Shown one piece after another: positions 1 through 64,000 of a DNA stretch of 64,000 nucleotides. The stretch covers positions 1,101,398 to 1,165,397 of the forward strand of contig BPGU01000001.1 in NCBI GenBank assembly GCA_026003195.1, read 5' to 3'. The DNA is from Armatimonadota bacterium. Lineage in GTDB: Bacteria > Armatimonadota > HRBIN16. The translations under genes and the position numbers were made by a program. The notes under the pieces were generated by a model. It made no database searches and had not been told where the DNA came from. It worked only from the letters and a program-made list of their open reading frames with translations. Every line of letters starts with the position of its first letter. Position 1 is the first letter of the stretch.

Positions 1-2454
1 ATTGGCGCGGACGGCAACTACGGCGGCAAAACGCTGTTCCTGGAATACGAAGTGAGGGTGCCGCAAACGGGCAACTACTTTTTCTTCGCTCGCAAGTTCT
101 GGAAGCACGGTCCTTTCCGCTGGCGCTTCGATGACGGCGCATGGCAGATTTGCGACCGTGACGTATCCCTGCTGGACGAAGCTCCGTTGCGACCGCTACT
201 GGTCGCGAACTGGGTATCGCTGGGGCAGGTTAAACTGACCGCTGGCACGCATCGCCTGCGCATTGAGGTGCTGCAAAACGAGGGGGCGGTCTGTTTCGAC
301 GCCTTCCTGCTCACCAGCAGATACATCGTTCCGCGCGGCAAATTGAAGCCAAACGAGAGGTACAACATGGCGATGGACGGATGGTTCGCTTTCGAACCCG
401 CACCTGATGCCTTTCGTCCCTCCCCGATTGACCTGCGCTTCCTGAACGAGAAGGTGGCAGGCGAGAATGGGTGGATCATAGTGAAAAACGGGCAGTTCGT
501 TCACAGCAAGACGGGCAAACCCGTGCGATTCTGGGCGGTGAACGCGGGACCGGATATCATTCGCATGGACAGGGCGTCGGTAGACTATCTCGCGCGCCAT
601 CTGGCGAAATACGGCGTGAATATGGTGCGGATACATGGTGGCATCTGGGGGGATGATTACACGAAAGTCGACCGCGAGTATCTGGACAAGTACTTCTACT
701 TCATCTCCGCGATGAAGCGCGAGGGCATCTACGTCACGTTGTCCATTTACTTCCCCCTGTGGTTGCGGTTCACGCCACAGGATGGCTACGGCGACTACAA
801 CAATCAGCATCCCTTCGCCATGCCGTTCTTCAACAAGCGGTTTCAGGAGATTTACAAGGGCTGGTGGCGTGAGCTGATGACCACGCGCAATCCGTATACA
901 GGCATCGCTCTCAAGGATGAACCGGCGGTGGCGATGGTGGAGCTGATGAACGAGGATTCCTACTTCTTCTGGACGTTCACGCCCTACCAGAACATCCCCG
1001 CCCAGCAGATGGAGATTCTGGAGAAGGAGTTCGGCAACTGGCTGAGGGCGAAGTACGGTTCGCTGGGAGCAGCGTTCGCTACATGGGGTGGCGACCGTAT
1101 CCGCGGGGATGACGAAGCAGCCGGACGCGCCGGCTTCATGGGCTTGTGGGAGATGTTCAACCAGCGCAACAAACGCGCTCAGGATACCGCCGAGTTTCTC
1201 GCCAAACACCAGCGCGCCTGGTTCGCCCAGATGCGTGATTATGTGAAGAAGGAGCTGGGCTACAAAGGGCTGGTACAGGCTTCGAACTGGATTACTGCCA
1301 GCGCACAGATTCTGGGACCGCTGGACAAGTGGAGCAACGCGGTGTGCGACTACATGGACCGGCATGGCTACTTTGGCGGCCCGCACGAGGGTGAACGTGC
1401 AGGGTGGTCTCTGAATGTCGGCGACCTGTACGATGACGCCTGCGCCCTCACCGAAGTGGCGAAGGGTTCCCTGCCACTGATGGACATCATCTACAACGGT
1501 TTGCCCTCCATCATCAGCGAGGTGAACTGGACACCACCCAACCGCTTCCGCGCCGATTTCCCCTTCCTGTTTGCTACCTACGGAGTGCTGCAGGGCACGG
1601 ACGGCGTGTACTTCTTCGCCCTATCGGGTCCCAGCTGGCAGCAGGTGTTGAGCAAGTTCTCCATCCAGACGCCGGTGGTCATGGGGCAGTTTCCTGCCGA
1701 CGCACTCGTCTATCGGCTGGGGCTGGTGCAGGAGAGCCAGCCGGTGGTAGAAGCCAACCTGAAGCTGCAGGACCTCTTTGCGCTCAAAGGAGCGCCTGTC
1801 TCGCAACCGGTGAATCTGGATGAGTTGCGTGCGCGCGACATTCCTGCCGGGCAGACCGCGCAGGTGCAGCAGCTGGAGGCGATAGACCCGCTGGCGCATC
1901 TGGTGGGCAAGGTGCAGATGAACTTCGTGGAGCGCGATACGCCCTCCCGCATCGCCGACCTCTCGCGTTACATTGACCGTAACGGCAGTAAGGTGCGCAG
2001 TATCACGGGCGAGCTGCTATGGGACTACGGCAGCGGGCTGGTCACGGTCAATGCCCCGAAGGCACAGGGGGTATGCGGCTTCCTGCAGAAGGCGGGCACG
2101 GTGAGACTGCGCGACGTGACCATCTCCAGCCCTGTGGGGTATGGCACGATACTGCTGGTGCCGCTGGATGGACAGCCTCTGCGCACCTCGCGCAAGATGC
2201 TGTTGCAGGTGATGAGTGAAGACACGAACTACGGCTGGAGTGCACCCGGTACGGGCAAGCGAGCGATTCAAAATCTGGGCACTGCGCCCATCAACGTGCG
2301 GCGATTCAGCGGCACGGTCACCCTCACCCGTCCCGACGCCAGTCAGCTGAAGGTCACGCCGCTGGACTGGAACGGCTATCCTGCTGGCAAGCCCACTCCG
2401 GGAGGCAAAATCAACCTGCAGCCAACGGTGATGTATTACCTCATTGAGCGTTAA
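1..2454 (+). CDS. Clan GH-A-like glycoside hydrolase with beta-sandwich domains (5' end missing)
   Basis: The frame is open from base 1, so the N-terminus lies outside the window; 817 residues are visible. The first ~110 residues look like a carbohydrate-binding beta-sandwich (GTHRLRIEVL, CFDAFLL). A TIM-barrel follows: WAVNAG, GVNMVRIHGG, then ELMNEDS with a Glu codon at 952-954 that fits the acid/base of clan GH-A, and ISEVNW with Glu at 1519-1521 that fits the nucleophile. The last ~200 residues are beta-rich. Such enzymes hydrolyse beta-linked glycans outside the cytoplasm; the substrate cannot be read from the sequence. It is the only gene of its transcription unit in view. GH5 is the nearest family by motif; other GH-A families are possible. 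Confidence 0.75.
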   Translation: MGADGNYGGKTLFLEYEVRVPQTGNYFFFARKFWKHGPFRWRFDDGAWQICDRDVSLLDEAPLRPLLVANWVSLGQVKLTAGTHRLRIEVLQNEGAVCFDAFLLTSRYIVPRGKLKPNERYNMAMDGWFAFEPAPDAFRPSPIDLRFLNEKVAGENGWIIVKNGQFVHSKTGKPVRFWAVNAGPDIIRMDRASVDYLARHLAKYGVNMVRIHGGIWGDDYTKVDREYLDKYFYFISAMKREGIYVTLSIYFPLWLRFTPQDGYGDYNNQHPFAMPFFNKRFQEIYKGWWRELMTTRNPYTGIALKDEPAVAMVELMNEDSYFFWTFTPYQNIPAQQMEILEKEFGNWLRAKYGSLGAAFATWGGDRIRGDDEAAGRAGFMGLWEMFNQRNKRAQDTAEFLAKHQRAWFAQMRDYVKKELGYKGLVQASNWITASAQILGPLDKWSNAVCDYMDRHGYFGGPHEGERAGWSLNVGDLYDDACALTEVAKGSLPLMDIIYNGLPSIISEVNWTPPNRFRADFPFLFATYGVLQGTDGVYFFALSGPSWQQVLSKFSIQTPVVMGQFPADALVYRLGLVQESQPVVEANLKLQDLFALKGAPVSQPVNLDELRARDIPAGQTAQVQQLEAIDPLAHLVGKVQMNFVERDTPSRIADLSRYIDRNGSKVRSITGELLWDYGSGLVTVNAPKAQGVCGFLQKAGTVRLRDVTISSPVGYGTILLVPLDGQPLRTSRKMLLQVMSEDTNYGWSAPGTGKRAIQNLGTAPINVRRFSGTVTLTRPDASQLKVTPLDWNGYPAGKPTPGGKINLQPTVMYYLIER

Positions 2455-2487
2455 CCTCAGAATACGCTATAATACGGGCGGAGGTGA
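2444..2487 (+). promoter_or_regulatory. Promoter and strong RBS of the Uma2 gene
   Basis: A TATAAT -10 at 2468-2473 lies 18 bases after TTGAGC (2444-2449). GGAGGTGA at 2480-2487 is a strong ribosome binding site six bases before the ATG at 2494. The transcript leader would be very short. Confidence 0.6.
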
Positions 2488-2493
2488 AGCACA

Positions 2494-3117
2494 ATGGCGA
2501 CAACGACCCAATCAGCCTCCGCCCGTCCCCTGCCCCAGGGCAGAATCAGCTACGAAGAGTTTCTACAGTGGCTGGACGAAGACACCTGGGCGGAATGGGT
2601 AGATGGAGAGGTGCAAATCATGAGCCCCGTCGGTATCGAGCATGAACTGGTAGCAATGTATCTCAAAACACTACTGACAAGCCATGTTAGCATGAAAAAC
2701 CTTGGGGTCGTGCTGGATGAGCCGTTTCAGATGAAAAGCGGACCAGAGCTGCCCGGACGCTCTCCAGACATCTTCTTCGTCTCTGCAGCCCGCGTCCACC
2801 TGATTCAGGAGCACTTCCTGAACGGTCCTGCCGACCTGGTGGTAGAGGTCATCAGTCCCGAAAGCCGCGCACGCGACCGCGGTGAGAAGTACTATGAATA
2901 CGAGCAAGCAGGCGTGAAGGAGTACTGGATGGTAGACCCCGACCGGAAGCAGGTGGAGTTTCACGTACTCAGCCCGCAGGGCATCTACCAGCCCGCATTC
3001 GTGGGCAACGAGGGAGAATACCACTCCGCCGCCGTGGAAGGCTTCTGGATTCGGGTGGAGTGGCTGTGGCAGCGCCCGCCGATGCAGGAGGTACTGAAGG
3101 CGTGGGGATGGTTGTAA
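2494..3117 (+). CDS. Uma2 family (DUF820) putative restriction endonuclease-like protein
   Basis: A 207-residue protein with the Uma2 layout: an N-terminal ISYEEFLQW / WVDGEVQIMSP segment, then RSPDIFFVS (conserved Asp), LVVEVISPES (Glu of the PD-(D/E)XK-like core) and EYWMVDPDRKQVE. The length is usual for the family. Uma2 proteins are widespread, often multicopy, and have a predicted nuclease fold; a biological role has not been established. It has its own promoter and RBS and stands alone, ending nine bases from the convergent beta-helix gene. No terminator is visible in that short gap. Confidence 0.88.
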   Translation: MATTTQSASARPLPQGRISYEEFLQWLDEDTWAEWVDGEVQIMSPVGIEHELVAMYLKTLLTSHVSMKNLGVVLDEPFQMKSGPELPGRSPDIFFVSAARVHLIQEHFLNGPADLVVEVISPESRARDRGEKYYEYEQAGVKEYWMVDPDRKQVEFHVLSPQGIYQPAFVGNEGEYHSAAVEGFWIRVEWLWQRPPMQEVLKAWGWL

Positions 3118-3126
3118 TCAAAACCC

Positions 3127-5667
3127 CTACCTCCACCCCTTGTGTCCTATCTTCTCTACTGGTATCGCCCGAAAACCCAGTTTCCACGCTGGCGAATCGG
3201 GACGCAGACGGTAGTCGTCCTTCTCCGGAGCGACGAAGAGCGGGTCGTTAATCAGCGAATGGGCGTCGAAACCCGCCTTCTGCCAGTCCTCAAAGTCGCC
3301 CAGAGGTGTGATACGTCGATGGAGTTGTCGCAAATCGGCACCGCGCAGCCAGTACAGGTTATAATCCCACTCTGCGAAGCGGTCACGCCGATTGTCCCAC
3401 GAGAAGATAAGCGTGGCTTCAGGCTTGGAGTAGACGATAATGTTGCGCACGAAGCGGTTGCCCTGCATGAAGTCGTCGCGCGGCTGCAGGCGAATCTGCT
3501 CAACAGAGGCATCTACGAAGACGTTGTTTTCGAATACGTTGTTTTTGCCTCCGTGCACGCAGATACCACCGTTCACCGTACGCGCCACGATGTTACCCAA
3601 GACGGTAGTGCCGCTGCTGTAGTCATCCAGATAGATGCCCCAGGTGAAGTACGGGGTGACGATTTTGCCGTCAGGCGTGCTAATCATGCCCACCGAGTCC
3701 AGAATCAGGTTATAGCGGATGATGTTGCCGGTGTCCTGCTGGTCTCTGCCCAGAGTCTCTATCGCGCCCGTGTCGTTGGTCTCCAGGTTCGTACGGCGCA
3801 GGTCATTATACTCCACGATGTTGCGGTGTGACTGGCGCGTGGGGTCCAGCGTCTTCAGCGAGATGGCGTATCGAGGGGTATCCCATATCGTGTTGTGCGC
3901 GATGCGGTTTTCACTACCTGTGATGACATATACCCCCGCCACATGTTTGTATATCAGCCCCAGCCGCTGCATGACGTTGCCTGCGACGAGGTTGCGGCGC
4001 GGCTGGCTGGCGTTGTCGCCGACGAGGATGACGCCCCCCTGCCCCACGTCCTCCACACGGTTCTTCACGAACTGGATGCGCTCACTCCGTTCCTCCAGCC
4101 GTAGCGCATAGCCGCCCGTCCAGCGAAACGTGCAGCCCGACACCACGCAATCGCGCGCGCCAGACATCCATATCACTGCATCCGCAGGCATGTAGTAGTT
4201 GGTGGTGAGTGTGTAATTGGTATCCATGAAGGTAAATCCCTCGAAGCGCAGATGCTCCACCCACCTGCCCTGTTCCGGTTCACCCTTCAGCACAATCAGG
4301 CGGTCTAACCGCGCCAGCACAGCAGGCTCAGCAGGTGGTGGGTTACCCTCGGCGAGATAGAGCAGCTCGCCCTTTTGCCTGTCCAGATACCACTCGTTGG
4401 GAGCGTCCAGCGCTTCGCGCACCCCTTCGATGAAATAGCGGTTGCCGAGGCGGATGTCGTCGGTATAACCGTCGGGCGGAAGGAGAACCCTGCGGGTATC
4501 GTAGTCGATGCGCACCACGGGGGCGATGGCGTTCACCCATCCCCACGCGGGAAAGATGTGCAGTTCCGCTCCCGAGATATCTTTCCAGCGCGGAAGATCG
4601 CCCTCGCGAAACACCAGGTACTGCCGGGAACCCGCAGGCTGGGGTGTCGCTACAGTGATTTCCTTGCCGATGGCTTCGTCGCACGCTTCCGCTTGAATCA
4701 AGAGAAGATGCCCTGTCTTCGGTTGATCGAGGCGGAACGCACCCCACCATTCGAAATCGCCGATTGCCTGTTTGGGGTCCCAGCTGGCGTCCTGTACCAG
4801 CGCAAGCGCATCCAGGTTCAGCCCACCGCCTTGCAGGTTTTTCCAGCGTAACGTGCGCTCCCCCGCCTGTAAGTGCAGTTCGGCAACCAGTGACCAGCGG
4901 AAGTTGCCCCACCCGCCAGTGTTGGGCAGGTTTCGCAGGGGTATTGCTTGGTCGTTGTCCACCTGTATGGCACACCGCCCGCTCATGTCGAACGCATCGC
5001 CCGCGTTATCCGCCGCGTAGCGCATCCAGAGACGATACCTGCCGGTTTCTGGCACGCGGATGCGCCATACCAGCGTGTCGCCCGGATGGTGAATGTTGCC
5101 CACCCCCTGTCCAAAAACGCCACGCTCCCACCGCTCGCCGTGAAAGTCGGCGAACAGCCAGCCACCTGTGAGCGGATTCTGGGCATCGAAGTTCGGGTGA
5201 CGCGCGCGTATTGCCCAGCGATTACCCAGACGGAGCAAACGAGGGGTTTCTCCCATGCTCAGGGCATCGGGAACGCTTACAGACCAGAGGTTATTCCGTA
5301 CCTTTCGCCAGCCGGACAGGGGCACTCCACCGCTCAGTACGACTGTGCCCACCTTCGCAGCACGGTAAACCACAGGCGCGTCGGGAGTGCCCGAGTCTTC
5401 GGGCGTGAACACCAGAGGCTCTTTCAGGTAGTAGGTGCCCTGCCCTACCACCACCTCCACCGGCTGACGTAGCCCCTGCCTTTTCAACTCTCGCACCGCC
5501 CTTTGGGCGCGCTGCAGGGTGGCAAAGGGTCCGTCCGTTCGGCGGGCGTTTGGTCGCTCCAGCCTGCCCGACCACGAATCGCTGCCCCGTGGGGAGACAT
5601 AAAACCGCAACGGAGCCCCACCAGCAGCTATCGGCAACAATACTATCATGGCACACAGAGTCCTCAT
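3127..5667 (-). CDS. Secreted right-handed parallel beta-helix protein
   Basis: 846 residues with a signal peptide (MRTLCAMIVLLPIAAGG). The opening FYVSPRGSDSWSGR and GPFATLQRAQRAV are typical of the N-cap of secreted parallel beta-helix proteins (polysaccharide lyase or polysaccharide-binding type). The second half has rungs with N-rich turns: NRVEDVGQGGVILVGDN, NRIAHNTIWDT, NVFENNVFVD. Residues ~150-300 hold an inserted beta-sandwich (WRIRVPETGRYRLWMRY). The likely role is binding or cleaving extracellular polysaccharide; catalytic residues cannot be assigned. GGAGGAG lies just ahead of the ATG. The DUF4870 gene ends 20 bases upstream on the same strand, so the two are probably cotranscribed. 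Confidence 0.82.
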   Translation of the reverse strand: MRTLCAMIVLLPIAAGGAPLRFYVSPRGSDSWSGRLERPNARRTDGPFATLQRAQRAVRELKRQGLRQPVEVVVGQGTYYLKEPLVFTPEDSGTPDAPVVYRAAKVGTVVLSGGVPLSGWRKVRNNLWSVSVPDALSMGETPRLLRLGNRWAIRARHPNFDAQNPLTGGWLFADFHGERWERGVFGQGVGNIHHPGDTLVWRIRVPETGRYRLWMRYAADNAGDAFDMSGRCAIQVDNDQAIPLRNLPNTGGWGNFRWSLVAELHLQAGERTLRWKNLQGGGLNLDALALVQDASWDPKQAIGDFEWWGAFRLDQPKTGHLLLIQAEACDEAIGKEITVATPQPAGSRQYLVFREGDLPRWKDISGAELHIFPAWGWVNAIAPVVRIDYDTRRVLLPPDGYTDDIRLGNRYFIEGVREALDAPNEWYLDRQKGELLYLAEGNPPPAEPAVLARLDRLIVLKGEPEQGRWVEHLRFEGFTFMDTNYTLTTNYYMPADAVIWMSGARDCVVSGCTFRWTGGYALRLEERSERIQFVKNRVEDVGQGGVILVGDNASQPRRNLVAGNVMQRLGLIYKHVAGVYVITGSENRIAHNTIWDTPRYAISLKTLDPTRQSHRNIVEYNDLRRTNLETNDTGAIETLGRDQQDTGNIIRYNLILDSVGMISTPDGKIVTPYFTWGIYLDDYSSGTTVLGNIVARTVNGGICVHGGKNNVFENNVFVDASVEQIRLQPRDDFMQGNRFVRNIIVYSKPEATLIFSWDNRRDRFAEWDYNLYWLRGADLRQLHRRITPLGDFEDWQKAGFDAHSLINDPLFVAPEKDDYRLRPDSPAWKLGFRAIPVEKIGHKGWR

Positions 5668-5687
5668 CGGCTATCTCCTCCTCGCTT

Positions 5688-6035
5688 CTACTCCTTCACG
5701 AAACGAATGTTGAGCGGATAGCGATACACTTCGCCCCTGCCTGCGGCGAGAATGCCCAGGATCATCACCACAATCTGAAAGATAGCCAGAGCGATGAAGA
5801 GCACAAGACCTATTAGCACAAAGGTCAGCAAAAAGGCAACAACCCAGTAGATGAGCATGGTAATCTGGAAATTGAGCACTTCCGTGGCGGTACGTCGGAC
5901 GAAATCCGAATCTTTTCCCACCGTCAGCATCAGCACGAGCGGCAGAATAATGTTCCCCAGCAGTACCACTGTGGCGAGCGGGGCGAGGTGGCAGACAATC
6001 GCCCATGTGGTTTCACTGGAAGATGGCTGAGACAT
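5688..6035 (-). CDS. DUF4870 (Tic20-like) membrane protein
   Basis: 115 residues with the DUF4870 pattern: an N-terminal TTWAIVCHLAPLATVV helix, the charged loop GKDSDFVRRTATEVLNFQ, two long hydrophobic helices (LLTFVLIGLVLFIALAIF) and a C-terminal amphipathic stretch ending in PLNIRFVKE. The family has a Tic20-like fold and lies in the cytoplasmic membrane; its function is unknown. GGGGGAGGG serves as RBS ahead of the ATG. It is first in a two-gene unit with the beta-helix protein. Confidence 0.88.
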   Translation of the reverse strand: MSQPSSSETTWAIVCHLAPLATVVLLGNIILPLVLMLTVGKDSDFVRRTATEVLNFQITMLIYWVVAFLLTFVLIGLVLFIALAIFQIVVMILGILAAGRGEVYRYPLNIRFVKE

Positions 6036-6098
6036 CGATGAGCCCTCCCCCTGCGTAAAGAGTCAATAGAGGGTTCAACACGGCTCGCCGTTTTCCTC

Positions 6099-6139
6099 TT
6101 ACAATGCCCCTGCTCCCTCCGCGAGGGCATCCTTCAGCC
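6099..6139 (-). repeat. Displaced copy of the glnD 3' end
   Basis: Read on the minus strand this encodes LKDALAEGAGAL plus a stop codon; the functional glnD end at 6544-6584 encodes LRDALAEGAGAL. The 41-base copies differ at seven positions; all changes are synonymous except one Lys/Arg. Similarity stops upstream of the leucine codon. The pattern resembles the scar left when an inserting element supplies a new 3' end for its target gene. Confidence 0.8.
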
Positions 6140-6155
6140 AGGAGGTGGATGATTT

Positions 6156-6228
6156 ACCGCAGAGAGCGCGGAGGACGCAGAGAGGGCTTGCTGTGAAGAA
6201 AAATCCCTGCGTGCTCAGCGGATTTTGT
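6156..6228. repeat. GCAGAG-rich fold-back repeat
   Basis: Bases 6156-6185 are built from CGCAGAG-like units; 6204-6224 hold a partly complementary TCCCTGCG...CAGCGGA arm, so the stretch can fold back. Similar CGCAGAG minirepeats are scattered in intergenic DNA of many bacteria. It lies between the two glnD 3' ends. No coding sense is seen. Confidence 0.4.
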
Positions 6229-6237
6229 TCCCCCGGG

Positions 6238-6474
6238 CTAGCCCAACCAGTTCTTCACCTTATAAGCCAATATCGGGAACAGGCCGAGCAATATCTCCAG
6301 TTCTACAATGTTTGCCGCCTGCCGGCGACTGTAATACACCATGTGCCACAGTTCACCCACGACCGGTGCACAAAGATAGACTGTACCGTCCATGCTATTG
6401 ATTCTGTCGAGAAGTTTCGGCTCTCCACGCCATATCCCGCTAACGTGGTTGGTGTCCATCAGGTAACGGCTCAT
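6238..6474 (-). pseudogene. Truncated PIN-domain (VapC-like) gene
   Basis: About 78 residues from MSRYLMDTNHVSG, which has the first PIN acidic residue (MDTN). CAPVVGELW has the second (E). The protein ends at ILAYKVKNWLG, where intact VapC proteins of ~130 residues still need the segment with the third and fourth acidic residues (usually around ND.LIAA). It is therefore probably inactive. The ATG at 6474 is preferred over upstream codons because the PIN core begins there and AAGGGA precedes it. No VapB-type antitoxin gene is next to it. It sits inside the 404-base segment between the two glnD 3' ends. Confidence 0.7.
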
Positions 6475-6543
6475 TGAACTTCCCTTTCTCGCCACCTTGC
6501 CTCGATTATGCCTGAACTTATGGTTCACTTCTTCAGATTTGCT

Positions 6544-9240
6544 TTACAGCGCACCTGCTCCCTCTGCGAGAGCGTCCCTCAGCCTCTGGGCATCCGCGCG
6601 GATTTTGTTGCCTTCGGCGTCGGTGATATAGAAGACGCCCACCGCCTTACCTGCCCATGTGCTGAGCTTGGCACTGTGGATGTTCCATCCTAGCTGCGAC
6701 AGCGCGCGACATACCCAGTACAGCATCCCGATATGTTCTGTGGTGCGCACCTCAATCACCGTGAACTGTTCCGAGAGATCGTGGTGAATCACCAGGCTCA
6801 CCAACTCGGGGGGCGTTTGCTCCACGCGCCTGCGCCGCCTGAGTAATTCGACGACCGACATCTCACCGGTCAACACTGCTACCATGTTCTCTTCTATTTC
6901 GGCTCGCTTGGAGGGCGGAATGGGACGACCGCGATAGTCTACCCACAGGGTATCCAGTGCGATTTTGATTTCTCCCGAACGGGTGAACACGTTCGCCGCG
7001 TGTACTGCCACCTGCCCCGCGTACAACACCCCCGCAATCTTCGCCAGCAGACCGGGTTCGGGGTCGTCTATTGCGCAGACAGTGAGCTCGGTCACCGAAG
7101 CATCGGGAGGCGTCTGGAAAGCGAGTTGCGGTACGCCCTTCATCGCCTCCTGCACCATGCGGATATGCAAGCCGATTTGCTCCTGGGGTGTGTTGAGCAG
7201 GTAGGTTGCTGGCATTTGATTCAGATGGCGTGCCACCAGGTCCTCCGGGAGGTTTTCCAGGCTCAGCTCCTTCGCCAGCCTGCGCCGGAACCGACCGATG
7301 TCGGGCGGGGCGTGTTCTACCGCCTCCGAAGCCATCAGGAAACGCTCCGCTTTGCGGTGCAGTTCGCGCAGGAACGCTGCTTTCACCTCCGTCCACTGTC
7401 CGCTACCAACAGCATGAGTGTCGGCGTATGTCAGGATGTACAGCATGTTCAATCGCTCTATGGTATCGACGGTGTGGACAAAATCGCGTATGGTTTCCTC
7501 TAGATTGAGGTCACGCAGCCGGGAGGTCTCCGCCATCAGCAGGTGATGTTTCACCAGAAACACCAGGTCGGCAATCGCGTCATCGCTGAGGTATAGCCGT
7601 TTCCCCACCTCCTGTGCCATCTGGGCGCCTGCCTCGGCGTGGTCTGCGTGTGGGTTCGCTTTGCCGGCGTCGTGCAACAGCGCAGCCAGATACAGCACCT
7701 CACGGTGCGGCGTTTCCTGAAAGATACGCCGGTAGTCGGCGTAGTTGGGGTCGGTGATGGAGCTCAACGCTTCGATATTCTCTACCACGCGCAGGGTATG
7801 TTCCCCTACGGTGAAGTCGTGCGATGGATCGTAGGGAATCAGCGTGCGCGTTGCTTCAAACTCGGGCAGAATCCACCCCAGCACGCCCGTGTCCGCCATC
7901 TGTCGCAAGGCGCGCGCCACCCCGCCGGGAGCGCGGAGGATGGAGAGAAACGTCTCCGCCAGGTGTTTGGGGTCATGCGTTGTCGGTTTCTGCCCAACGG
8001 TGTGACGCATCAGCCGCTGCAGAGGTATGCTGAGGCGCAGCTCATATTCTTGCGCCAGTCGCACCGCCCACACCATCCACGCAGGGTCTTCACGCAGCAG
8101 AAGGTTTTGCGCCGGTACCACCTCCTGGCGCTCGCTGTCCAGTCCAATGCCCAGTACGTGTCGTCCCTGCTCGACGCGATGTATCACTTCCTCACAGATT
8201 CGGTGTGCATTGACAGCGTGCAGATAATAATCGTGCATGAACTGCTCCACAGCAGGGGTGTGCTCACCGGGCAGGTATCCCAACCGGGAGGCGATTTGTT
8301 CTTGTTTGGCAGCAGTCAGCACATCTCGCTGTTCCCCTGCCAGGATGTGCAGGTGGTTGCGCACGCGCAGCAAAAACTCGTGTGCCTGAATCAGGCGGTC
8401 AGCGTCCTCTGGCGCAAGCCACTCGCGGGCGACCAGCTGTCCCCACTCCCCAGCGGTGGGTAGTCCTGCCCATCCCGTCGCTAACCACCGCACCAGGTGA
8501 ATATCGCGCAGTCCGCCGGCTCCCTCTTTAATGTTCGGCTCTACCAGGTAAGGCGTGGTGCCATACCGGGCGCGTATCTGTCGCCTCTCCATGATTTTGC
8601 GAAACAGAAAGTCGGTGGGATTGAAGTTTGCCCAGAACTCCTCCAGAAAACGGGCGAAGATATGACGGCTTCCCGTCACCAGTCGGGCATCCACAAGGGT
8701 GGTCTGGGTGGTGTGGTCCAGCGTTGCACAGTCTTCTATCAAACGATAGGCATAGCCCACCTTGAGGCGACCGTATTCCATCATGACATCCATGAGCAGG
8801 CGAAACATCTCACGGATAATGCGGTCGGTAGTGGCATCGCCGTCGCGTTCAGGAATGAAAGTGATGTCGATATCCGAGTGCGGTGAAAGTTCCATTCGCC
8901 CATATCCACCAGTGGCAGCCACAGCGACCTCTGGGGGATGTGCCACATGGGCACGCTGGATAGCAAGATGAAAGAGCCGACGCACCACAGCATCCGCTAA
9001 TGCGGTAAAGGAACGGCACGCACTCAGTCCATCATGGGGAGGCTGAATCTCACGCATGAGGTGTTCCCGCTGTTGCACTATCCACTGCCCGATTTCGCGG
9101 GCATCCTGCATGGCGTCTAGAGCCTGCATCCACTCCTCGCGCAGATGGACGGCGATGATGCTATCGCTGGATGGAACAACGTGAACCTCCTCCTGAGAAC
9201 CTACTGTTACCCCTTGTGTTTTGGTTTTCCAACGACTCAT
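6544..9240 (-). CDS. glnD: [Protein-PII] uridylyltransferase / uridylyl-removing enzyme
   Basis: 898 residues in the usual GlnD order. The nucleotidyltransferase motif GGYGRMELSPHSDIDI is at ~111-126. An HD domain with LLHDAGKA is at ~510. Two ACT domains are at ~710 and ~820 (VCAIDDPEPGLLAKIAG; EVRTTEHIGMLYWVCRAL). GlnD senses glutamine and adds or removes UMP on PII, so it controls nitrogen assimilation; both the transferase and HD residues look intact. It is last in the ribBA-to-glnD operon. Its RBS, GGAGTGAG, overlaps the corrected stop codon of the LptF/LptG gene six bases upstream. The 3' end is duplicated at 6099-6139. Confidence 0.95.
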   Translation of the reverse strand: MSRWKTKTQGVTVGSQEEVHVVPSSDSIIAVHLREEWMQALDAMQDAREIGQWIVQQREHLMREIQPPHDGLSACRSFTALADAVVRRLFHLAIQRAHVAHPPEVAVAATGGYGRMELSPHSDIDITFIPERDGDATTDRIIREMFRLLMDVMMEYGRLKVGYAYRLIEDCATLDHTTQTTLVDARLVTGSRHIFARFLEEFWANFNPTDFLFRKIMERRQIRARYGTTPYLVEPNIKEGAGGLRDIHLVRWLATGWAGLPTAGEWGQLVAREWLAPEDADRLIQAHEFLLRVRNHLHILAGEQRDVLTAAKQEQIASRLGYLPGEHTPAVEQFMHDYYLHAVNAHRICEEVIHRVEQGRHVLGIGLDSERQEVVPAQNLLLREDPAWMVWAVRLAQEYELRLSIPLQRLMRHTVGQKPTTHDPKHLAETFLSILRAPGGVARALRQMADTGVLGWILPEFEATRTLIPYDPSHDFTVGEHTLRVVENIEALSSITDPNYADYRRIFQETPHREVLYLAALLHDAGKANPHADHAEAGAQMAQEVGKRLYLSDDAIADLVFLVKHHLLMAETSRLRDLNLEETIRDFVHTVDTIERLNMLYILTYADTHAVGSGQWTEVKAAFLRELHRKAERFLMASEAVEHAPPDIGRFRRRLAKELSLENLPEDLVARHLNQMPATYLLNTPQEQIGLHIRMVQEAMKGVPQLAFQTPPDASVTELTVCAIDDPEPGLLAKIAGVLYAGQVAVHAANVFTRSGEIKIALDTLWVDYRGRPIPPSKRAEIEENMVAVLTGEMSVVELLRRRRRVEQTPPELVSLVIHHDLSEQFTVIEVRTTEHIGMLYWVCRALSQLGWNIHSAKLSTWAGKAVGVFYITDAEGNKIRADAQRLRDALAEGAGAL

Positions 9241-9246
9241 TTTTTC

Positions 9247-10321
9247 TCACTCCGACCGCCACAGGATCAGTAGCCCCACGGCAGCAAATAAAGCGTTTGG
9301 TGCCCATGCAGCAACCACTGGCGGCAAGAACCCTTGATTGCCTAGCAGTCGCGCCAGCAGCAGAGTATTCCAGAACAGGAATACGAGAATAATCGCCAGC
9401 AACACTCCCATGAAGCTGCCCGCACGAGCAAAAGTGAGTGCCAGCGGTGCGCTGCACAGGGCAAATACCGCGCACGCGAAGGGAATAGAATACTTGAAAT
9501 AGTACCCCCACCCATAATCGTGTTGCAGGCAACCCCGCCTTTTCCAGCTCTCGCGCCTGGCGGCGCAGCTCCGCTGCGTTGGTCTCCTCGGGGGATGGCG
9601 GGCTGAGCAGCTCTTCCAGCGCGACTCTCAGGTTGATGGTGATTTCTCCGGCAGCGCGTGCATCGATGGCGAAACCATCCTGCCCGTAGATGTGCACATG
9701 CGCGTCGTAGAAACGCCATATCCCGTCGTCGTACACCGCACGCGGCGCCAGTATCGTGCGCGCATAGCCGGTTACGGGCATTTCCCATACCTGAACATCT
9801 CGCAGATGCGCCCGGTTTCCACGCACGTTTTCCACCATGCCGATGTAGAAAGCATAGTCGCCTACCTTGAACACCACGTTGGAGCGAAACAGCGGCGCAG
9901 TCTGCATCAGGAAAATGCGGTCACGGACGCGGCGAAACTGTCGCTCCGCATGTGGAACCACCGACTCCTCAAGCCAGAAGTTTACCACAGAAACCACCAC
10001 TCCTGCCACCAGTAGGGGCAGAAAGATGCGCCAGAGACTGGCTCCAGCGTTGCGCAGCACCACGATTTCCAAATCTCTCGCCAGCCGGTTCACCGCTAGC
10101 GACACAGAAAGCGCAGTCGCTACGGGCAGGGTGAGCACCAGCAGGAAGGGAGTGTGATACACAATCATCTGTGCTACAGCGAGCAACGGCACGCCCTTCG
10201 AGAAGAGCACCTCCGCGTAGAAGAAGAGCATATTGCCGATAAGCATCAACACCACTGCCAGCGTGCCCACCAGAAAGGGCACCAGCAGCTCAGACAACAA
10301 CAGGCGGTCTATCAGCTTCAT
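9247..10321 (-). CDS. LptF/LptG (YjgP/YjgQ) family permease, frameshifted
   Basis: Start ATG (10319-10321) overlaps the hom stop in ATGA. The frame runs MKLIDRLLLSELLVPFLVG through the N-terminal membrane helices and the periplasmic beta-rich domain to LPATRLWVG. There the frame breaks at a run of five C (plus strand 9505-9509). Removing one base restores YYFKYSIPFACAVFAL, GSFMGVLLAIILV and LLILWRSE, the expected last three helices, ending at 9247. Corrected length is ~357, normal for the family. Such permeases pull lipopolysaccharide from the inner membrane together with LptB. As read, the protein would lack its C-terminal helices. An assembly error at the homopolymer is as likely as true decay. 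Confidence 0.85.
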
Positions 10322-11610
10322 TCTTCCACGCGAATGGTGTTGCACACGTCCATCACGACGGGTAAACGTCGGATTTCGGCGGTTGCATGGCGTATTGCGC
10401 CCTCCTGGGTGCGGTGCGTAATCCACACAATCTCCGCTTCCTGGGGGGTCACCTGCTTCTGTACCACCGAGGAGATGCTGATGTGGTGAATGCCGAACAC
10501 ACTGGCTACCTGTGCCAGCACATTCGGACGGTCCTGCACGCGCATCCGCACATAGTAGCTGGTCTCGATCTGCTCGATGGGAACCACGTACCGCTGGTCA
10601 AAACAGGTGCAGCCCACGCGCCCCGTGGAGCCGAACAGCAGGTTGCGCGAAACGTCAATAATATCCCCTACCACTGCGCTACCGGTGGGGAGGCTACCTG
10701 CACCGCGCCCGTAGAACATCACATCGCCCACCGCGTCCCCACGTACCATGATGGCATTATACACATCACGCACGCTTGCTAGCGGATGCGACAGGGGCAG
10801 CAGCGCTGGATGCACACGCACCTGCACCGCTTTGTGGGAAACCTCCTGCGCTATCGCCACCAGCTTGATAGCATACCCCAGTCGGTTCGCCCACTCCATG
10901 TCGGAGCGTGTGATACGGGTGATGCCCTCGCAATACACATCGTCTACCTTGACACGGGCGGTAAAGGCGATAGAGGCAAGAATGGCTATCTTATATTGAG
11001 CATCATGCCCATTGACGTCCGCGCTGGGGTCAGCCTCCGCATAACCCTGTGCCTGCGCCTCTTTCAGTGCCTGATCGAAATCGGTGCCCTCTTCCGCCAT
11101 CTTTGTCAGAATATAGTTGGTAGTGCCGTTGACAATACCCATGACCCGCTCAATGCGGTTACCTGCCAGCGCGTTCTTCATGGGCTGGATAATGGGGATA
11201 CCCCCGCCGACGCTTCCTTCAAAGGCGAAGTCCAGCTGACACTTGCCTGCGGCGGTCATGATGTCGGCGCCCTCTTTGGCGAGCAGCTCTTTATTCGCGC
11301 TCACCACTGGCTTGCCGTTCTCCAGAGCGCGCAACACATACTCCTTAGCAGGGTGCACGCCGCCGATCAGCTCCACGACGATGTCTATCTGTGGGTCATC
11401 GATGACCTCGTAGGCGTTGTTCGTTAGCAGAGAGCGGTCTACAGGCACACGACGGGGCTTGCTCACATCGCGCACAGCGATGCGACGGATTTCCAAGCGC
11501 GCACCTATCTTGCGTTCGATGCTTTCACGGTTGCGTCGCAGCACCTCCACCGTGCCCGATCCCACCACACCCAGCCCCAAGATGCCCAGCTGGATCACCT
11601 CTTTGCTCAC
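10318..11610 (-). CDS. hom: Homoserine dehydrogenase
   Basis: 430 residues from the GTG at 11608-11610, where the stop of the biotin carrier gene overlaps in GTGA. It starts VSKEVIQLGILGLGVVGSG, the NAD(P)-binding GxGxxG motif. The catalytic domain includes EGSVGGGIPIIQP and GIVNGTTNYIL, and a C-terminal ACT domain begins near YVRMRVQDRPNVLAQVASVF. It reduces aspartate semialdehyde to homoserine for threonine and methionine synthesis. The ACT domain suggests feedback inhibition by an amino acid. Its place in an operon with rib, acc, lpt and glnD genes looks like growth-linked housekeeping rather than a threonine operon. Confidence 0.95.
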   Translation of the reverse strand: MSKEVIQLGILGLGVVGSGTVEVLRRNRESIERKIGARLEIRRIAVRDVSKPRRVPVDRSLLTNNAYEVIDDPQIDIVVELIGGVHPAKEYVLRALENGKPVVSANKELLAKEGADIMTAAGKCQLDFAFEGSVGGGIPIIQPMKNALAGNRIERVMGIVNGTTNYILTKMAEEGTDFDQALKEAQAQGYAEADPSADVNGHDAQYKIAILASIAFTARVKVDDVYCEGITRITRSDMEWANRLGYAIKLVAIAQEVSHKAVQVRVHPALLPLSHPLASVRDVYNAIMVRGDAVGDVMFYGRGAGSLPTGSAVVGDIIDVSRNLLFGSTGRVGCTCFDQRYVVPIEQIETSYYVRMRVQDRPNVLAQVASVFGIHHISISSVVQKQVTPQEAEIVWITHRTQEGAIRHATAEIRRLPVVMDVCNTIRVEE

Positions 11611-12062
11611 GCCGTTTCCTCCTCCGGCTCCAGGCGGAAAAGCACGGCGCCTTGCTCCACCAGCTGCCCGCTTTCCGCACATATCTCTACAATACGCCCT
11701 GACCTTTCCGCCGGTACCTCGTTGAATACTTTCATGGCTTCAATCAGGCAGATGGTTTGCCCTTCTTCGACAAAATCTCCTCTATCGACATACGGGGGCG
11801 CATCAGGTGACGGTGCACGGTAGAATACCCCCGTCATCGGGGCACGCAGCTCGACGAGGTGAGCCAGCACAGCAGCATCATCCTTTCTATCCTGCAACAC
11901 GGCGGGTGCCAGAAGGACGCCTGTCGTTTCCGCTGGCGTGCCCTCCCGACGGATCAAAATGCGCAGCCCCTCCTCCTGCCACTCCAGCTCCAGCAGTTGG
12001 AAACGCCTCGCCATCTTTAGCAGCGATTCCGTTCGCTCTATCTCATGAGTCACCGTACTCAC
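11607..12062 (-). CDS. accB: Biotin carboxyl carrier protein (acetyl-CoA carboxylase)
   Basis: 151 residues with the AccB layout: an N-terminal segment rich in charged residues, a proline-containing linker, and a C-terminal biotinyl domain. The motif EAMKV has the lysine that is biotinylated at residue 111; LRAPMTGVFYRAPSPDAPP matches the AccB thumb region. It carries the carboxyl group between biotin carboxylase and the carboxyltransferase to make malonyl-CoA for fatty acids. The gene is apart from accC, which is not in the window. The stop overlaps the hom GTG start by four bases, and htrA ends six bases upstream. Confidence 0.92.
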   Translation of the reverse strand: MSTVTHEIERTESLLKMARRFQLLELEWQEEGLRILIRREGTPAETTGVLLAPAVLQDRKDDAAVLAHLVELRAPMTGVFYRAPSPDAPPYVDRGDFVEEGQTICLIEAMKVFNEVPAERSGRIVEICAESGQLVEQGAVLFRLEPEEETA

Positions 12063-12068
12063 CTCACG

Positions 12069-13199
12069 CTACTGTATGACATCGGGAGCAGATCCGATGG
12101 TTACCGAGAGGGTCATCTCTTTGCCTCCTCTCCAGACTCGGACCTTCACACGGTCACCCGGCTGACGCTTCATGATTTCCTCCAGCAGATCCTGCGTGGA
12201 ACGGATGGGACTTTCGTCGAAAGCACGGATGACGTCGTTAGCCTGTAGTCCAGCCTTTTCAGCCGGACTGTTGGGCACCACTTCGTTCACTGCCACACCG
12301 TTGAGGTCAGGTAGTCCTACGCGCTTCATCAAGGAGGGACGCACAGCGTCGAAGGAAATACCTATCCACGATCTCGCCCGCTTGACTGTTCCTCCCTGCA
12401 CCAGAATATCGCGCACCACTTTCTTCACGTGGTTGATGGGGATAGCAAAACCGATGCCGATGGAACCCCCTCCGGGCGGTGCGGCTATAGCGGTATTGAT
12501 GCCTATCAGCTGTCCGTGGATATTTGCCAGAGCACCACCAGAGTTCCCCTGGTTGATGGCAGCGTCGGTCTGGATAGCTACCTCCAGATAGCGCCCTTCC
12601 TCCACGATTAGTTTGCGCCTGTTGAGCGCACTGATGACACCCACCGTGACCGTGCTCCCCAGACCGAGCGGATTTCCCACAGCGATAGCCCATTCTCCTA
12701 CACGCAGCTTGTCAGAGTCGCCCATCTCGGCAGTGGGCAGGTTGCGAGCATCCACCTTAATCACGGCGATGTCCGACTGTTCGTCCGCACCAACGGGTTT
12801 TCCTAAGAAGCGTCTGCCATCTGCCAGAGACACCACAATCTCGTCTGCTCCACGCACGACGTGATGATTGGTAATGATATATCCATCCGGGCTGATAATC
12901 ACTCCCGAGCCGGAGCCTCGCATCGCCTCTTGCTGCCCAAAGAAGTCTTCCAATCGTAGCGAACGTCGAGGGCGCATGAACGTATCGATGTTCACGACGG
13001 CAGGCTCGATGCGCGCACTGGCTTCCGCAATGGCATCGGCGCCGGGCACACTACCCTTTTGCCGCACCGGGGCATCTAGCGTCGCCAAAACCAGCTGTCT
13101 GGAGGAAGACGAGGGCTGATACCCCATCCATCGCAGTATCAACGCACACGCGGCAAATCCGAGCACAAAAGCAATGACCGTGTTCCAGGGTCGGGACAT
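12069..13199 (-). CDS. HtrA/DegP-like trypsin-type serine protease with PDZ domain
   Basis: 376 residues. An N-terminal membrane anchor (residues ~7-25) places the protease on the outer face of the inner membrane. The catalytic triad is visible: His113 in NHHVV, Asp143 in SDIAVIKVD and Ser220 in QGNSGGAL. One PDZ domain follows (~290-370; VVPNSPAEKAGLQANDVIRAF). Proteins of this type degrade misfolded envelope proteins and are often stress-induced. One PDZ domain and a membrane anchor fit the DegS/HtrA subgroup rather than two-PDZ DegP. It lies six bases downstream of ribH in the same operon; no separate promoter is obvious. Confidence 0.93.
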   Translation of the reverse strand: MSRPWNTVIAFVLGFAACALILRWMGYQPSSSSRQLVLATLDAPVRQKGSVPGADAIAEASARIEPAVVNIDTFMRPRRSLRLEDFFGQQEAMRGSGSGVIISPDGYIITNHHVVRGADEIVVSLADGRRFLGKPVGADEQSDIAVIKVDARNLPTAEMGDSDKLRVGEWAIAVGNPLGLGSTVTVGVISALNRRKLIVEEGRYLEVAIQTDAAINQGNSGGALANIHGQLIGINTAIAAPPGGGSIGIGFAIPINHVKKVVRDILVQGGTVKRARSWIGISFDAVRPSLMKRVGLPDLNGVAVNEVVPNSPAEKAGLQANDVIRAFDESPIRSTQDLLEEIMKRQPGDRVKVRVWRGGKEMTLSVTIGSAPDVIQ

Positions 13200-13205
13200 C
13201 GTGCA

Positions 13206-13688
13206 TCACCGCTCCACCGCTGGCAGCTGCCGCAGCAGACTGACCATCTCTATCGCGCTGATGGCAGCGTCACCGCCTTTGTTACCTGCTTTGGTGCCTG
13301 CTCGTTCAATCGCCTGTTCGATGTTGTCGGTGGTCAGCACGCCGAAGGTAATGGGTACCCCAGACTCTAACATGCTCTGAGCGATGCCTTTCGCCGCCTC
13401 TGACGCGATGTACTCGAAGTGGGGGGTGTCGCCACGAATCACACATCCCAAACAGATGACCGCGTCATACTGCCCACTGCGAGCAAAACGCGCCGCCACC
13501 AGAGGGATTTCCCAGGAACCCGGCACCCAGGCAATTTCCACGTCCCGCTCGGTATCTACACCATGGCGAGCCAGCGTATCCAGCGCTCCTCCCAGCAGCT
13601 TCGAGGTAATAAACTCGTTGAATCGGCTGACCACGATGGCAAAGCGGTAGCCCGTAGCGACCAGCTGTCCTTCATACGTTTTGGGCAT
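13206..13688 (-). CDS. ribH: 6,7-dimethyl-8-ribityllumazine synthase
   Basis: 160 residues from the ATG at 13686-13688; the frame is open further upstream but [19 protein letters not shown] is the normal N-terminus and GGAGGAT precedes it. Diagnostic motifs are [32 protein letters not shown] (substrate site), [11 protein letters not shown] and AGTKAGNKG. The enzyme joins the pyrimidine intermediate with dihydroxybutanone phosphate, the product of the RibB half of the neighbouring gene. It forms icosahedral or pentameric assemblies. The start lies 17 bases inside ribBA, which suggests coupled translation. Confidence 0.97.
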
Positions 13689-14934
13689 GGTGAACAGTAT
13701 CCTCCGGTTCTCTTTGCTCGACCTGCTCACCGTTTTGCGGCAGGATGTGCCCCAGCTTCTCCCGCTTGGTGCGCAGGTAGTGCTTATTATAAGGGGTGAT
13801 GGTTCCCACAATCGGCACAACTTCTACAATCTTCAGTCCGTATGCTTCCAGCCCGATGCGCTTGGTGGGGTTGTTGGTCATCAAGCGTATCTCCCTCAAC
13901 CCCAAATCCGCCAGTATCTGCGCCCCGATGCCGTAGTCGCGCTCGTCCGCATGGAAGCCCAGTTCGATGTTGGCATCTACCGTGTCCAGTCCCTGATCCT
14001 GAAGGGCGTACGCCCGCAGTTTATTCAGCAAACCGATGCCGCGTCCTTCCTGCTGGATATACAGCAAGACCCCACGCCCCTCTTCGGCAATCTTCCGAAG
14101 GGCGATTTCCAGCTGGCTACCGCAGTCGCACCGCAGCGACTCCAGCAGGTCACCCGTCAAGCAGCTGGAGTGCACTCGAACCAGCGTAGGCTTGCCATCG
14201 GAGACATCGCCCATGACTAAAGCGACGTACGGGTTAGGGTCCACGGTGCACTCGTAAGCATGCACCGTAAAATCGCCATAGCGGGTGGGCAGCCTCGCCA
14301 CTGCTACCTTGTTGACCAGCTTCTCGTAGCGTCGTCGGTAGCGAATCAGGTCTGCGATAGTGACGATACACAAATCGAACCGCTGTGCAATCTCCAGCAG
14401 GTCGGGCACCCGCGCCATCGTGCCGTCGTCGTTCATAATCTCGCAAATGACGCCCGCTGGGTACAACCCCGCCAATCGCGCCAGGTCTACAGCCGCCTCC
14501 GTATGTCCCGCGCGTCGCAACACTCCTCCCTCCACCGCACGAAGTGGGAAGACGTGCCCGGGCTTCTCGAAATCCTCCGGGCGGGCACGGGGGTCCACGA
14601 ACAGACGGATAGTCTGTGCCCGGTCGTACGCGGAGATGCCTGTGGTGGTGCCAACACGGGCGTCAATCGGCTCCATCATCGCGGTGCCATGTCGGGCGGT
14701 ATACTTATTGGTGATGGGACCGATTCGCAGCTCATCCAGACGCTGTCCGGTCGCCGCGAGACAAATCAGCCCCCGACCATACTTCGCCATCAAGTTGATG
14801 GCTTCGGGAGTGACTTTCTCCGCTGCGATCACAAAATCGCCCTCATTCTCACGGTCTTCATCATCGACCACGATGATGATCTCGCCTCGCTTCAGTCGTT
14901 CGATAGCTTCCTCAATGGGGCAAAACGCGCTCAT
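13672..14934 (-). CDS. ribBA: Bifunctional dihydroxybutanone-phosphate synthase / GTP cyclohydrolase II
   Basis: 420 residues. The RibB half (1-~205) has [16 protein letters not shown] and [16 protein letters not shown]. The RibA half (~206-400) has the zinc site [19 protein letters not shown] and [19 protein letters not shown]. It makes both riboflavin precursors, one from ribulose 5-phosphate and one from GTP. GGAGGTGG precedes the ATG. It is the first gene of the seven-gene operon down to glnD. ribD and ribE are not next to it, so the riboflavin pathway is split in this genome. No FMN riboswitch could be recognised in the upstream 120 bases. Confidence 0.97.
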
Positions 14935-14964
14935 AGCCCACCTCCGGCGCGACCGACTATGTTA

Positions 14965-14994
14965 ATGATACCAGCACTATCCTGCGCAGTGCAA
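14965..14994 (-). promoter_or_regulatory. Promoter of the ribBA-glnD operon
   Basis: On the minus strand, TTGCAC (14989-14994) and TATCAT (14965-14970) are separated by 18 bases and end 30 bases before the ribBA start codon. The match to the housekeeping consensus is good. Nothing else is evident between here and the pseudogene at ~15058. Confidence 0.6.
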
Positions 14995-15057
14995 CTTCGT
15001 GGAGCCGATACGCCCCTCACGTGCACTACACACCGAGTCGCAAGGGTCTATCAGCGC

Positions 15058-15431
15058 CGATTTGATATGGTACTATACTACGCGCGCGACAGCAATACGT
15101 GGGAAGGCGTTAAGGTGGGCGTGATGGACACCGGGCTGAGCTTCCACTGGGACTTTAGCAACATAAGGTGTCGCGCTGGCTGAGGCGCACGCAAACCGAA
15201 ATCGCCATCGTAGACAACATCTCGGTGCATTTCTATGGACTGATCAACGGCGACGTCGACAACGATAACGAGGTGGCGCTGTTCGACTTTGGACAGCTGG
15301 TGGCGGCGTTCGGGAGCGTGCCGGGCGACGGCAACTGGAACCCGGAGGCGGATCTAGACGGGGATCAGGAGGTCACTCTGTTTGACTTTGGCATTCTCGT
15401 GAGCAATTTCGGCGCGATTGGAGACGAATAA
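15058..15431 (+). pseudogene. Remnant of a secreted protein with a dockerin-like calcium-binding tail
   Basis: The tail reads NGDVDNDNEVALFDFG then DLDGDQEVTLFDFG and ends VSNFGAIGDE. These are two EF-hand-like loops, as in dockerin type I domains that close many secreted proteins of this lineage. Upstream, DMVLYYARDSNTWEGVK to HWDFS is in another frame (stop at 15183), and TAG at 15156-15158 blocks the tail frame. A frameshift near 15157 would join HWDFS to QHKVSRW. No signal peptide or start of the parent gene is present because the rib promoter region begins directly upstream. It is best read as the 3' remnant of a larger gene. Confidence 0.65.
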
Positions 15432-15436
15432 GTGGT

Positions 15437-15466
15437 CCTCCCACTCCTCAGGGGAGGAGTGGGAGG
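15437..15466. terminator. Perfect hairpin between convergent units
   Basis: A 13-base perfect inverted repeat (15437-15449 and 15454-15466) with a four-base loop lies between the pseudogene stop and the stop of the membrane protein at 15477. There is no clear U tract on either strand. It is probably a bidirectional terminator or mRNA 3'-end stabiliser. Confidence 0.65.
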
Positions 15467-15476
15467 TCTGCACCTG

Positions 15477-16562
15477 CTATTCCGACACCACCTGCGGCTG
15501 GCTGGCTTTTGCGAACTTCCACACCATCCAGCCCACCACTGCCAGCCCTATCACCAGCAGCACCGCAAAGATGACGAACATCACCCACTGCGGGTTGACC
15601 GGCAGGGTATTCACGTTCAAATGCTCTCCCAGTAGCATCTGCCTCACGCGATGGCGTGTCACCGCCATCAGCGTAATGGTCAGCGCAACCAGAACCGTCG
15701 CGCCTGTCGCACTGCGCTGCACCACCAGCAGAGCCAGCACTGCCAGCGCGACCCCTACCCAGAGCACGATGGTATCCACCATGTTCGTCCCCAAGAAGTT
15801 CATCATCACGCCCTGAGGCAGCTTCACCAGAAACCACAGCCCGACGGCGAACTGCACCAGCGTTGCGCCCACGAACCAGCGTGCACCGTAGCGCAAGGCT
15901 TCAGCAGACCACTCCGCATCGGTTTTCCGATAGCCTGCAGCCAGCAGCATGATGCCCAGCCCCACCACCGCAAATGCGGCAACGATGAAATGCAGATAGC
16001 GAGGGATAAGCGAGGGCTCCGACCAGTTGAGATGCAACCCGGATGCACTTGCCGCATACATCTCCGCCCACTTGGTGGGAGAGATGTTCAGCGTGGCATT
16101 GTGGGTGAATAACAGTCCCACCAGCAGGATGAAGATGGCGCTGACCCACGCAATGGGTGTCACCCACTTGCCCAGCCAGTCGGGTCGGAATTGCACCAGA
16201 TACAACCCGTAGTACGCTAGCAGCACCAGAGCCACTACCGACAGCCAGGGCCAAGCCATCAAAACTGAAGCAGTATAGAAAGCTTGACCGTAAAGCACCT
16301 GCACAAACAGCAGGGGTGCCACGCCCAGCGTAATGGTCAACGACATTGTGACAGGTAGCGCTTTCGACAGTCGCTTTGCCAGCTCAGCATGAAACGTGCT
16401 GTTTTTCCCCTTGCGCAGGCTGATTGCCATAATCGTGGTGCCGCCTACCAGCAAGTTCATTGCCAGTACGTGCAGAACAAACGTGAACACCAGCAATATC
16501 TGTAGCAGCCAGGCAGGAGCTGGCAACCCTGCCGGGTCAGGTGGGGGAACCACAACAGGCAT
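15477..16562 (-). CDS. Polytopic membrane partner subunit of a bd-oxidase-like complex
   Basis: 361 residues with about nine hydrophobic helices. The N-terminal LVFTFVLHVLAMNLLVGG and the loop NATLNISPTKWAEMY recall the first helix and following loop of CydA-type subunits, with a His in helix 1 that could bind heme. It starts 18 bases after the cytochrome c-fused subunit with GGAAGGAGG as RBS, so the two form one operon and probably one complex. It is not a normal CydB by eye. The assignment rests on gene pairing and weak motif similarity; the partner could be an electron-transfer module of unknown specificity. Confidence 0.55.
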   Translation of the reverse strand: MPVVVPPPDPAGLPAPAWLLQILLVFTFVLHVLAMNLLVGGTTIMAISLRKGKNSTFHAELAKRLSKALPVTMSLTITLGVAPLLFVQVLYGQAFYTASVLMAWPWLSVVALVLLAYYGLYLVQFRPDWLGKWVTPIAWVSAIFILLVGLLFTHNATLNISPTKWAEMYAASASGLHLNWSEPSLIPRYLHFIVAAFAVVGLGIMLLAAGYRKTDAEWSAEALRYGARWFVGATLVQFAVGLWFLVKLPQGVMMNFLGTNMVDTIVLWVGVALAVLALLVVQRSATGATVLVALTITLMAVTRHRVRQMLLGEHLNVNTLPVNPQWVMFVIFAVLLVIGLAVVGWMVWKFAKASQPQVVSE

Positions 16563-16580
16563 TTGTGCTTACCTCCTTCC

Positions 16581-17885
16581 CTACGGACGCGCCGCTGTCT
16601 GCTGCGGCGGGTTATTCAAACTGTACAGCCACTCCACCAGAGCATGGCGCTCCTCATCGGTGCCCAGGAACGGCGGCATGTACCCTTTCAGCTGGTCCAG
16701 GTTCTGGATCTGAATGTCCAGAAAGTCCTTCTTCCAGCCTTTCACGGCGAACCGGATGCCGTTGAAGCCGTTGACAGTGTGACATGACTGACAATGGAAG
16801 CGAAAGACCTTTTCGCCCATCCGGAGAGGGTCTTTCTTCTCCTCCTCCGTTAGCAGTGCCCACCTCGCCGTACCGAGTACGCCCGTCTCCCAGACTTTCT
16901 GCACGTCCTCCGTACGAATCGCGTTGGAGTACATGTAATCGTAGATAATGTAGGGTTTGCGCACCGCCTCACGCACCCACTCGGTAACACCCGTCGTGAT
17001 CAGCCCCAGTGCCACTATCACGAAAGCAAAGGTGACGTGGAACCGACGTGGGAACAGGAACGGTCCGACGAGCGTGGCGAGGAACACAAACGCTGAGAAG
17101 ACGATGCTTGCTGCGGCGAACAAGGTGACTACCGGCGCGCCACCCATCGAAATCTCGCGAGCCTGGTCAGGAAGGCGTGAAATGTACCAAATTCCGCCAA
17201 TCGGGATAATGGTCATTCCTACCAGAACCCATTTGGAGGCGTATTTGACCACACGCTCGCGCAGCGCCTCGTCCGCCACCGCAGAGGCTGTGATCAACGC
17301 GTACAGTCCTGCCAGCGCAATGGTCACCGCTGTACGCACCAGCAATGAGGGCAGCATGGTGGGGTTGAAAAAGGCGTCCACAATGGAGTGGCTCTCCGTC
17401 CATCTACCAGTGGTCAGCATGAAGGTCAGGATACCGTTAATCATGAACAGGCTCAACCACGCCCCGGCGAAGTAGATCCAACCTACTGTCTGGTGCGTGC
17501 GAGCATCCAGGCGGTCCCAACCGTAGTAGTAGATGAACGCCGCCAGCAGCTCCACTACGAAGAACACCCACTCAATCGCCCACGCCCACACGAAGATGTG
17601 GATGAGCGCGGAGGTTGCTGTGGGGTGTACTAGACCTATTGCCCACCAGATACCCACTCCGCTCACCGCACCGAACACCAGCACCACCAGAATAAAGAAG
17701 GTGCTGTGCTTTTTCAGGTAATCCAGCAGAGCCAAGTCTCCCTCGCGATATGCCTTGCGCTCGGTCAGCACCAGAAAGAGCCCTGCCCCAATGGCGAAGT
17801 GGGATACAAACACATGCAGGATGGCGATAACGCCGATGAGCATTCCGCCTCCTATCAGAGGAACGTCCCAGAAGGGGTACTCCAT
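16581..17885 (-). CDS. Cytochrome bd superfamily (CydA-like) subunit with fused cytochrome c
   Basis: 434 residues. The N-terminal ~310 form about nine membrane helices. Candidate heme ligands are His24 and His29 in the first helix, and two glutamates in AIEWVFFVVELL (105 and 112) recall the conserved Glu pair of CydA helix III. After a linker, a class I cytochrome c domain has CQSCH (365-369) for covalent heme and Met403 in GYMPPF as axial ligand. CydA proteins with C-terminal cytochrome c form distinct clades of the bd superfamily; such proteins may take electrons from or give them to c-type carriers rather than quinol. It is first in a two-gene unit behind an excellent promoter with Fur-like repeats. 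Confidence 0.75.
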   Translation of the reverse strand: MEYPFWDVPLIGGGMLIGVIAILHVFVSHFAIGAGLFLVLTERKAYREGDLALLDYLKKHSTFFILVVLVFGAVSGVGIWWAIGLVHPTATSALIHIFVWAWAIEWVFFVVELLAAFIYYYGWDRLDARTHQTVGWIYFAGAWLSLFMINGILTFMLTTGRWTESHSIVDAFFNPTMLPSLLVRTAVTIALAGLYALITASAVADEALRERVVKYASKWVLVGMTIIPIGGIWYISRLPDQAREISMGGAPVVTLFAAASIVFSAFVFLATLVGPFLFPRRFHVTFAFVIVALGLITTGVTEWVREAVRKPYIIYDYMYSNAIRTEDVQKVWETGVLGTARWALLTEEEKKDPLRMGEKVFRFHCQSCHTVNGFNGIRFAVKGWKKDFLDIQIQNLDQLKGYMPPFLGTDEERHALVEWLYSLNNPPQQTAARP

Positions 17886-17912
17886 CGGTTACATCTCCTT
17901 CCTATGAAGATG

Positions 17913-17936
17913 GAAATCGTTATCTTTATCACTATC
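17913..17936 (-). promoter_or_regulatory. Fur-box-like tandem hexamers at the transcription start
   Basis: Read on the minus strand, four hexamers follow the -10 box in exact 6-base phase: GATAGT, GATAAA, GATAAC, GATTTC. Fur sites are described as arrays of GATAAT hexamers, so this looks like an operator for a Fur-family regulator placed over the start site of the heme-protein operon. It is a sequence match only; the regulator is not in the window. Confidence 0.5.
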
Positions 17937-17965
17937 ATTATAAACTATAGATACAGCAAAGTCAA
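17937..17965 (-). promoter_or_regulatory. Near-consensus promoter of the bd-like operon
   Basis: TTGACT (17960-17965), a 17-base spacer and TATAAT (17937-17942) on the minus strand. The start codon is 52 bases downstream of the -10. This is one of the best sigma-70 matches in the window. Confidence 0.8.
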
Positions 17966-18085
17966 TGAACAAGACCGTTGAATACTCGCACATGCATTTC
18001 TTCTTGGGCTTTCTTCAAAAAAGTTTCCTATGAGCCGAAAATAGCATATACAGGATCGGATAAGCCATAGCGAGGTGACACACGG

Positions 18086-18256
18086 ATGTGGGCTTTCTTT
18101 GCCTATCTTATCGCGGCAACCGCGTTCTACACGATACTGGTCATGATTGCACAGCCTGACCCTTATGATTCAGAGGCATGGGAAATGCCGGAGAATGCGG
18201 AGTGGCCTGCTGCAGATGAGGAGGAAGAGGTGACCACTTACCGCAAAGCAGCTTAG
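18086..18256 (+). CDS. Small single-helix membrane protein with acidic tail
   Basis: A 56-residue frame: a hydrophobic helix (FFAYLIAATAFYTILVMIA) after a two-residue N-terminus, then an acidic cytoplasmic or periplasmic tail (DSEAW, ADEEEEVT) ending TYRKAA. GAGGTG lies eight bases before the ATG. It is divergent from the bd-like operon and its last four bases overlap the convergent MFS gene. Its size and single helix recall accessory subunits of respiratory complexes, but orientation does not place it in that operon. No family is recognised. A short frame of this kind could be fortuitous, though the RBS and composition argue for a real gene. Confidence 0.5.
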   Translation: MWAFFAYLIAATAFYTILVMIAQPDPYDSEAWEMPENAEWPAADEEEEVTTYRKAA

Positions 18257-19503
18257 ATGCCTCGTCTCCGATAGGCACGGAGCGAGGCTGCCTGCATGTA
18301 CGCTCCCAGCAGCATCAGAGACAGGCATACCAGAAAACTGGCATGGAAGCCGAGCACATGCAGGATAGGCACCGCGACAAAGGGTGCGACCGTACCGCGT
18401 ATACCCAGCAGCATACTGTGCAAAGCCTGGTATTGTGCCTCCTTGCCCTCCTCGGAAAGGGTGAGGATAACGTTGAGATAAGCCAGTTCGATACCTGCTC
18501 CCGCAACGCCTTGTGCTATCGCCGCCGGTATGAGATGCCACCACGCGCCCGAGAAGAAATAGACGATCGGTATCAGGCACTGGATAAGGATGTTTACCAG
18601 CGCAGTCCAGAGTGCACCGTGTCGGTCCATGAAGTATCCCCAGTAGACGAAGGCGATGATGGAGCAGATCGAGGAGGCATTAGTAAGCGTTGCTACCTGT
18701 ATGTTGGTCACTTGCAGACGGTCTACCTGATACAGGGGATAAATAGTAAAAGCCACCAGGTTTCCGAAGCCATAGGTCATCACAGAGGCTGCAAACCAGC
18801 GGAATCCGTGGTTATGCTGCAGAATAGCGACGGTCTCCAACAAGAAGCCGAGAGCAGAAAGATGCTTTTGCGAAGGTGCTGGTGCAGAAGACTCCCTTAC
18901 CGGAACGCGGCTGAAACACCACGCTCCTGCAATCCCAATAGCTGCCGCAACGGAGAAAATCCACTTGAAGGGTATACCCGAGTCTAACAGATGCCCCACA
19001 AAGAGAGACACGATGAGCATCGCGCTGTACGAGCCAACCCGTACTAGTCCCATTGCCCTGCCCCGCTCCTCGTCGGGGTAGATGTCTTTCATCAGCGCGG
19101 TGTACGCGGGGCCTGAGACGGAACCAATAATCTGTGCCAGTCCTATCAGCAACACAAAATGCCACGCTTGGGTCACCAGAAACATCCCAAAGAACAGAGC
19201 GCGGGCAAACGTCCAGGAGTATACACAGAAGGGTATTTTAGACCTGCCCACCATCTGCCGTGCCCAGAGAGGAGCAAGCAGACTGCCGATAAAAGGGGCA
19301 GCAGTGAGCAGGCTGATTTCGAGGCGGCTGGCTTGCAGGTCAGCCCGAGCGATACGCATCACGAAGGGGAAAATCGCCCCCACGTAAATACCGCTAAGCA
19401 GGCCTGCCAGCGCATCCCATCGGTAGGCAGGGATCACCTGCGGGGAAAGCACTCGCCCGACGAGCCTTTCGCTGTTTACCTTTTCAGCCAGTCGTGACAG
19501 CAT
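18253..19503 (-). CDS. Major facilitator superfamily transporter
   Basis: 416 residues with about 12 membrane helices and a central cytoplasmic loop (SSAPAPSQKHLSALG). The helix 2-3 loop has APLWARQMVGRSK, in place of the GxLaDrxGrr signature, and DIYPDEERGRAMGLVRVG resembles the helix 4-5 region of multidrug-type MFS proteins. The substrate is unknown. The ATG at 19503 is chosen because an extended -10 lies ten bases upstream, which would give a nearly leaderless mRNA; ATG codons at 19542 and 19575 remain possible. It stands as a single gene. Confidence 0.8.
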   Translation of the reverse strand: MLSRLAEKVNSERLVGRVLSPQVIPAYRWDALAGLLSGIYVGAIFPFVMRIARADLQASRLEISLLTAAPFIGSLLAPLWARQMVGRSKIPFCVYSWTFARALFFGMFLVTQAWHFVLLIGLAQIIGSVSGPAYTALMKDIYPDEERGRAMGLVRVGSYSAMLIVSLFVGHLLDSGIPFKWIFSVAAAIGIAGAWCFSRVPVRESSAPAPSQKHLSALGFLLETVAILQHNHGFRWFAASVMTYGFGNLVAFTIYPLYQVDRLQVTNIQVATLTNASSICSIIAFVYWGYFMDRHGALWTALVNILIQCLIPIVYFFSGAWWHLIPAAIAQGVAGAGIELAYLNVILTLSEEGKEAQYQALHSMLLGIRGTVAPFVAVPILHVLGFHASFLVCLSLMLLGAYMQAASLRAYRRRGI

Positions 19504-19512
19504 CTCGGTTTC

Positions 19513-19521
19513 ATTATAACA
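19513..19521 (-). promoter_or_regulatory. Extended -10 promoter of the MFS gene
   Basis: TGTTATAAT on the minus strand is a full extended -10 element (TATAAT at 19513-19518) with no good -35. Transcription would start about at the chosen ATG. Confidence 0.45.
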
Positions 19522-19536
19522 TGAAGAGGGTGTATC

Positions 19537-19565
19537 TTGCATTTCGTCTGCGGAGGTATTATAAT
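19537..19565 (+). promoter_or_regulatory. Promoter of the DUF433 gene
   Basis: TTGCAT (19537-19542), 17-base spacer, TATAAT (19560-19565), 43 bases ahead of the start codon. It lies back to back with the MFS promoter. Confidence 0.7.
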
Positions 19566-19608
19566 CAAGGCACACTAATATCCTTTACAAAGGAAAGGCA
19601 TTACCGCA

Positions 19609-19842
19609 ATGGACTGGAGAGCATATATTCATTCTGACCCGAAAATTTTGCGGGGCAAGCCGGTTGTTAAGGGACCCCGCTTGTCGGTAGATTTCCTACT
19701 TGGTCTCTGCGCAGCGGGATGGAGCGAGGAGATGGTGCTGCGCAACTATCCAACCCGGACTCCAGAAGCGATCAGGGCGGTTTTCGCCTTTGCTCAAGAA
19801 TACACCCGAGAAGCGAAGGCCTACGATGTGACGGCTGCATGA
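19609..19842 (+). CDS. DUF433 family protein (VapB-like antitoxin type)
   Basis: 77 residues with the DUF433 pattern: ILRGKPVVKGPRLSVDFLL, then GWSEEMVLRNYPTRTPEAIRAVFAFA. The family folds as a winged helix-turn-helix and is often paired with a DUF5615 PIN-like toxin. No such partner follows: the next gene is flagellar, so this copy is an orphan or acts on a distant partner. It has its own promoter; the RBS (AAAGGA) is weak and rather distant. Confidence 0.85.
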   Translation: MDWRAYIHSDPKILRGKPVVKGPRLSVDFLLGLCAAGWSEEMVLRNYPTRTPEAIRAVFAFAQEYTREAKAYDVTAA

Positions 19843-19880
19843 TGAAATTCATTCATTAAAACACCTCTCGCGTCACCCCG

Positions 19881-19908
19881 TAAAGAACCCTGTTCCTCTA
19901 TCCGATAA
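19881..19908 (+). promoter_or_regulatory. Sigma-28 (FliA/SigD)-like promoter of the flagellar operon
   Basis: TAAA (19881-19884) and TCCGATAA (19901-19908) are 16 bases apart. The flagellar sigma consensus is TAAA, ~15 bases, GCCGATAA. The site is 53 bases upstream of flgF. It suggests that this rod/hook-junction operon is a late flagellar operon or has dual control. Confidence 0.6.
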
Positions 19909-19961
19909 TCCATACCGGTATCTCACACAGCACTTGAGATTTACAGGTGGAGCAAGGCTGT

Positions 19962-20696
19962 ATGTTACGCGGACTGCATATCGCAGCATCGGGAATGCTG
20001 GCGCAACAGGTGCGACATGAAACCATCGCCAACAACCTCGCCAACGCCGATACTACCGGCTATAAGGCAGACGAGGTAGCGTTTCGCACCGTTCTGGACA
20101 GAACAATCTGGCGCCATCGCGACCCGCCAAAAGGCGCACCGGCACCTCAGGTAGGCATGCTGTCCTTTGGTGCTGAGGTAGACGAGGTAGTTACCGACCT
20201 GCGCCCGGCACCTGTTGCCCTCACCGGACGTCCGCTGGATGTCGCCATCGATGGGGATGGGTTTTTCGTGGTGAACACGCCTCAGGGCGAGCGATACACC
20301 CGCGACGGCGCGTTTCGGCAGGCAGCGGACGGCACACTGGTGACCGCTGATGGGATGCCGGTGCTAGGCATGCGTGGCGAGATTCGCAGTGCGACCATCC
20401 CCCTGAGCATCGCACCGAACGGTGACGTGCTGGCAAAGGGGCAAGTGGTAGACCGACTGCGTATCGTGCAGCTGCGTAACGCATCGAAAGAGGGCGCCAA
20501 CCGCTTTACGGGCAACGCACTGCCTCTGCAGCAGTTCAACCTGCAGGTGGGCGCGCTGGAACGCTCTAACGTGTCCGTGGTGCAGGCGATGGTGGACATG
20601 ATCGTGGCGATGCGAGCGTACGAAGCGTCCCACCGGGCGGTTCTGGCGCATGATGAAACGCTGCAGAGAGCGGTGAACGATGTCGGTAAAGTGTAA
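19962..20696 (+). CDS. flgF: Flagellar basal-body rod protein FlgF
   Basis: 244 residues. The start at 19962 gives MLRGLHIAASGML, the normal rod-protein N-terminus, with AGGTGGAG as RBS; a GTG at 19947 is in frame but lacks support. The NNLANADTTGYKADE motif and the C-terminal NVSVVQAMVDMIVAMRAYEA helix are those of axial rod/hook proteins that pair as a coiled coil. The central domain is short, as in FlgF. It is secreted by the flagellar export apparatus to form the proximal rod. It comes first in the flgF-csrA operon and is separated from flgG by a 114-base gap with hairpins. Confidence 0.9.
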   Translation: MLRGLHIAASGMLAQQVRHETIANNLANADTTGYKADEVAFRTVLDRTIWRHRDPPKGAPAPQVGMLSFGAEVDEVVTDLRPAPVALTGRPLDVAIDGDGFFVVNTPQGERYTRDGAFRQAADGTLVTADGMPVLGMRGEIRSATIPLSIAPNGDVLAKGQVVDRLRIVQLRNASKEGANRFTGNALPLQQFNLQVGALERSNVSVVQAMVDMIVAMRAYEASHRAVLAHDETLQRAVNDVGKV

Positions 20697-20747
20697 CTTC
20701 AGCTTTTCGGCTGGACCGTGCGTGCGCCAGGCACGGAAGCCGATGAA

Positions 20748-20770
20748 CGCCCCTGACCGACCGAGGGGCG
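20748..20770 (+). other. Small hairpin in the flgF-flgG gap
   Basis: CGCCCCT and AGGGGCG form a seven-base stem with a nine-base loop. Other short inverted repeats precede it (CAGC/GCTG; CGTGC/GCACG). There is no U tract, so processing or mRNA stability is more likely than termination. Confidence 0.4.
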
Positions 20771-20810
20771 CAAGAGATAACCGGAATATGCAGAGGAGGT
20801 GTACGTCAAG

Positions 20811-21599
20811 ATGATGCGGGCGCTTTTCACATCGGCGACCGGCATGGCAGCACAGCAACTGCATCTGGACGTTATCGCCAACAACCTGGCAAACGTCAAC
20901 ACCGTCGGTTTCAAGCGCAGTCGCGCTGATTTTCAAGACTTACTGTATCAGACGCTGCGTCCGGCTGGCACGACCGCTGCGCGGGGAGCGCAGGTTCCTA
21001 CCGGACTGAACGTCGGGTTGGGCGTACGTCCCGTTTCCACCGCTACCATCTTCACGACGGGCACGCTCCAGAAAACCGACAACCCCACCGACATGGCGAT
21101 AGAGGGCGACGGCTTCTTCAAGGTGCTTCTGCCCGACGGTACGGTGGCGTACACCCGTGATGGCGCGTTCAAACTGGACGTGCAGGGAAGGCTCGTCACT
21201 TCCGACGGCTACCCACTGGAGCCCGAAATCATCATCCCGCAGGATGCGCAGACCATCACCGTCGGCAAGGACGGTACGGTGTCGGTGCTGCGGGCAGGAC
21301 AAACCACACCCGACGAAGTGGGGCAGATCCAGCTGGCGCGTTTTGTGAACCCCAGTGGTCTACAGCACTTGGGACAGAACCTCTATAGACCGACCGCCGC
21401 CTCCGGCGACCCTGTAGAGGGCGCACCCGGCGAGCAAGGCTTCGGCACGGTTGCCCAGAACATGCTGGAGATGTCCAACGTGCAGATCGTGGACGAGATG
21501 GTGGCGATGATTATCGCACAGCGCGCCTACGAAATCAGCGCCAAAGCTATCCAGACGTCCGATGAGATGTTGAATATCGCCAACAATCTGCGGCGATAG
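20811..21599 (+). CDS. flgG: Flagellar distal rod protein FlgG
   Basis: 262 residues from the ATG at 20811, with AGGAGGTG ten bases upstream; the GTG at 20799 overlaps this RBS and is rejected. It has [40 protein letters not shown], the FlgG-specific [12 protein letters not shown] segment and the C-terminal [22 protein letters not shown] helix. It forms the straight distal rod that passes through the P- and L-rings encoded just downstream. The length is the family norm. Confidence 0.95.
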
Positions 21600-21611
21600 A
21601 GGTGACCAGCC

Positions 21612-22565
21612 ATGAGAGCGCTCATCCCTATTCTCATCCTTGTGCTGGCAGCGGGAGCATGGGGCTTTCAGCAACCGCGCATCGTAGTGCGTGAACAGAG
21701 CGCCGTGAAAAACGTCCAGTTTACTCTGGGTGATGTGGCAATTTTCAGCGGTGTGGACGCTCAGACACAAGCACGACTGGCGGCGGTGGTGTTGGGAACC
21801 TCTCCCCTGCCCGGACTGGAGCGCACCATCACACCGGAGCAGATTCTCACCCGTCTGCGCCAGCACGGGCTCCGCCCGGAGGCTTTCGAGATAGTTACTC
21901 CGGCAAAGATTGTGGTGCGGCGAGAGGCACATCTCTTTCGAGCGCAACAGGCAGTAGAAGCGGCTGTTCAGAAGCTGCGTGAAGTGATGCAGATAGGCGA
22001 AGACGCTCAGGCTGTTTGCGATGCGCCTCTTCGTGACCTCTTGCTGCCCAACAGCAACGTGCAGGTCTCGGCAGGCGAACCCCGTGCGCTGGGAGCGGGC
22101 TTGTATCTGGTTCCGGTACAGGTAACGTGCGATGGAACTCCGCCTATCACGCTCAACGTACGTCTGCGCGTGAGCCGTTGGCGCGAGGTACTGGTTGCTC
22201 GCAGGGCGATATGCACCGGTGAAGTGATAGACAATGACAAGGTGACAATCCAGCGGCTTGCCCTCGAGACAGAGGACACCGACCTGATCACTGATCCTGT
22301 AGAGGCATTGGGCAAAGTCGCTCGTCGCCCGGTTGCGATGGGGCAGCCAGTGAAGCGTTCGGCAATAGACGAGCCTGCCGTCATACGGCGCGGGCAGAAT
22401 GTGAAACTGCTGGTTCTGCTCAACGGAGCACTGATAGAAACAGACGCAGTTGCCCTGCAAGATGGGAAAGCAGGTGCGCGCATCCGTGTGCAGGTCACAG
22501 ACACGCGCAAAACCCTGCTGGCTACTGTGGCGGATGCAGAGACAGTCACGGTGGACGTGCCATAA
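21612..22565 (+). CDS. flgA: Flagellar P-ring assembly chaperone FlgA
   Basis: 317 residues with a signal peptide (ILILVLAAGAWG) and a C-terminal SAF-type domain: VARRAICTGEVIDNDKVTIQ, LGKVARRPVAMGQPV and a ...VLLNGALIETDAVALQDG segment typical of FlgA. The protein helps FlgI assemble into the P-ring in the periplasm. GAGGTGA precedes the ATG. It sits between flgG and flgH, 12 bases after flgG, which is the usual place in diderms outside the Enterobacteria. Confidence 0.9.
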   Translation: MRALIPILILVLAAGAWGFQQPRIVVREQSAVKNVQFTLGDVAIFSGVDAQTQARLAAVVLGTSPLPGLERTITPEQILTRLRQHGLRPEAFEIVTPAKIVVRREAHLFRAQQAVEAAVQKLREVMQIGEDAQAVCDAPLRDLLLPNSNVQVSAGEPRALGAGLYLVPVQVTCDGTPPITLNVRLRVSRWREVLVARRAICTGEVIDNDKVTIQRLALETEDTDLITDPVEALGKVARRPVAMGQPVKRSAIDEPAVIRRGQNVKLLVLLNGALIETDAVALQDGKAGARIRVQVTDTRKTLLATVADAETVTVDVP

Positions 22566-22581
22566 GATGGGAGGAAATACC

Positions 22582-23151
22582 ATGCGGGTTTTCGGGATAG
22601 CATTACTCAGTATGTTGCTTTGCGGGTACGCCATCGCGGACTCGTTGTGGAAGGATAGTAACCGCAGCCTGTATGCGGACCGCAAAGCATTGAAAGAGGG
22701 CGACGTGTTGACGGTGCTGATTTACGAGAGCACCACGGCCTCTAGCCGCGCAGACACCAAAACCAGCAAGAGCGACTCGGCATCCACCAAGCCGGGCGTG
22801 GGACCATTACTGAGCCTGCTGCCCGAATGGTCGGTCAGTGGCAAGACGGGTTCGCAGGCTTCGGGCACCACCACTCGCAGCGGTACGCTGGTAGGCAAAA
22901 TCAGCGTGGTCGTGAAGGAGGTGCTTCCCAACGGCAACCTGAAGGTGGAAGGCACACGTACCGTGGGCGTCAACGGCGAGAAGGAAAAGATTGTGCTTAC
23001 GGGCATCGTGCGCCCAGAGGACGTGTCGGCGGAGAACACCGTTGCTTCTACTGCCATTGCACAGGCGGAGATTCACTATGAGGGCAAAGGACCCGTCGGT
23101 AGTAAACAGCGGGAAGGATTGCTGACTAAGCTGCTCAAGTGGCTGTTCTAA
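22582..23151 (+). CDS. flgH: Flagellar L-ring protein FlgH
   Basis: 189 residues from ATG 22582 with GGGAGGAA as RBS; a longer open frame upstream overlaps flgA and is not used. Motifs are SLWKDSNRSLYADRKALKEGD, TVLIYESTTASSRADT, GNLKVEGTRTVGVNGEKE and GIVRPEDVSAENTVAST. FlgH forms the outer-membrane ring around the rod, which is evidence for a diderm envelope. It is shorter than Proteobacterial FlgH (~230) and no standard lipobox is clear: Cys14 in MLLCG is not preceded by the usual small residue. Membrane attachment may therefore differ. Confidence 0.93.
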   Translation: MRVFGIALLSMLLCGYAIADSLWKDSNRSLYADRKALKEGDVLTVLIYESTTASSRADTKTSKSDSASTKPGVGPLLSLLPEWSVSGKTGSQASGTTTRSGTLVGKISVVVKEVLPNGNLKVEGTRTVGVNGEKEKIVLTGIVRPEDVSAENTVASTAIAQAEIHYEGKGPVGSKQREGLLTKLLKWLF

Positions 23152-23163
23152 TGAGGTGAAGCG

Positions 23164-24264
23164 ATGAAACCCATCGGCAACATCCTGATATGGCTCTCGA
23201 CCTGCGCTGTGCTCGCATCGGCGACGCCCGATGTGCGCCTCAAGGACATCGCTCAGGTGTACGGGGCGCGTGGTAACCAGCTGATTGGCTACGGGCTGGT
23301 GGTAGGACTGGAGGGTACGGGCGACAGCAAAGGCACCCTGTTTACCACTCAATCGGTAGCGAACATGCTGCAGCGTTTCGGTATCAGCGTGCCCGCTGGA
23401 CAGATGAAAGTGAAGAACATCGCCGCAGTGATAGTCACCGCCGACCTGCCCCCGTTCGCGAAGGAGGGAAGCCGAATCGATGTCATTGTCTCCTCCATCG
23501 GCGATGCTCGCTCATTGCAAGGCGGCACGCTACTGCAAACCCCGCTGATGGGGGCAGATGGCAACGTATACGCGGTGGCTCAGGGCCCGATTTCGGTGGG
23601 GGGCTTCGGTGCGTCGTCGGGTGGCTCTTCTCAGCAAAAGAACCACCTGACCGTTGGACGCATACCGGCGGGAGCGATTGTCGAGCGCGAAGTGCCTGCC
23701 AGCGTGGTCAAGGACAACAGCGTGCTGATTACGCTGAACACGCCCGATTTCACTACCGCTGCCCGCGTGGCATCCGCCATCCGGCAAAAGTTTCCGCAGA
23801 CCCTGCCCCGTGCGCTGGATGCCTCTACCGTGAGGGTAGATCTGAGCGGCGAGGACCGGGAGGACGTGGTGACCCTCATTGCTTCTCTGCAGGAGGTAAC
23901 CGTACAGCCGGATGTTCCTGCGCGGGTGGTGATTAACGAACGCACGGGCACGGTGGTGTTGGGGGGCAACGTCACACTCAGTCCGGCAGCGGTCGCTCAC
24001 GGCAACCTGACAGTGCGCATCGAAGCCAAACCGCAGGTGTCCCAGCCTGCTCCCCTATCAGGCGGTACCACGGCGATCACTACCCGTCGCGACGTAAAGG
24101 TGACCGAGCAGGCGGAGCGTTTGACCGCTCTCCCCGAAGCGGTAACGGTAGACCAGCTGGTCAAGGCGTTGAATACGCTGGGGGTGAGCCCGCGCGACTT
24201 GATGTCCATCCTGCAGGCACTCAGGGCAGCGGGGGCACTCCACGCGGAGGTGGAGGTGCAGTGA
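23164..24264 (+). CDS. flgI: Flagellar P-ring protein FlgI
   Basis: 366 residues with a signal peptide. Diagnostic motifs are VRLKDIAQVYGARGNQLIGY, GLVVGLEGTGDSKG, SVANMLQRFGI, KNIAAVIVTADLPPFAKEG and RIDVIVSSIGDARSLQGG. It forms the periplasmic ring in the peptidoglycan layer around the distal rod. GAGGTGAAGCG precedes the start. The stop overlaps the next gene start (TGATG), so translation of the rod-binding protein is coupled. Confidence 0.96.
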   Translation: MKPIGNILIWLSTCAVLASATPDVRLKDIAQVYGARGNQLIGYGLVVGLEGTGDSKGTLFTTQSVANMLQRFGISVPAGQMKVKNIAAVIVTADLPPFAKEGSRIDVIVSSIGDARSLQGGTLLQTPLMGADGNVYAVAQGPISVGGFGASSGGSSQQKNHLTVGRIPAGAIVEREVPASVVKDNSVLITLNTPDFTTAARVASAIRQKFPQTLPRALDASTVRVDLSGEDREDVVTLIASLQEVTVQPDVPARVVINERTGTVVLGGNVTLSPAAVAHGNLTVRIEAKPQVSQPAPLSGGTTAITTRRDVKVTEQAERLTALPEAVTVDQLVKALNTLGVSPRDLMSILQALRAAGALHAEVEVQ

Positions 24265-24563
24265 TGCGGGTACAGTCAGTCGGGGAAAGAGAATCTCCAC
24301 AATGGCGTCTGCGTGAAGCGACACGCCAGATGGAGGCACAGTTTCTGCACCAGCTGTTGCGTGCGATGCGTCGTGCCCTCCCTACCACGCAGTCCAGCTA
24401 CACCACGCAGATGTATACCGACATGATGGACGAGGCACTGGCACAACAGCTGGCGCAAAGCGACCAGTTTGGTTTGGGGAGACTGCTCTACGAGAAACTC
24501 AGTCCGTACGCACAGGCAACGGAGAGGACGTCGGGAGGTGGCGACAATGAACACACGCGATGA
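24264..24563 (+). CDS. flgJ: Rod-binding protein (FlgJ N-terminal domain type)
   Basis: 99 residues, ATG overlapping the flgI stop by one base; GTG at 24261 is a possible alternative. It matches the FlgJ rod-capping domain: ATRQMEAQFLHQLLRAMRRA, YTTQMYTDMMDEALAQQLAQ, FGLGRLLYEKL. The muramidase domain found in gamma-proteobacterial FlgJ is absent, as in many other phyla, so a separate lytic enzyme must open the wall. It overlaps flgN by 17 bases. Confidence 0.88.
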   Translation: MRVQSVGERESPQWRLREATRQMEAQFLHQLLRAMRRALPTTQSSYTTQMYTDMMDEALAQQLAQSDQFGLGRLLYEKLSPYAQATERTSGGGDNEHTR

Positions 24564-25047
24564 AAGTCTGTGGCGCGAACTGATATCCAACCTGCGAGAA
24601 CAACGCAGACACATCCACACACTGATTGGTCTGGCGCGTGAGCAGACACACGTTCTCGCGGAAGCGAACGTGGAAAGACTGGCGGAGATCACCCAGGAAC
24701 AGGCTGCTCATCTGGACGAGATAGACGCACTGGAACACCAGCGCAGGGAGATTATCCGTCGTGCTGGCGAGGCTCTGGGACTGCACGCGCAGCCTCCCAC
24801 GCTCTCGGACTGCGCCTGCCTCGCACCCGAAAACGTAGCGCGCACGCTGAAATGGTTGCAACGCGAGCTGCTTCAGGATATTCGCCAATTGCAGACGCTC
24901 AACGAGCGCAACCGCACACTGGTGCACCATGCCGCGGAAACGGTGAATACCTGGCTAGCGCTGGTAGTGAACGCGGCCCACAATCATACCAGCTATCACC
25001 CGCAGACTACCGCAGGCGCGGCGGTGCTACTAGACACGGAGGTATGA
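24547..25047 (+). CDS. flgN: FlgN-type flagellar export chaperone
   Basis: 166 residues, almost wholly helical, from ATG 24547 with GGGAGGTGG as RBS inside flgJ. It has the FlgN pattern of two long helices (LISNLREQRRHIHTLIGLA; ITQEQAAHLDEIDALEHQRR) and a C-terminal part with NERNRTLVHHAAETVNTWL. FlgN binds FlgK and FlgL in the cytoplasm before export, and those genes follow directly. Two cysteines (DCACL) in the middle are unusual. No flgM anti-sigma gene is beside it, unlike the common flgM-flgN-flgK order. Confidence 0.85.
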   Translation: MNTRDESLWRELISNLREQRRHIHTLIGLAREQTHVLAEANVERLAEITQEQAAHLDEIDALEHQRREIIRRAGEALGLHAQPPTLSDCACLAPENVARTLKWLQRELLQDIRQLQTLNERNRTLVHHAAETVNTWLALVVNAAHNHTSYHPQTTAGAAVLLDTEV

Positions 25048-25048
25048 G

Positions 25049-26422
25049 ATGCCCTGGACGTTCTTCGGGATAGAGCTGGCATCACGCGCTCTGCAATCGA
25101 TGCAGATGGCGATGAACACTACGGGTCACAACCTGGCGAACATCAACACGCCCGGCTACTCGCGCCAGAGGGTGAACCTGGCTACGACCGAACCTCAGGT
25201 GCTGGAGGGCGTCAGAACGCTCTTTATGGGCAGTGGGGTGCGCGTGGAGAGCATCCAGCGCATCCGGGATATGTTTCTCGATGGGCGAGTAGCCAGTACC
25301 AGCAGCCAGTACTATCGGCTGAACACATTGTACGAGCGCCTGACGCAAGTGGAAGATGTCTTCAGCGAGCCGACCGACGCCGGTCTATCACGCCAGATTG
25401 TTGGCTTCTTTAATGCCTTCCAAGAACTGTCTGCCAACCCAGAGAACGTCGGAGTACGCGCCAGCGTGTACCAAAAAGTGGATGGTATGGCACGCACTTT
25501 TCGGCAGCTGGCAGCACGTCTGGATGAAATCTTCGCGGAGATGGAACAGCGGGGGCAGGCGACGGTCAGCGAGATCAACTTCATCGCTCAGAGTATCGCC
25601 GACCTCAATGTGAAGATACGTTACAACAAGGCACTAGGCACAACACCCAATGACCTGCTGGATAAGCGGACGAACCTGATAGAGAAGCTTTCAGAATACG
25701 TTGAGGTTCGTGCGACGGAGATGCCCGACGGCACCGTGAGGCTCTCTCTCGGGGAGTTTGTGCTGGTGGAGGCGGAGCGTGCTCGCACTCTCCCCAGTGA
25801 GATGGATGTTGTCAACAAACTGCTCACCGATGGCGCAGACACACGGGCATACGTCAGCGGTGGAAGCGTACGCGGGCTGATGGACGCTATGGAATACATC
25901 CGCAACTATCGCGATAGGCTGGACAGACTGGCGCGTGAACTGGTGAACTCCGTCAACGCCATGCACCAGTCCGGCTATGGGCTGGACGGCAATACCGGTT
26001 ACCGCCTGCTGGAGGGTGAGGACGCGCTCAGCATTCGCGTAAGCGACGACGTTGCCGATATCAATCACATTGCGGCTGGAGTAACGCCTGCACCGGGTGA
26101 TGGCAATAAGGCGCTGGAGATAGCGCGATTGCGCCAGCAAACCCTCGCGAGCCTGGACAATAAGACCATCCCGGACTTCTATAGTGCACTGGTGGCGGAA
26201 CTGGGAGAACATACACGCGCCGCATCCACCGGACAGGAAAACCAGAAGATTATTCTGCAGAATCTGCAAGCCGAGCGGGAGTCGGTTTCTGGGGTCAACA
26301 TGGACGAGGAAATGTCTAACCTGTTGCGCTATCAGCGCAGCTATCAGGCGGCGGCTCAACTGGTAAGCATGATGGATGCTGCCATCGCCGACATGCTGGC
26401 TGCGTTTGTTGGACGCCGATAA
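25049..26422 (+). CDS. flgK: Flagellar hook-associated protein 1 FlgK
   Basis: 457 residues, starting one base after the flgN stop with GGAGGT as RBS. The N-terminus has FFGIELASRALQSMQMAMN, TTGHNLANINTPGYSRQRVN; the C-terminus has VSGVNMDEEMSNLLRYQRSY and AAQLVSMMDAAIADM. These terminal helices pair with neighbouring axial proteins. It forms the first hook-filament junction zone. It is shorter than E. coli FlgK (547) because the central domain is reduced. It is exported with FlgN. Confidence 0.95.
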   Translation: MPWTFFGIELASRALQSMQMAMNTTGHNLANINTPGYSRQRVNLATTEPQVLEGVRTLFMGSGVRVESIQRIRDMFLDGRVASTSSQYYRLNTLYERLTQVEDVFSEPTDAGLSRQIVGFFNAFQELSANPENVGVRASVYQKVDGMARTFRQLAARLDEIFAEMEQRGQATVSEINFIAQSIADLNVKIRYNKALGTTPNDLLDKRTNLIEKLSEYVEVRATEMPDGTVRLSLGEFVLVEAERARTLPSEMDVVNKLLTDGADTRAYVSGGSVRGLMDAMEYIRNYRDRLDRLARELVNSVNAMHQSGYGLDGNTGYRLLEGEDALSIRVSDDVADINHIAAGVTPAPGDGNKALEIARLRQQTLASLDNKTIPDFYSALVAELGEHTRAASTGQENQKIILQNLQAERESVSGVNMDEEMSNLLRYQRSYQAAAQLVSMMDAAIADMLAAFVGRR

Positions 26423-26443
26423 TGAGAGAGGGTGATGAACGCC

Positions 26444-27325
26444 ATGCGTGTGAGTACCTCACAAATGCTTCACGCGATGCAGCAAGCGATGGAGCGCAAC
26501 TACGAGCGCTACCATCTGGCACAGCAAACGGTAGCAACCGGCAAGCGCATCCAGCGTCCATCTGATGACCCGTTTGGGGCATCACTGGGCATTACTCTGC
26601 ACCGCCTGCTGCAGGAGAGCGAGCAATACCAGCGCAACCTTCAAACCGCTAAGAACTTTCTCTCTATCACCGACGTGGCGCTGGAGAACTTGAACGACCT
26701 GATACGGCAGACGAAAAGCCTTGCCATTCAGGCGGCAACCGATACGCAGACCTCGGAAGGGCGTGCTGCCATCGCACAACAGATAGGGCAAATTCTGGCA
26801 GAAATTGTCAGCATAGGTAATAATACCACCTATGGGGATCGTTTTATCTTTGGTGGTCTCCAGACCCTATCTGCCCCTTTCAGTGTATCTAATGACACGC
26901 TCGTTTATCACGGTGACCAGGGCAGTTTGAATATCGAGGTGAGCCCTGCCGTGGTTATGAGCGTTAACGTGCAAGGCGACCCTCTGATTACCGGCATCTA
27001 CAACGCCGTCGCGCAGATCAAGCGCTCTATAGAGACCAGCGACATCGAGCGTCTGTCCAGAGAAGGCTTGCAGGAACTACAAAACCAGCTGGATAACCTG
27101 TTGCGTACGCGCGCTGTGGTGGGGAGCAAAGTACAGCAGATAGAAATGATCCAGCGGCGCATCGAGAAAAGGCACCTGGATTTTACTGAACTGCTCAGCA
27201 GTATGGAGGATGCCGACGTTGCAGACGCTATCACCAAACTGAAGATGGCGGAGACCACCTACCAGGTCACGCTGGCAACGATGGCACGGTTAGGCAACCT
27301 GAGTCTACTGGACTTTCTGACCTGA
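26444..27325 (+). CDS. flgL: Flagellar hook-associated protein 3 FlgL
   Basis: 293 residues from ATG 26444 (MRVSTSQMLHAMQQAM), the usual FlgL start, with GAGAGGGTGA upstream; GTG 26432 lies within that RBS. It has the flagellin-like N-domain (TVATGKRIQRPSDDPFGAS) and C-domain (VEDADVADAI-like MEDADVADAITKLKMAETTYQ). It forms the second junction layer onto which filament grows. The filament gene itself is not in this window. Confidence 0.94.
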   Translation: MRVSTSQMLHAMQQAMERNYERYHLAQQTVATGKRIQRPSDDPFGASLGITLHRLLQESEQYQRNLQTAKNFLSITDVALENLNDLIRQTKSLAIQAATDTQTSEGRAAIAQQIGQILAEIVSIGNNTTYGDRFIFGGLQTLSAPFSVSNDTLVYHGDQGSLNIEVSPAVVMSVNVQGDPLITGIYNAVAQIKRSIETSDIERLSREGLQELQNQLDNLLRTRAVVGSKVQQIEMIQRRIEKRHLDFTELLSSMEDADVADAITKLKMAETTYQVTLATMARLGNLSLLDFLT

Positions 27326-27335
27326 GGGAGCAGGG

Positions 27336-27854
27336 ATGACGAAAACTTGCATCGATAGCACTCGTTTCGGTAGAATTGAAGTGGACGAGGAGGCGGTTAT
27401 CACCTTCCCACAAGGCTTGTTTGGGTTCGAGGAACGCCGGCGGTTCGTCGTGCTATGCCTGGATGAGAAAAGCCCCTTTCGCTGGCTGCAAAGCCTGGAG
27501 GACCCAAACCTGGCGTTTGTGGTGATCGAGCCCCGCCATTTCATGCCGGATTACGCGCCGACTATCTCTGATGCCGACGTGGCTGCACTGGGGCTAGATG
27601 CTGAAACACCCTGTTTGACCTTTGTCATTGTGACGATCCCGCCGGGCAAGCCGGAGCAGATGACCGCCAATTTGATGGGGCCCATCGTGGTGAACGTGGC
27701 GACCCGTCTGGCACGCCAGGTCATCGTGGAGGACGAATGCTACTCCACCAAGCACAGTATTCTACAAGAACTGATGAAAGGGCAACCCGAAGCCAGGGAG
27801 GGCACCGATGCTGGTACTCACGCGCAAAGTGAATCAGAGCATCGTCATTGGTGA
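27336..27854 (+). CDS. fliW: Flagellar assembly factor FliW
   Basis: 172 residues with the FliW core: [50 protein letters not shown] and [18 protein letters not shown]. FliW binds CsrA and blocks its repression of flagellin translation; when flagellin accumulates it binds FliW and frees CsrA. The C-terminal ~40 residues after the core are low in complexity, and their codons overlap csrA by 47 bases. This links synthesis of the two partners. Confidence 0.93.
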
Positions 27855-28047
27855 TGATATTGAGGTGGTCGTGCTGGAAGTACGAGGTGAACAGGTTCGC
27901 ATCGGCGTCCGTGCACCGAAAGCGATCGCGGTACATCGCAAAGAGGTTTATGAACAGATACGTCAGGAGAACCTGAGTGCAGCCTCCGCTTCCGCAGAGG
28001 ACCTCGTTAGCCTGCAATCGCGACTCGCGGAACAGGGGAAGGTTTAG
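27808..28047 (+). CDS. csrA: Carbon storage regulator CsrA
   Basis: 79 residues: [40 protein letters not shown] and a variable helical tail. It is an RNA-binding dimer that recognises GGA motifs near ribosome binding sites. In FliW-containing bacteria it represses flagellin synthesis. GGGAGG inside fliW serves as RBS. It is the last flagellar gene of the operon; the transporter gene starts 26 bases later and may be cotranscribed. Confidence 0.97.
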
Positions 28048-28073
28048 CGAGTGCAGGGGGGAGGTACGCGCTG

Positions 28074-29000
28074 TTGTCCCGCAAAATGCTGGCAGCCGCT
28101 GTATCCGTGGTTTCGAACAGCACGCTCGTGGTGCTGAAGCTGCTGGTAGGGTTTTTATCTGGTTCTGTAAGTATCATTGCAGAAGGAATTCACTCAGCAA
28201 ACGACCTGATCGCTGCGCTGATTGCGTTCATCTCGGTGCGCATTTCGGAACGCCCCCCGGACAGAGAGCATCCTTACGGACACGGTAAGGCGGAAAGCAT
28301 CTCTGCTGCTGCAGAAGCCATTTTAATTGTTGGGGCGGCTGTGTGGATTGTGATAGAAGCTGTTCGAAAACTCCTGAAGCCGGAGCCTGTGGAACACCTC
28401 GGCATCGGTACGGCTGTCATGGGAATATCGGTCTTGCTGAACATCCTGGTATCACGCTACCTGTTCCGCGTCGCGCGCGAGGAAGACTCCCCTGCTCTGG
28501 AAGCCGATGCCCACCATCTGGCGACCGATGTGTACACCTCGCTGGGAGTCGTCGGCGGTCTGGTACTGACCGGGCTCACCGGCTGGTATGTGATAGACCC
28601 CCTCATGGCTATCGGCGTGGCGGTGCTGATTCTGCGCATCGGCTTGAGCCTGACACTGAAGTCGTTGCACCACTTGATGGATGCCCAGCTACCCATTGCG
28701 GAGGTATCGCGCATCGAGGGTATTCTTAACGGCGAAACGCGAATCCACTCCTGGCACAACCTGCGCACGCGCAAATCGGGCAGCACTCGCCACATCGATT
28801 TGCACATCGTTTTCCGTAACGACGCTACCCTGCTGGAGGCTCACCAGGTGGCTGACGAACTTGAGAAGCGCATCGCCGAGGAACTGGCTCCGGCACACGT
28901 GGTCATCCACGTAGACCCTTACGATCCAAGCAAAGAGCAGGTTGCGTCGCGCCGGAGCGTTAAAGAGGAGCGGTGCTTACGAAAACAGGAACCTCCATGA
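28074..29000 (+). CDS. Cation diffusion facilitator family transporter
   Basis: 308 residues with about six helices. The metal-site motifs HSAND in helix II and HHLATD in helix V are present, with DREHPYGHGKAE between helices II and III. A cytoplasmic C-terminal domain (IHSWHNLRTRKSGSTRHIDL, HVVIHVDPYD) dimerises. CDF proteins export Zn(II), Fe(II) or similar ions against protons; HxxxD in both sites fits a Zn/Fe/Cd group. The start is taken as TTG 28074 with GGGGAGGT nine bases upstream; ATG 28086 is an alternative. It follows csrA closely but is not a flagellar gene. Confidence 0.9.
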   Translation: MSRKMLAAAVSVVSNSTLVVLKLLVGFLSGSVSIIAEGIHSANDLIAALIAFISVRISERPPDREHPYGHGKAESISAAAEAILIVGAAVWIVIEAVRKLLKPEPVEHLGIGTAVMGISVLLNILVSRYLFRVAREEDSPALEADAHHLATDVYTSLGVVGGLVLTGLTGWYVIDPLMAIGVAVLILRIGLSLTLKSLHHLMDAQLPIAEVSRIEGILNGETRIHSWHNLRTRKSGSTRHIDLHIVFRNDATLLEAHQVADELEKRIAEELAPAHVVIHVDPYDPSKEQVASRRSVKEERCLRKQEPP

Positions 29001-29335
29001 TAGTACAACACGTATTTAGAGGTGTCTGCAACGCGCGCATCTGTCTGACAAAAGGGTTCGAGAAAAATCCCACGAATCAGCGGAGAAACTCTTGACAAAA
29101 AACGCAGGCTGTGATATATATAGATTGACTAAATAATTGTTTTTCTCTTGTGGTCAAGTCAGAAAGAAGCGGATGAGTAGAGAAAAATATACTTGAAATT
29201 GTTTTCAACGATGGCAAAAGAGCGAATCCTTTTCACGCTGAAAGGTGTCTAATGAAAAGAAGGGATATGGCCAGAATGTGAACTAATGCACGACGCCCAA
29301 TAACCGGGCAGGTCACCGAGGGAGGGGAAAACAGA
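29001..29335 (+). promoter_or_regulatory. Intergenic leader of the sigma factor gene
   Basis: 335 bases without a gene. TTGACA (29092-29097), 17-base spacer and TATATA (29115-29120) form a strong promoter, giving a leader of about 210 bases. The stretch 29101-29220 is markedly AT-rich compared with its surroundings. GGGAGGGG lies before the GTG start. No known riboswitch or terminator was recognised in the leader. Confidence 0.7.
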
Positions 29336-30358
29336 GTGAGCCAGCGAAACAGCACAAAAGTGAGAAGTACACGCGCAGCGGCACAGGAGCCTCTGGAGGA
29401 TGAGCACCTGGAAGTATCCGAGATAGAAAACGAGGTTCTCGACTCCTTGCTGGATGAGGATGTGCTCATTGCTGAGCCGATTGCTTCGGGCTTGCATGAG
29501 GCAGATCTGTTGACGGACGATCTGGGGGAAGAGATTCACGAACGCGATGAGGAGATCCAGATGTGGATGCGCCAGGCACGCAAGGCACGCCTGCTGACAC
29601 CGGAGGAAGAGGTGGAGCTGGCGCAGCGAGTAGCGCAGGGTGATGAAGAGGCGAAGACGCGCCTGATCGAGAGCAATCTGCGCCTGGTGGTATCCATTGC
29701 CAAGCGGTATGCCTCACGTGGCATCGCCCTTCCCGACCTGATTCAGGAGGGAAACCTGGGGCTCATTCGTGCTGTAGAGAAGTTTGACTGGCGACGCGGC
29801 TATCGATTCAGCACCTACGCGACGTGGTGGATTCGTCGCGCCATTGCCCGCGCCATCATCAATCAGGGACGCACCATTCGCATCCCTGTGTACGTGGCAG
29901 AGATTATCCAAAAGGTAGTCAAGGTCAGCAACATGCTGCGACAGGAGCTGCAGCGGGACCCCACCACCGAGGAAGTGGCTATCGCTCTGAGGATGTCGCC
30001 CCGTCGCGTGGAGGAAGTCATGCGCGTGGCGCTGGAACCCGTTTCGCTGGAGACGCCTGTTGGTGAAAAGGACAATTCTACCATCGGAGATTTCGTGGAG
30101 GCAGAAAACACTCCACGCCCTACTGACGTGACTGACGCGATGATCCGGCGCGAGCAGATTGAAGCCATTCTCAGCAAACTCACCGAGCGTGAAGCAGAAG
30201 TCGTGCGAATGCGCTACGGGCTGATTGATGGCTACGCCCGCACGCTGGAAGAGGTCGGGCAGGAGCTGGGCGTGACGCGCGAGCGAGTACGCCAAATTGA
30301 ACTGCGTGCTATCAAGAAACTGCGCCAGATCGGTCCGCAGGAGCTTGCGAAGATGTAG
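29336..30358 (+). CDS. RpoD-family (sigma-70 group 1/2) RNA polymerase sigma factor
   Basis: 340 residues from GTG. A short acidic N-terminus replaces region 1.1. Region 1.2 is at [20 protein letters not shown], region 2 has [39 protein letters not shown] and [17 protein letters not shown], region 3 has [20 protein letters not shown], and region 4 has [12 protein letters not shown] and [19 protein letters not shown]. These are all primary-sigma motifs. It may be the housekeeping sigma or a close group 2 relative; a second rpoD-like gene elsewhere would settle that. The gene is alone, with a strong promoter and a terminator. Confidence 0.9.
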
Positions 30359-30397
30359 TGGCTTCCTCCGGCGCAGCCCGGTTGACATATACCTCAC

Positions 30398-30424
30398 GAG
30401 GCGGCAGGTACCCCCTGCCGCCTC
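30398..30424 (+). terminator. Rho-independent terminator after the sigma gene
   Basis: An 11-base perfect stem (GAGGCGGCAGG / CCTGCCGCCTC) with a five-base loop, followed by ATTTATGTTT. The stem core is shared with the terminator at 31646-31671. Confidence 0.8.
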
Positions 30425-30447
30425 ATTTATGTTTATGATACCCCCTC

Positions 30448-30476
30448 TTGCCGACCGCCTCGTGAATAAGTATAAT
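30448..30476 (+). promoter_or_regulatory. Promoter of the coiled-coil protein gene
   Basis: TTGCCG (30448-30453), 17-base spacer, TATAAT (30471-30476); GAGGAGG follows as the RBS ahead of the start at 30497. Confidence 0.65.
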
Positions 30477-30496
30477 GAAGAGGAGGAGGCGCCCCT

Positions 30497-31612
30497 ATGG
30501 TGGCACTGGAGCAAGTGATAGAGGAACTCACCTCGGTCATGGATAGACCTGTTGCCGAGAAAGTGGCTCAGGTTATCCTTTCGGTTCAACAGCAGCTGTA
30601 CGAAAGCGTGGTGGTCAAAAGGCTGGAGTCGCTCGAAGACGCCGTCAGGCAGCTCGCGCAGTTCCAGCAAAAGGCGTATGCTGAGTTCCAGGAGTATCGC
30701 AAGCAAACAGACGAAAGCTTTCGTGCACTGGCAGAGGCGCAGCGCCGCACCGAACAGCGTGTAGAGGAGCTCGCGCAGTTCCAGCAAAAGGCGTATACCG
30801 AGTTCCAGGAGTATCGCAAGCAAACAGATGAAAGCTTTCGTGCACTGGCAGAGGCGCAGCGCCGCACCGAACAGCGTGTAGAGGAGCTCGCGCAGTTCCA
30901 GCAAAAGGCGTATGCTGAGTTCCAGGAGTATCGCAAGCAAACGGATGAGCGGTTCCGCGAGTTGCGTGAAGCGCAGCAGCAGATGTATGCGGAGTTTCAG
31001 GAGTATCGCAAGCAGACGGATGAGCGGTTCCGCGAGTTGCGTGAAGCGCAGCAGCAGATGTATGCGGAGTTTCAGGAGTATCGCAAGCAGACGGATGAGC
31101 GGTTCCGCGAACTGGCTGAGGCGCAAAAGAGAACCGACCAACAGATCGCTCGGCTGGAGGAGCAGGTCTCTCGTTTGGTAGAGGCTCAGCTACGAACGCA
31201 GGAAGAGATAAGGGACATCCGCAGACAACTGGGCGGGTTGTCGCAAACAGTCGGCTATACCCTGGAGAACGAGGCGATGAAGAGACTGCCAGACCTGCTG
31301 CGCGAGGTAGGCATCCGCGTGGAAGGGCGTCTGACGCGCCGCTATGTGCAGGACGGTCAGGGAAACTACCTGGAGGTGAATATCTTCGGCACGGGCTACC
31401 AGGACGGCGAGCAGGTGACTCTGGTCGGTGAGAGCAAGTCGCAGCTATCCAAGAACGATATAGACCGTTTCCTGCGCCGTACAGTCAGCGCGTTGCAAGC
31501 GGTGTACCCGAATATCGTGCCTCTTCTGGTTACCCATTTCACGTCCGAGCCGGACGCGGAAGAGTACGCCCGTGCCCAAGGGGTGCTGGTGTACTATTCA
31601 TACGAGTTTTGA
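30497..31612 (+). CDS. Coiled-coil repeat protein with C-terminal nuclease-like domain
   Basis: 371 residues. The N-terminal ~50 (LEQVIEELTSVMDRPVAEKV) resemble short DUF3782-type openings. Residues ~53-210 are a long coiled coil made of near-identical units with FQEYRKQTDE and FRxL.EAQ. Residues ~250-371 form an alpha/beta domain: NEAMKRLPDLLREVGI, VNIFGTGYQDGEQVTLVGES and KSQLSKNDIDRFLRR. The last parts fit a PD-(D/E)XK-like core (Glu-x-Lys in GESKSQ), as in DUF3782 proteins. Function is unknown; DNA binding or cleavage is inferred from fold only. It has its own promoter and terminator. Confidence 0.75.
   Translation: MVALEQVIEELTSVMDRPVAEKVAQVILSVQQQLYESVVVKRLESLEDAVRQLAQFQQKAYAEFQEYRKQTDESFRALAEAQRRTEQRVEELAQFQQKAYTEFQEYRKQTDESFRALAEAQRRTEQRVEELAQFQQKAYAEFQEYRKQTDERFRELREAQQQMYAEFQEYRKQTDERFRELREAQQQMYAEFQEYRKQTDERFRELAEAQKRTDQQIARLEEQVSRLVEAQLRTQEEIRDIRRQLGGLSQTVGYTLENEAMKRLPDLLREVGIRVEGRLTRRYVQDGQGNYLEVNIFGTGYQDGEQVTLVGESKSQLSKNDIDRFLRRTVSALQAVYPNIVPLLVTHFTSEPDAEEYARAQGVLVYYSYEF
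30653..31135 (+). repeat. In-frame tandem repeats of 117 and 75 bases
   Basis: Two full 117-base units (30653-30769, 30770-30886; 39 residues each) are followed by a partial third and then by three 75-base units (from 30911, 30986 and 31061; 25 residues each). Units are nearly identical in DNA, so they arose by recent duplication and may vary in number between strains. All changes keep the coiled-coil frame. Confidence 0.85.
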
Positions 31613-31645
31613 GTACCCGTTTGGGCTGGCGGGTTTCAATCAATG

Positions 31646-31671
31646 CGGCGGCAGGGATTTCCCTGCCGCCG
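31646..31671 (+). terminator. Terminator after the coiled-coil gene
   Basis: An 11-base stem (CGGCGGCAGGG / CCCTGCCGCCG) with loop ATTT, followed by TTTGCAT. It serves the plus-strand gene and may also stop the minus-strand lipoprotein transcript. Confidence 0.75.
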
Positions 31672-31693
31672 TTTGCATGACCATGCTTACTAC

Positions 31694-32128
31694 TCAGAAG
31701 GGGCTATCTGGGGGCGGAGCCGCCGCGCGTACCTCCACCACAGGAGCGCTCTGCACATTGCCCGCCTTATCCTGTGCTGACACGGTGAAGCGAACATTGC
31801 CCGGCTGGTTGCCTGCCCACGAAGCAGTGAACTGCACCGCATACGTGGAGCCGCTCCCAATCGCGAGCACCTTCGTGTCCGTACTGCCATCCGGATGGAC
31901 GACCGTTACTGTCACGGCGTCTACCCCCGAACTGTCATCGGTGACGTCCGCCTCTACTCGTACCACCGTCGTGCCCGGCACGATGAGCGTGGACGGTTCC
32001 ACCGCCGTCCGGCTGATAGTCGGAGGGGTGGTGTCGGTGACCACAGGACCTCCGGCACCGCCTCCTCCACAGGCGGTCAGCGTCCAGACTGAGATGGCAA
32101 TCAGCAGCATAGTGTTCCACCTTTTCAT
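31694..32128 (-). CDS. Lipoprotein with bacterial Ig-like domain
   Basis: 144 residues with a lipoprotein signal: LLIAISVWTLTAC followed by GGGGAGG, a flexible glycine linker. The rest is one Ig-like beta-sandwich (TTPPTISRTAVEPSTLIVPG, VRVEADVTDDSSGVDAVTV, WAGNQPGNVRFTVSAQDKAG), ending in APPPDSPF. It is probably exposed on the cell surface. The function is unknown. It lies ten bases downstream of the giant WD40 gene on the same strand, so they are likely cotranscribed and may act together on the surface. Confidence 0.8.
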   Translation of the reverse strand: MKRWNTMLLIAISVWTLTACGGGGAGGPVVTDTTPPTISRTAVEPSTLIVPGTTVVRVEADVTDDSSGVDAVTVTVVHPDGSTDTKVLAIGSGSTYAVQFTASWAGNQPGNVRFTVSAQDKAGNVQSAPVVEVRAAAPPPDSPF

Positions 32129-32138
32129 GGCTCTCCTC

Positions 32139-35100
32139 CTATCGTGTCAGCACCAGCGGGATGTTCACCCGGCTCTGGCGCCCTTCGTCATCGGTAGCTT
32201 GCAACTGCAGCAGATATGCACCTGCTGGTAGAGCAACGCCGTTCTCGTCGGTGCCGCGCCATGTCAACGACTGCATTCCCTCCACCGCACGCCCACCGAA
32301 CGGGTTCAGCCTCACCACAGGCCTACCGCTCGCGCTGAGTACTTCTGCTGTCAATGCAGCGGGCGATGTCAGATGGAAGGTGACGTGGAATGCGCCACCA
32401 CGAGTACGCGTGACACCAACGCCCGTAATCTTCAACCCCACGCTCGTCTCCGGCTCCGCGACCAGCTGGAACTGGCGAGTGGTTTCTCCCTGCGAGGGCG
32501 TGAAGCGATACGAAGCGGTAGTGCGCACATAGTGACGCTTGCCCGTGGTGCGGTCTACCAGCCACAGTGCGGTGCCGCGCGGTACGCTTGCTACGTTGCC
32601 GAAGGTCAGCACCACCGGGCTACTCGGCTCTTCCACAGCGGGCCATTCCGCCTGCAGATCCCATACCTGCTTACCGGTACTGCGGCGTACGTCCACCACG
32701 TACGCCTGTCCGGACTGCAGGATGGAGAGTTTCACACGCTTACCCGAAGCGATGGGAGGCTCCGGCGGCAAGCCCACTGACAGACCGCGACTGCCAGCGG
32801 ATATGCCTACCGTGACCTCTGCGCTTTCACTACCCACCTGCACGCGCACCGGGAAGCTCCACGCACCGCGGCTCCCTTCGGCGCGGCGGCTGCGCGCAGC
32901 ACGCCCGGCTGATGGCGAGGGTAGTATCAGGTTGCACGCCTGATGCGCATACACCCAGTAGCCACGCCACGCTTCCAGATGGGAGTTGACGCCGGAGACA
33001 ATGTTGCTGTCGTATACCAGCACATACTTCGTACCGTCCCATCCCCAGGCGTAGTCCTCTACCCATCCAGCGGCTTGCGCCTCCGACAGGCTCTTGCTCT
33101 GACCGCCCTGCTCTACCTGTATCGCGCTCAGGTGCCACGCAATACTTTCCAGCCACGGGTTGCCGATAAGGTTCCAGCCTTGCTGCAAGGGGATCACGTA
33201 GGACTGTGCCTCGTCGGCAACATCACCGCGGATGGACGCTCGCTGTGCACTGGGCAACTGTACCCAGTAGCCTCTGCCGACCTGTAGCGCAGTGTTCGGG
33301 TAGCGGACGTAGCCGGAGCCAGGGATGTATGCTGCCAGCTTGTCCGTGTCGAAGTTCAGCACCCGTTTGGCATCCGCTTCTTCACTGACTACCGGCAAGG
33401 CGATCAACTGCAGTCCTGCAGCCATCTCCGGCGCGACACCAGCAGTGATAGCTGCCTGAGGCTCAGACGGTATCGCCGAGCGGTTACCAACTTTATCCGC
33501 GCCTACTGCGTAGAAGCGATAGGTGTAGCCAAACTTACCCTGGAAGGTGGCGCTGCCCGTCTGTTGTCGGTTCTCCTCGGGTGACAGGGCGCGCCACAGC
33601 TGGAACGCACCGCCGTCGGTGGAATACCAGATTTCCGCCTGAGCGATACCCGATGAGTCGTCATCTCCCTGCCAGCTCAGGGTGAACGTGGGCTTGGTCT
33701 GCACCGCGGGCATATCCGCGATAGCTATCTGCGGAGCCTGCTTGTCCAGCGTGAGCGCGTGCTCATTGGTCTCCATCGGCGGGTTCTGACCCAGATGCGC
33801 GTCAAACGTGATAGTCGCCTTATTCACGATGCGCGTACCTGATGACACATCCGCCTTTGGACGGATACGGAAGGAAACATAGCCCTCGCCCTCCGGTTCG
33901 TTATTGTTCGGGGGCAGGAAGCCGTCCTCGTGGTAGTCACCCGTTCGCGTGTCGATACCTTTGAAGCGCACGGTGAGTTTGCGGCTGGACGGGTCGTAGC
34001 TGCTCTCCACGCGCACCACCAGATTGTTGCCGAGGTCTACTCCTTGCGACAGCGTGCCAGTGGGAACGGGCAGGGTCACTTCGTTGCTGCCGAAGCCGAA
34101 GCCCGTGAAAACCAGCGTGCTGTCGTCGAGGTTCTCATCAAGGATATCCTCAATCAGCACCTCTTCGGCTGCAGCGGTAGCGGTAGGCTGGTTTTCAAAG
34201 CAGACGGTGTAGTCTATGGTCTGTCCATCGGGAATGAAACCGTCTACTCCGTAGGTGCCGCTCTTCGCGTTGGGGTCCCACGAGCGGGTGATGCGCAATT
34301 GAGGCGGGTTCGTACGCCTTCTCTTCTGGAAGCGTTCCGCCAGCTGTCTGAGCTCCTTGCCCTTCTCGATACAGTCCTGTCCCTCGGCAAGGAAAGCCTT
34401 CACCGCCGCGGTGGCAGGAAGTAGCGGCCATTCCAAATCGGGCGCCAGCTGGGAGGCGATTTCGCCCAGCAAAGTCTCCATCGGGTGTTCCCCTTTGGCT
34501 ACCTTGTAGGCAAGCTCCGCCGCTTTGGCATACCCGGAGCCGTACTTGCCGGTGATGTAATCCTTAAACCCGTCCACCGTGTACTTCTCAACCCCGCTTT
34601 TTGCGAGCTCCGAAAGCCACGCGGCGGCGAAACTGCCCGCCTGACGGTAGGCGTTATACAGGTTGTTGATCTGCTGGTCGGTCAGGTCCACTCCTTCCAA
34701 AGCGAAGTCCTCGCGCAGCCTGCGTTTGATCGCTTTCTCACAGCCGGACTGCAAGATGCTATGCCCCGCCCACGAGCTGATGATCGCCACTCCGCTCACG
34801 ACGGTCACGATGGCGATGGTCATCGGCTCGATGCGGGTGCGCAGAGCGGAACGCGAGCTGTTCACCTTGAGAACAATCCGGTAATCCGCCGTCGCGCCGG
34901 GCGCCAGCTGGGGTAGCAGGATGCCGACCTCATGGCGTAACGCAGTGGTGTTGCCCGCTTTGAGTTCCATCCCATTAGGAGCCAACACCTTGTAGGTGAT
35001 GGTCGCGGTTTCGTCGCTGGGCACATTAGCCAGGTCGAACTGTATCTTCACGAACGGCGTCTCCCACGTAGAGTTCGGGTTCGTGACCTGCACGTGCACC

Positions 35101-38100
35101 GTTTCACTCCTTCCCATCCGCAGGAAGGGCTTGTTATACCGCATCTCGGACCCGATCCCGAACACCTGCAGGGTGGGCGCCTGCCATTCCTGTGTACCCA
35201 TGCTGGGATGGCTCATCCGTAGTTTGGGCGCAACGTTTTCCAGCACCTTGTCCATCAGTGCGAATCGGGCGGTAACCTGCGTGCCGTCCTCGGAAATGGT
35301 TACCTCCTCTGCGTCCACTTCGGTGCTGACCGCAGTGCCCGCCGGAAACTCCAGCCACACGCGCGGTGTGCCCTGCTCGCGGTTGATGGACAGACCACCA
35401 ACCGTCACGTTCACGAAGTTGAACATCGTATGCACGTTATCGAAGGTCACACCTGCTGCGCCTACCCATAGCGTCACCTGTGCCGTTGCTGTCTCCGCCA
35501 GGTCGGATGATTCAAGGCTCACCTGCACGGATAGGTTCGTGCCGCTGGGTGCTTCCCTCGCCACATTCGCCCGGAAGGATACGGAACCGCTGGCGCCCGC
35601 CGCCAGGTTGCCCAGATTCCATTGCGCCGTACGGGTGTCTGCGTCGTACGTACCCCCCTCTGAGAGCGAACTTTCCACCACGTTCAACCCCTCGGGCAGT
35701 ACACACTTGAGCACCACTGACGCTGCCGGCGCGTTGCCCGTATTGGAATACTGCACGGTGAAGGTCACCGGGTCCGGGGAGCCAGCGCTGGCCATCGTGG
35801 GGGTAACGCTTGCCGTGAGGCTTGCTTGTGCCCCCGATAGGGAGAGCGTGTACTGGCGCACCTGTGTCTGGTTCAACTGCCCATGGTCCATGATGCGCAG
35901 GTAGTAACGCCCAGCTCGCGGGTTCCTGATAGTGAGCTTGACCGGTGGGTTGAAATGCTGCGAGGCACTCCAGTTCTCCCAGCTGCCGAATCGGCCACGC
36001 CACACCGATAGTTCGGTGACATTGCCGGGTGCGTCTACGGTAAACTCTAGCGACTGTACCCCTTCGGGCACATCCATCTGCAGCCAGTCATAGCCGTCGC
36101 TGCGGTAGATGGTGCCTGTGTAGCGACCGCCGAGGCGTACGGTGGGCAAAGCGGTGCTGGCGAATACTACCAGCTGCGCAGCCCCTCCGGGCACAATCTC
36201 TACCTCATACTGCCCGGCTGCAGGATTAGCTTGCTCGATGAATACGTCCGGGGCTGTCTGTTCGGCGATCGGGGATCCATCCCTGTACAGGTGCACTACC
36301 TGACCAGTCGCCTGCTCCACCGAACGAGAAGCCACAAAGAGCTTCTCCGCGCCTTCGGGCACATGGATGGTGGCGCGCCACCTTCCCCCGTTCAGGCGCA
36401 GGGTACGCTGTTCGCCCAGAGGTAGCACCGGCTTGACCAGCGTAAAGGTGCGCTCTTCGCTCCAATCGCTCCAGCTCCAGCCGTCGGTCGCCCGCACGCG
36501 GAAGCGATACACCCCCGGAGCCATGTCGGCGTCCAGGTTCAGCGTGACGACTTCCCCACCGGTCGCATCAGGTTTATCAAAGGGACGGTCATCTGCTGTC
36601 TGGTCAAACTGTCTGACCAGCGAACCATCCTGCGCCATAATCTCTACGCGGAAGCGCAGGCGGTCGTTCTCGTCGGGGTCGTTCGCCTGGAACCGCAGCA
36701 CCCAGTTGTCCACATCGGCGTTGGGTGCAGGATAGAGCACCTGAGGCACTGAGGCGGGAGTGTTGCCCGCACCCGGCATGGGCACGCGCCATAGCGCCAC
36801 GCCACCCCAGCCTCCAGCTGCCACGAGGAGGTCACTTCCGCTTCGCGCTACCGCCACATCGTATACCGCTTCGACGTGCCCCTTGAGGTTGTACTGCAAA
36901 CCGGCGTCCATAATCCGCCACACCTTCACGGCGGCGTCTTCGCCGACGGATACCAGTGCCATCCCGTTGGGGGCAAAGCGCACGCGGTGTACATCTCCGC
37001 CATGAGCCTGCCAGGCGCGGATGTCGGAGAACTGTAGGGTATCGCCGGTGTCGATGGCTTGCTTGAGCATGAGAGTGACCCCCACTCCCAGTGCGATGGT
37101 GTTGCCGGAGGGTGTAATGTCTACCGTCTTCGCTCCCCATTCTTGATCAAACACTGCCACGCCATCCTGCACGCGCCAGACGCGAAAGCCGTTATCCCAG
37201 TTCCATCCCATCGCGCGCGCCGCCGACAGGAGGTACTTGCCATCGGGGGTCAAACAGGAGTGTCGCACGGCAGTACCACGTTGCTCGAAGGAACGCACTG
37301 TCGCACCCGTATTGGCGTCCAGCAGGTCATAGTAGTCGCTGGAATACCACCCCTCCGAGCGCACCACAAGATACTGCCCATCTGGCGAGAACAGTCCCTC
37401 AGACCATTCCCCTCGCTGCCACAAGCGGGTACCATCTGCCAGAGAGTACAACGAACCATTACCAGATACCCACAGGCGCGAACCATCTGGCGAGATGCTC
37501 ACGTTACCCCCTCGTGTGTTCGGGAAGGCGATCTGCACTTGCCCACTAGAGGTGTCCACTACTCGCACATCACTATAGTGATTGTAAATCGCCATTTTGG
37601 AACCATCTGGCGACAGTTCTAGCCAAGAGATTTCGTTCGTTGTCGGACCTGTGATCTGGCGCGTAACCTCGCCGGTAGTCACGTTCCACTGCATGATACG
37701 TTCGTCCACGTTATTGGGGGATGAGCCGCGTACCCCCACGAACAGGTCGTTATCGCGCAGAGCAATGCCATACACGTAGTTCACGTTGTACTGGCTATTC
37801 CCTACATCTACCGTGCGCAGTTCAGCACCATCGCTCACGTTGTACACCTTCACGGTGCTCACTTGCCACGAGGTAGAACCAAATCGCACCGCCAGCCGCT
37901 GGCTATCCAGAGAGAACGCCAGAGGAACATGGCGACTGCTACTACTCGCGAAGGTGCCCAGTTCTTTCGTGTAGAGCGGAGCGTCCCAGCTGGTGGTTCT
38001 CCACACGTACAGATTGCCCCCTGACGAGGAGAGCGCAAGATAGTTGCCATCAGGGGAGAACCTGAGGTCTACCGGTTCCGACAGCCCTTCCGCCAGCACA

Positions 38101-38726
38101 CGCTCCCGACCCCAGTCAGAAACGCGCCAGAGTATCGCTCTGTCGTTGCTGGACGCTGTAGCGAGATACTGACCATCCGGTGAGAAGTCCAGCCCCTGCA
38201 CATACTCGCGGATACCTTGCAGCTCCGTTCTCTCCAGGTTGTTGAGGTCGAAGAGATAAGCATGTCCCCAGGCTCCAACCGCCAGCCAGCGGTTATCGGG
38301 CGAGAGCGCCAACGACTGTGGAGCCCACGTATCGTCGAAAACCGCCTCCTTATACAGGACCCAGGTGGAGGTGCGCCATACACGCACACGCAGCTGCCAG
38401 GAGGAATGGCTCACACTCAGCAGATACTGTCCGTCCCGGGAAAACACCACGCCACGTGAACCACCACCTAAGCCCGTCAGCACCCGGACTAGTTCACCGG
38501 TGTTGGCGTTAAACACCAGCACACTGCCCATCGTGCCCGGTACGGCAAGGAGGCTGCCATCGGGGGAGAGCACCGGGCGTACTTGTTCAGGCGTCAATCG
38601 GGGGAATACCATGACGGGGTCTTCTGGAGCAGCAAACAGGGTGAGAGGCAAAAGACAGGAAAGCACACAGAACAACGCACTCGCTGTCCTTCGCCATCCC
38701 CCCAGAGACCGGTAAGGCAAACGCAT
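32139..38726 (-). CDS. Giant secreted WD40 / DUF11 / FlgD-Ig multidomain surface protein
   Basis: 2195 residues from ATG 38726 with AGGAGGAAAGAG as RBS; an upstream in-frame ATG at 38828 gives no signal peptide and is rejected. The signal peptide ends near LFAAPEDPV. Residues ~45-650 hold about a dozen WD40 repeats (LSPDGSLLAVPG, FSPDGQYLATAS). Then come a fibronectin/Ig-like domain (~690-770), a pre-peptidase-like beta-sandwich, a DUF11 repeat (ASLTASVTP, YSNTGNAPAASVVLKCVLPE), a helical insert (~1390-1520), a SWDPNAK domain, Ig domains, GWNLIGNPW motifs and a C-terminal FlgD-Ig-like domain (LTWRGTDENGVALPAGAYLL). It is likely an extracellular adhesion or scaffold protein. Confidence 0.8.
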   Translation of the reverse strand: MRLPYRSLGGWRRTASALFCVLSCLLPLTLFAAPEDPVMVFPRLTPEQVRPVLSPDGSLLAVPGTMGSVLVFNANTGELVRVLTGLGGGSRGVVFSRDGQYLLSVSHSSWQLRVRVWRTSTWVLYKEAVFDDTWAPQSLALSPDNRWLAVGAWGHAYLFDLNNLERTELQGIREYVQGLDFSPDGQYLATASSNDRAILWRVSDWGRERVLAEGLSEPVDLRFSPDGNYLALSSSGGNLYVWRTTSWDAPLYTKELGTFASSSSRHVPLAFSLDSQRLAVRFGSTSWQVSTVKVYNVSDGAELRTVDVGNSQYNVNYVYGIALRDNDLFVGVRGSSPNNVDERIMQWNVTTGEVTRQITGPTTNEISWLELSPDGSKMAIYNHYSDVRVVDTSSGQVQIAFPNTRGGNVSISPDGSRLWVSGNGSLYSLADGTRLWQRGEWSEGLFSPDGQYLVVRSEGWYSSDYYDLLDANTGATVRSFEQRGTAVRHSCLTPDGKYLLSAARAMGWNWDNGFRVWRVQDGVAVFDQEWGAKTVDITPSGNTIALGVGVTLMLKQAIDTGDTLQFSDIRAWQAHGGDVHRVRFAPNGMALVSVGEDAAVKVWRIMDAGLQYNLKGHVEAVYDVAVARSGSDLLVAAGGWGGVALWRVPMPGAGNTPASVPQVLYPAPNADVDNWVLRFQANDPDENDRLRFRVEIMAQDGSLVRQFDQTADDRPFDKPDATGGEVVTLNLDADMAPGVYRFRVRATDGWSWSDWSEERTFTLVKPVLPLGEQRTLRLNGGRWRATIHVPEGAEKLFVASRSVEQATGQVVHLYRDGSPIAEQTAPDVFIEQANPAAGQYEVEIVPGGAAQLVVFASTALPTVRLGGRYTGTIYRSDGYDWLQMDVPEGVQSLEFTVDAPGNVTELSVWRGRFGSWENWSASQHFNPPVKLTIRNPRAGRYYLRIMDHGQLNQTQVRQYTLSLSGAQASLTASVTPTMASAGSPDPVTFTVQYSNTGNAPAASVVLKCVLPEGLNVVESSLSEGGTYDADTRTAQWNLGNLAAGASGSVSFRANVAREAPSGTNLSVQVSLESSDLAETATAQVTLWVGAAGVTFDNVHTMFNFVNVTVGGLSINREQGTPRVWLEFPAGTAVSTEVDAEEVTISEDGTQVTARFALMDKVLENVAPKLRMSHPSMGTQEWQAPTLQVFGIGSEMRYNKPFLRMGRSETVHVQVTNPNSTWETPFVKIQFDLANVPSDETATITYKVLAPNGMELKAGNTTALRHEVGILLPQLAPGATADYRIVLKVNSSRSALRTRIEPMTIAIVTVVSGVAIISSWAGHSILQSGCEKAIKRRLREDFALEGVDLTDQQINNLYNAYRQAGSFAAAWLSELAKSGVEKYTVDGFKDYITGKYGSGYAKAAELAYKVAKGEHPMETLLGEIASQLAPDLEWPLLPATAAVKAFLAEGQDCIEKGKELRQLAERFQKRRRTNPPQLRITRSWDPNAKSGTYGVDGFIPDGQTIDYTVCFENQPTATAAAEEVLIEDILDENLDDSTLVFTGFGFGSNEVTLPVPTGTLSQGVDLGNNLVVRVESSYDPSSRKLTVRFKGIDTRTGDYHEDGFLPPNNNEPEGEGYVSFRIRPKADVSSGTRIVNKATITFDAHLGQNPPMETNEHALTLDKQAPQIAIADMPAVQTKPTFTLSWQGDDDSSGIAQAEIWYSTDGGAFQLWRALSPEENRQQTGSATFQGKFGYTYRFYAVGADKVGNRSAIPSEPQAAITAGVAPEMAAGLQLIALPVVSEEADAKRVLNFDTDKLAAYIPGSGYVRYPNTALQVGRGYWVQLPSAQRASIRGDVADEAQSYVIPLQQGWNLIGNPWLESIAWHLSAIQVEQGGQSKSLSEAQAAGWVEDYAWGWDGTKYVLVYDSNIVSGVNSHLEAWRGYWVYAHQACNLILPSPSAGRAARSRRAEGSRGAWSFPVRVQVGSESAEVTVGISAGSRGLSVGLPPEPPIASGKRVKLSILQSGQAYVVDVRRSTGKQVWDLQAEWPAVEEPSSPVVLTFGNVASVPRGTALWLVDRTTGKRHYVRTTASYRFTPSQGETTRQFQLVAEPETSVGLKITGVGVTRTRGGAFHVTFHLTSPAALTAEVLSASGRPVVRLNPFGGRAVEGMQSLTWRGTDENGVALPAGAYLLQLQATDDEGRQSRVNIPLVLTR

Positions 38727-38813
38727 CTCTTTCCTCCTTTTATCCTCTGGGGAGGACGCGCGGCGAACACGACCCTGCATCGCCGGAGGGGTCTCTCCAC
38801 AAAAGGAGCAATG

Positions 38814-38839
38814 AATACCCACATTCATTGTTGGGTATT
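38814..38839. other. Inverted repeat upstream of the WD40 gene
   Basis: AATACCCA (38814-38821) and TGGGTATT (38832-38839) form an 8-base perfect inverted repeat with a 10-base spacer, between the end of the amidohydrolase gene and the giant gene. It could be an operator or a weak transcript-end hairpin. No clear promoter is seen near it. Confidence 0.4.
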
Positions 38840-38871
38840 GTGAAAAAATTCTCTAGGGGGGAGACTTATTC

Positions 38872-40113
38872 CTACACTTCCCTGCCCCGCAGGTATATTT
38901 TGTGGATTGCAAGCAGGTTTTCCACCCGTTCCAGATGGTTTTTCTCCAACAGCAGCATGTCCGCTCGCGCACCGGGTTGCAGTACACCTATCTTGCCACG
39001 CTGTTTCAGTGCCTCCGCGGCGGTCACAGTAGCAGCACGCAGTGCCTCTTCCGGCGTGAAACCACACTGTACCAGGAGGCGCAGTTCGTGGTGCAACGCG
39101 GCTCCGGGCAAAAGCCCGGGTGCAGGAGTATCCGTGCCTGCTCCGACCAGCACACCATAGCGGTGCGCTTCGCGCACAAAGCGCCTGTACACCTCTACGG
39201 CACGCTCGGCAGTGCGAAAGTCGGCGGATGTCCAGCCGCGCGTAGAGAGGAAATCCCAGTAAGGGCGCGACCACTCTGCGCGCCATTCGGCGGATATCGG
39301 CTGACCAGCAGGCAACTTGCTCTTCCACCAAGGCGGAAGGTCGTACAGGCTTAACGTGGGCGTCCACACGACCGAGGTGGCATAAGCCAGCTCCATGAGA
39401 CGTCGCACACGCTCGCCTGCGGTGCTCAGGCGGTCAAAACCGGCAAATACACGAAGGTAACCGCTTTTGCGCTTCTCATCAACGCGGGGGCGAGAAAGCA
39501 ACAGCTCATGCAGCAGGCAGTGTGCGTGCTCGATGCCCGCGATGCCCATGCGCATCAGTTCGGAGGCGGGGATGGTCTCCTGATGGGCGGTGACAGGTAA
39601 TCCCATCCAGCGGGCGTAGTCTATCACCGCTTCCGCAGTAGCACGGTCGGCGTTCACGTACAGCTTGAAACTGTCCGCACCCAGTTGGCGCAGGTGTTCC
39701 AGCAAGCCCGGAACCTCTACAGGTTTTCGCACCGCTACCGCCTCCCACCAGGAAGGCTTGCCCGTGTCGATGTTGCGCCCCGTCCAGTAGACGTAAGGAC
39801 GTCTGTCTCCCCTGCTCCACGCCTTTCGCCATTCGGCGATGACCTTGGGAGAGGAACCCATATCGCGCACCGAGGTCACGCCGTAGCGTAGGAACATCTC
39901 GGGCGTCTTCACCTCGTCCACGTGAACATGCAGGTCCGTCAGTCCGGGGATAACCCATCCCCCTCTGCCGTCCACCAACTTTACCGTAGACGAGAAGCGC
40001 ACCACATCCGCCCGCCCGACATCGGTGATGGTCTCTCCGTCCCACAGCACGAAGCCGGGCGAAAGGGCGCGTGCACCGTCCCAGACAGTCACGTTGATGA
40101 TCGCTGTTGGCAT
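38872..40113 (-). CDS. Amidohydrolase family metal-dependent hydrolase
   Basis: 413 residues from ATG 40113 (MPTAIINVTVWDG). The metal-binding HxH is in DLHVHVDEV; further likely ligands are Lys in DSFKLYV, His in VTAHQE and EHAHC, and Asp in GAGTDTPAPG. The C-terminal ALKQRGKIGVLQPGARADML is the small beta-domain typical of imidazolonepropionase- and prolidase-type amidohydrolases. No signal peptide is seen, so it is cytoplasmic. The substrate is unknown; peptidase, imidazolonase or related C-N hydrolysis are options. It is a single gene upstream of the WD40 gene. Confidence 0.88.
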   Translation of the reverse strand: MPTAIINVTVWDGARALSPGFVLWDGETITDVGRADVVRFSSTVKLVDGRGGWVIPGLTDLHVHVDEVKTPEMFLRYGVTSVRDMGSSPKVIAEWRKAWSRGDRRPYVYWTGRNIDTGKPSWWEAVAVRKPVEVPGLLEHLRQLGADSFKLYVNADRATAEAVIDYARWMGLPVTAHQETIPASELMRMGIAGIEHAHCLLHELLLSRPRVDEKRKSGYLRVFAGFDRLSTAGERVRRLMELAYATSVVWTPTLSLYDLPPWWKSKLPAGQPISAEWRAEWSRPYWDFLSTRGWTSADFRTAERAVEVYRRFVREAHRYGVLVGAGTDTPAPGLLPGAALHHELRLLVQCGFTPEEALRAATVTAAEALKQRGKIGVLQPGARADMLLLEKNHLERVENLLAIHKIYLRGREV

Positions 40114-40230
40114 TTTGTTCCAGGGTAACACTCTCTGTGAATTTGGTGGTGCGCTCAGCATCCACATTATAGCACACAACAGACCCTCTCACGAAATCGG
40201 CTACACGCGCCTGCAACATCATGTTATAAT

Positions 40231-40410
40231 ATCGCAGGCGTACCTTTCTGGATGAAGATGATAGAAAGCCGCGACCTGACCTCGCATACCTACAACGGGT
40301 CGGTAGCGCAGCAAGTTGCGGATGCTGTGTTACATCAATACGCGAGTGAGTTGGAAGCGCTGCAGGTGCGGTTGGAAGAACTGGCTCGCCAAGAGGAAAC
40401 CTCATCATGA
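40231..40410 (+). pseudogene. C-terminal fragment of a HI0074-type nucleotidyltransferase substrate-binding protein
   Basis: From ATG 40252 a 52-residue frame reads MKMIESRDLTSHTYNGSVAQ and ends EELARQEETSS. Intact HI0074-like (HEPN-type) proteins of ~130 residues end in a helix with exactly this RN/DLTSHTYN motif. A matching W codon just upstream of the ATG shows the homology enters from the left, so the N-terminal two thirds are lost. An extended TATAAT lies at 40225-40230. The stop overlaps the nucleotidyltransferase start in ATGA, preserving the normal pair order. Confidence 0.65.
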
Positions 40411-40566
40411 AGTATGGGTTGAGCGAACAGGTTGTTGCCCGGATTCAGGCTGTGCTGCGCAAGTATCCGCAGGTGTAGAAACCAGATCGATGACCCCGAT
40501 GTGATAGACCATATCCGGCGGGTCGGCGTGGTGCTCTATGAGCGGGAATCGCTACCCTCGGCGTAG
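40407..40566 (+). pseudogene. MNT-type nucleotidyltransferase with internal deletion
   Basis: MKYGLSEQVVARIQAVLRKY then PQV and a stop is the N-terminal helix of a minimal nucleotidyltransferase. In another frame at 40480-40566, DDPDVIDHIRRVGVVLYERE is its C-terminus. The middle, with the GSRA and DxD catalytic motifs, is absent. A deletion of roughly 50-60 codons explains both pieces. With the fragment before it, this was a HEPN/MNT-type toxin-antitoxin-like pair. The end overlaps the convergent methyltransferase gene by 15 bases. Confidence 0.65.
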
Positions 40567-41772
40567 TAACACGATACGGTTCGTGTTGGTCCCCTTCGAG
40601 CGGTTGCTCACCCCCCAGATGTGCGCCGTTTTGGTAAAGTGCTGATCATTGATGACTATCGCTTCCGGCGTGAGCGGCAGCCCACCTACCGCGTCGAGAA
40701 CCACCTCTTCCAAGCGTATCCGTCCTGCCCTGACCTCCCCAACCTCAAAGGCTATCCAGCCGTCCGGTCGAAGCACACGCGCCAGCTCGGTGAAGACACA
40801 GCGCATCGCTTCACGCCATTCGTCCACACTTCGCGCCATCGTGATGGGCACGCTCTGCGGCTCTATCCCACAGAACCAGCAGCGCAACCAGTTATCCTGA
40901 GCGTAGTCTACCACGTCCAGAAACGGCGGGGAAGTCACCACTAGCGAAACGCTCTCATCGGGTATTTCAGAGGTATCGTGTGCCTGCCGGGTAAGCAGCA
41001 GCGATTGGGGATAAACGGCAGCGAGCTGTTCACGCACCGCCTCGCTGCAGTCATGCAGCAGGGAGCGGCTTTTGTTCAGGATAATTTGGCGCACATCGCG
41101 ACGGGGTGGTGTTTGCCCCAGTCGCTCGTTGATTTTGCGCTGTGACTCGATGGACACCGCCTGATTGGGAGGCAGGGTATACACCGAGAAAAAGCCCTTA
41201 CTGTGCCCCGTTAGCCGATTGACCGCCACCATTCGAATCCAGCGGTCGATATCGTCCAGCTCCCCACCCCTTTCGCGTTGCAGCAGATACTCCCGCAGCG
41301 CGCAGATTTCGGCAAGGGTGTCGGGGTGATAAAAGACCTCCAGTTCCTCGGGATAATGCTCGCACCGGCGCAGGTCCAGCTCGCTCAGCCGCTGCACAAT
41401 CTGGGGCAGTCGCGGCGGGTTCAAGCGCGGGCGTGTCAGGATGTCGCTGAGCGGGTTCACATCGCAACCGTAAGGGATACGCCCCATCAGTGCGGATTCG
41501 AGAGGCGTGGTTCCGCGCCCCATGAAGGGGTCGTACACCACCTCACCCGGCTGGGTAAGCAACTCGATAAAGAAGCGCGGCAACTGGGGTTTGAAGCAGG
41601 CGCGATAGGCAATCTCCTGCAGGCTGTTCGCTTGTCGCTGCTTGGAGGTCCAGAACTCGTTCACATAGGTGGGAACACTGCGCGTCTGTCCCACGATGGT
41701 CTGTTTGTCAAAAGCACAAAAGGCGGTTAGCACATGATGTAAGGCGTTCTTCCGCGGCGGTGTCCCCACCAT
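40552..41772 (-). CDS. DNA methyltransferase (N4/N6 amino type)
   Basis: 406 residues. The AdoMet motif I is DPFMGRGTT (81-89) followed by GCDVNPL, and the catalytic motif IV is TSPPF (280-284), the form common in N4-cytosine enzymes. The order I then IV differs from the common beta class. The C-terminal VGVSN-like segment (AHIWGVSNRSKGTNTNRIV) is typical of a family of orphan methyltransferases. No restriction gene is adjacent, so it may act in regulation or be a remnant of defence. The coiled-coil gene upstream ends four bases before its ATG; translation is probably coupled. Confidence 0.85.
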   Translation of the reverse strand: MVGTPPRKNALHHVLTAFCAFDKQTIVGQTRSVPTYVNEFWTSKQRQANSLQEIAYRACFKPQLPRFFIELLTQPGEVVYDPFMGRGTTPLESALMGRIPYGCDVNPLSDILTRPRLNPPRLPQIVQRLSELDLRRCEHYPEELEVFYHPDTLAEICALREYLLQRERGGELDDIDRWIRMVAVNRLTGHSKGFFSVYTLPPNQAVSIESQRKINERLGQTPPRRDVRQIILNKSRSLLHDCSEAVREQLAAVYPQSLLLTRQAHDTSEIPDESVSLVVTSPPFLDVVDYAQDNWLRCWFCGIEPQSVPITMARSVDEWREAMRCVFTELARVLRPDGWIAFEVGEVRAGRIRLEEVVLDAVGGLPLTPEAIVINDQHFTKTAHIWGVSNRSKGTNTNRIVLLRRG

Positions 41773-41776
41773 ATTC

Positions 41777-42115
41777 TCAGTTCAGCATCGTATCGGTGCC
41801 CGGTTTGCGTACTACCATAAAACCCAGCGCGGAGTCGCTGGGCAGTTTCTTGGCGCCCTGCAGTAACGCCTTGACGAGGGCTTCTGCCAACCGGACACGC
41901 TCTTCGATCTCCTTCTGGCGTGCCTGCAGCTCTTTCACCGCCGCCTCCAGATAGGCATGGCGCATCTCCAGCTCACGCACCCGTTCCAGAATCTGGCGCG
42001 ACTGCTCATAGAGGCGCTTGATCTCCGCAGGCTCAACGGCTTCCAGCACCTGCTGTCGCAGTTCCTCGTCCTGTAACAGCAGGCTGATGATGGTCTGTGC
42101 GTCTATCCTGTTCAT
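41777..42115 (-). CDS. Small coiled-coil protein coupled to the methyltransferase
   Basis: 112 residues from ATG 42115 (MNRIDAQTIISLLL); the frame is open to 42151 but that start has no RBS. Residues ~30-85 are a heptad-rich coiled coil (YEQSRQILERVRELEMRHAY, LEAAVKELQARQKEIEERV). The C-terminus SALGFMVVRKPG is conserved-looking but unknown. It has no signal peptide. Its stop is four bases ahead of the methyltransferase start, so the pair forms an operon. It could be a partner or regulator of that enzyme. No family was recognised. Confidence 0.7.
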   Translation of the reverse strand: MNRIDAQTIISLLLQDEELRQQVLEAVEPAEIKRLYEQSRQILERVRELEMRHAYLEAAVKELQARQKEIEERVRLAEALVKALLQGAKKLPSDSALGFMVVRKPGTDTMLN

Positions 42116-42199
42116 TTGCCCCCGTTCACCTTCACACAATGTGTCATACATATTTTACCGCGTGAGACAGATGGGTGCAACAGGAAAACCTTTGGCGGA

Positions 42200-44476
42200 C
42201 TATCTTCCCCCTACAATCCCTACATCGATGTATTGTCCTCCGATCGTCTGGCGGCAGTGTACGGCAATCACGTTTTCACCATGCCGGAGGACGCTCTTCA
42301 ATGCCTCGGTAGCGAGGTGCTCGGTATAGCCGGTCATAAATCCTTTCAACGTCGCCACCAGCTTGCCGTTAAGGTACACCTCCGCATCTTCGTCATGGTG
42401 GATAACCAGCGCCAGATGCTTGAAGTCGACGCGGTCGAGATGAAACCGACGGCGCAGCCAGATGTCCGAGGTGTTCCATACCGTACGCACCACCGCTCCC
42501 GGTGTGCCCTGCGTGCCAAAGCCACCTTCTCCCTCCTGCCACGCGCTATCGTCGAAACCGGGCTGGAACCAGCTGTCCGCCGGTTTGGCAGTTGTGTATC
42601 GCCACTGCTGTGCCTGATGCTGTGAGGTGGGCAACAAGGTCTGCCATTGCACGTCCAGCACACGCGGTGGCTGTGTTTCATAGGCAGCAGGACGTGCGTT
42701 AATTGCCCTTAGTAGCGCAGGGTCGTACTTGGGCTGCCGGTCGTAGAAATAGACGCCGTTTTGCTCCTGCTCCACGTCGGTCAGCTGCGTGTAGCAGAAT
42801 CCGAACATATTGGGGTTGTCCAGCAGTACATCGGTCAGCGCCTTATAGCGCTTGAGAAACTCCTGCAGGTCGGTCTCCCCATAGCCCCAGCCTTCGCCTG
42901 TGCTGCGCTCGGTGCGGATGCGCATTCCGCCATACTCGCTGACAAAGTAGGGCTGGCCGCGGTATGCGCTGCGAGGGTCGTTGGGTGCGTTATTCCACGC
43001 GCGAGTGCCCATTTGCTTGAACGGCTCGTAGCGCTGCGCAAACACCTCTGGCTCCTGCGTGTAGTCGTGGCAATCGTAAACGTCCGTTTCGGGCACGAAG
43101 TGCACGTAGCCGCTGGTATCCAGCCATGGGCGCGTGGGGTCCATCGTCTGAGTGGTCGCCAGCAGTACCTGAGCAAGCGCAGAGCCTTGACTGCTATCTG
43201 TCTCGTTGAGCGGACACCAACCGATGATGCTGGGATGGTTGCGGTCGCGCTCCAGCACCTCGCGCCATTCCTGCACCGCATGGGTCACCGCCTCGTAATC
43301 GTTCACGTTCAGCCCCCACGAGGGATACTCGCCCCACACGATATAGCCCAGCTTATCCGCCCAGTAAAGGAAGCGAGGCTCGAAAACCTTCTGGTGCAGG
43401 CGCGCGCCGTTGAAGCCCGCAGCCATCGACAGCTCGATGTCCTTGCGCAACGCCTCGTCAGAGGGAGCGGTATAGATACCATCGGGATAGAAACCCTGGT
43501 CCAGAATGAGCCTCTGGAACACCGGCTTGCCGTTAATCAGGAACCGGTTGCCCTCAATGGTCACCTTGCGCAAGCCGAAGTAGCTCTTCACCGTGTCCAC
43601 CGGTTTACCGTTGCGCTCGACGGTCATCACCAGGTCATACAGGAAAGGCTTGCCCGGGTGCCACAGCTTCACCGTAGACAGTTTCAAGACGCCGATGGTA
43701 TTGCGCCAGTTAGCGGGTACCACCTCTTCACCAACCAGTTTGCCCCCTGCGTATGCCCGCAGGCGCACCTTCGTACCCTTCTGCACGCCGTCCACCCATC
43801 CCTGAAAAACAACTCGTCCGCCATCGGGGTCAGGTGTCAGCCAGAAGGTTTTCAGGTATGTATCGCCGGTGGCTTCCAGCCAAACGGTCTGCCAGATACC
43901 GGTGGTGCGAGTATATACGCAACCGTAGGAGTGTCGTTCGTGGCTTTGCTTACCCGTCGCCTGCTTGCCGGAGCGGGTTTCATCGATCACGTGTACCACC
44001 AGCTCGTTATCGCCTGCCCTCACCTGTCGGGTAATCTCGAAGCGGAAGGGGGTATAGCCGCCGCGATGCTCGCCTAAAAACTCGCCGTTAAGCCACACGC
44101 GGGCGTGCCAGTCCACCGCGCCAAAATGCAGGAACAGCCGCTTGCCCTTCATGCTGGCAGGCACGCGAAAGTGGCGACGATACCACACATGCGTCATAAA
44201 ATCGGTGTTGCCAATGCCCGACAGCTTACTCTCCGGGCAGAACGGCACGAGGATGCGCTTCGGAAAACTCCTGCCCGAGGTCCAGCCTTCCTGTTCGCCG
44301 ATACCCTGCTCGTCGATCTCGAACTCCCACTCTCCGTTCAGGTTCATCCACAGGTCGCGCTGAAAATCGGGGCGCGGATGTTCGGGACGCGGAATCGCCG
44401 GTTCAGCCTGTGTTGTGGTCATGAACATCACCATCGCTAAAAGGATAAAGATGCTTATCGGCAGGCACTGCGCCAT
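42200..44476 (-). CDS. Secreted glycoside hydrolase family 2 protein
   Basis: 758 residues with a signal peptide (FILLAMVMFMTTTQA). Domains in order: sugar-binding jelly roll (LNGEWEFEID, WYRRHFRVP, RVWLNGEFLGEHRGGYTPF), Ig-like domain (~200-300), TIM-barrel with acid/base Glu425 in CPLNETDSS and nucleophile Glu514 in VSEYGG, and an added C-terminal galactose-binding-like domain (WFQPGFDDSAWQEGEGGFG; EVYLNGKLVATLKGF). It fits beta-galactosidase or beta-glucuronidase; the exact sugar is open. It lies 113 bases downstream of the GH78 gene on the same strand; together they could strip rhamnose- and galactose-containing plant or microbial polysaccharides. Confidence 0.92.
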   Translation of the reverse strand: MAQCLPISIFILLAMVMFMTTTQAEPAIPRPEHPRPDFQRDLWMNLNGEWEFEIDEQGIGEQEGWTSGRSFPKRILVPFCPESKLSGIGNTDFMTHVWYRRHFRVPASMKGKRLFLHFGAVDWHARVWLNGEFLGEHRGGYTPFRFEITRQVRAGDNELVVHVIDETRSGKQATGKQSHERHSYGCVYTRTTGIWQTVWLEATGDTYLKTFWLTPDPDGGRVVFQGWVDGVQKGTKVRLRAYAGGKLVGEEVVPANWRNTIGVLKLSTVKLWHPGKPFLYDLVMTVERNGKPVDTVKSYFGLRKVTIEGNRFLINGKPVFQRLILDQGFYPDGIYTAPSDEALRKDIELSMAAGFNGARLHQKVFEPRFLYWADKLGYIVWGEYPSWGLNVNDYEAVTHAVQEWREVLERDRNHPSIIGWCPLNETDSSQGSALAQVLLATTQTMDPTRPWLDTSGYVHFVPETDVYDCHDYTQEPEVFAQRYEPFKQMGTRAWNNAPNDPRSAYRGQPYFVSEYGGMRIRTERSTGEGWGYGETDLQEFLKRYKALTDVLLDNPNMFGFCYTQLTDVEQEQNGVYFYDRQPKYDPALLRAINARPAAYETQPPRVLDVQWQTLLPTSQHQAQQWRYTTAKPADSWFQPGFDDSAWQEGEGGFGTQGTPGAVVRTVWNTSDIWLRRRFHLDRVDFKHLALVIHHDEDAEVYLNGKLVATLKGFMTGYTEHLATEALKSVLRHGENVIAVHCRQTIGGQYIDVGIVGGR

Positions 44477-44589
44477 ATTCCACCTCAGCGTACAGGGTCA
44501 AGGCATCATACGACGCGGGCGCAGCAGCTTCCTGCGCGAATGGCTGTCGAGCGCGGGGAAGAGGCCGATACCAGAAGTGACGACCGCGT

Positions 44590-47121
44590 TCACACCACCA
44601 CCTCGAACTCATATTCCCCCGACGCGAGTTCCTGCTTCAGCGACGGTAGACGAGTCACTGCTGTGACACCGGGCGGGATGACTACCTTCCACATCACCCG
44701 CTCACCGTTCCTGTACCACTCGCTCACTATCAGCCCGCGTATCGAACGATAACTCGCCCGAGCCCATTGCAAACCGGGCAAGAACTGCGGTTGGAGCACG
44801 ATACGCTGGAAGCCGGCACTTTCCTCATCGGGGCGGATACCTGCGATGCCGTAGAAGAACCACGCATCGAACCCTCCCTGCATCGGATGGTTGTACGAAC
44901 GCGGTCCCTCCTGCTCGTCGATGCGAGGCTCACCCCAGTACTCCCAGAAGGTGGTGGCGCCCATCTGGAAGAGGTTTCCGATGCTGGGGTAATCCTGCTG
45001 GTGCAGGATGGTCATCGCCACGTCGCCATGTCCGTACTCGCTCAGTGCCCAGTACAGATGTCGGCTGCCCAGTATGCCCGTAGAGTGATGACCGCCGTGT
45101 TTCTCCATCACATCGCGTGCCAGACTGTCGGCGATGGCTTGCTCTTCCCCTTCAGGAGCCAGCCCCCACGCCAGCGCCAGCGCATCCGCCGCCTGACTGC
45201 CGAAAGTGTGCTTCTGCGCATCGTAGAACCGCTCGATAAATGCCTGCTTTACCCGCTGCGCCAGCTGTGCAAAATGCTGTTCATCCTCCCGCTTGCCCAG
45301 CACGCTCGCACTCTTCGCTAACAGCACGGCGTCCAGATAGAACACGGCGGTGGAGGTGATGGGGATGGGCGTGTTGCCGGGCACAGAGCCGGGCGCGCAC
45401 CAGTCGCCTAACCCAGCCGATACGATGTAGCCATCCGAGATGCTTTGCAAGTGCTCCACCCATCGCTTCATCGTCGGGTAATGGCGTTCCAGCACGCGCG
45501 TATCTCCATAGTATAGATAGAGGTACCAGGGGATCTGCACGATGGCGGTTCCCCAGTCGGGTGATGCCTCGCCGATTTTGCGCTTTCCGGGCGCGACGAA
45601 GGTAGGCAGTCCCTTCTCCGTCAGCGAGGTCTCGATGTCCTCCAGATACTTCGTCCAGAAATTCGCCATCTCGAAGTTGTAGATGGTCATCTCGGCGGAG
45701 ACGTGCGCGTCACCCAGCCATCCGCACCGTTCACGGTGCGGGCAGTCGGTGGGGATGCTATGCAGGTTGCTGATCTCCGTCCATATCGCCGTGCGGTGGA
45801 TACGGTTGAGCATCTCGTCCGAGCACTCAAACGTGCCCGCAGGTTGCACTGCCGTATGCACCACCACCCCTTCCAGCATATCGGGCGTGGGCGTGCCCGG
45901 ATAGCCGGTCATCTCCACGTAGCGAAAGCCGTGATAGGTAAATCGCGGCTCCCAAACCTCTGTTCCCTCGCCCTTGCAGGTGTACCGGTCGGTCTGCACC
46001 ACATATGTGGCGAAAACGCCTGTGCTCTCGGGGTTGAGCGTACCGTCGGGATATACCGCCTCCGCAAACCGCAGGGTGATGGTGGTTCCAGCGGGAGCCT
46101 GTACTCTGAGCCTTGCCCATCCCGCGAAGTTCTGCCCCATATCGAAAATCCACACGCCGGGCTGTGGGCTACTCAGGGCGGCGGTCGGCAACGTGCGCGT
46201 GCGACGGATAGGCGGCATCATCTGGCTTTGCAGGCTCTGCGTGGGGCTATCCATCACCCGAACCGGCTGCCAGTCCGAATCGTCCAGCCCCGCCTCACTC
46301 CAGCCGGGTATCTCCAGACGGGCGTCGTACTCCTCGCCAGCGTACACGTTGTTCTTCAGCACAGGACCTGGGCGAGTCTTCCACGTCTCATCGGTGCAAA
46401 CCAGTTCCACACGACCTGAATCGTATTCCAGCACCAGCTGCAGTAGCAGAACCGGCTGCCCGTACGACATGCCTCCCCATACGACCGACTGGTTGTACCA
46501 GCCATTGCCCAGCATCGCGCCTGCGCAGTTTTTCCCCACACGCAAGAGGTGGGTCACGTCATGCACCACGTAAAACGCCCGCTTCTCGTAGTCGGTCTGG
46601 GCGGGGTCCAGCACCTGATCCCCCACGCGCTCGCCGTTCAGAGACAGCTCATAATAGCCCAATCCACATATCAGGGCGCGTGCGCGCTGCAAGCCGCGCT
46701 GGACGACAAACTCTTTGCGAAACAGCGGTGCAGGCTCGGCAGCGGGAGCGCAGATCCACTTCGCTCGCCATTCCTCCGCGTGCAGAATGCCCATCTCCCA
46801 CCAGCTGACCTCGCTCCAGTAGGCAGGCTGTCCCTCTGCATCCCATACGCGCACCTTCCAGTAACATCGCTGCAACGAGCGCAGGGGTTTGCCTCCATAA
46901 GGGATATGGCACGTGTTGTCAGAATCTACCTTGCCGCTGTCCCATAAGTCAGCTTCGTCGCGCTCCAGTAGTTCGGGGGAGCTGGCGACGAGGATTCGGT
47001 AAGCGGTCTGTCGCTGCCCTCGAACGCGCGACCACAGCGTCCAGCTCAGCCGCGGAGGAAGGGTATCCACCCCCATCGGGCGCTCCAGATATTCACAGCG
47101 TAAATCGATTGCAGCCATCAT
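44590..47121 (-). CDS. Alpha-L-rhamnosidase, GH78
   Basis: 843 residues in GH78 order: N-terminal Ig-like domain (LPPRLSWTLWS), a beta-sandwich with GYYELSLNGERVGDQVLDP, a jelly roll (FDMGQNFAGWARLRV), then the (alpha/alpha)6 barrel with the catalytic segment TDCPHRERCGWLGDAH (458-473, Glu464 as general acid) and a C-terminal beta-sandwich. It cleaves terminal rhamnose. No signal peptide is seen, so rhamnosides are probably taken up first. The start may be the first or second ATG; the RBS is poor. It lies 55 bases after the pseudopilin gene and might share its transcript. Confidence 0.93.
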   Translation of the reverse strand: MMAAIDLRCEYLERPMGVDTLPPRLSWTLWSRVRGQRQTAYRILVASSPELLERDEADLWDSGKVDSDNTCHIPYGGKPLRSLQRCYWKVRVWDAEGQPAYWSEVSWWEMGILHAEEWRAKWICAPAAEPAPLFRKEFVVQRGLQRARALICGLGYYELSLNGERVGDQVLDPAQTDYEKRAFYVVHDVTHLLRVGKNCAGAMLGNGWYNQSVVWGGMSYGQPVLLLQLVLEYDSGRVELVCTDETWKTRPGPVLKNNVYAGEEYDARLEIPGWSEAGLDDSDWQPVRVMDSPTQSLQSQMMPPIRRTRTLPTAALSSPQPGVWIFDMGQNFAGWARLRVQAPAGTTITLRFAEAVYPDGTLNPESTGVFATYVVQTDRYTCKGEGTEVWEPRFTYHGFRYVEMTGYPGTPTPDMLEGVVVHTAVQPAGTFECSDEMLNRIHRTAIWTEISNLHSIPTDCPHRERCGWLGDAHVSAEMTIYNFEMANFWTKYLEDIETSLTEKGLPTFVAPGKRKIGEASPDWGTAIVQIPWYLYLYYGDTRVLERHYPTMKRWVEHLQSISDGYIVSAGLGDWCAPGSVPGNTPIPITSTAVFYLDAVLLAKSASVLGKREDEQHFAQLAQRVKQAFIERFYDAQKHTFGSQAADALALAWGLAPEGEEQAIADSLARDVMEKHGGHHSTGILGSRHLYWALSEYGHGDVAMTILHQQDYPSIGNLFQMGATTFWEYWGEPRIDEQEGPRSYNHPMQGGFDAWFFYGIAGIRPDEESAGFQRIVLQPQFLPGLQWARASYRSIRGLIVSEWYRNGERVMWKVVIPPGVTAVTRLPSLKQELASGEYEFEVVV

Positions 47122-47176
47122 AGTAAAAAAGATACTTCGCCCGACAGAGGCGCCCTTCCTGCGCAGGAGAACCCTC

Positions 47177-47701
47177 TTACCGACTGGACGGCTCCATCTT
47201 CACATGTCCGTCTGCGTACAGGCGCAGGGTCATCTCGGGGAAGCGATGCCAGCTGTCCGAAACCACCTTCGCCTCGGAAGCGGGCATGGTGCGAATATAC
47301 ACCGCCCATGGCGGGAAGTTGGGGTTGTACTCGCCGATGCTGCGGAAGTAGTCGATGCCGTAATCTACATCGCCCAGATAGAAATAGCTGGTGCCCGGCG
47401 ACACCCAGTACCGACCGGGCTCCGCGTTGCCCTCAAACTGGTCTAATCGGCATAAGAAAATGCCCCGATGGGATACATATCCAGGCATCAGTGAGAGCAG
47501 ACGTAACGGATACTCGTCATCGTAGTCGCTCAGATACATCGCTATCGCCATGCCGATTTGACGCAGGTGCGATGCGCACTCGGTCTCATAGCTGCGCTTG
47601 CGTGCCTCGCTGAACACGGGAAACAGCAACGCTGCCAGCAGCCAGATGATGCCCACCACCACCAGCATCTCAGGCAAAGAGAACGCCCGTTGCCTGTGCA
47701 T
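47177..47701 (-). CDS. Type II/IV pseudopilin-like protein (prepilin-type N-terminus)
   Basis: 174 residues. The prepilin motif is RQRA|FSLPEMLVVVG with Glu at +5, followed by a 20-residue hydrophobic helix and FSEARKRSYETECASHLRQI. The C-terminus has RLYADGHVKMEPS, a form of the H-x9-DG tail of DUF1559 proteins. Pro at +4 and Ala at -1 differ from the usual FTLIE and Gly. It would be processed by a prepilin peptidase and held at the cell surface or in a pseudopilus. Its start lies 32 bases inside the O-antigen-ligase-like gene, so it is the last gene of the ECF/ten-Cys operon. Confidence 0.85.
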   Translation of the reverse strand: MHRQRAFSLPEMLVVVGIIWLLAALLFPVFSEARKRSYETECASHLRQIGMAIAMYLSDYDDEYPLRLLSLMPGYVSHRGIFLCRLDQFEGNAEPGRYWVSPGTSYFYLGDVDYGIDYFRSIGEYNPNFPPWAVYIRTMPASEAKVVSDSWHRFPEMTLRLYADGHVKMEPSSR

Positions 47702-48896
47702 CGTTCACGACCTCCTCTCGAAGCGCAGACGCCCATATCGCGCTCACCAGCACTGTCTCCACACTCTCCTCCACCCTGCCGAAAACCGATTGGAACATGC
47801 CCAGCACGCCTATCGCCAGCAGCGCGCCGCCCAATCCCCAGCGGTACACCGGCTGGCACTGACGCCATCGCTGCACGAACGCCACAACCAGCATGATGGC
47901 AAAAACCCCGCCCCATATCCCGCGCTCGCACAGCCACAGCAGCAGCTGGTTCTCCGGCGCGCCGTACCAGGTGCTGACCGCGTAGCCGCGCCAGGTAGAT
48001 GTGTAGCGCAGGCGCACATTATCCACCCCTACGCCCCACAGCCAGTTCTGCACGAACGTCTGCCAGCCCATGCGCCAGATATCTACCCGCGTTTGTGCAG
48101 TAGTGTCGCCGAGTGGGGCACTGCTCTCTAAACGTAAAGCGTACATACCCCCGAGGAGTATCCACAAAGCCACTCCCAGCGCTATCGCCAGGCGTTTTCG
48201 TGCCCACAACGCGTACACCACCATCGGTATCACCACGCTGACCGCCAGCCATGCGGAGCGTGAGTAGGTCACCCACAGGGCGGCTACCATGATCGCTGCC
48301 GCTGCTCCCAGTGCCATCCATACCCTATCATAGCGCAGCCGACACAGGAGCGCAAGACACATCGGCAGCGCAAGCAACATCATCGTATAGACATGCACCG
48401 GTGTGCCGAAGGTACCCCCTGCCCTCGCCAAACGATGGGTGTGGAACAGGTTCTGCCCCATCGCGAAAGTGGTCAGTGTGTAGCCCGCCTGCACGACCGC
48501 CAGCGTGACCACCATTGCCATCAGCTCCACAGGCGTCAGCAAGCGTGCGCATAAGGTTCCTGTGCTCAACAGGCACAGCACCCATGCACATCGGAGATAC
48601 CCTGTACCTGTATACCCACGCCCCATCGGGTCAAACAGATAACCGCTTGCCAGTACCAGCAGCAACAACCACAACAGGCTCGCCCAGCGTTCCAGACGTA
48701 CATCGCGGGCGAAGGTCCACCACACCACCCCGAACACCCCTGCACTCACCAGCAGGGCGGTGCACGGAGGTGCGTCTACCAGTGCACGACGGATGAGAAC
48801 CTCCGCTGACCCTTTTTGCCACCAGGTACTGGGTAAGGCGTATCCTGCCAGCAACCAGAAGACGACCACCCAGCGCAGGAGGTTCCGTGCTTTCAC
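47670..48896 (-). CDS. O-antigen ligase / polymerase-like (Wzy/WaaL) membrane protein
   Basis: 408 residues from GTG 48896, which overlaps the preceding stop in GTGA and has GGAGGGG as RBS. There are about 11-12 helices. The large outer loop contains RLESSAPLGDTTAQTRVDIW and GWQTFVQNWLWGVGVDNVRL, which matches the R...W....G.G.....-type signature of the Wzy_C/O-antigen ligase family, followed by APENQLLLWLCERG (usually H/NxxL). Such proteins join lipid-linked glycans to acceptors: lipid A core, pilins or other proteins. Its neighbours are a pseudopilin and exported proteins, so a pilin or protein O-glycosyl ligase is an option. Confidence 0.82.
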   Translation of the reverse strand: MKARNLLRWVVVFWLLAGYALPSTWWQKGSAEVLIRRALVDAPPCTALLVSAGVFGVVWWTFARDVRLERWASLLWLLLLVLASGYLFDPMGRGYTGTGYLRCAWVLCLLSTGTLCARLLTPVELMAMVVTLAVVQAGYTLTTFAMGQNLFHTHRLARAGGTFGTPVHVYTMMLLALPMCLALLCRLRYDRVWMALGAAAAIMVAALWVTYSRSAWLAVSVVIPMVVYALWARKRLAIALGVALWILLGGMYALRLESSAPLGDTTAQTRVDIWRMGWQTFVQNWLWGVGVDNVRLRYTSTWRGYAVSTWYGAPENQLLLWLCERGIWGGVFAIMLVVAFVQRWRQCQPVYRWGLGGALLAIGVLGMFQSVFGRVEESVETVLVSAIWASALREEVVNDAQATGVLFA

Positions 48897-50119
48897 CTGC
48901 GCCCCTCCGCCCGTTTCAACCGCCAGTACCACAGGATGCCGATGGCGGTGAGTAAGAGGGGAGGGATGAAACGCCACCACGCTGATGATGAAATACCACT
49001 TAAGTGTCTTTGCTGGCGCGTCTTTAACATCGCTTTTACTTCATCGATGGTGGGAAGACGTCCTGTCCACTGGTAATATACGTCCTTATCGCCTGACACC
49101 ACCTCACCGAGTGTGAGATTACATCCGTATGCCCGCAGATCCCGAACGCCCCAATGCCTGATCGTCTGGAGTGTGTCTATTTCCCGCAAAGAGACCCCGC
49201 GCTTTGGTTGCACACCGCGTAACCGCCACGTGCGCTCTCGTGTCATGCCGGGAAACTGCCTGTGAGTGCGAAAAACACTTTTGATGTTTTCCGGCAGCCA
49301 ATATCCTCCTACCTGAGTGTACCTTGTCACTTCGATCCGTCCTTCATAAGCACCGTTGCGTTTGACGATGCAGCTGGGTATCCCACCGTGTTTCAGGTCA
49401 AGCGCCACGTTGATCTCAAAAACGCCGTATGTGTCTAGATAGTCTCGCTTGCGAAGGTACACACTATCTTTCGTTTCGCCAACTACCTCCCATCCTGCTT
49501 GTCCGTTCATCTGGAGGGCATTCAAGCCGGCAATGATCGACAACTCATCTGTTCCGACATCCAGTCCCCCACCATTCGGGGCGGGATAGCGAGCACAGTG
49601 TCCTGTACAGCACCACACGACGGGCGGTGGACCGGGGCGACCAGATGTTGGTGTACCTATCTGCATACCCCATCCCTCTCCGTAGAACGCTTGAAACTGC
49701 ACCACTTCCTCGTGGAATTTGCGTATCCCCGAGATAAAGAGAAACTCCTCGCCTTTCTCGTCGTTGCCCCATTCAACTTCCCAATCGCCCCGACTCGTGA
49801 GAATTTGGTGCTGACGCTCCCGGGCTTGTTCCTGTTCTATCTGCTGCCGCAGCGCCGTAACGTCCCTCACCCCACGTGCCCGCAGTGCACGCTCGAGGGA
49901 CTCCGCCTCCTGGCGAAGAGCCTGGGGGTTCATTTGACGGAGAGGAGTAGAAGTATATGTTGTGGTAACCGACCACACTAAGCGGAACGCTTTGAAATAC
50001 TGTTCCCGCTTGTCACCAGAGTGCCGCAGAGAATCTAAATCTACCTGAGCGTGCGTTGCGTGGCAGGTCCCCAGCGTTATTGCTACGAAACACAGGAGAA
50101 CTACCTTTTTGGTACCCAT
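48893..50119 (-). CDS. Exported protein with C-terminal membrane anchor, LolA-like, copy 2 (S2)
   Basis: 408 residues. The signal peptide is VVLLCFVAITLGTCHATHA. The opening KREQYFKAFRLVWSVTTTY matches copy 1 at 52087 (KRETALRAFRTEWSV) and recalls LolA/RseB-type sandwiches, which start with a short helix and a W.V strand. An ~80-residue charged helical insert (RQEAESLERALRARGVRD) is absent from copy 1. The end has FIPPLLLTAIGILWYWRLKR plus AEGRR: one helix then a basic tail. It is therefore anchored with its bulk outside the cytoplasm. AAGGAGAG precedes the start; the stop overlaps the ligase-like gene. The LolA-like reading is inference; function is unknown. Confidence 0.7.
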   Translation of the reverse strand: MGTKKVVLLCFVAITLGTCHATHAQVDLDSLRHSGDKREQYFKAFRLVWSVTTTYTSTPLRQMNPQALRQEAESLERALRARGVRDVTALRQQIEQEQARERQHQILTSRGDWEVEWGNDEKGEEFLFISGIRKFHEEVVQFQAFYGEGWGMQIGTPTSGRPGPPPVVWCCTGHCARYPAPNGGGLDVGTDELSIIAGLNALQMNGQAGWEVVGETKDSVYLRKRDYLDTYGVFEINVALDLKHGGIPSCIVKRNGAYEGRIEVTRYTQVGGYWLPENIKSVFRTHRQFPGMTRERTWRLRGVQPKRGVSLREIDTLQTIRHWGVRDLRAYGCNLTLGEVVSGDKDVYYQWTGRLPTIDEVKAMLKTRQQRHLSGISSSAWWRFIPPLLLTAIGILWYWRLKRAEGRR

Positions 50120-50185
50120 CCCCCACTCTCCTTGTGAGCAATGGGGAGGAGTCCACCTCCACCCCGGCCGTGACCGTTAGCACAA

Positions 50186-50600
50186 CTAGTCGCACGTTGG
50201 ATAAGGGTACCACCACCCACTGTAGTAATAGAACCGGGTACCCGAGCAAGTACAGCCGTAGCCCCCCGACGGGGAGCAATAGAACTTCTCATGGGTATAC
50301 CAGACCGTGCCGTCGTACTCCGTGCAGTAGACGCCTGCCAGCCCTTCGCACCGTTTTGTGTAGTAGGTGAACCTTGAGCAAAACCCGGAACAACCTGGAT
50401 AGCTTCCACACTGATTGACCACCGTAATATCCGCCCGGGGTTCACAACCCATGCCAACTCCACCGGTACGGGCCGAGGCTGGCATCATGCCGATCAGGAA
50501 GTTCCCCAACATCCACACCGCCCTGAACCACGCCCATCTGCACCAGCCAGATGACCCCAAGCCATATCAGCACCAAGGGTATCCATCGTTTATGTCGCAT
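50186..50600 (-). CDS. Ten-cysteine exported small protein, copy 2 (frameshifted)
   Basis: The start MRHKRWIPLVLIWLGVIWLV at 50600 has GGGGGG nearby and lies 34 bases inside the ECF gene. The frame breaks near a GGG run (plus strand CCC 50533-50535); removing one base continues into FRAVWMLGNFLIGMMPASA and the Cys-rich part. Corrected length is 137. The mature part has ten cysteines spaced 11-5-3-9-7-15-7-1-17 and is rich in Tyr/Trp (FYYYSGWWYPYP). Copy 1 at 52512 has the same plan. Five disulfides in the exported protein are likely. Family unknown. As read, the frame could start only at a TTG without a signal peptide. Confidence 0.65.
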
Positions 50601-51073
50601 CGTTGTACCCCCCCGTAGCCCGCTAACAGCTTGCGCAGTTTCCCCTTCAACCGCTGTAACCGCTTCTTCACCGCTTGCTCGCTGATGCCCAGCCGGCTGC
50701 CGATGGAAGCACACGTCTCGCCCACGATGTAATGCCTGTGCACCAGCTCCCGCTCCGAATCGGTCAACCCCCGCAGGCAATCCTCGACGTCGATAGAGAG
50801 CAGCAGTTGCTCCTCCCACGACACACAGGCACAGTCCTCCTCTATCACCCTCTCCATCTCAGCGCGTCGCTCCTGCCTGCGCAGCCAGTCCACCCACACC
50901 GCATGGCAGATGTGATGAACCAGTTCCGGGGCGATGTGCAACCCGTGTGCCTCCGCGACCAGCACCCGATACAGGCAATCCTGCACCAGGTCATCCACCT
51001 CTTGCGGTGAGCAACGCTTGCGGAAGTAGTGATCGGCTTGTTGTCGTATCTGCTGCACCTGTAGATCCTGCAA
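50567..51073 (-). CDS. ECF-type sigma-70 family RNA polymerase sigma factor
   Basis: 168 residues from TTG 51073 with AAGGAGAG as RBS. Region 2 is DDLVQDCLYRVLVAEA and VDWLRRQERRAE; region 4 is LTDSERELVHRHYIVGETCA followed by the helix-turn-helix IGSRLGISEQAVKKRLQRLK. Region 3 is missing, as in ECF factors. No separate anti-sigma gene with a zinc motif is beside it. The two exported membrane-anchored proteins in the same operon are candidates to transmit an envelope signal, by analogy with RseB. It lies between two copies of the ten-Cys/anchored-protein cassette and overlaps the second. Confidence 0.88.
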   Translation of the reverse strand: MQDLQVQQIRQQADHYFRKRCSPQEVDDLVQDCLYRVLVAEAHGLHIAPELVHHICHAVWVDWLRRQERRAEMERVIEEDCACVSWEEQLLLSIDVEDCLRGLTDSERELVHRHYIVGETCASIGSRLGISEQAVKKRLQRLKGKLRKLLAGYGGVQRCDINDGYPWC

Positions 51074-51104
51074 CCGTCTCTCCTTTCCGCAGCACGACAG
51101 ACCC

Positions 51105-52087
51105 CTACCTTTTACCCTCCAACCGTTTCAATCGCCAGTACCAGAGGACACCGATGGTGATGAGTAAAAAGGGAGAATGAATGCATCAGTGCCTCCTTTG
51201 GAGCCATCGGATGGGGCGGGAGAAGTTGGATTTGCTCTATTGCCGTCTCGCAGCGCAGGGAGTTCCTCCAGGCGGGGTAGTTGCCCTTTGAACTCGTACG
51301 CTGAGACATTACTTCCGTTTATACCCAAACGCCAATCGCTAACCCACATGGGGATGGTAAACCATTTAGGGGTTTCCTCAGAACTGGAATGTATTCTGGC
51401 AAGATGAACACGCAGTGGTTGCAAGCCTCTGCCGGTGAACTCAACCTTTGCCGGAAGCCAATTCCCCTGATGGCTCACCCATTCCACCACTGTCATCTTT
51501 TCAAGCACCTGATCTGGGGTGTTGAAATACAGATACGCCTCTGAAGGTGCGTAATTGTGTTCGGGATCTAGCAGCAAAACCATAGCTGCTCGTACCGGTA
51601 AGCCAGAAACCGGAGGAGGAAACTCCTTGTGGAGATACCCGGACACCCGAACGCGTCGCCCTTCGTACTCAATCTTTACATCGCCCGCACGGATGTCGTA
51701 GAAGCGGAGGAGGTTGATTCCCGCAACCGATGGTAGCAGAATTGAGCCGTATAGCCAGGTAAGGTTCTGCACGACAGGATTTGCACTCCATGAGCTTAGC
51801 CGCCAGATGTAAGCGTAGGGTTGTTCGGATAACAGCACAGCTTCATGCTCTACAGAGCCTGCTTGCGTTTGTACTCTCAGCCAGTATCCCTTCCCGAAAG
51901 ACGACACAATGAGATTTCGATTTATTAATGAATCTACCGACACACTCCACTCCGTACGGAATGCGCGAAGGGCCGTTTCCCTTTTGTGCAGCTGCTTCTG
52001 TACGTCTGATAGGGCTACGCTACCCTGAGCAGCACATCGCCCCGGAATCGCTGCAAAGAGGAAAAGTACTATAAGCAACTCACGCAT
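51105..52087 (-). CDS. Exported protein with C-terminal membrane anchor, LolA-like, copy 1 (S1, frameshifted)
   Basis: The signal peptide is LIVLFLFAAIPGRCAAQ. The frame runs through KRETALRAFRTEWSV, a beta-rich domain with LLDPEHNYAPSEAYLYF and VEWVSHQGNWLPAKVEF (LolA/DUF4292-like pattern), to GGTDAFILP, where it breaks at a run of five A (51166-51170). Adding one base gives FLLITIGVLWYWRLKRLEG, the same anchor as copy 2, ending at 51105; corrected length ~327. As read, the protein ends at 51128 without its anchor and might be released. GGAGGAG precedes the ATG, two bases after the ten-Cys gene. LolA-like proteins bind acyl groups; a sensor role is inference. Confidence 0.7.
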
Positions 52088-52089
52088 GT

Positions 52090-52512
52090 TTACTCTCCTC
52101 CTCCTGCCCCCCCAACTGCCTCTCTGCAGTCGGGGGTGATTTCGGTCTCGCCAGTCTTCTCACCGAGAACCCACTGATTCGTACAATAGCAGCTGCCTGC
52201 GTAGTAAACACAACCCGTGCTGTATATGTAGTAAACAGGCGTAAGACTGTAGAAGGCTACACACGTCGTGTTTGGCGGCCCCGGTACCTCGCATTGCCCC
52301 CCCAGAACCACACGCCCGCGGCAATTACTGCTGCAGGCTGGAGGCACACATCTTTTTTCTGCATTGCCAATCGGATAGGCAACGCGGACGCACCTGGACC
52401 AGATGTCGCCTGTTTGAGCGTTTGCCCTAAGTGCGGTGAAGCCGGTGTGAGCGATACCAATAACTACCCACACCGCCAGTGCCACCACCAAAGCGAACAC
52501 GTGCTGTCGCAT
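52090..52512 (-). CDS. Ten-cysteine exported small protein, copy 1
   Basis: 140 residues from ATG 52512 with AAAGGAGG nine bases upstream. The signal peptide is FALVVALAVWVVIGIAHTG to about RANAQ. The mature part has ten cysteines spaced 13-4-3-9-9-16-6-1-18, almost the same as copy 2 (11-5-3-9-7-15-7-1-17), though other residues differ widely. A CxC pair near the end and aromatic clusters (YYIYSTGC, VYYAGSC) are shared. It ends VGGAGGGE. Five disulfides and an extracytoplasmic place are likely. It is the first gene of the operon. No known family was recognised; toxin-, adhesin- or ligand-like roles are all possible. Confidence 0.75.
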   Translation of the reverse strand: MRQHVFALVVALAVWVVIGIAHTGFTALRANAQTGDIWSRCVRVAYPIGNAEKRCVPPACSSNCRGRVVLGGQCEVPGPPNTTCVAFYSLTPVYYIYSTGCVYYAGSCYCTNQWVLGEKTGETEITPDCREAVGGAGGGE

Positions 52513-52598
52513 AGTCGTCAACCTCCTTTGAATAGTTTCTGTATATATTACCGTTTCATCCCCTCCAAAGGGGACGCTTGCTTCGTACTTTCTCTCAC

Positions 52599-53798
52599 CT
52601 AATATCTGTCCGGTAAGTAAGCGTGCTGTTCACGGACAGGAAAGAGTGTTTTAAACAGGGAAACCACCGCCTCCGGTAGCGGTTCAGACAGACGGGCGCA
52701 CAGGTCTTCAGCAGGCGCAAACCCCAGTGCCAGCCGCGCCAGCATACCCTGAGGCAGGTGGACGGTATATGATGGCACCTTTTCCTCACCCATTGGGAGG
52801 TCTTCAGCCTGTTCGTGTGCCCTGAGGCTACGAACTCCATCGTCGTCCACCAGCAACGCACCCTCTCCTATCTCGGTACGAAAGACTATCCGACAGGGAG
52901 CGACTCTGCGTCCTGCCAGACGAATCAAACGATTCCATTCAGGCTCCAGTGACTGTAGCAACCGCTGTACATTCAGCACCCGCACCATCGATCCACCGTT
53001 GGCGCTGTAGTGTTGCACCAAACGGGCGTCGGTGTAACGTGCCGCGTGTGCGACAACGCTATCGGGTGGAGCAGGCAGCAGCGCTTCGCTTTTGCCCTCT
53101 TCGGCGGCTCGCCGACGACAGTGTGCCAGCAGAGCATCTGCCGCGCCGGGTGTTATCGCAATCACTTCGCCCCAGGAGAGCGCATCGGGGAACTCGCGCT
53201 CCAAAATGTCACGTACCGACCAACACCACCGTGCCCGCCAGGCATAGCCTCCCACCGCTCCCGCAGGCGACACCGCCACCCAGCATTCGTCTTGCGGATA
53301 GTTACCGGGCGTCTCCAGCAGCTTCTGCCATACCCGCGAATCGGCCGTGCGCACGACGGTGCCTGTGGCCAGCGCAGTCGCCTGCTCATACACCTTTTGC
53401 ACGTCAGGGAGGTGCTGTGGGCTAAACTCCCGAACACACCAGCCCGAAGGCAGCGGCTCGTCCCGCCTTACCCCATAGAGAAACACTCCATACTCCGGTC
53501 CTGCCGTCACGTAGCCAAAACGATGATAGAAGTCGCGGATACCATACAGCATAGTGATGGCTGCGTCTCCTGCGCTCATCTCCTCGATCGCCCGATGCAG
53601 CACCCGGCTGGCGTAGCCCTTCAGACGGTGTTCGGTTTTGGTTTCCACTCCACCAATGCCGTCCATGCGCACCGTCGCCGCCCCCACGCGGATGGTCAAC
53701 GGGATGATCCAGCACTCGCTCGCTTCCTCACCGTCTACGCTCAATACCACACGCTTTGCACCGTCTTCCTGACGGATGGTCATTTCTTCCAGAGCCAT
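52599..53798 (-). CDS. GNAT family N-acetyltransferase, Eis-like with SCP2-type C-domain
   Basis: 399 residues from ATG 53798 (MALEEMTIRQEDG) with GAGGAGGGAAG as RBS; the longer frame to 53939 crosses the promoter. The first GNAT domain has MDGIGGVETKTEHRLKGYAS (acetyl-CoA loop) and YGIRDFYHRFGYVTAGPEYG. A second acetyltransferase-like domain follows (~190-290), then an SCP2-like C-domain (EGALLVDDDGVRSL, MLARLALGFAPAEDLCARLS). This three-part layout is that of Eis proteins, which acetylate amines such as aminoglycosides or lysine side chains. The true substrate is unknown. It is a single gene ending ~90 bases before the ten-Cys operon. Confidence 0.85.
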   Translation of the reverse strand: MALEEMTIRQEDGAKRVVLSVDGEEASECWIIPLTIRVGAATVRMDGIGGVETKTEHRLKGYASRVLHRAIEEMSAGDAAITMLYGIRDFYHRFGYVTAGPEYGVFLYGVRRDEPLPSGWCVREFSPQHLPDVQKVYEQATALATGTVVRTADSRVWQKLLETPGNYPQDECWVAVSPAGAVGGYAWRARWCWSVRDILEREFPDALSWGEVIAITPGAADALLAHCRRRAAEEGKSEALLPAPPDSVVAHAARYTDARLVQHYSANGGSMVRVLNVQRLLQSLEPEWNRLIRLAGRRVAPCRIVFRTEIGEGALLVDDDGVRSLRAHEQAEDLPMGEEKVPSYTVHLPQGMLARLALGFAPAEDLCARLSEPLPEAVVSLFKTLFPVREQHAYLPDRY

Positions 53799-53831
53799 CG
53801 CTTCCCTCCTCTTTACTGAGTTGGCAACACC

Positions 53832-53860
53832 AATATAGCAAATCCCGTCGAAGATGTCCA
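53832..53860 (-). promoter_or_regulatory. Promoter of the GNAT gene
   Basis: On the minus strand TGGACA (53855-53860) and TATATT (53832-53837) are 17 bases apart, 34 bases ahead of the chosen start. The promoter lies inside the longer open frame, which supports the shorter start. Confidence 0.6.
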
Positions 53861-53974
53861 TGACTTTACAGCAACTACGCCGTACCCAACGCCTCCGATT
53901 TGCGTCATTTACCTGATGGAAAAGCAGAATCACTGCCATTTCGATTGCATGACTTTCGCCAGAGGAGGTAGTGC

Positions 53975-54172
53975 ATGAAAAGCAAACAGGTGAGTCCTGT
54001 GGTCGCTGCCGTGGTGATTGTGGTGGTGCTGCTGATTGTAGGCGTCGCCTACTGGTGGTTTGGGGGAGGCGGGGTACGCAGAACCACAGAAACCATGCAG
54101 CCGGGTGTCAGTCCCTATCCTCCCGGGTATGTTCCGGGTGGTGTCAGCGCACCATCTTCCGGTAACCGTTAA
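53975..54172 (+). CDS. Small single-pass membrane protein
   Basis: 65 residues: [20 protein letters not shown] continues as a helix to WWFGGGG, then a Pro/Gly/Ser-rich outer tail ([14 protein letters not shown]). AGAGGAGG precedes the ATG. It ends 23 bases before the pseudopilin gene and shares its strand, so the two are probably cotranscribed. Small proteins of this type often precede DUF1559 genes in this lineage, but no function is known. The composition suggests a membrane-tethered flexible linker. Confidence 0.7.
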
Positions 54173-54195
54173 GTCTTCGCATAAGGAGGTTGAAC

Positions 54196-54957
54196 ATGCA
54201 ACGCAGAAACGCTTTCACGCTGATTGAGCTGCTGGTGGTTATCGCGATTATCGCGATACTGGCAGCTATCCTCTTCCCCGTGTTCGCTCAGGCACGGGAG
54301 AAGGCACGCGCCGCCAGCTGCAATTCCAACGTCAAGCAGCTTGCTCTGGGCATGTTGATGTACGCACAGGATTTTGATGAACGTTTCCCCGTGTGGTACA
54401 CTTACCCCGAGAACTTTCCACCACCTCGCATGTGGGAGCTGTACTCCCAGTGGTACTACAAGATTCACCCCTACCTCAAAAACGCGAGGATTTACGAGTG
54501 TCCGAGCACCAAGCGGGGACGGGACTGGTATCTCACTCAGGATGGTTGGCAGCCTCCGGGCTCCGTGCTGAGCTATGGCGCGAACGAAAGCATCATCCGC
54601 CAGATTAGCGGCGAAACCGACTTCAGTAAACAGTCGGGTGTCGACCGCCCTGCTCAGCTGGTGATGCTCGGGGACTGCTGGACACCGTGGATGCCCTACT
54701 GGGGTAGCGGTCGCGCCGCACTGCCAGACTACACGGGCGACGACCTGTGGGACCACCAGTACGACATTAACGACCCGTGGGTGCAGAACGTGTTACAGAA
54801 CATCAGCGCATACACACGACACAACATGGGCTCGAACCTCGCTTTCTGCGACGGGCACACCAAATGGTACCGCTGGGATGCCATCTGGAAGTCCCACCCC
54901 GATAACGACCGCAAAGAACCCTGGCTGAACCCCTGGATAGCCAACGCGGGCGGTTAA
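54196..54957 (+). CDS. DUF1559-type prepilin-like protein
   Basis: 253 residues from ATG 54196 (RBS AAGGAGG); TTG 54190 is not used. The prepilin motif is [18 protein letters not shown] with Glu at +5, then [20 protein letters not shown], a signature very common in Armatimonadota. The C-terminal [17 protein letters not shown] is the H-x9-DG tail. After cleavage by prepilin peptidase it stays in the membrane or a pseudopilus with the globular domain outside. Large families of these occur in Armatimonadota and Planctomycetota; most have no known role. A strong hairpin follows six bases after the stop codon. Confidence 0.92.
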
Positions 54958-54962
54958 ACAGC

Positions 54963-54990
54963 GGGAGGCTTCCCCACCGGGAAGCCTCCC
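54963..54990 (+). terminator. Terminator hairpin after the prepilin gene
   Basis: GGGAGGCTTCCC and GGGAAGCCTCCC form a perfect 12-base stem with loop CACC. There is no U tract, so termination may need Rho or the stem may protect the mRNA. Confidence 0.7.
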
Positions 54991-55143
54991 CGAACTGCTT
55001 GCAGGATTCTCCTCCCTAACGAGGAGAAGAGCTGTGACGCGAGGAGGCGTTACTGCACAGGCTATTCTCGTTCTGTGTAGCGCGGAAGGTGAATGCACCG
55101 AAGGGCACTCACCGTATCTAGAAACCCAGAGAGGTGACAGTGG

Positions 55144-58100
55144 ATGTTCAAATTTGCACACCATCTCGTAGTCATTGCCTTGCTTGCCTGCTTCAGCACG
55201 CTGTCTGCGGCGGCGCAAACACCCATTGCCAGCGGTTCCTTGCGCTGTCTCCCTCTTCGGGAGGGCAACCGATATGTCGGCTTTCGCCTGCAGGAAGGCA
55301 GCGCGGTGCTGGGTGACATACTCTTTCACGCCAACGGTGCACTGTACGCCACCCGCGCCCAAACACAGGCACAACAGATACTCTTCTCCGGCTTCCGCAC
55401 CGATGGCTCGTGGGAAGTGGGCGAGGATACGGTGGTCAGCGTCGGGTTTACTCAGGGCAATCCCTATCCGCAGGTCTCTTTCCGCCTCTCCGTCAAGCAG
55501 TTTGCACCCGTGGTGTGGGAAGCCACGCACGGCAAGCAGCCTGTGCACCTGTTCGCCTGCTCTCTGCCAGGCGCGCCCATCTTCCACCAGCGCGGCTGGG
55601 TGATACCGACTCCCGTCATCGACGACCATGTGATGCAAGGAGCGTTCGGCACCTCCAGCGCGACCATCGTCTCCGCCTGGTCCGCCGACTGGATGTACGC
55701 CCCCGCTATCGGAGCATACCCTATACCGGTAGTAGGTCTCTGGAAGCCGGACGAGGGCAGGTATATCGCCTACGAGTTCTTTGAACCCCGCCTGACCGAC
55801 CACAGCGAGCATAACCTGGGCAGCACCTACTGCTGGCAGTCCCGCCAGGCGAAGCAGTTTTTCTGCCTCACCCTGCCCTACGGCAAGCCCTATAACCAGC
55901 TACGCTACCCGCAGGACGGCGACCTGTTCGCCTCGCGCTTCCGCATCCTGTACCATACCAGCCTGCGTTACGAGGACGACCCCAATCTGTTCGTCAACGA
56001 CTACATCTGGCGCACCTACCGCCAGCGGCTCTCCTCCGCCCCAACGATGAACGACCTGTTGTGGTTGCCGAAACCCTATCGGCTGGAGCGGTTCCCCAAG
56101 CCCTCCCTGGGCAGATTGCTCTACCGAACGAAAGGCGACCCCTTCTCACTGGACGGCAATCTGGAGAGCTACGGTGTCGGATGGGATAGCCCTGTCGATG
56201 ACGCGTACGCCCAGAACAACCAGCAGGCTATCGCTGCACTTCGCGAAGACCTCGCGCAGCTGGCAAAGCTGGCGCAGCGGTTCACCGTCAACGGCGAAGA
56301 GTGCGTCGCCTGGCGCAAGCCGCTGGAGGGTGACTGGCGACCGCAGTTCGGCAAGGGCGTGCCCACCCTGCATAATGTCAACAACTGGCTCATTGCCCTC
56401 GCCTTCTTAGATGCCTACCGCAACGAGCGCAACGCGGAGTGGTTGCCCATCCTCGACGGCATGGTGCGCTGGAGCAAATATATCCTTTACACACGCAACT
56501 GCTATCCCGACGTGCCCGCCGCCATGTTCGCCTGGGACGCCGCGCCCATCGCCAGCTTCCTGTTCAAATATCACTTCACCTTCCGCGATGACCCGCAGCG
56601 CCAGCAGCTGGCGAACCTTGCCCTTAAGCTCGCACGCAGTTTGGTTTATCGCTGTCTGCCCATCTTCGCCTCCGACAACAACCCGAACGATGACATCGAG
56701 GCTTCCTTCTTCATGGAACCGAACTCCGGCTTGCCCTGGCTGGGGGCGGCGTGCGCCAACGAAATCTGGGAGACCGCTGTGGGCGTGCTGCTGACATACG
56801 TGCATACTGGCGACCCGGTCCTGGGGCATTACCTGCGTGGGATGATAGAACGCTTCCCCCTGCTGTTTCGTGACGAAATGTATCCCTCCGTCGCCGATTA
56901 CGGCAATGCCTTCGCCGAGCGATACGGACTGTACGATGGCGCGGAACAACCCGTGGGCACACGCAGCACCTACGGCGGTTTGTGGGGAGGTCTGGAGAAG
57001 CTCATCTACCCGGTAGCGGGCACACAGGTGCGCGTGGTATGTGGTGAGAAGGCAGCGATGGCATTCAACATCGCCGGCACGCATACCGACATCGCCGAAT
57101 ATCGCCCCGCGAGGGACGGAAACTTCGCCCTGCGCCTGAAAGGCAAACCACCTTCGGCAGATGCGGAAGGGCGATTCGATGTGGTGCTGACCTTCCCTCT
57201 TGCCGACCTGCGCGGCAAGCGAGTGTTCCTCAATGATACCGAAACGCAGGCGGTGCAGCGATTTGCCGAACGCCACGATACCTTGCTGGTGCGAGGCGTG
57301 AAGGAGGGCGATTGGATACGGATAGGAGACGTACCCATCGACGCCCCGTCCGTCACCCCGGTCATCGCCAAGCCGCGCCCGCCACAAGAGCGAGTGCCCG
57401 TGCCCGGATTTGAGGAGATTCCGCTGGCGGAACAGGCAGATGTCGCGCTCAACCTGAACTGGGATGACAATCGGAGCATGGCAGGCTTCTTTGGCGGTCT
57501 GCGCTTCCTGTGGGGAGTGCCCTTCGCTCTGGTGGAACCGACGCAAAACGAGGGAAAGGCAGCCACCCGTCAGCCGGTCCGCCTCGCTCACAGGGCGACG
57601 ATGCTCTTCGCCCTTGTTTCCGGTGAGCCTCAGGCGCAGCTCCAGCTCACCTATGCGGATGACAGCACCGAGACCGTCACCATGGAGAAAGGCGCTCCCG
57701 CCATACAGGGCTGGCCTCCTGTGTTGCAGTGGCGACTGTGGATGATAGCACACCCGCTGAAGAAGGAGCTGCGCACGGTCACTCCACAGGGATGCGCCCT
57801 GTACGCCCTGACCCTCAGCGACCTGCCCGAAGAGCAACTTCAGCCTGTGCTGGCTTCTTTGCAGGCGCGCCGGCAGGCTTATCTGGCAGAGCAACAGATG
57901 CAGAAACGCTGGCAGCAGGTCACCGACAGGCTGAAGTCACTGGGAGCGGTCGCGCTGATACCTACACCGCTGGTCTCGCCACAGGGGCATCCTCTGGTCA
58001 AAGCAATCAACCGCGCGGGGGCGTTTGGTTTGCTATACAACCTCACACCGGAGGAACTGGTCAACCTCAGCGTTTTTACGCCCACACGCTTCCCCATCGC

Positions 58101-59943
58101 GTTCTATCTGGGTGGCGAGAACTACTACCAGACCGTGCGCGAACAGGGCGACGGCGACAGGGCGATGCTGGAGTACGTGCGCAAGGGCGGAACCCTGCTG
58201 GTGTCCCCCACCCAGCCTTATCCCTTCTACTACAACGAGCGCGGAACGCCCGTAGTGTTCGCGCCCAAAATCGGGATGCCCATCAGCGGTAGTGGTGCCG
58301 AGGGGCGTGAGGACTACCTGCAAGGCAAAGAGGTGCGTGGCTGGGAGAAACCACCACAGGGCGTCTCGTTGCGCTTCGTGCGCAACCCGAAACAACAGAT
58401 TGTGACCAGCCTGCCCGAAGAGTTCCCCTTCCCCACCGACGGCGACCTGCGCTGGCGCCCGATAGTAAATCTCTGGAGCGAACAGGAGGCGCGGTACACC
58501 CCCATCCTTACGCTGAAAGATGGTGCAGGCAAAGAGTATGGCGAGGGTATTGCACTGATAGAGTTCACCAGCGGCGACCTGCGCGGCGCAAGAATCCTTT
58601 ATATCTGGCATCGCCTGATTGCCGACCCCGAACAGGCACTGAACATCTTTTCCGATGTGCTGAACTACCTGGCATCCAGCACTCCTCCTCCGCCCAAACA
58701 GGTAGTGGTGCCGCAAACCTCTGCTCCCCCTATCATCGATGGCAAGCTGGACGACGCCGCGTGGCAAAACGCGGCAACGGTGGAGCTGAAGTGGCGTTTC
58801 AACCCCGCTAATGCTCCCGCTCTGGTCGCGCTCACCCCCACCGTGCGTACCACCGCACGCCTGCTGTGGGACAGGCAGTTCCTGTACGTGGGATTCGAGT
58901 GCGAAGATGCCGATGTATGGTCCACGTACACTCAGCGTGATGCCTACGTCTGGGAAGGAGAGGCGGTAGAGGTGTACCTGGACCCTTCGGGCAAAGGGCA
59001 GAACTACAAAGAGATAGACCTCAACCCGCTAGGTGCTCTCATCGACCTGAACATCCCGGAAGCGAAGGACGGTAGCCCAGGCGATGTAGAGCAGAACACC
59101 CGATGGAACGCGACGGGATTGCGCTGGGCGACCTCTGTCAACGGTACCATCAACGAGCGCAACGACCGTGACACTGGGTGGACCGCCGAGCTGGCGATAC
59201 CGCTGCAGCAAATGCTACCAGACGGGGAACAGGTGTACGTGGGGGATGCCTGGCGTGCGCAGTTCTACCGCATCGAGCGTGCCAAAGACACCACCGATGC
59301 CACCGCCGAGTTTCAAGCGTGGTCGCCGACAGATACCTTCCATCGTCCGGAGCGGTTTGGCGTCATCGTTTTCGCCGGTTCATCCAGAAGGGTGGACTTC
59401 TCCACCTATCGCCCCGGCAGTGATGGCTCGCCTACCTTTACGGTAAACGCGGGAAGCTGGCAAATCCGGGATGGAGTGTACGAAGGCAGGAACTGCATCG
59501 AGGACGGCTGGCTGCCACGAGGCGCCAGCGTGGGGGACAACACGTGGAAAGATTACACGGTCAAGCTTCGCTACCGTCTGCTCTCTCGCGGTTCGGACTG
59601 GCGCGACGGCTTCTGGGTGGGCTTCCGCTATGGAGCAGAAGGGTGCTATGCCCTGCTGTTGACCAGCCGCGACGCCCAGCTGCACAAAGTGCCCGCGAGC
59701 GGAGAATACAACGGGGACCAGCAGAATCTAACCGCCGCTCCCTTCACACCCGATACCGAATGGCACAACCTGCTGATTCGGGCGCGTGGGGGGAAGATAG
59801 AGGTAGAACATGACGGGAAGCTACTGCTGCAGTACACCGATGAGAAGCCCCTTCCCACAGGAACAGTGGTGCTGTGTGCGCGCAAGTGGTCGGGGAGCAC
59901 GGGGGATACGGTGGTACAGATTTCGCAGTTCGAGGTGGAATAA
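55144..59943 (+). CDS. Very large secreted glycan-related protein with CBM9 domain
   Basis: 1599 residues with a signal peptide (LVVIALLACFSTLSAAA). Residues ~1-260 are beta-rich; ~320-640 look like an (alpha/alpha)6 toroid (NVNNWLIALAFLDAYRNERN, WDAAPIASFLFKYH, EPNSGLPWLGAACANEIWE), as in glycosidases and lyases; ~950-1090 resemble a glutamine amidotransferase-like fold (MLEYVRKGGTLLVSPTQPYP); ~1195-1415 is CBM9 (APPIIDGKLDDAAWQNA, FLYVGFECEDADVWS, GEAVEVYLDPSG); the last ~180 form a LamG/DUF1080-like sandwich (IEVEHDGKLLLQYTD). GAGAGGTG precedes the ATG. It probably acts on external polysaccharide, but no catalytic residues can be assigned. Confidence 0.75.
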   Translation: MFKFAHHLVVIALLACFSTLSAAAQTPIASGSLRCLPLREGNRYVGFRLQEGSAVLGDILFHANGALYATRAQTQAQQILFSGFRTDGSWEVGEDTVVSVGFTQGNPYPQVSFRLSVKQFAPVVWEATHGKQPVHLFACSLPGAPIFHQRGWVIPTPVIDDHVMQGAFGTSSATIVSAWSADWMYAPAIGAYPIPVVGLWKPDEGRYIAYEFFEPRLTDHSEHNLGSTYCWQSRQAKQFFCLTLPYGKPYNQLRYPQDGDLFASRFRILYHTSLRYEDDPNLFVNDYIWRTYRQRLSSAPTMNDLLWLPKPYRLERFPKPSLGRLLYRTKGDPFSLDGNLESYGVGWDSPVDDAYAQNNQQAIAALREDLAQLAKLAQRFTVNGEECVAWRKPLEGDWRPQFGKGVPTLHNVNNWLIALAFLDAYRNERNAEWLPILDGMVRWSKYILYTRNCYPDVPAAMFAWDAAPIASFLFKYHFTFRDDPQRQQLANLALKLARSLVYRCLPIFASDNNPNDDIEASFFMEPNSGLPWLGAACANEIWETAVGVLLTYVHTGDPVLGHYLRGMIERFPLLFRDEMYPSVADYGNAFAERYGLYDGAEQPVGTRSTYGGLWGGLEKLIYPVAGTQVRVVCGEKAAMAFNIAGTHTDIAEYRPARDGNFALRLKGKPPSADAEGRFDVVLTFPLADLRGKRVFLNDTETQAVQRFAERHDTLLVRGVKEGDWIRIGDVPIDAPSVTPVIAKPRPPQERVPVPGFEEIPLAEQADVALNLNWDDNRSMAGFFGGLRFLWGVPFALVEPTQNEGKAATRQPVRLAHRATMLFALVSGEPQAQLQLTYADDSTETVTMEKGAPAIQGWPPVLQWRLWMIAHPLKKELRTVTPQGCALYALTLSDLPEEQLQPVLASLQARRQAYLAEQQMQKRWQQVTDRLKSLGAVALIPTPLVSPQGHPLVKAINRAGAFGLLYNLTPEELVNLSVFTPTRFPIAFYLGGENYYQTVREQGDGDRAMLEYVRKGGTLLVSPTQPYPFYYNERGTPVVFAPKIGMPISGSGAEGREDYLQGKEVRGWEKPPQGVSLRFVRNPKQQIVTSLPEEFPFPTDGDLRWRPIVNLWSEQEARYTPILTLKDGAGKEYGEGIALIEFTSGDLRGARILYIWHRLIADPEQALNIFSDVLNYLASSTPPPPKQVVVPQTSAPPIIDGKLDDAAWQNAATVELKWRFNPANAPALVALTPTVRTTARLLWDRQFLYVGFECEDADVWSTYTQRDAYVWEGEAVEVYLDPSGKGQNYKEIDLNPLGALIDLNIPEAKDGSPGDVEQNTRWNATGLRWATSVNGTINERNDRDTGWTAELAIPLQQMLPDGEQVYVGDAWRAQFYRIERAKDTTDATAEFQAWSPTDTFHRPERFGVIVFAGSSRRVDFSTYRPGSDGSPTFTVNAGSWQIRDGVYEGRNCIEDGWLPRGASVGDNTWKDYTVKLRYRLLSRGSDWRDGFWVGFRYGAEGCYALLLTSRDAQLHKVPASGEYNGDQQNLTAAPFTPDTEWHNLLIRARGGKIEVEHDGKLLLQYTDEKPLPTGTVVLCARKWSGSTGDTVVQISQFEVE

Positions 59944-59947
59944 GCAC

Positions 59948-59977
59948 GCACCGCCTCCAGTCTGCAGGAGGCGGTGC
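59948..59977. terminator. Bidirectional terminator hairpin
   Basis: GCACCGCCTCC and GGAGGCGGTGC form an 11-base perfect stem with an 8-base loop between the convergent 1599-residue and DUF5658 genes; TATATGTTG follows on the plus strand. Confidence 0.7.
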
Positions 59978-60012
59978 TATATGTTGCACTCTTTATCGTT
60001 CCCGATGCCGGT

Positions 60013-60462
60013 CTAACGCCACAGCCCATTTGCATTCACCATGCGCGAACCTTTCGGTGCGTACGCTGGCGGCACGGCACCGCGCAGATGGTACATATAG
60101 TAGTTTGGTCCGTAGAAATCCATCACCGCTGGGGGTATCGGCTGAGGTGGTGCAGGACGCAGGATGTTTTCCTTCGCCACAACCACCATATACAGTCCGA
60201 TATATGCAGCGATGGCAAAACGCGCCATACGTCGCACAAAATCCGGGTTGTGTCGGCGTGCCCATTCGATGATCGCGATGGGCAAAACGAACATCGTACA
60301 CTTCGCCAGAATGAAGGGAACCACGCCCTTCTGCAGGTAGAAATCCATCAAGGGATTGCCTTCCCTGGCGCCGTGATGGTGCACAAAGATTAACGTGGAA
60401 ACCAGGTCCGCTACGCAAATCGCAGCGATAATCCAGCTCTCACGCGATATGTACCCCTTCAA
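60013..60462 (-). CDS. DUF5658 family membrane protein
   Basis: About 149 residues from TTG 60462, preferred because GGGAGGAACG lies just upstream; ATG 60543 would give 176 residues with a non-hydrophobic, unconserved N-terminus. Three helices are visible: WIIAAICVADLVSTLIFV, VPFILAKCTMFVLPIAIIEW and FAIAAYIGLYMVVVA. The pattern D..ST....H..GAREGNPLM in the first loop is that of DUF5658. It resides in the cytoplasmic membrane; function is unknown. It is a single gene with an extended -10 promoter and a long leader. Confidence 0.75.
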   Translation of the reverse strand: MKGYISRESWIIAAICVADLVSTLIFVHHHGAREGNPLMDFYLQKGVVPFILAKCTMFVLPIAIIEWARRHNPDFVRRMARFAIAAYIGLYMVVVAKENILRPAPPQPIPPAVMDFYGPNYYMYHLRGAVPPAYAPKGSRMVNANGLWR

Positions 60463-60605
60463 GGTCGTTCCTCCCTTACGCAAAGTACGGTGATGCCTGA
60501 GCGGTTCATTAGGGTTATTCCCGAAAACTACCAGATAATTCACATTGAAAAAGCGAGGTTCGCTTGCGGCATCTAGACGCAGGGAAGAAAACGGCTTTCA
60601 CTACT

Positions 60606-60614
60606 ATTATACCA
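60606..60614 (-). promoter_or_regulatory. Extended -10 promoter of the DUF5658 gene
   Basis: TGGTATAAT on the minus strand (TATAAT at 60606-60611) is an extended -10 without a good -35. The leader to the TTG start would be about 140 bases. Confidence 0.4.
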
Positions 60615-60703
60615 CTTCCCTACCACCGCCAGTAGCATACCCTGCAATTATTTTCGGAAAACAAATCCCGTGTCTACAGAGAAGATGCGGGTTCTCGAAC
60701 GAA

Positions 60704-60732
60704 TTGTATCGAGCACGAAATAGTGGTACAAT
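60704..60732 (+). promoter_or_regulatory. Promoter of the ABC exporter unit
   Basis: TTGTAT (60704-60709), 17-base spacer, TACAAT (60727-60732), ~38 bases ahead of the small upstream frame. The stretch 60545-60703 holds nothing else recognisable. Confidence 0.65.
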
Positions 60733-60769
60733 AAGGTAACTCTCCTTCATGGAGAGAGGTCGCTGACCC

Positions 60770-60916
60770 ATGACAGAAACCGTTGTGAGAGTGCAAGCGG
60801 GACAGTGTCTATCTCTGGCCAGGCTGATGAACAGTGGGGAGACGCCGGAATGCCCACCCTTCCGCTCGCGAGAGCAGAGGGGCTATATCCGTTGCACTAA
60901 CTTCGTTCCACCATGA
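60770..60916 (+). CDS. Small upstream ORF coupled to the ABC exporter
   Basis: A 48-residue frame (MTETVVRVQAGQCLSLARLM ... ending TNFVPP) with GAGAGG nine bases before the ATG. Its stop overlaps the ABC transporter start in ATGA, and it is the first frame after a good promoter. It has three cysteines and no membrane helix. The overlap and RBS suggest that it is translated and couples expression of the exporter. No family is recognised, and it could be only a leader peptide. Confidence 0.5.
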   Translation: MTETVVRVQAGQCLSLARLMNSGETPECPPFRSREQRGYIRCTNFVPP

Positions 60917-62655
60917 AGAACCTCATTCGATTCCTGAAAGAGCTGCGCCCCTATCGGCGCACCATGTTTTTGGCGGCGGTGCTGACCTTCCTCAGCGCAG
61001 GGCTGGGTTTGCCCATGCCTCTGATCATCCAGTACATCACCGACCATCTGATTCAGCGTAAACCCTTCCCCCTGTGGGGTGTCTTCTTTGCGATCGTGGG
61101 CATCTCAGCAGCATCGGGAGTAGTAGGCTATGCGCTGGCGGTGACCATCACCTATCTCGGTCAGCGTTTTATGTATGATATTCGCCGTAAGTTATACAGT
61201 CACATGCAGTCGTTGTCCATCGGCTTTTTCGAGAAGCAACAGACAGGCAAGCTGATGTCCAACATCATTAACGATGTGGCAACAATTAACCAGCTGCTCA
61301 CGGGTGGTTTCGTGAACATGATTTCGGATGCAGTGACCCTGGTGGCAGTGCTGGTGATTGCCTTCACGAAGAACTGGGTGCTGACGCTGGTCGCCCTGTC
61401 GGTCTTCCCCATCTATATTCTCAACTACCTGGCTTTTGTCAACAAGCTGAAGGAGGGCAGTCGCCAGATACGCCATGAGCGCGACGTGATGCTGGGCGAC
61501 CTGCAGGAAAAGCTGGCGGGCGTGGCGGTGGTCAAATCCTACGCGAAAGAGCGTTACGAAGTGCGCCAGTTTCTGGGGCAAACCCGCGAGCTGCTGGTGT
61601 TGAACGTGCGACAGGGCGTGATTGGCACATTGCTCTGGGTGATTGCGGAGGTCATCGGCGCCCTGGGGACCGCCCTCATGCTCTGGTACGGCGGTCGGCT
61701 GGTGCTCTCGGGACAGATGTCGCCCGGCTCACTGATTGCCTTCATCTCGTACATCGGAGGCTACATGTACGGTCCCATCCTGCGCCTTATCCAGATGAAC
61801 GACATGATCGCTCGCACCAATGCCGCCCTAGAGCGTATTTTCTACACCCTGGATACCAAGCCTGCCATTGAAGACAAGCCTGGCGCGATCGAGATGCCGC
61901 CCATTGTGGGCAAAGTGGAGTTCGATAATGTGTGGTTTGAGTACGAGCCCGGTCAACCCGTACTCAAGGGCATCCAGCTGACGGTAGAGCCCGGAGAAAT
62001 GGTTGCGCTGGTGGGGCAATCGGGTTCGGGCAAGACCACAATGGTGAACCTGCTCCAGCGCAACTACGACGTGACCTCTGGTGCGATACGCATCGACGGC
62101 ATCGACATCCGTGACGTGCAACTCAAGAGCCTGCGCCGTCAGATTGGCGTGGTGATTCAGGAAACCATCCTCTTCAATACCACTATCATGGAGAACATCC
62201 GCTACGGACGGCTGGATGCTACCGATGAAGAGGTGTACGAAGCCGCCCGCGCCGCCAACATTCACCACGTGATTGAAGCACTCCCTCAGGGCTATGAGAC
62301 GCGCATCGGTGAGGAAGGGGTTAAACTCTCGGGCGGCGAGAAACAGCGCGTCGCCATCGCCCGCGCCATCCTCAGTAACCCGCGCATCCTGATCCTGGAT
62401 GAAGCCACTAGTGCGCTCGACTCTGAAACCGAAGCGCTTATTCAGGAAGCTCTGGAACGGCTGATGCAGGGGCGCACCAGCTTCGTGATCGCCCACCGTC
62501 TTTCCACCATCGTGAAAGCGAGCAAAATAGTGGTGATGGAAAAGGGTGAGATCAAAGAGGTGGGCACGCACGAACAGCTGCTGGCTTATGGCGGCATCTA
62601 CGCTAACCTGTATCAACAACAGTTCCGGGTGGCACTGGAAGCGCAAGCGGTATAG
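60913..62655 (+). CDS. ABC transporter, fused permease and ATPase (MsbA/lipid or multidrug exporter type)
   Basis: 580 residues. The N-terminal ~310 hold six helices of a type I exporter (FLKELRPYRRTMFLAAVLTF; loop FYDIRRKLYSHMQSLSIGFF-like with FEKQQTGKLMSNIINDV). The ATPase has Walker A GQSGSGKTT (~367-375), Q-loop VIQETILFN, signature LSGGEKQ (~472), Walker B ILILDEATSALD (~493) and H-loop IAHRLST. It works as a homodimer that exports lipids, lipid-linked molecules or drugs; the substrate cannot be told. The start overlaps the small upstream frame. aspS begins 49 bases downstream on the same strand. Confidence 0.93.
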   Translation: MKNLIRFLKELRPYRRTMFLAAVLTFLSAGLGLPMPLIIQYITDHLIQRKPFPLWGVFFAIVGISAASGVVGYALAVTITYLGQRFMYDIRRKLYSHMQSLSIGFFEKQQTGKLMSNIINDVATINQLLTGGFVNMISDAVTLVAVLVIAFTKNWVLTLVALSVFPIYILNYLAFVNKLKEGSRQIRHERDVMLGDLQEKLAGVAVVKSYAKERYEVRQFLGQTRELLVLNVRQGVIGTLLWVIAEVIGALGTALMLWYGGRLVLSGQMSPGSLIAFISYIGGYMYGPILRLIQMNDMIARTNAALERIFYTLDTKPAIEDKPGAIEMPPIVGKVEFDNVWFEYEPGQPVLKGIQLTVEPGEMVALVGQSGSGKTTMVNLLQRNYDVTSGAIRIDGIDIRDVQLKSLRRQIGVVIQETILFNTTIMENIRYGRLDATDEEVYEAARAANIHHVIEALPQGYETRIGEEGVKLSGGEKQRVAIARAILSNPRILILDEATSALDSETEALIQEALERLMQGRTSFVIAHRLSTIVKASKIVVMEKGEIKEVGTHEQLLAYGGIYANLYQQQFRVALEAQAV

Positions 62656-62704
62656 GCTGTATAATAATCCTGCTTCAGTCAGCATCACGGGAGGTTTTGG
62701 ATCC

Positions 62705-64000
62705 TTGCAACGGTGGAAACGCACGCATTTTTGTGGGACACTGCGCCCAGAGCATATCGGACAGCAGGTAATACTGAACGGCTGGGTACATCGCAGTCGT
62801 GACCATGGAGGGCTAATCTTTGTTGACCTGCGCGATCGCAGTGGACTGGTACAGGTGGTGTTTGACCCCAGCACAGCCCCGCAATCACACGCCATAGCGG
62901 AGACGGTGCGTTCGGAGTACGTGCTGGCGGTGGAGGGTACCGTCCGCCGTCGCCCCGAAGGGTTGGAGAACCCCAAGCTGGCTACCGGCGAGATAGAGGT
63001 ACTGGTGTCTGACGTAGAGGTACTGAATACCTGCCGCCCCTTGCCCTTCCAGATTTCCGATGAGAACCTGAACGTGGATGAATCGATCCGCCTGCGCTAT
63101 CGCTACCTGGACCTGCGCCGCCCAGAGATGTTCCACCGGCTGGAGCTGCGCCACAAGGTAGTCCAGCTGATTCGGCAGTTCCTGAACGAACGCGGATTTA
63201 TAGAGGTCGAAACGCCCATTTTGATCAAATCCACGCCGGAGGGAGCGCGCGACTATCTGGTTCCCTCGCGCCTGTACCCGGGTCACTTCTATGCTCTTCC
63301 GCAGTCTCCTCAGCAGCTCAAGCAGCTGCTGATGGTAGGGGGTGTGGAACGCTACTACCAGATAGCGAAGTGCTTCCGCGATGAGGACACCCGCGCGGAC
63401 CGCCAGCCCGAGTTTACCCAGCTGGACCTGGAGATGTCCTTCGTAGAACAGGAGGATATTCTGCAGCTGATCGAGGAGATGACTATCTTCGTGGTGGAGT
63501 CGGTGTCCAGCAAGAAGATGATAAAGCCCTGGCCGCGCCTGACGTACGATGAGGCGATGGCACGGTTCGGCACAGACAAACCCGACCTGCGCTTTGGATT
63601 AGAGCTGGTAGACCTTTCCCCGGTGCTGGTAAACACGCAGGCTCAGATTTTCCGCAGCGTGCTGGACAACAGCGGACAGGTCAAAGCCATCCGTATCCCG
63701 GGAGGCGCACAGTACAGCCGCAAGGACATCGATGAAATCACCGAGTTCGCCCGACGATTTGGCGCGAAAGGGCTGGCAACGGTTCAGTGGATGGAGACAG
63801 GCGTGCGCTCACCCATTGCCAAGTTCCTGACCACCGAAGAGATGTCCGCTATTCGTCAGGCTACCGAAGCCCAGGAGGGCGACATGGTCGCCATCGTTGC
63901 CGATCAGCCGAAGGTGGTGGCGAACGTGCTCTCGCGCCTGCGCAATGAGTTTGGTAAACGATTAGGACTGCTGGACCCCAACGTGCTGGCGTTTTGCTGG
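62705..64000 (+). CDS. aspS: Aspartyl-tRNA synthetase (3' end beyond the window)
   Basis: 432 residues are visible; the gene runs off the window. The start is TTG 62705 with GGGAGG ten bases upstream. The anticodon-binding domain has LNGWVHRSRDHGGLIFVDLR; class II motif 2 is CFRDEDTRADRQPEFTQLDL; the substrate loop is LPQSPQQLKQLLM; a bacterial GAD-type insertion follows (VDLSPVLVNTQAQIFR). It charges tRNA with aspartate. The His in RDHGG and the Gly in RPEGLENPK match residues found in non-discriminating enzymes such as that of Pseudomonas aeruginosa; discriminating E. coli AspRS has Leu and Lys there. It may therefore also charge tRNA-Asn for the GatCAB route. Confidence 0.95.
   Translation, partial: MQRWKRTHFCGTLRPEHIGQQVILNGWVHRSRDHGGLIFVDLRDRSGLVQVVFDPSTAPQSHAIAETVRSEYVLAVEGTVRRRPEGLENPKLATGEIEVLVSDVEVLNTCRPLPFQISDENLNVDESIRLRYRYLDLRRPEMFHRLELRHKVVQLIRQFLNERGFIEVETPILIKSTPEGARDYLVPSRLYPGHFYALPQSPQQLKQLLMVGGVERYYQIAKCFRDEDTRADRQPEFTQLDLEMSFVEQEDILQLIEEMTIFVVESVSSKKMIKPWPRLTYDEAMARFGTDKPDLRFGLELVDLSPVLVNTQAQIFRSVLDNSGQVKAIRIPGGAQYSRKDIDEITEFARRFGAKGLATVQWMETGVRSPIAKFLTTEEMSAIRQATEAQEGDMVAIVADQPKVVANVLSRLRNEFGKRLGLLDPNVLAFCW

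Follow-up and report, generated by a model that had tools for sequence, protein, structure and literature searches.

Introduction

Why does the glnD gene of this Armatimonadota bacterium end twice? Duplicate gene ends that carry silent differences are often taken as the footprints of integrating elements. Elements that enter the 3' ends of protein genes, such as e14 in icd, bring a new end with silent changes and push the old end downstream. The initial annotation read the glnD locus in this way. We examined this interpretation in the window, the whole stretch of 64,000 nucleotides analysed here, and in ten members of its genus, which belongs to the HRBIN16 group of the Armatimonadota: this genome (G000) and nine congeners (G001-G009).

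The two 3' ends of glnD

The glnD gene encodes a PII uridylyltransferase of 898 aa (Pfam GlnD_UR_UTase 5e-37) and lies on the minus strand at 6544-9240. A repeat search of the window returned its tail as a 41-nt direct repeat, 6099-6139 and 6544-6584, with 83% identity and a spacing of 445. The inner copy, 6544-6584, is the functional end of the gene, and the outer copy, also on the minus strand, corresponds to the last 13 codons, including the stop, of a displaced glnD 3' end. Codon comparison gave seven differences in these 13 codons, six silent and one R-to-K, exactly as the initial annotation had counted them. The differences are scattered across the 41 nt, and the longest run common to both tails is ~11 nt.

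The outer copy begins earlier than had been assumed. At 6222-6232, about codon -25 counted from the stop, GGGAACAAAAT represents the GNKI codons, and a second matching block (6598-6612 / 6218-6232) keeps the order of the first. The CCGC end of this block may belong to the GCAGAG fold-back repeat described below, with GGGAACAAAAT as the clear part of the match. The start of the displaced tail (6222-6237, minus strand) directly abuts the stop codon of a PIN gene, and GGGAACAAAATCCG at this position matches the glnD gene of G005 exactly. The PIN stop is thereby fused to about codon -25 of glnD in a non-homologous joint, at which no microhomology of note was found.

A search for a second glnD tail gave none elsewhere in this genome and none in the nine congeners, including G007 and G002 with its 9.7-kb interval, several of these contigs ending early. 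When the 531-bp region was compared with its own genome, it matched only itself and one GCAGAG copy; the double end is therefore due neither to chance nor to a common repeat, and is a real feature. A tRNA-type attachment site was discarded as a candidate, the window containing no tRNA.

The segment between the two ends

From the inner glnD stop, the 404-base segment between the copies starts with AGCAAA, a remnant of the normal glnD flank, followed first by TGAAGAAGTGA, next by a leader homologous to the toxin-antitoxin leader of G003, and finally by the PIN gene. The alignment of this inner flank (6474-6543, minus strand) to the G003 leader reached p 0.0005 against shuffles and p 0.001 against random genomic windows. 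In G003 the counterpart of TGAAGAAGTGA is TGAAGGAGTGA, the end of a DUF4870 gene, and the inner flank appears to retain the same gene end, a reading based on 11 nt inside the longer significant alignment. The antitoxin gene has been deleted.

The sole gene content of the segment is the remnant of a VapC-like PIN toxin gene (6238-6474, minus strand; Pfam PIN 4.5e-4), which matches the intact G007 gene at 79% over 72 aa. Its truncation, already recognized by the initial annotation, is an internal in-frame deletion that leaves 78 aa from the ATG, compared with 131 aa in a relative. Measured against this relative, the residues between LAY and the C-terminal KVKNWLG are gone, a loss that reaches from residue 71 up to, but not into, the last seven residues and includes the conserved acidic C-terminal part. 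Because a remnant of a chromosomal gene, DUF4870, lies inside it, the segment is, judged by its sequence, a decayed version of what ordinarily adjoins glnD in another allele, consisting of the DUF4870-tail remnant, the toxin-antitoxin leader and the deleted PIN gene.

The GCAGAG fold-back repeat (6153-6221), likewise noted before, is a real, dispersed repeat with at least 5 copies in the genome at <=3 mismatches (reversed-pattern control, 0). It is inserted in the displaced glnD tail and splits it, with GGGAACAAAAT on one side and the 41-base part on the other. Further copies (CACCGCAGAG...CTCAGCGGTG) are present in this genome at C1:641794, 932013 and 1287313 and at C3:142855; the copies seen are often close to gene ends, and the predicted fold is weak (z -1.95 for the copy at glnD).

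The outer flank and the downstream genes

Behind the outer copy lies the normal downstream flank of glnD in the genus (AGGAAAAC...GTGTTGAACCC; 6036-6098, minus strand), which matches the sequence directly behind the single glnD stop in G009 (p~0.007) and G003 (p~0.006). The earlier statement that one glnD end was displaced downstream is supported. G009 and G003 also provide the empty site that the initial annotation had predicted, in which a single end adjoins the outer flank. Such a site cannot tell the old end from the new one, because both alleles are orthologous and share the same flank.

Further downstream follow a DUF4870 gene (5688-6035, minus strand; Pfam 7.2e-32) and a right-handed beta-helix gene (3127-5667, minus strand), the latter a conserved downstream neighbour in G009, G003, G002, G008 and G004. 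Among the genomes of the genus, DUF4870 is intact only here and in G008, and no living example was found in which an intact DUF4870 adjoins a toxin-antitoxin pair. The remnant in the inner flank ends with TGA, as in G003, and the intact gene beyond the outer copy with TAG, as in G008, which therefore points to two alleles.

The interval behind glnD in the genus

The interval behind glnD differs in 10 out of 10 genomes. The beta-helix gene follows after 53 bases in G009 and after about 100 bases in G004, and in G008 it is preceded by another gene and DUF4870. In G003, glnD is followed by a flank and by a DUF4870 remnant of 26 nt, 24 of them identical; next come an antitoxin-like gene, the final portion of a PIN gene and the beta-helix gene, so that the toxin-antitoxin pair is bordered by the DUF4870 remnant and the beta-helix gene and not by two glnD ends. 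Both G007 and G002 contain an antitoxin-like gene, a PIN gene, which carries a stop codon in G002, and then a DUF1156 methyltransferase gene; in G002, DUF499 and helicase genes come next, with matches to PADLOC HmaB, HmaC and HmaA. A laminin-G-like gene is found after glnD in G005, Uma2 directly after it in G001, and other genes in G006. The far border of the interval is formed in most genomes by Uma2 and a large GH-like gene. No integrase match was obtained in the 404-base segment or in the 9.7-kb interval of G002, the families of which are DUF1156, DUF499, helicase, methyltransferase and PIN.

Ancestry of the two tails

Over the 41 bases, the inner and outer tails differ at 7 positions, which falls inside the range of 2-18 among the glnD tails of the congeners. 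The inner tail is nearer than the outer to G005, the closest relative by most genes (4 vs 5 differences), and the distances to G003 are 6 for the outer and 9 for the inner tail. Four-point tests grouped the inner tail with G005 and the outer tail with G003 in 88%, or with G009 in 83%, of bootstraps. Inner and outer tails were never paired in quartets containing G005; quartets without G005 were indecisive. With moderate confidence, on an alignment of only 41 bp with few informative sites, the two tails appear to come from different lineages, the inner one with G005 and the outer one with G003/G009. For a duplicate formed in situ and neutral since then, the probability of <=1 non-silent change among 7 is about 0.045, in agreement with the earlier claim that both ends diverged while coding. 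Dating of the event by the substitutions in the outer stub was abandoned, as the sites are too few.

These data bear on an in-situ tandem duplication, in which glnD tail, DUF4870 and toxin-antitoxin pair would have been doubled within one chromosome and then reduced by deletions. The joint between the PIN end and glnD codon -25 does resemble a duplication junction, and the ancestral order may plausibly have been glnD - DUF4870 - toxin-antitoxin. Against this stand the separation of the tails in the four-point tests with G005, the coding-like divergence of the outer stub, and the second DUF4870, which ends with TAG and, like its G008 counterpart, is followed immediately by the beta-helix gene, with no trace of a second toxin-antitoxin pair. 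We regard a tandem duplication as unlikely.

A hybrid glnD gene

The body of glnD also combines two affinities. Nucleotides 411-1740 of the gene group with G007/G002 (99-100% of bootstraps) and nucleotides 1740-2694 with G005 (97-100%), with a change point (p=0.0002 vs G007 and vs G002) near gene nt 1740, about window position 7500. By these groupings, the glnD of this genome is a hybrid. The upstream homoserine dehydrogenase gene groups with G007/G002 (84-96%), and ribBA, Uma2 and the GH gene with G005 (100%). Between ribBA and the 5' part of glnD, the divergence of this genome from G005 rises abruptly, from 8% to about 20%, and the G005-G003 distance stays steady; hence this genome is probably the recombinant. 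The breakpoint at nt 1740 is itself strong; it may have been the homologous anchor of the tail event, or it may be a separate event. As a whole, window 7500-11600 is a mosaic tract of several kb, in which homoserine dehydrogenase and the 5' half of glnD are G007/G002-like, and ribBA and the 3' third of glnD are G005-like. In this uncultured genus of the Armatimonadota, the locus also shows a clear recombination breakpoint inside a core gene.

Probable recombination between two alleles of the locus

The different nearest lineages of the tails, the remnants of both neighbourhoods and the hybrid glnD are the observations on which we base our reading of the locus. We consider it likely that the double end is a scar left when two diverged alleles of one chromosomal locus recombined, through homologous sequence at one boundary and at non-corresponding positions at the other. 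One parent would have had, as G003 does, the order glnD - DUF4870 remnant - toxin-antitoxin pair, and the other glnD - flank - DUF4870 - beta-helix gene, the last two as in G008; the exact structure of either parent is found in none of the living genomes compared. At the unequal joint, sequence just behind the PIN stop would have been fused with the glnD of the second allele, at about its codon -25. On the opposite side, the exchange probably proceeded via homologous sequence, either by homology-facilitated illegitimate recombination or by a non-allelic template switch of equivalent effect. The outcome would be one intact glnD and, from the other allele, a 3' end left as a non-coding stub, which the GCAGAG repeat would have hit later, with the toxin-antitoxin pair decaying as well.

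Two directions of this exchange both fit, and we choose neither firmly. The glnD 3' part and the toxin-antitoxin pair may be the incomer, in which case the outer end would be the old one and the breakpoint at nt 1740 the anchor. Conversely, the G005-like inner end may be native, because ribBA, Uma2 and the GH gene are also G005-like; the outer tail, DUF4870 and the beta-helix gene would then be the incomer, anchored further down. The beta-helix gene was rejected as a judge of direction: it groups with G003/G009 (97-99%) and is absent from G005, which fits both.

Other explanations of the locus

It is distinctly unlikely that the glnD end is a preferred landing place in this genus for toxin-antitoxin and defence cassettes, which would arrive by homologous exchange anchored in glnD, with the 3' end renewed at each arrival and no integrase involved.

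The reading of the initial annotation, a reduced integrating element that would attach at the glnD 3' end and bring its own replacement end, is very unlikely. The locus resembles e14 in icd in its complete inner end, the silent differences and the other end downstream, and there are cargo-like genes between the ends. The larger insertions at the same place that the annotation had envisaged were found in part: G002 and G007 do carry larger cargo there, comprising the toxin-antitoxin pair and Hma defence genes, but with a single glnD tail each and no integrase match in the G002 interval. Unlike e14 in icd, the glnD locus has neither an integrase, nor an identical core shared by the two copies, nor a second-ended element in relatives. 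The DUF4870 remnant and flank inside the segment are chromosomal, and the position of the toxin-antitoxin pair in G003 also speaks against a site-specific element.

An assembly chimera of two strains in the metagenome, suggested by an estimated contamination of 4.8% and by tails that look like two species, is highly improbable, as a misjoin at shared sequence would leave a single repeat copy and would not fuse two copies at a non-homologous point, and the contig spans 1.34 Mb with G005-like genes on both sides.

Relation to known systems

On the reading favoured here, the double end would be an example of a known process, gene exchange between species, and would not represent a novel type of mobile element. 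Homology-facilitated illegitimate recombination has been observed at low frequency in E. coli in a conjugation assay (PMC3240628) and has been put forward to explain the effector-immunity arrays of the type VI secretion system (T6SS) of Vibrio cholerae, in which the effector 3' end is shifted back (PMC5361080). As proposed here, the incoming allele in these arrays is anchored by homology on one side, with an illegitimate joint on the other and the old 3' end as a downstream stub. The present case differs in that glnD is a housekeeping gene, the stub bears no evident sign of selection and a decayed toxin-antitoxin pair forms the cargo. The C-terminal displacement with orphan tips in Rhs and CDI, as cited in the same paper, similarly leaves an orphaned 3' region behind a complete gene, but the Rhs/CDI terminus is a variable toxin tip and the GlnD C-terminus is conserved. 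Conserved neighbours around variable cargo, including defence genes, also characterize chromosomal gene-turnover hotspots (PMC5635113) and core defence hotspots (PMC10250203); our comparison, in contrast, covers only ten genomes and one locus. A footprint often ascribed to integration can, as the relatives show here, be left by ordinary interspecies exchange at a variable locus, and the usual empty-site test does not separate the two.

Toxin-antitoxin and defence genes at the locus

The locus collects toxin-antitoxin and defence genes. In G007 (locus L035, about 5976-6607), an ORF encoding a 79-aa protein lies directly upstream of the VapC-like PIN gene (Pfam 3.8e-18; VapC models below cut-off). 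The 79-aa protein gave no family match and possibly represents an undescribed antitoxin family; of the loci checked, the one at glnD alone contains it. In G002, an Hma-type defence cluster of ~9 kb (locus L036, 5520-14491) lies directly behind the toxin-antitoxin pair, with HmaB apparently split into two ORFs, followed by HmaC and HmaA; G007 likewise carries the start of this cluster, as far as its contig reaches.
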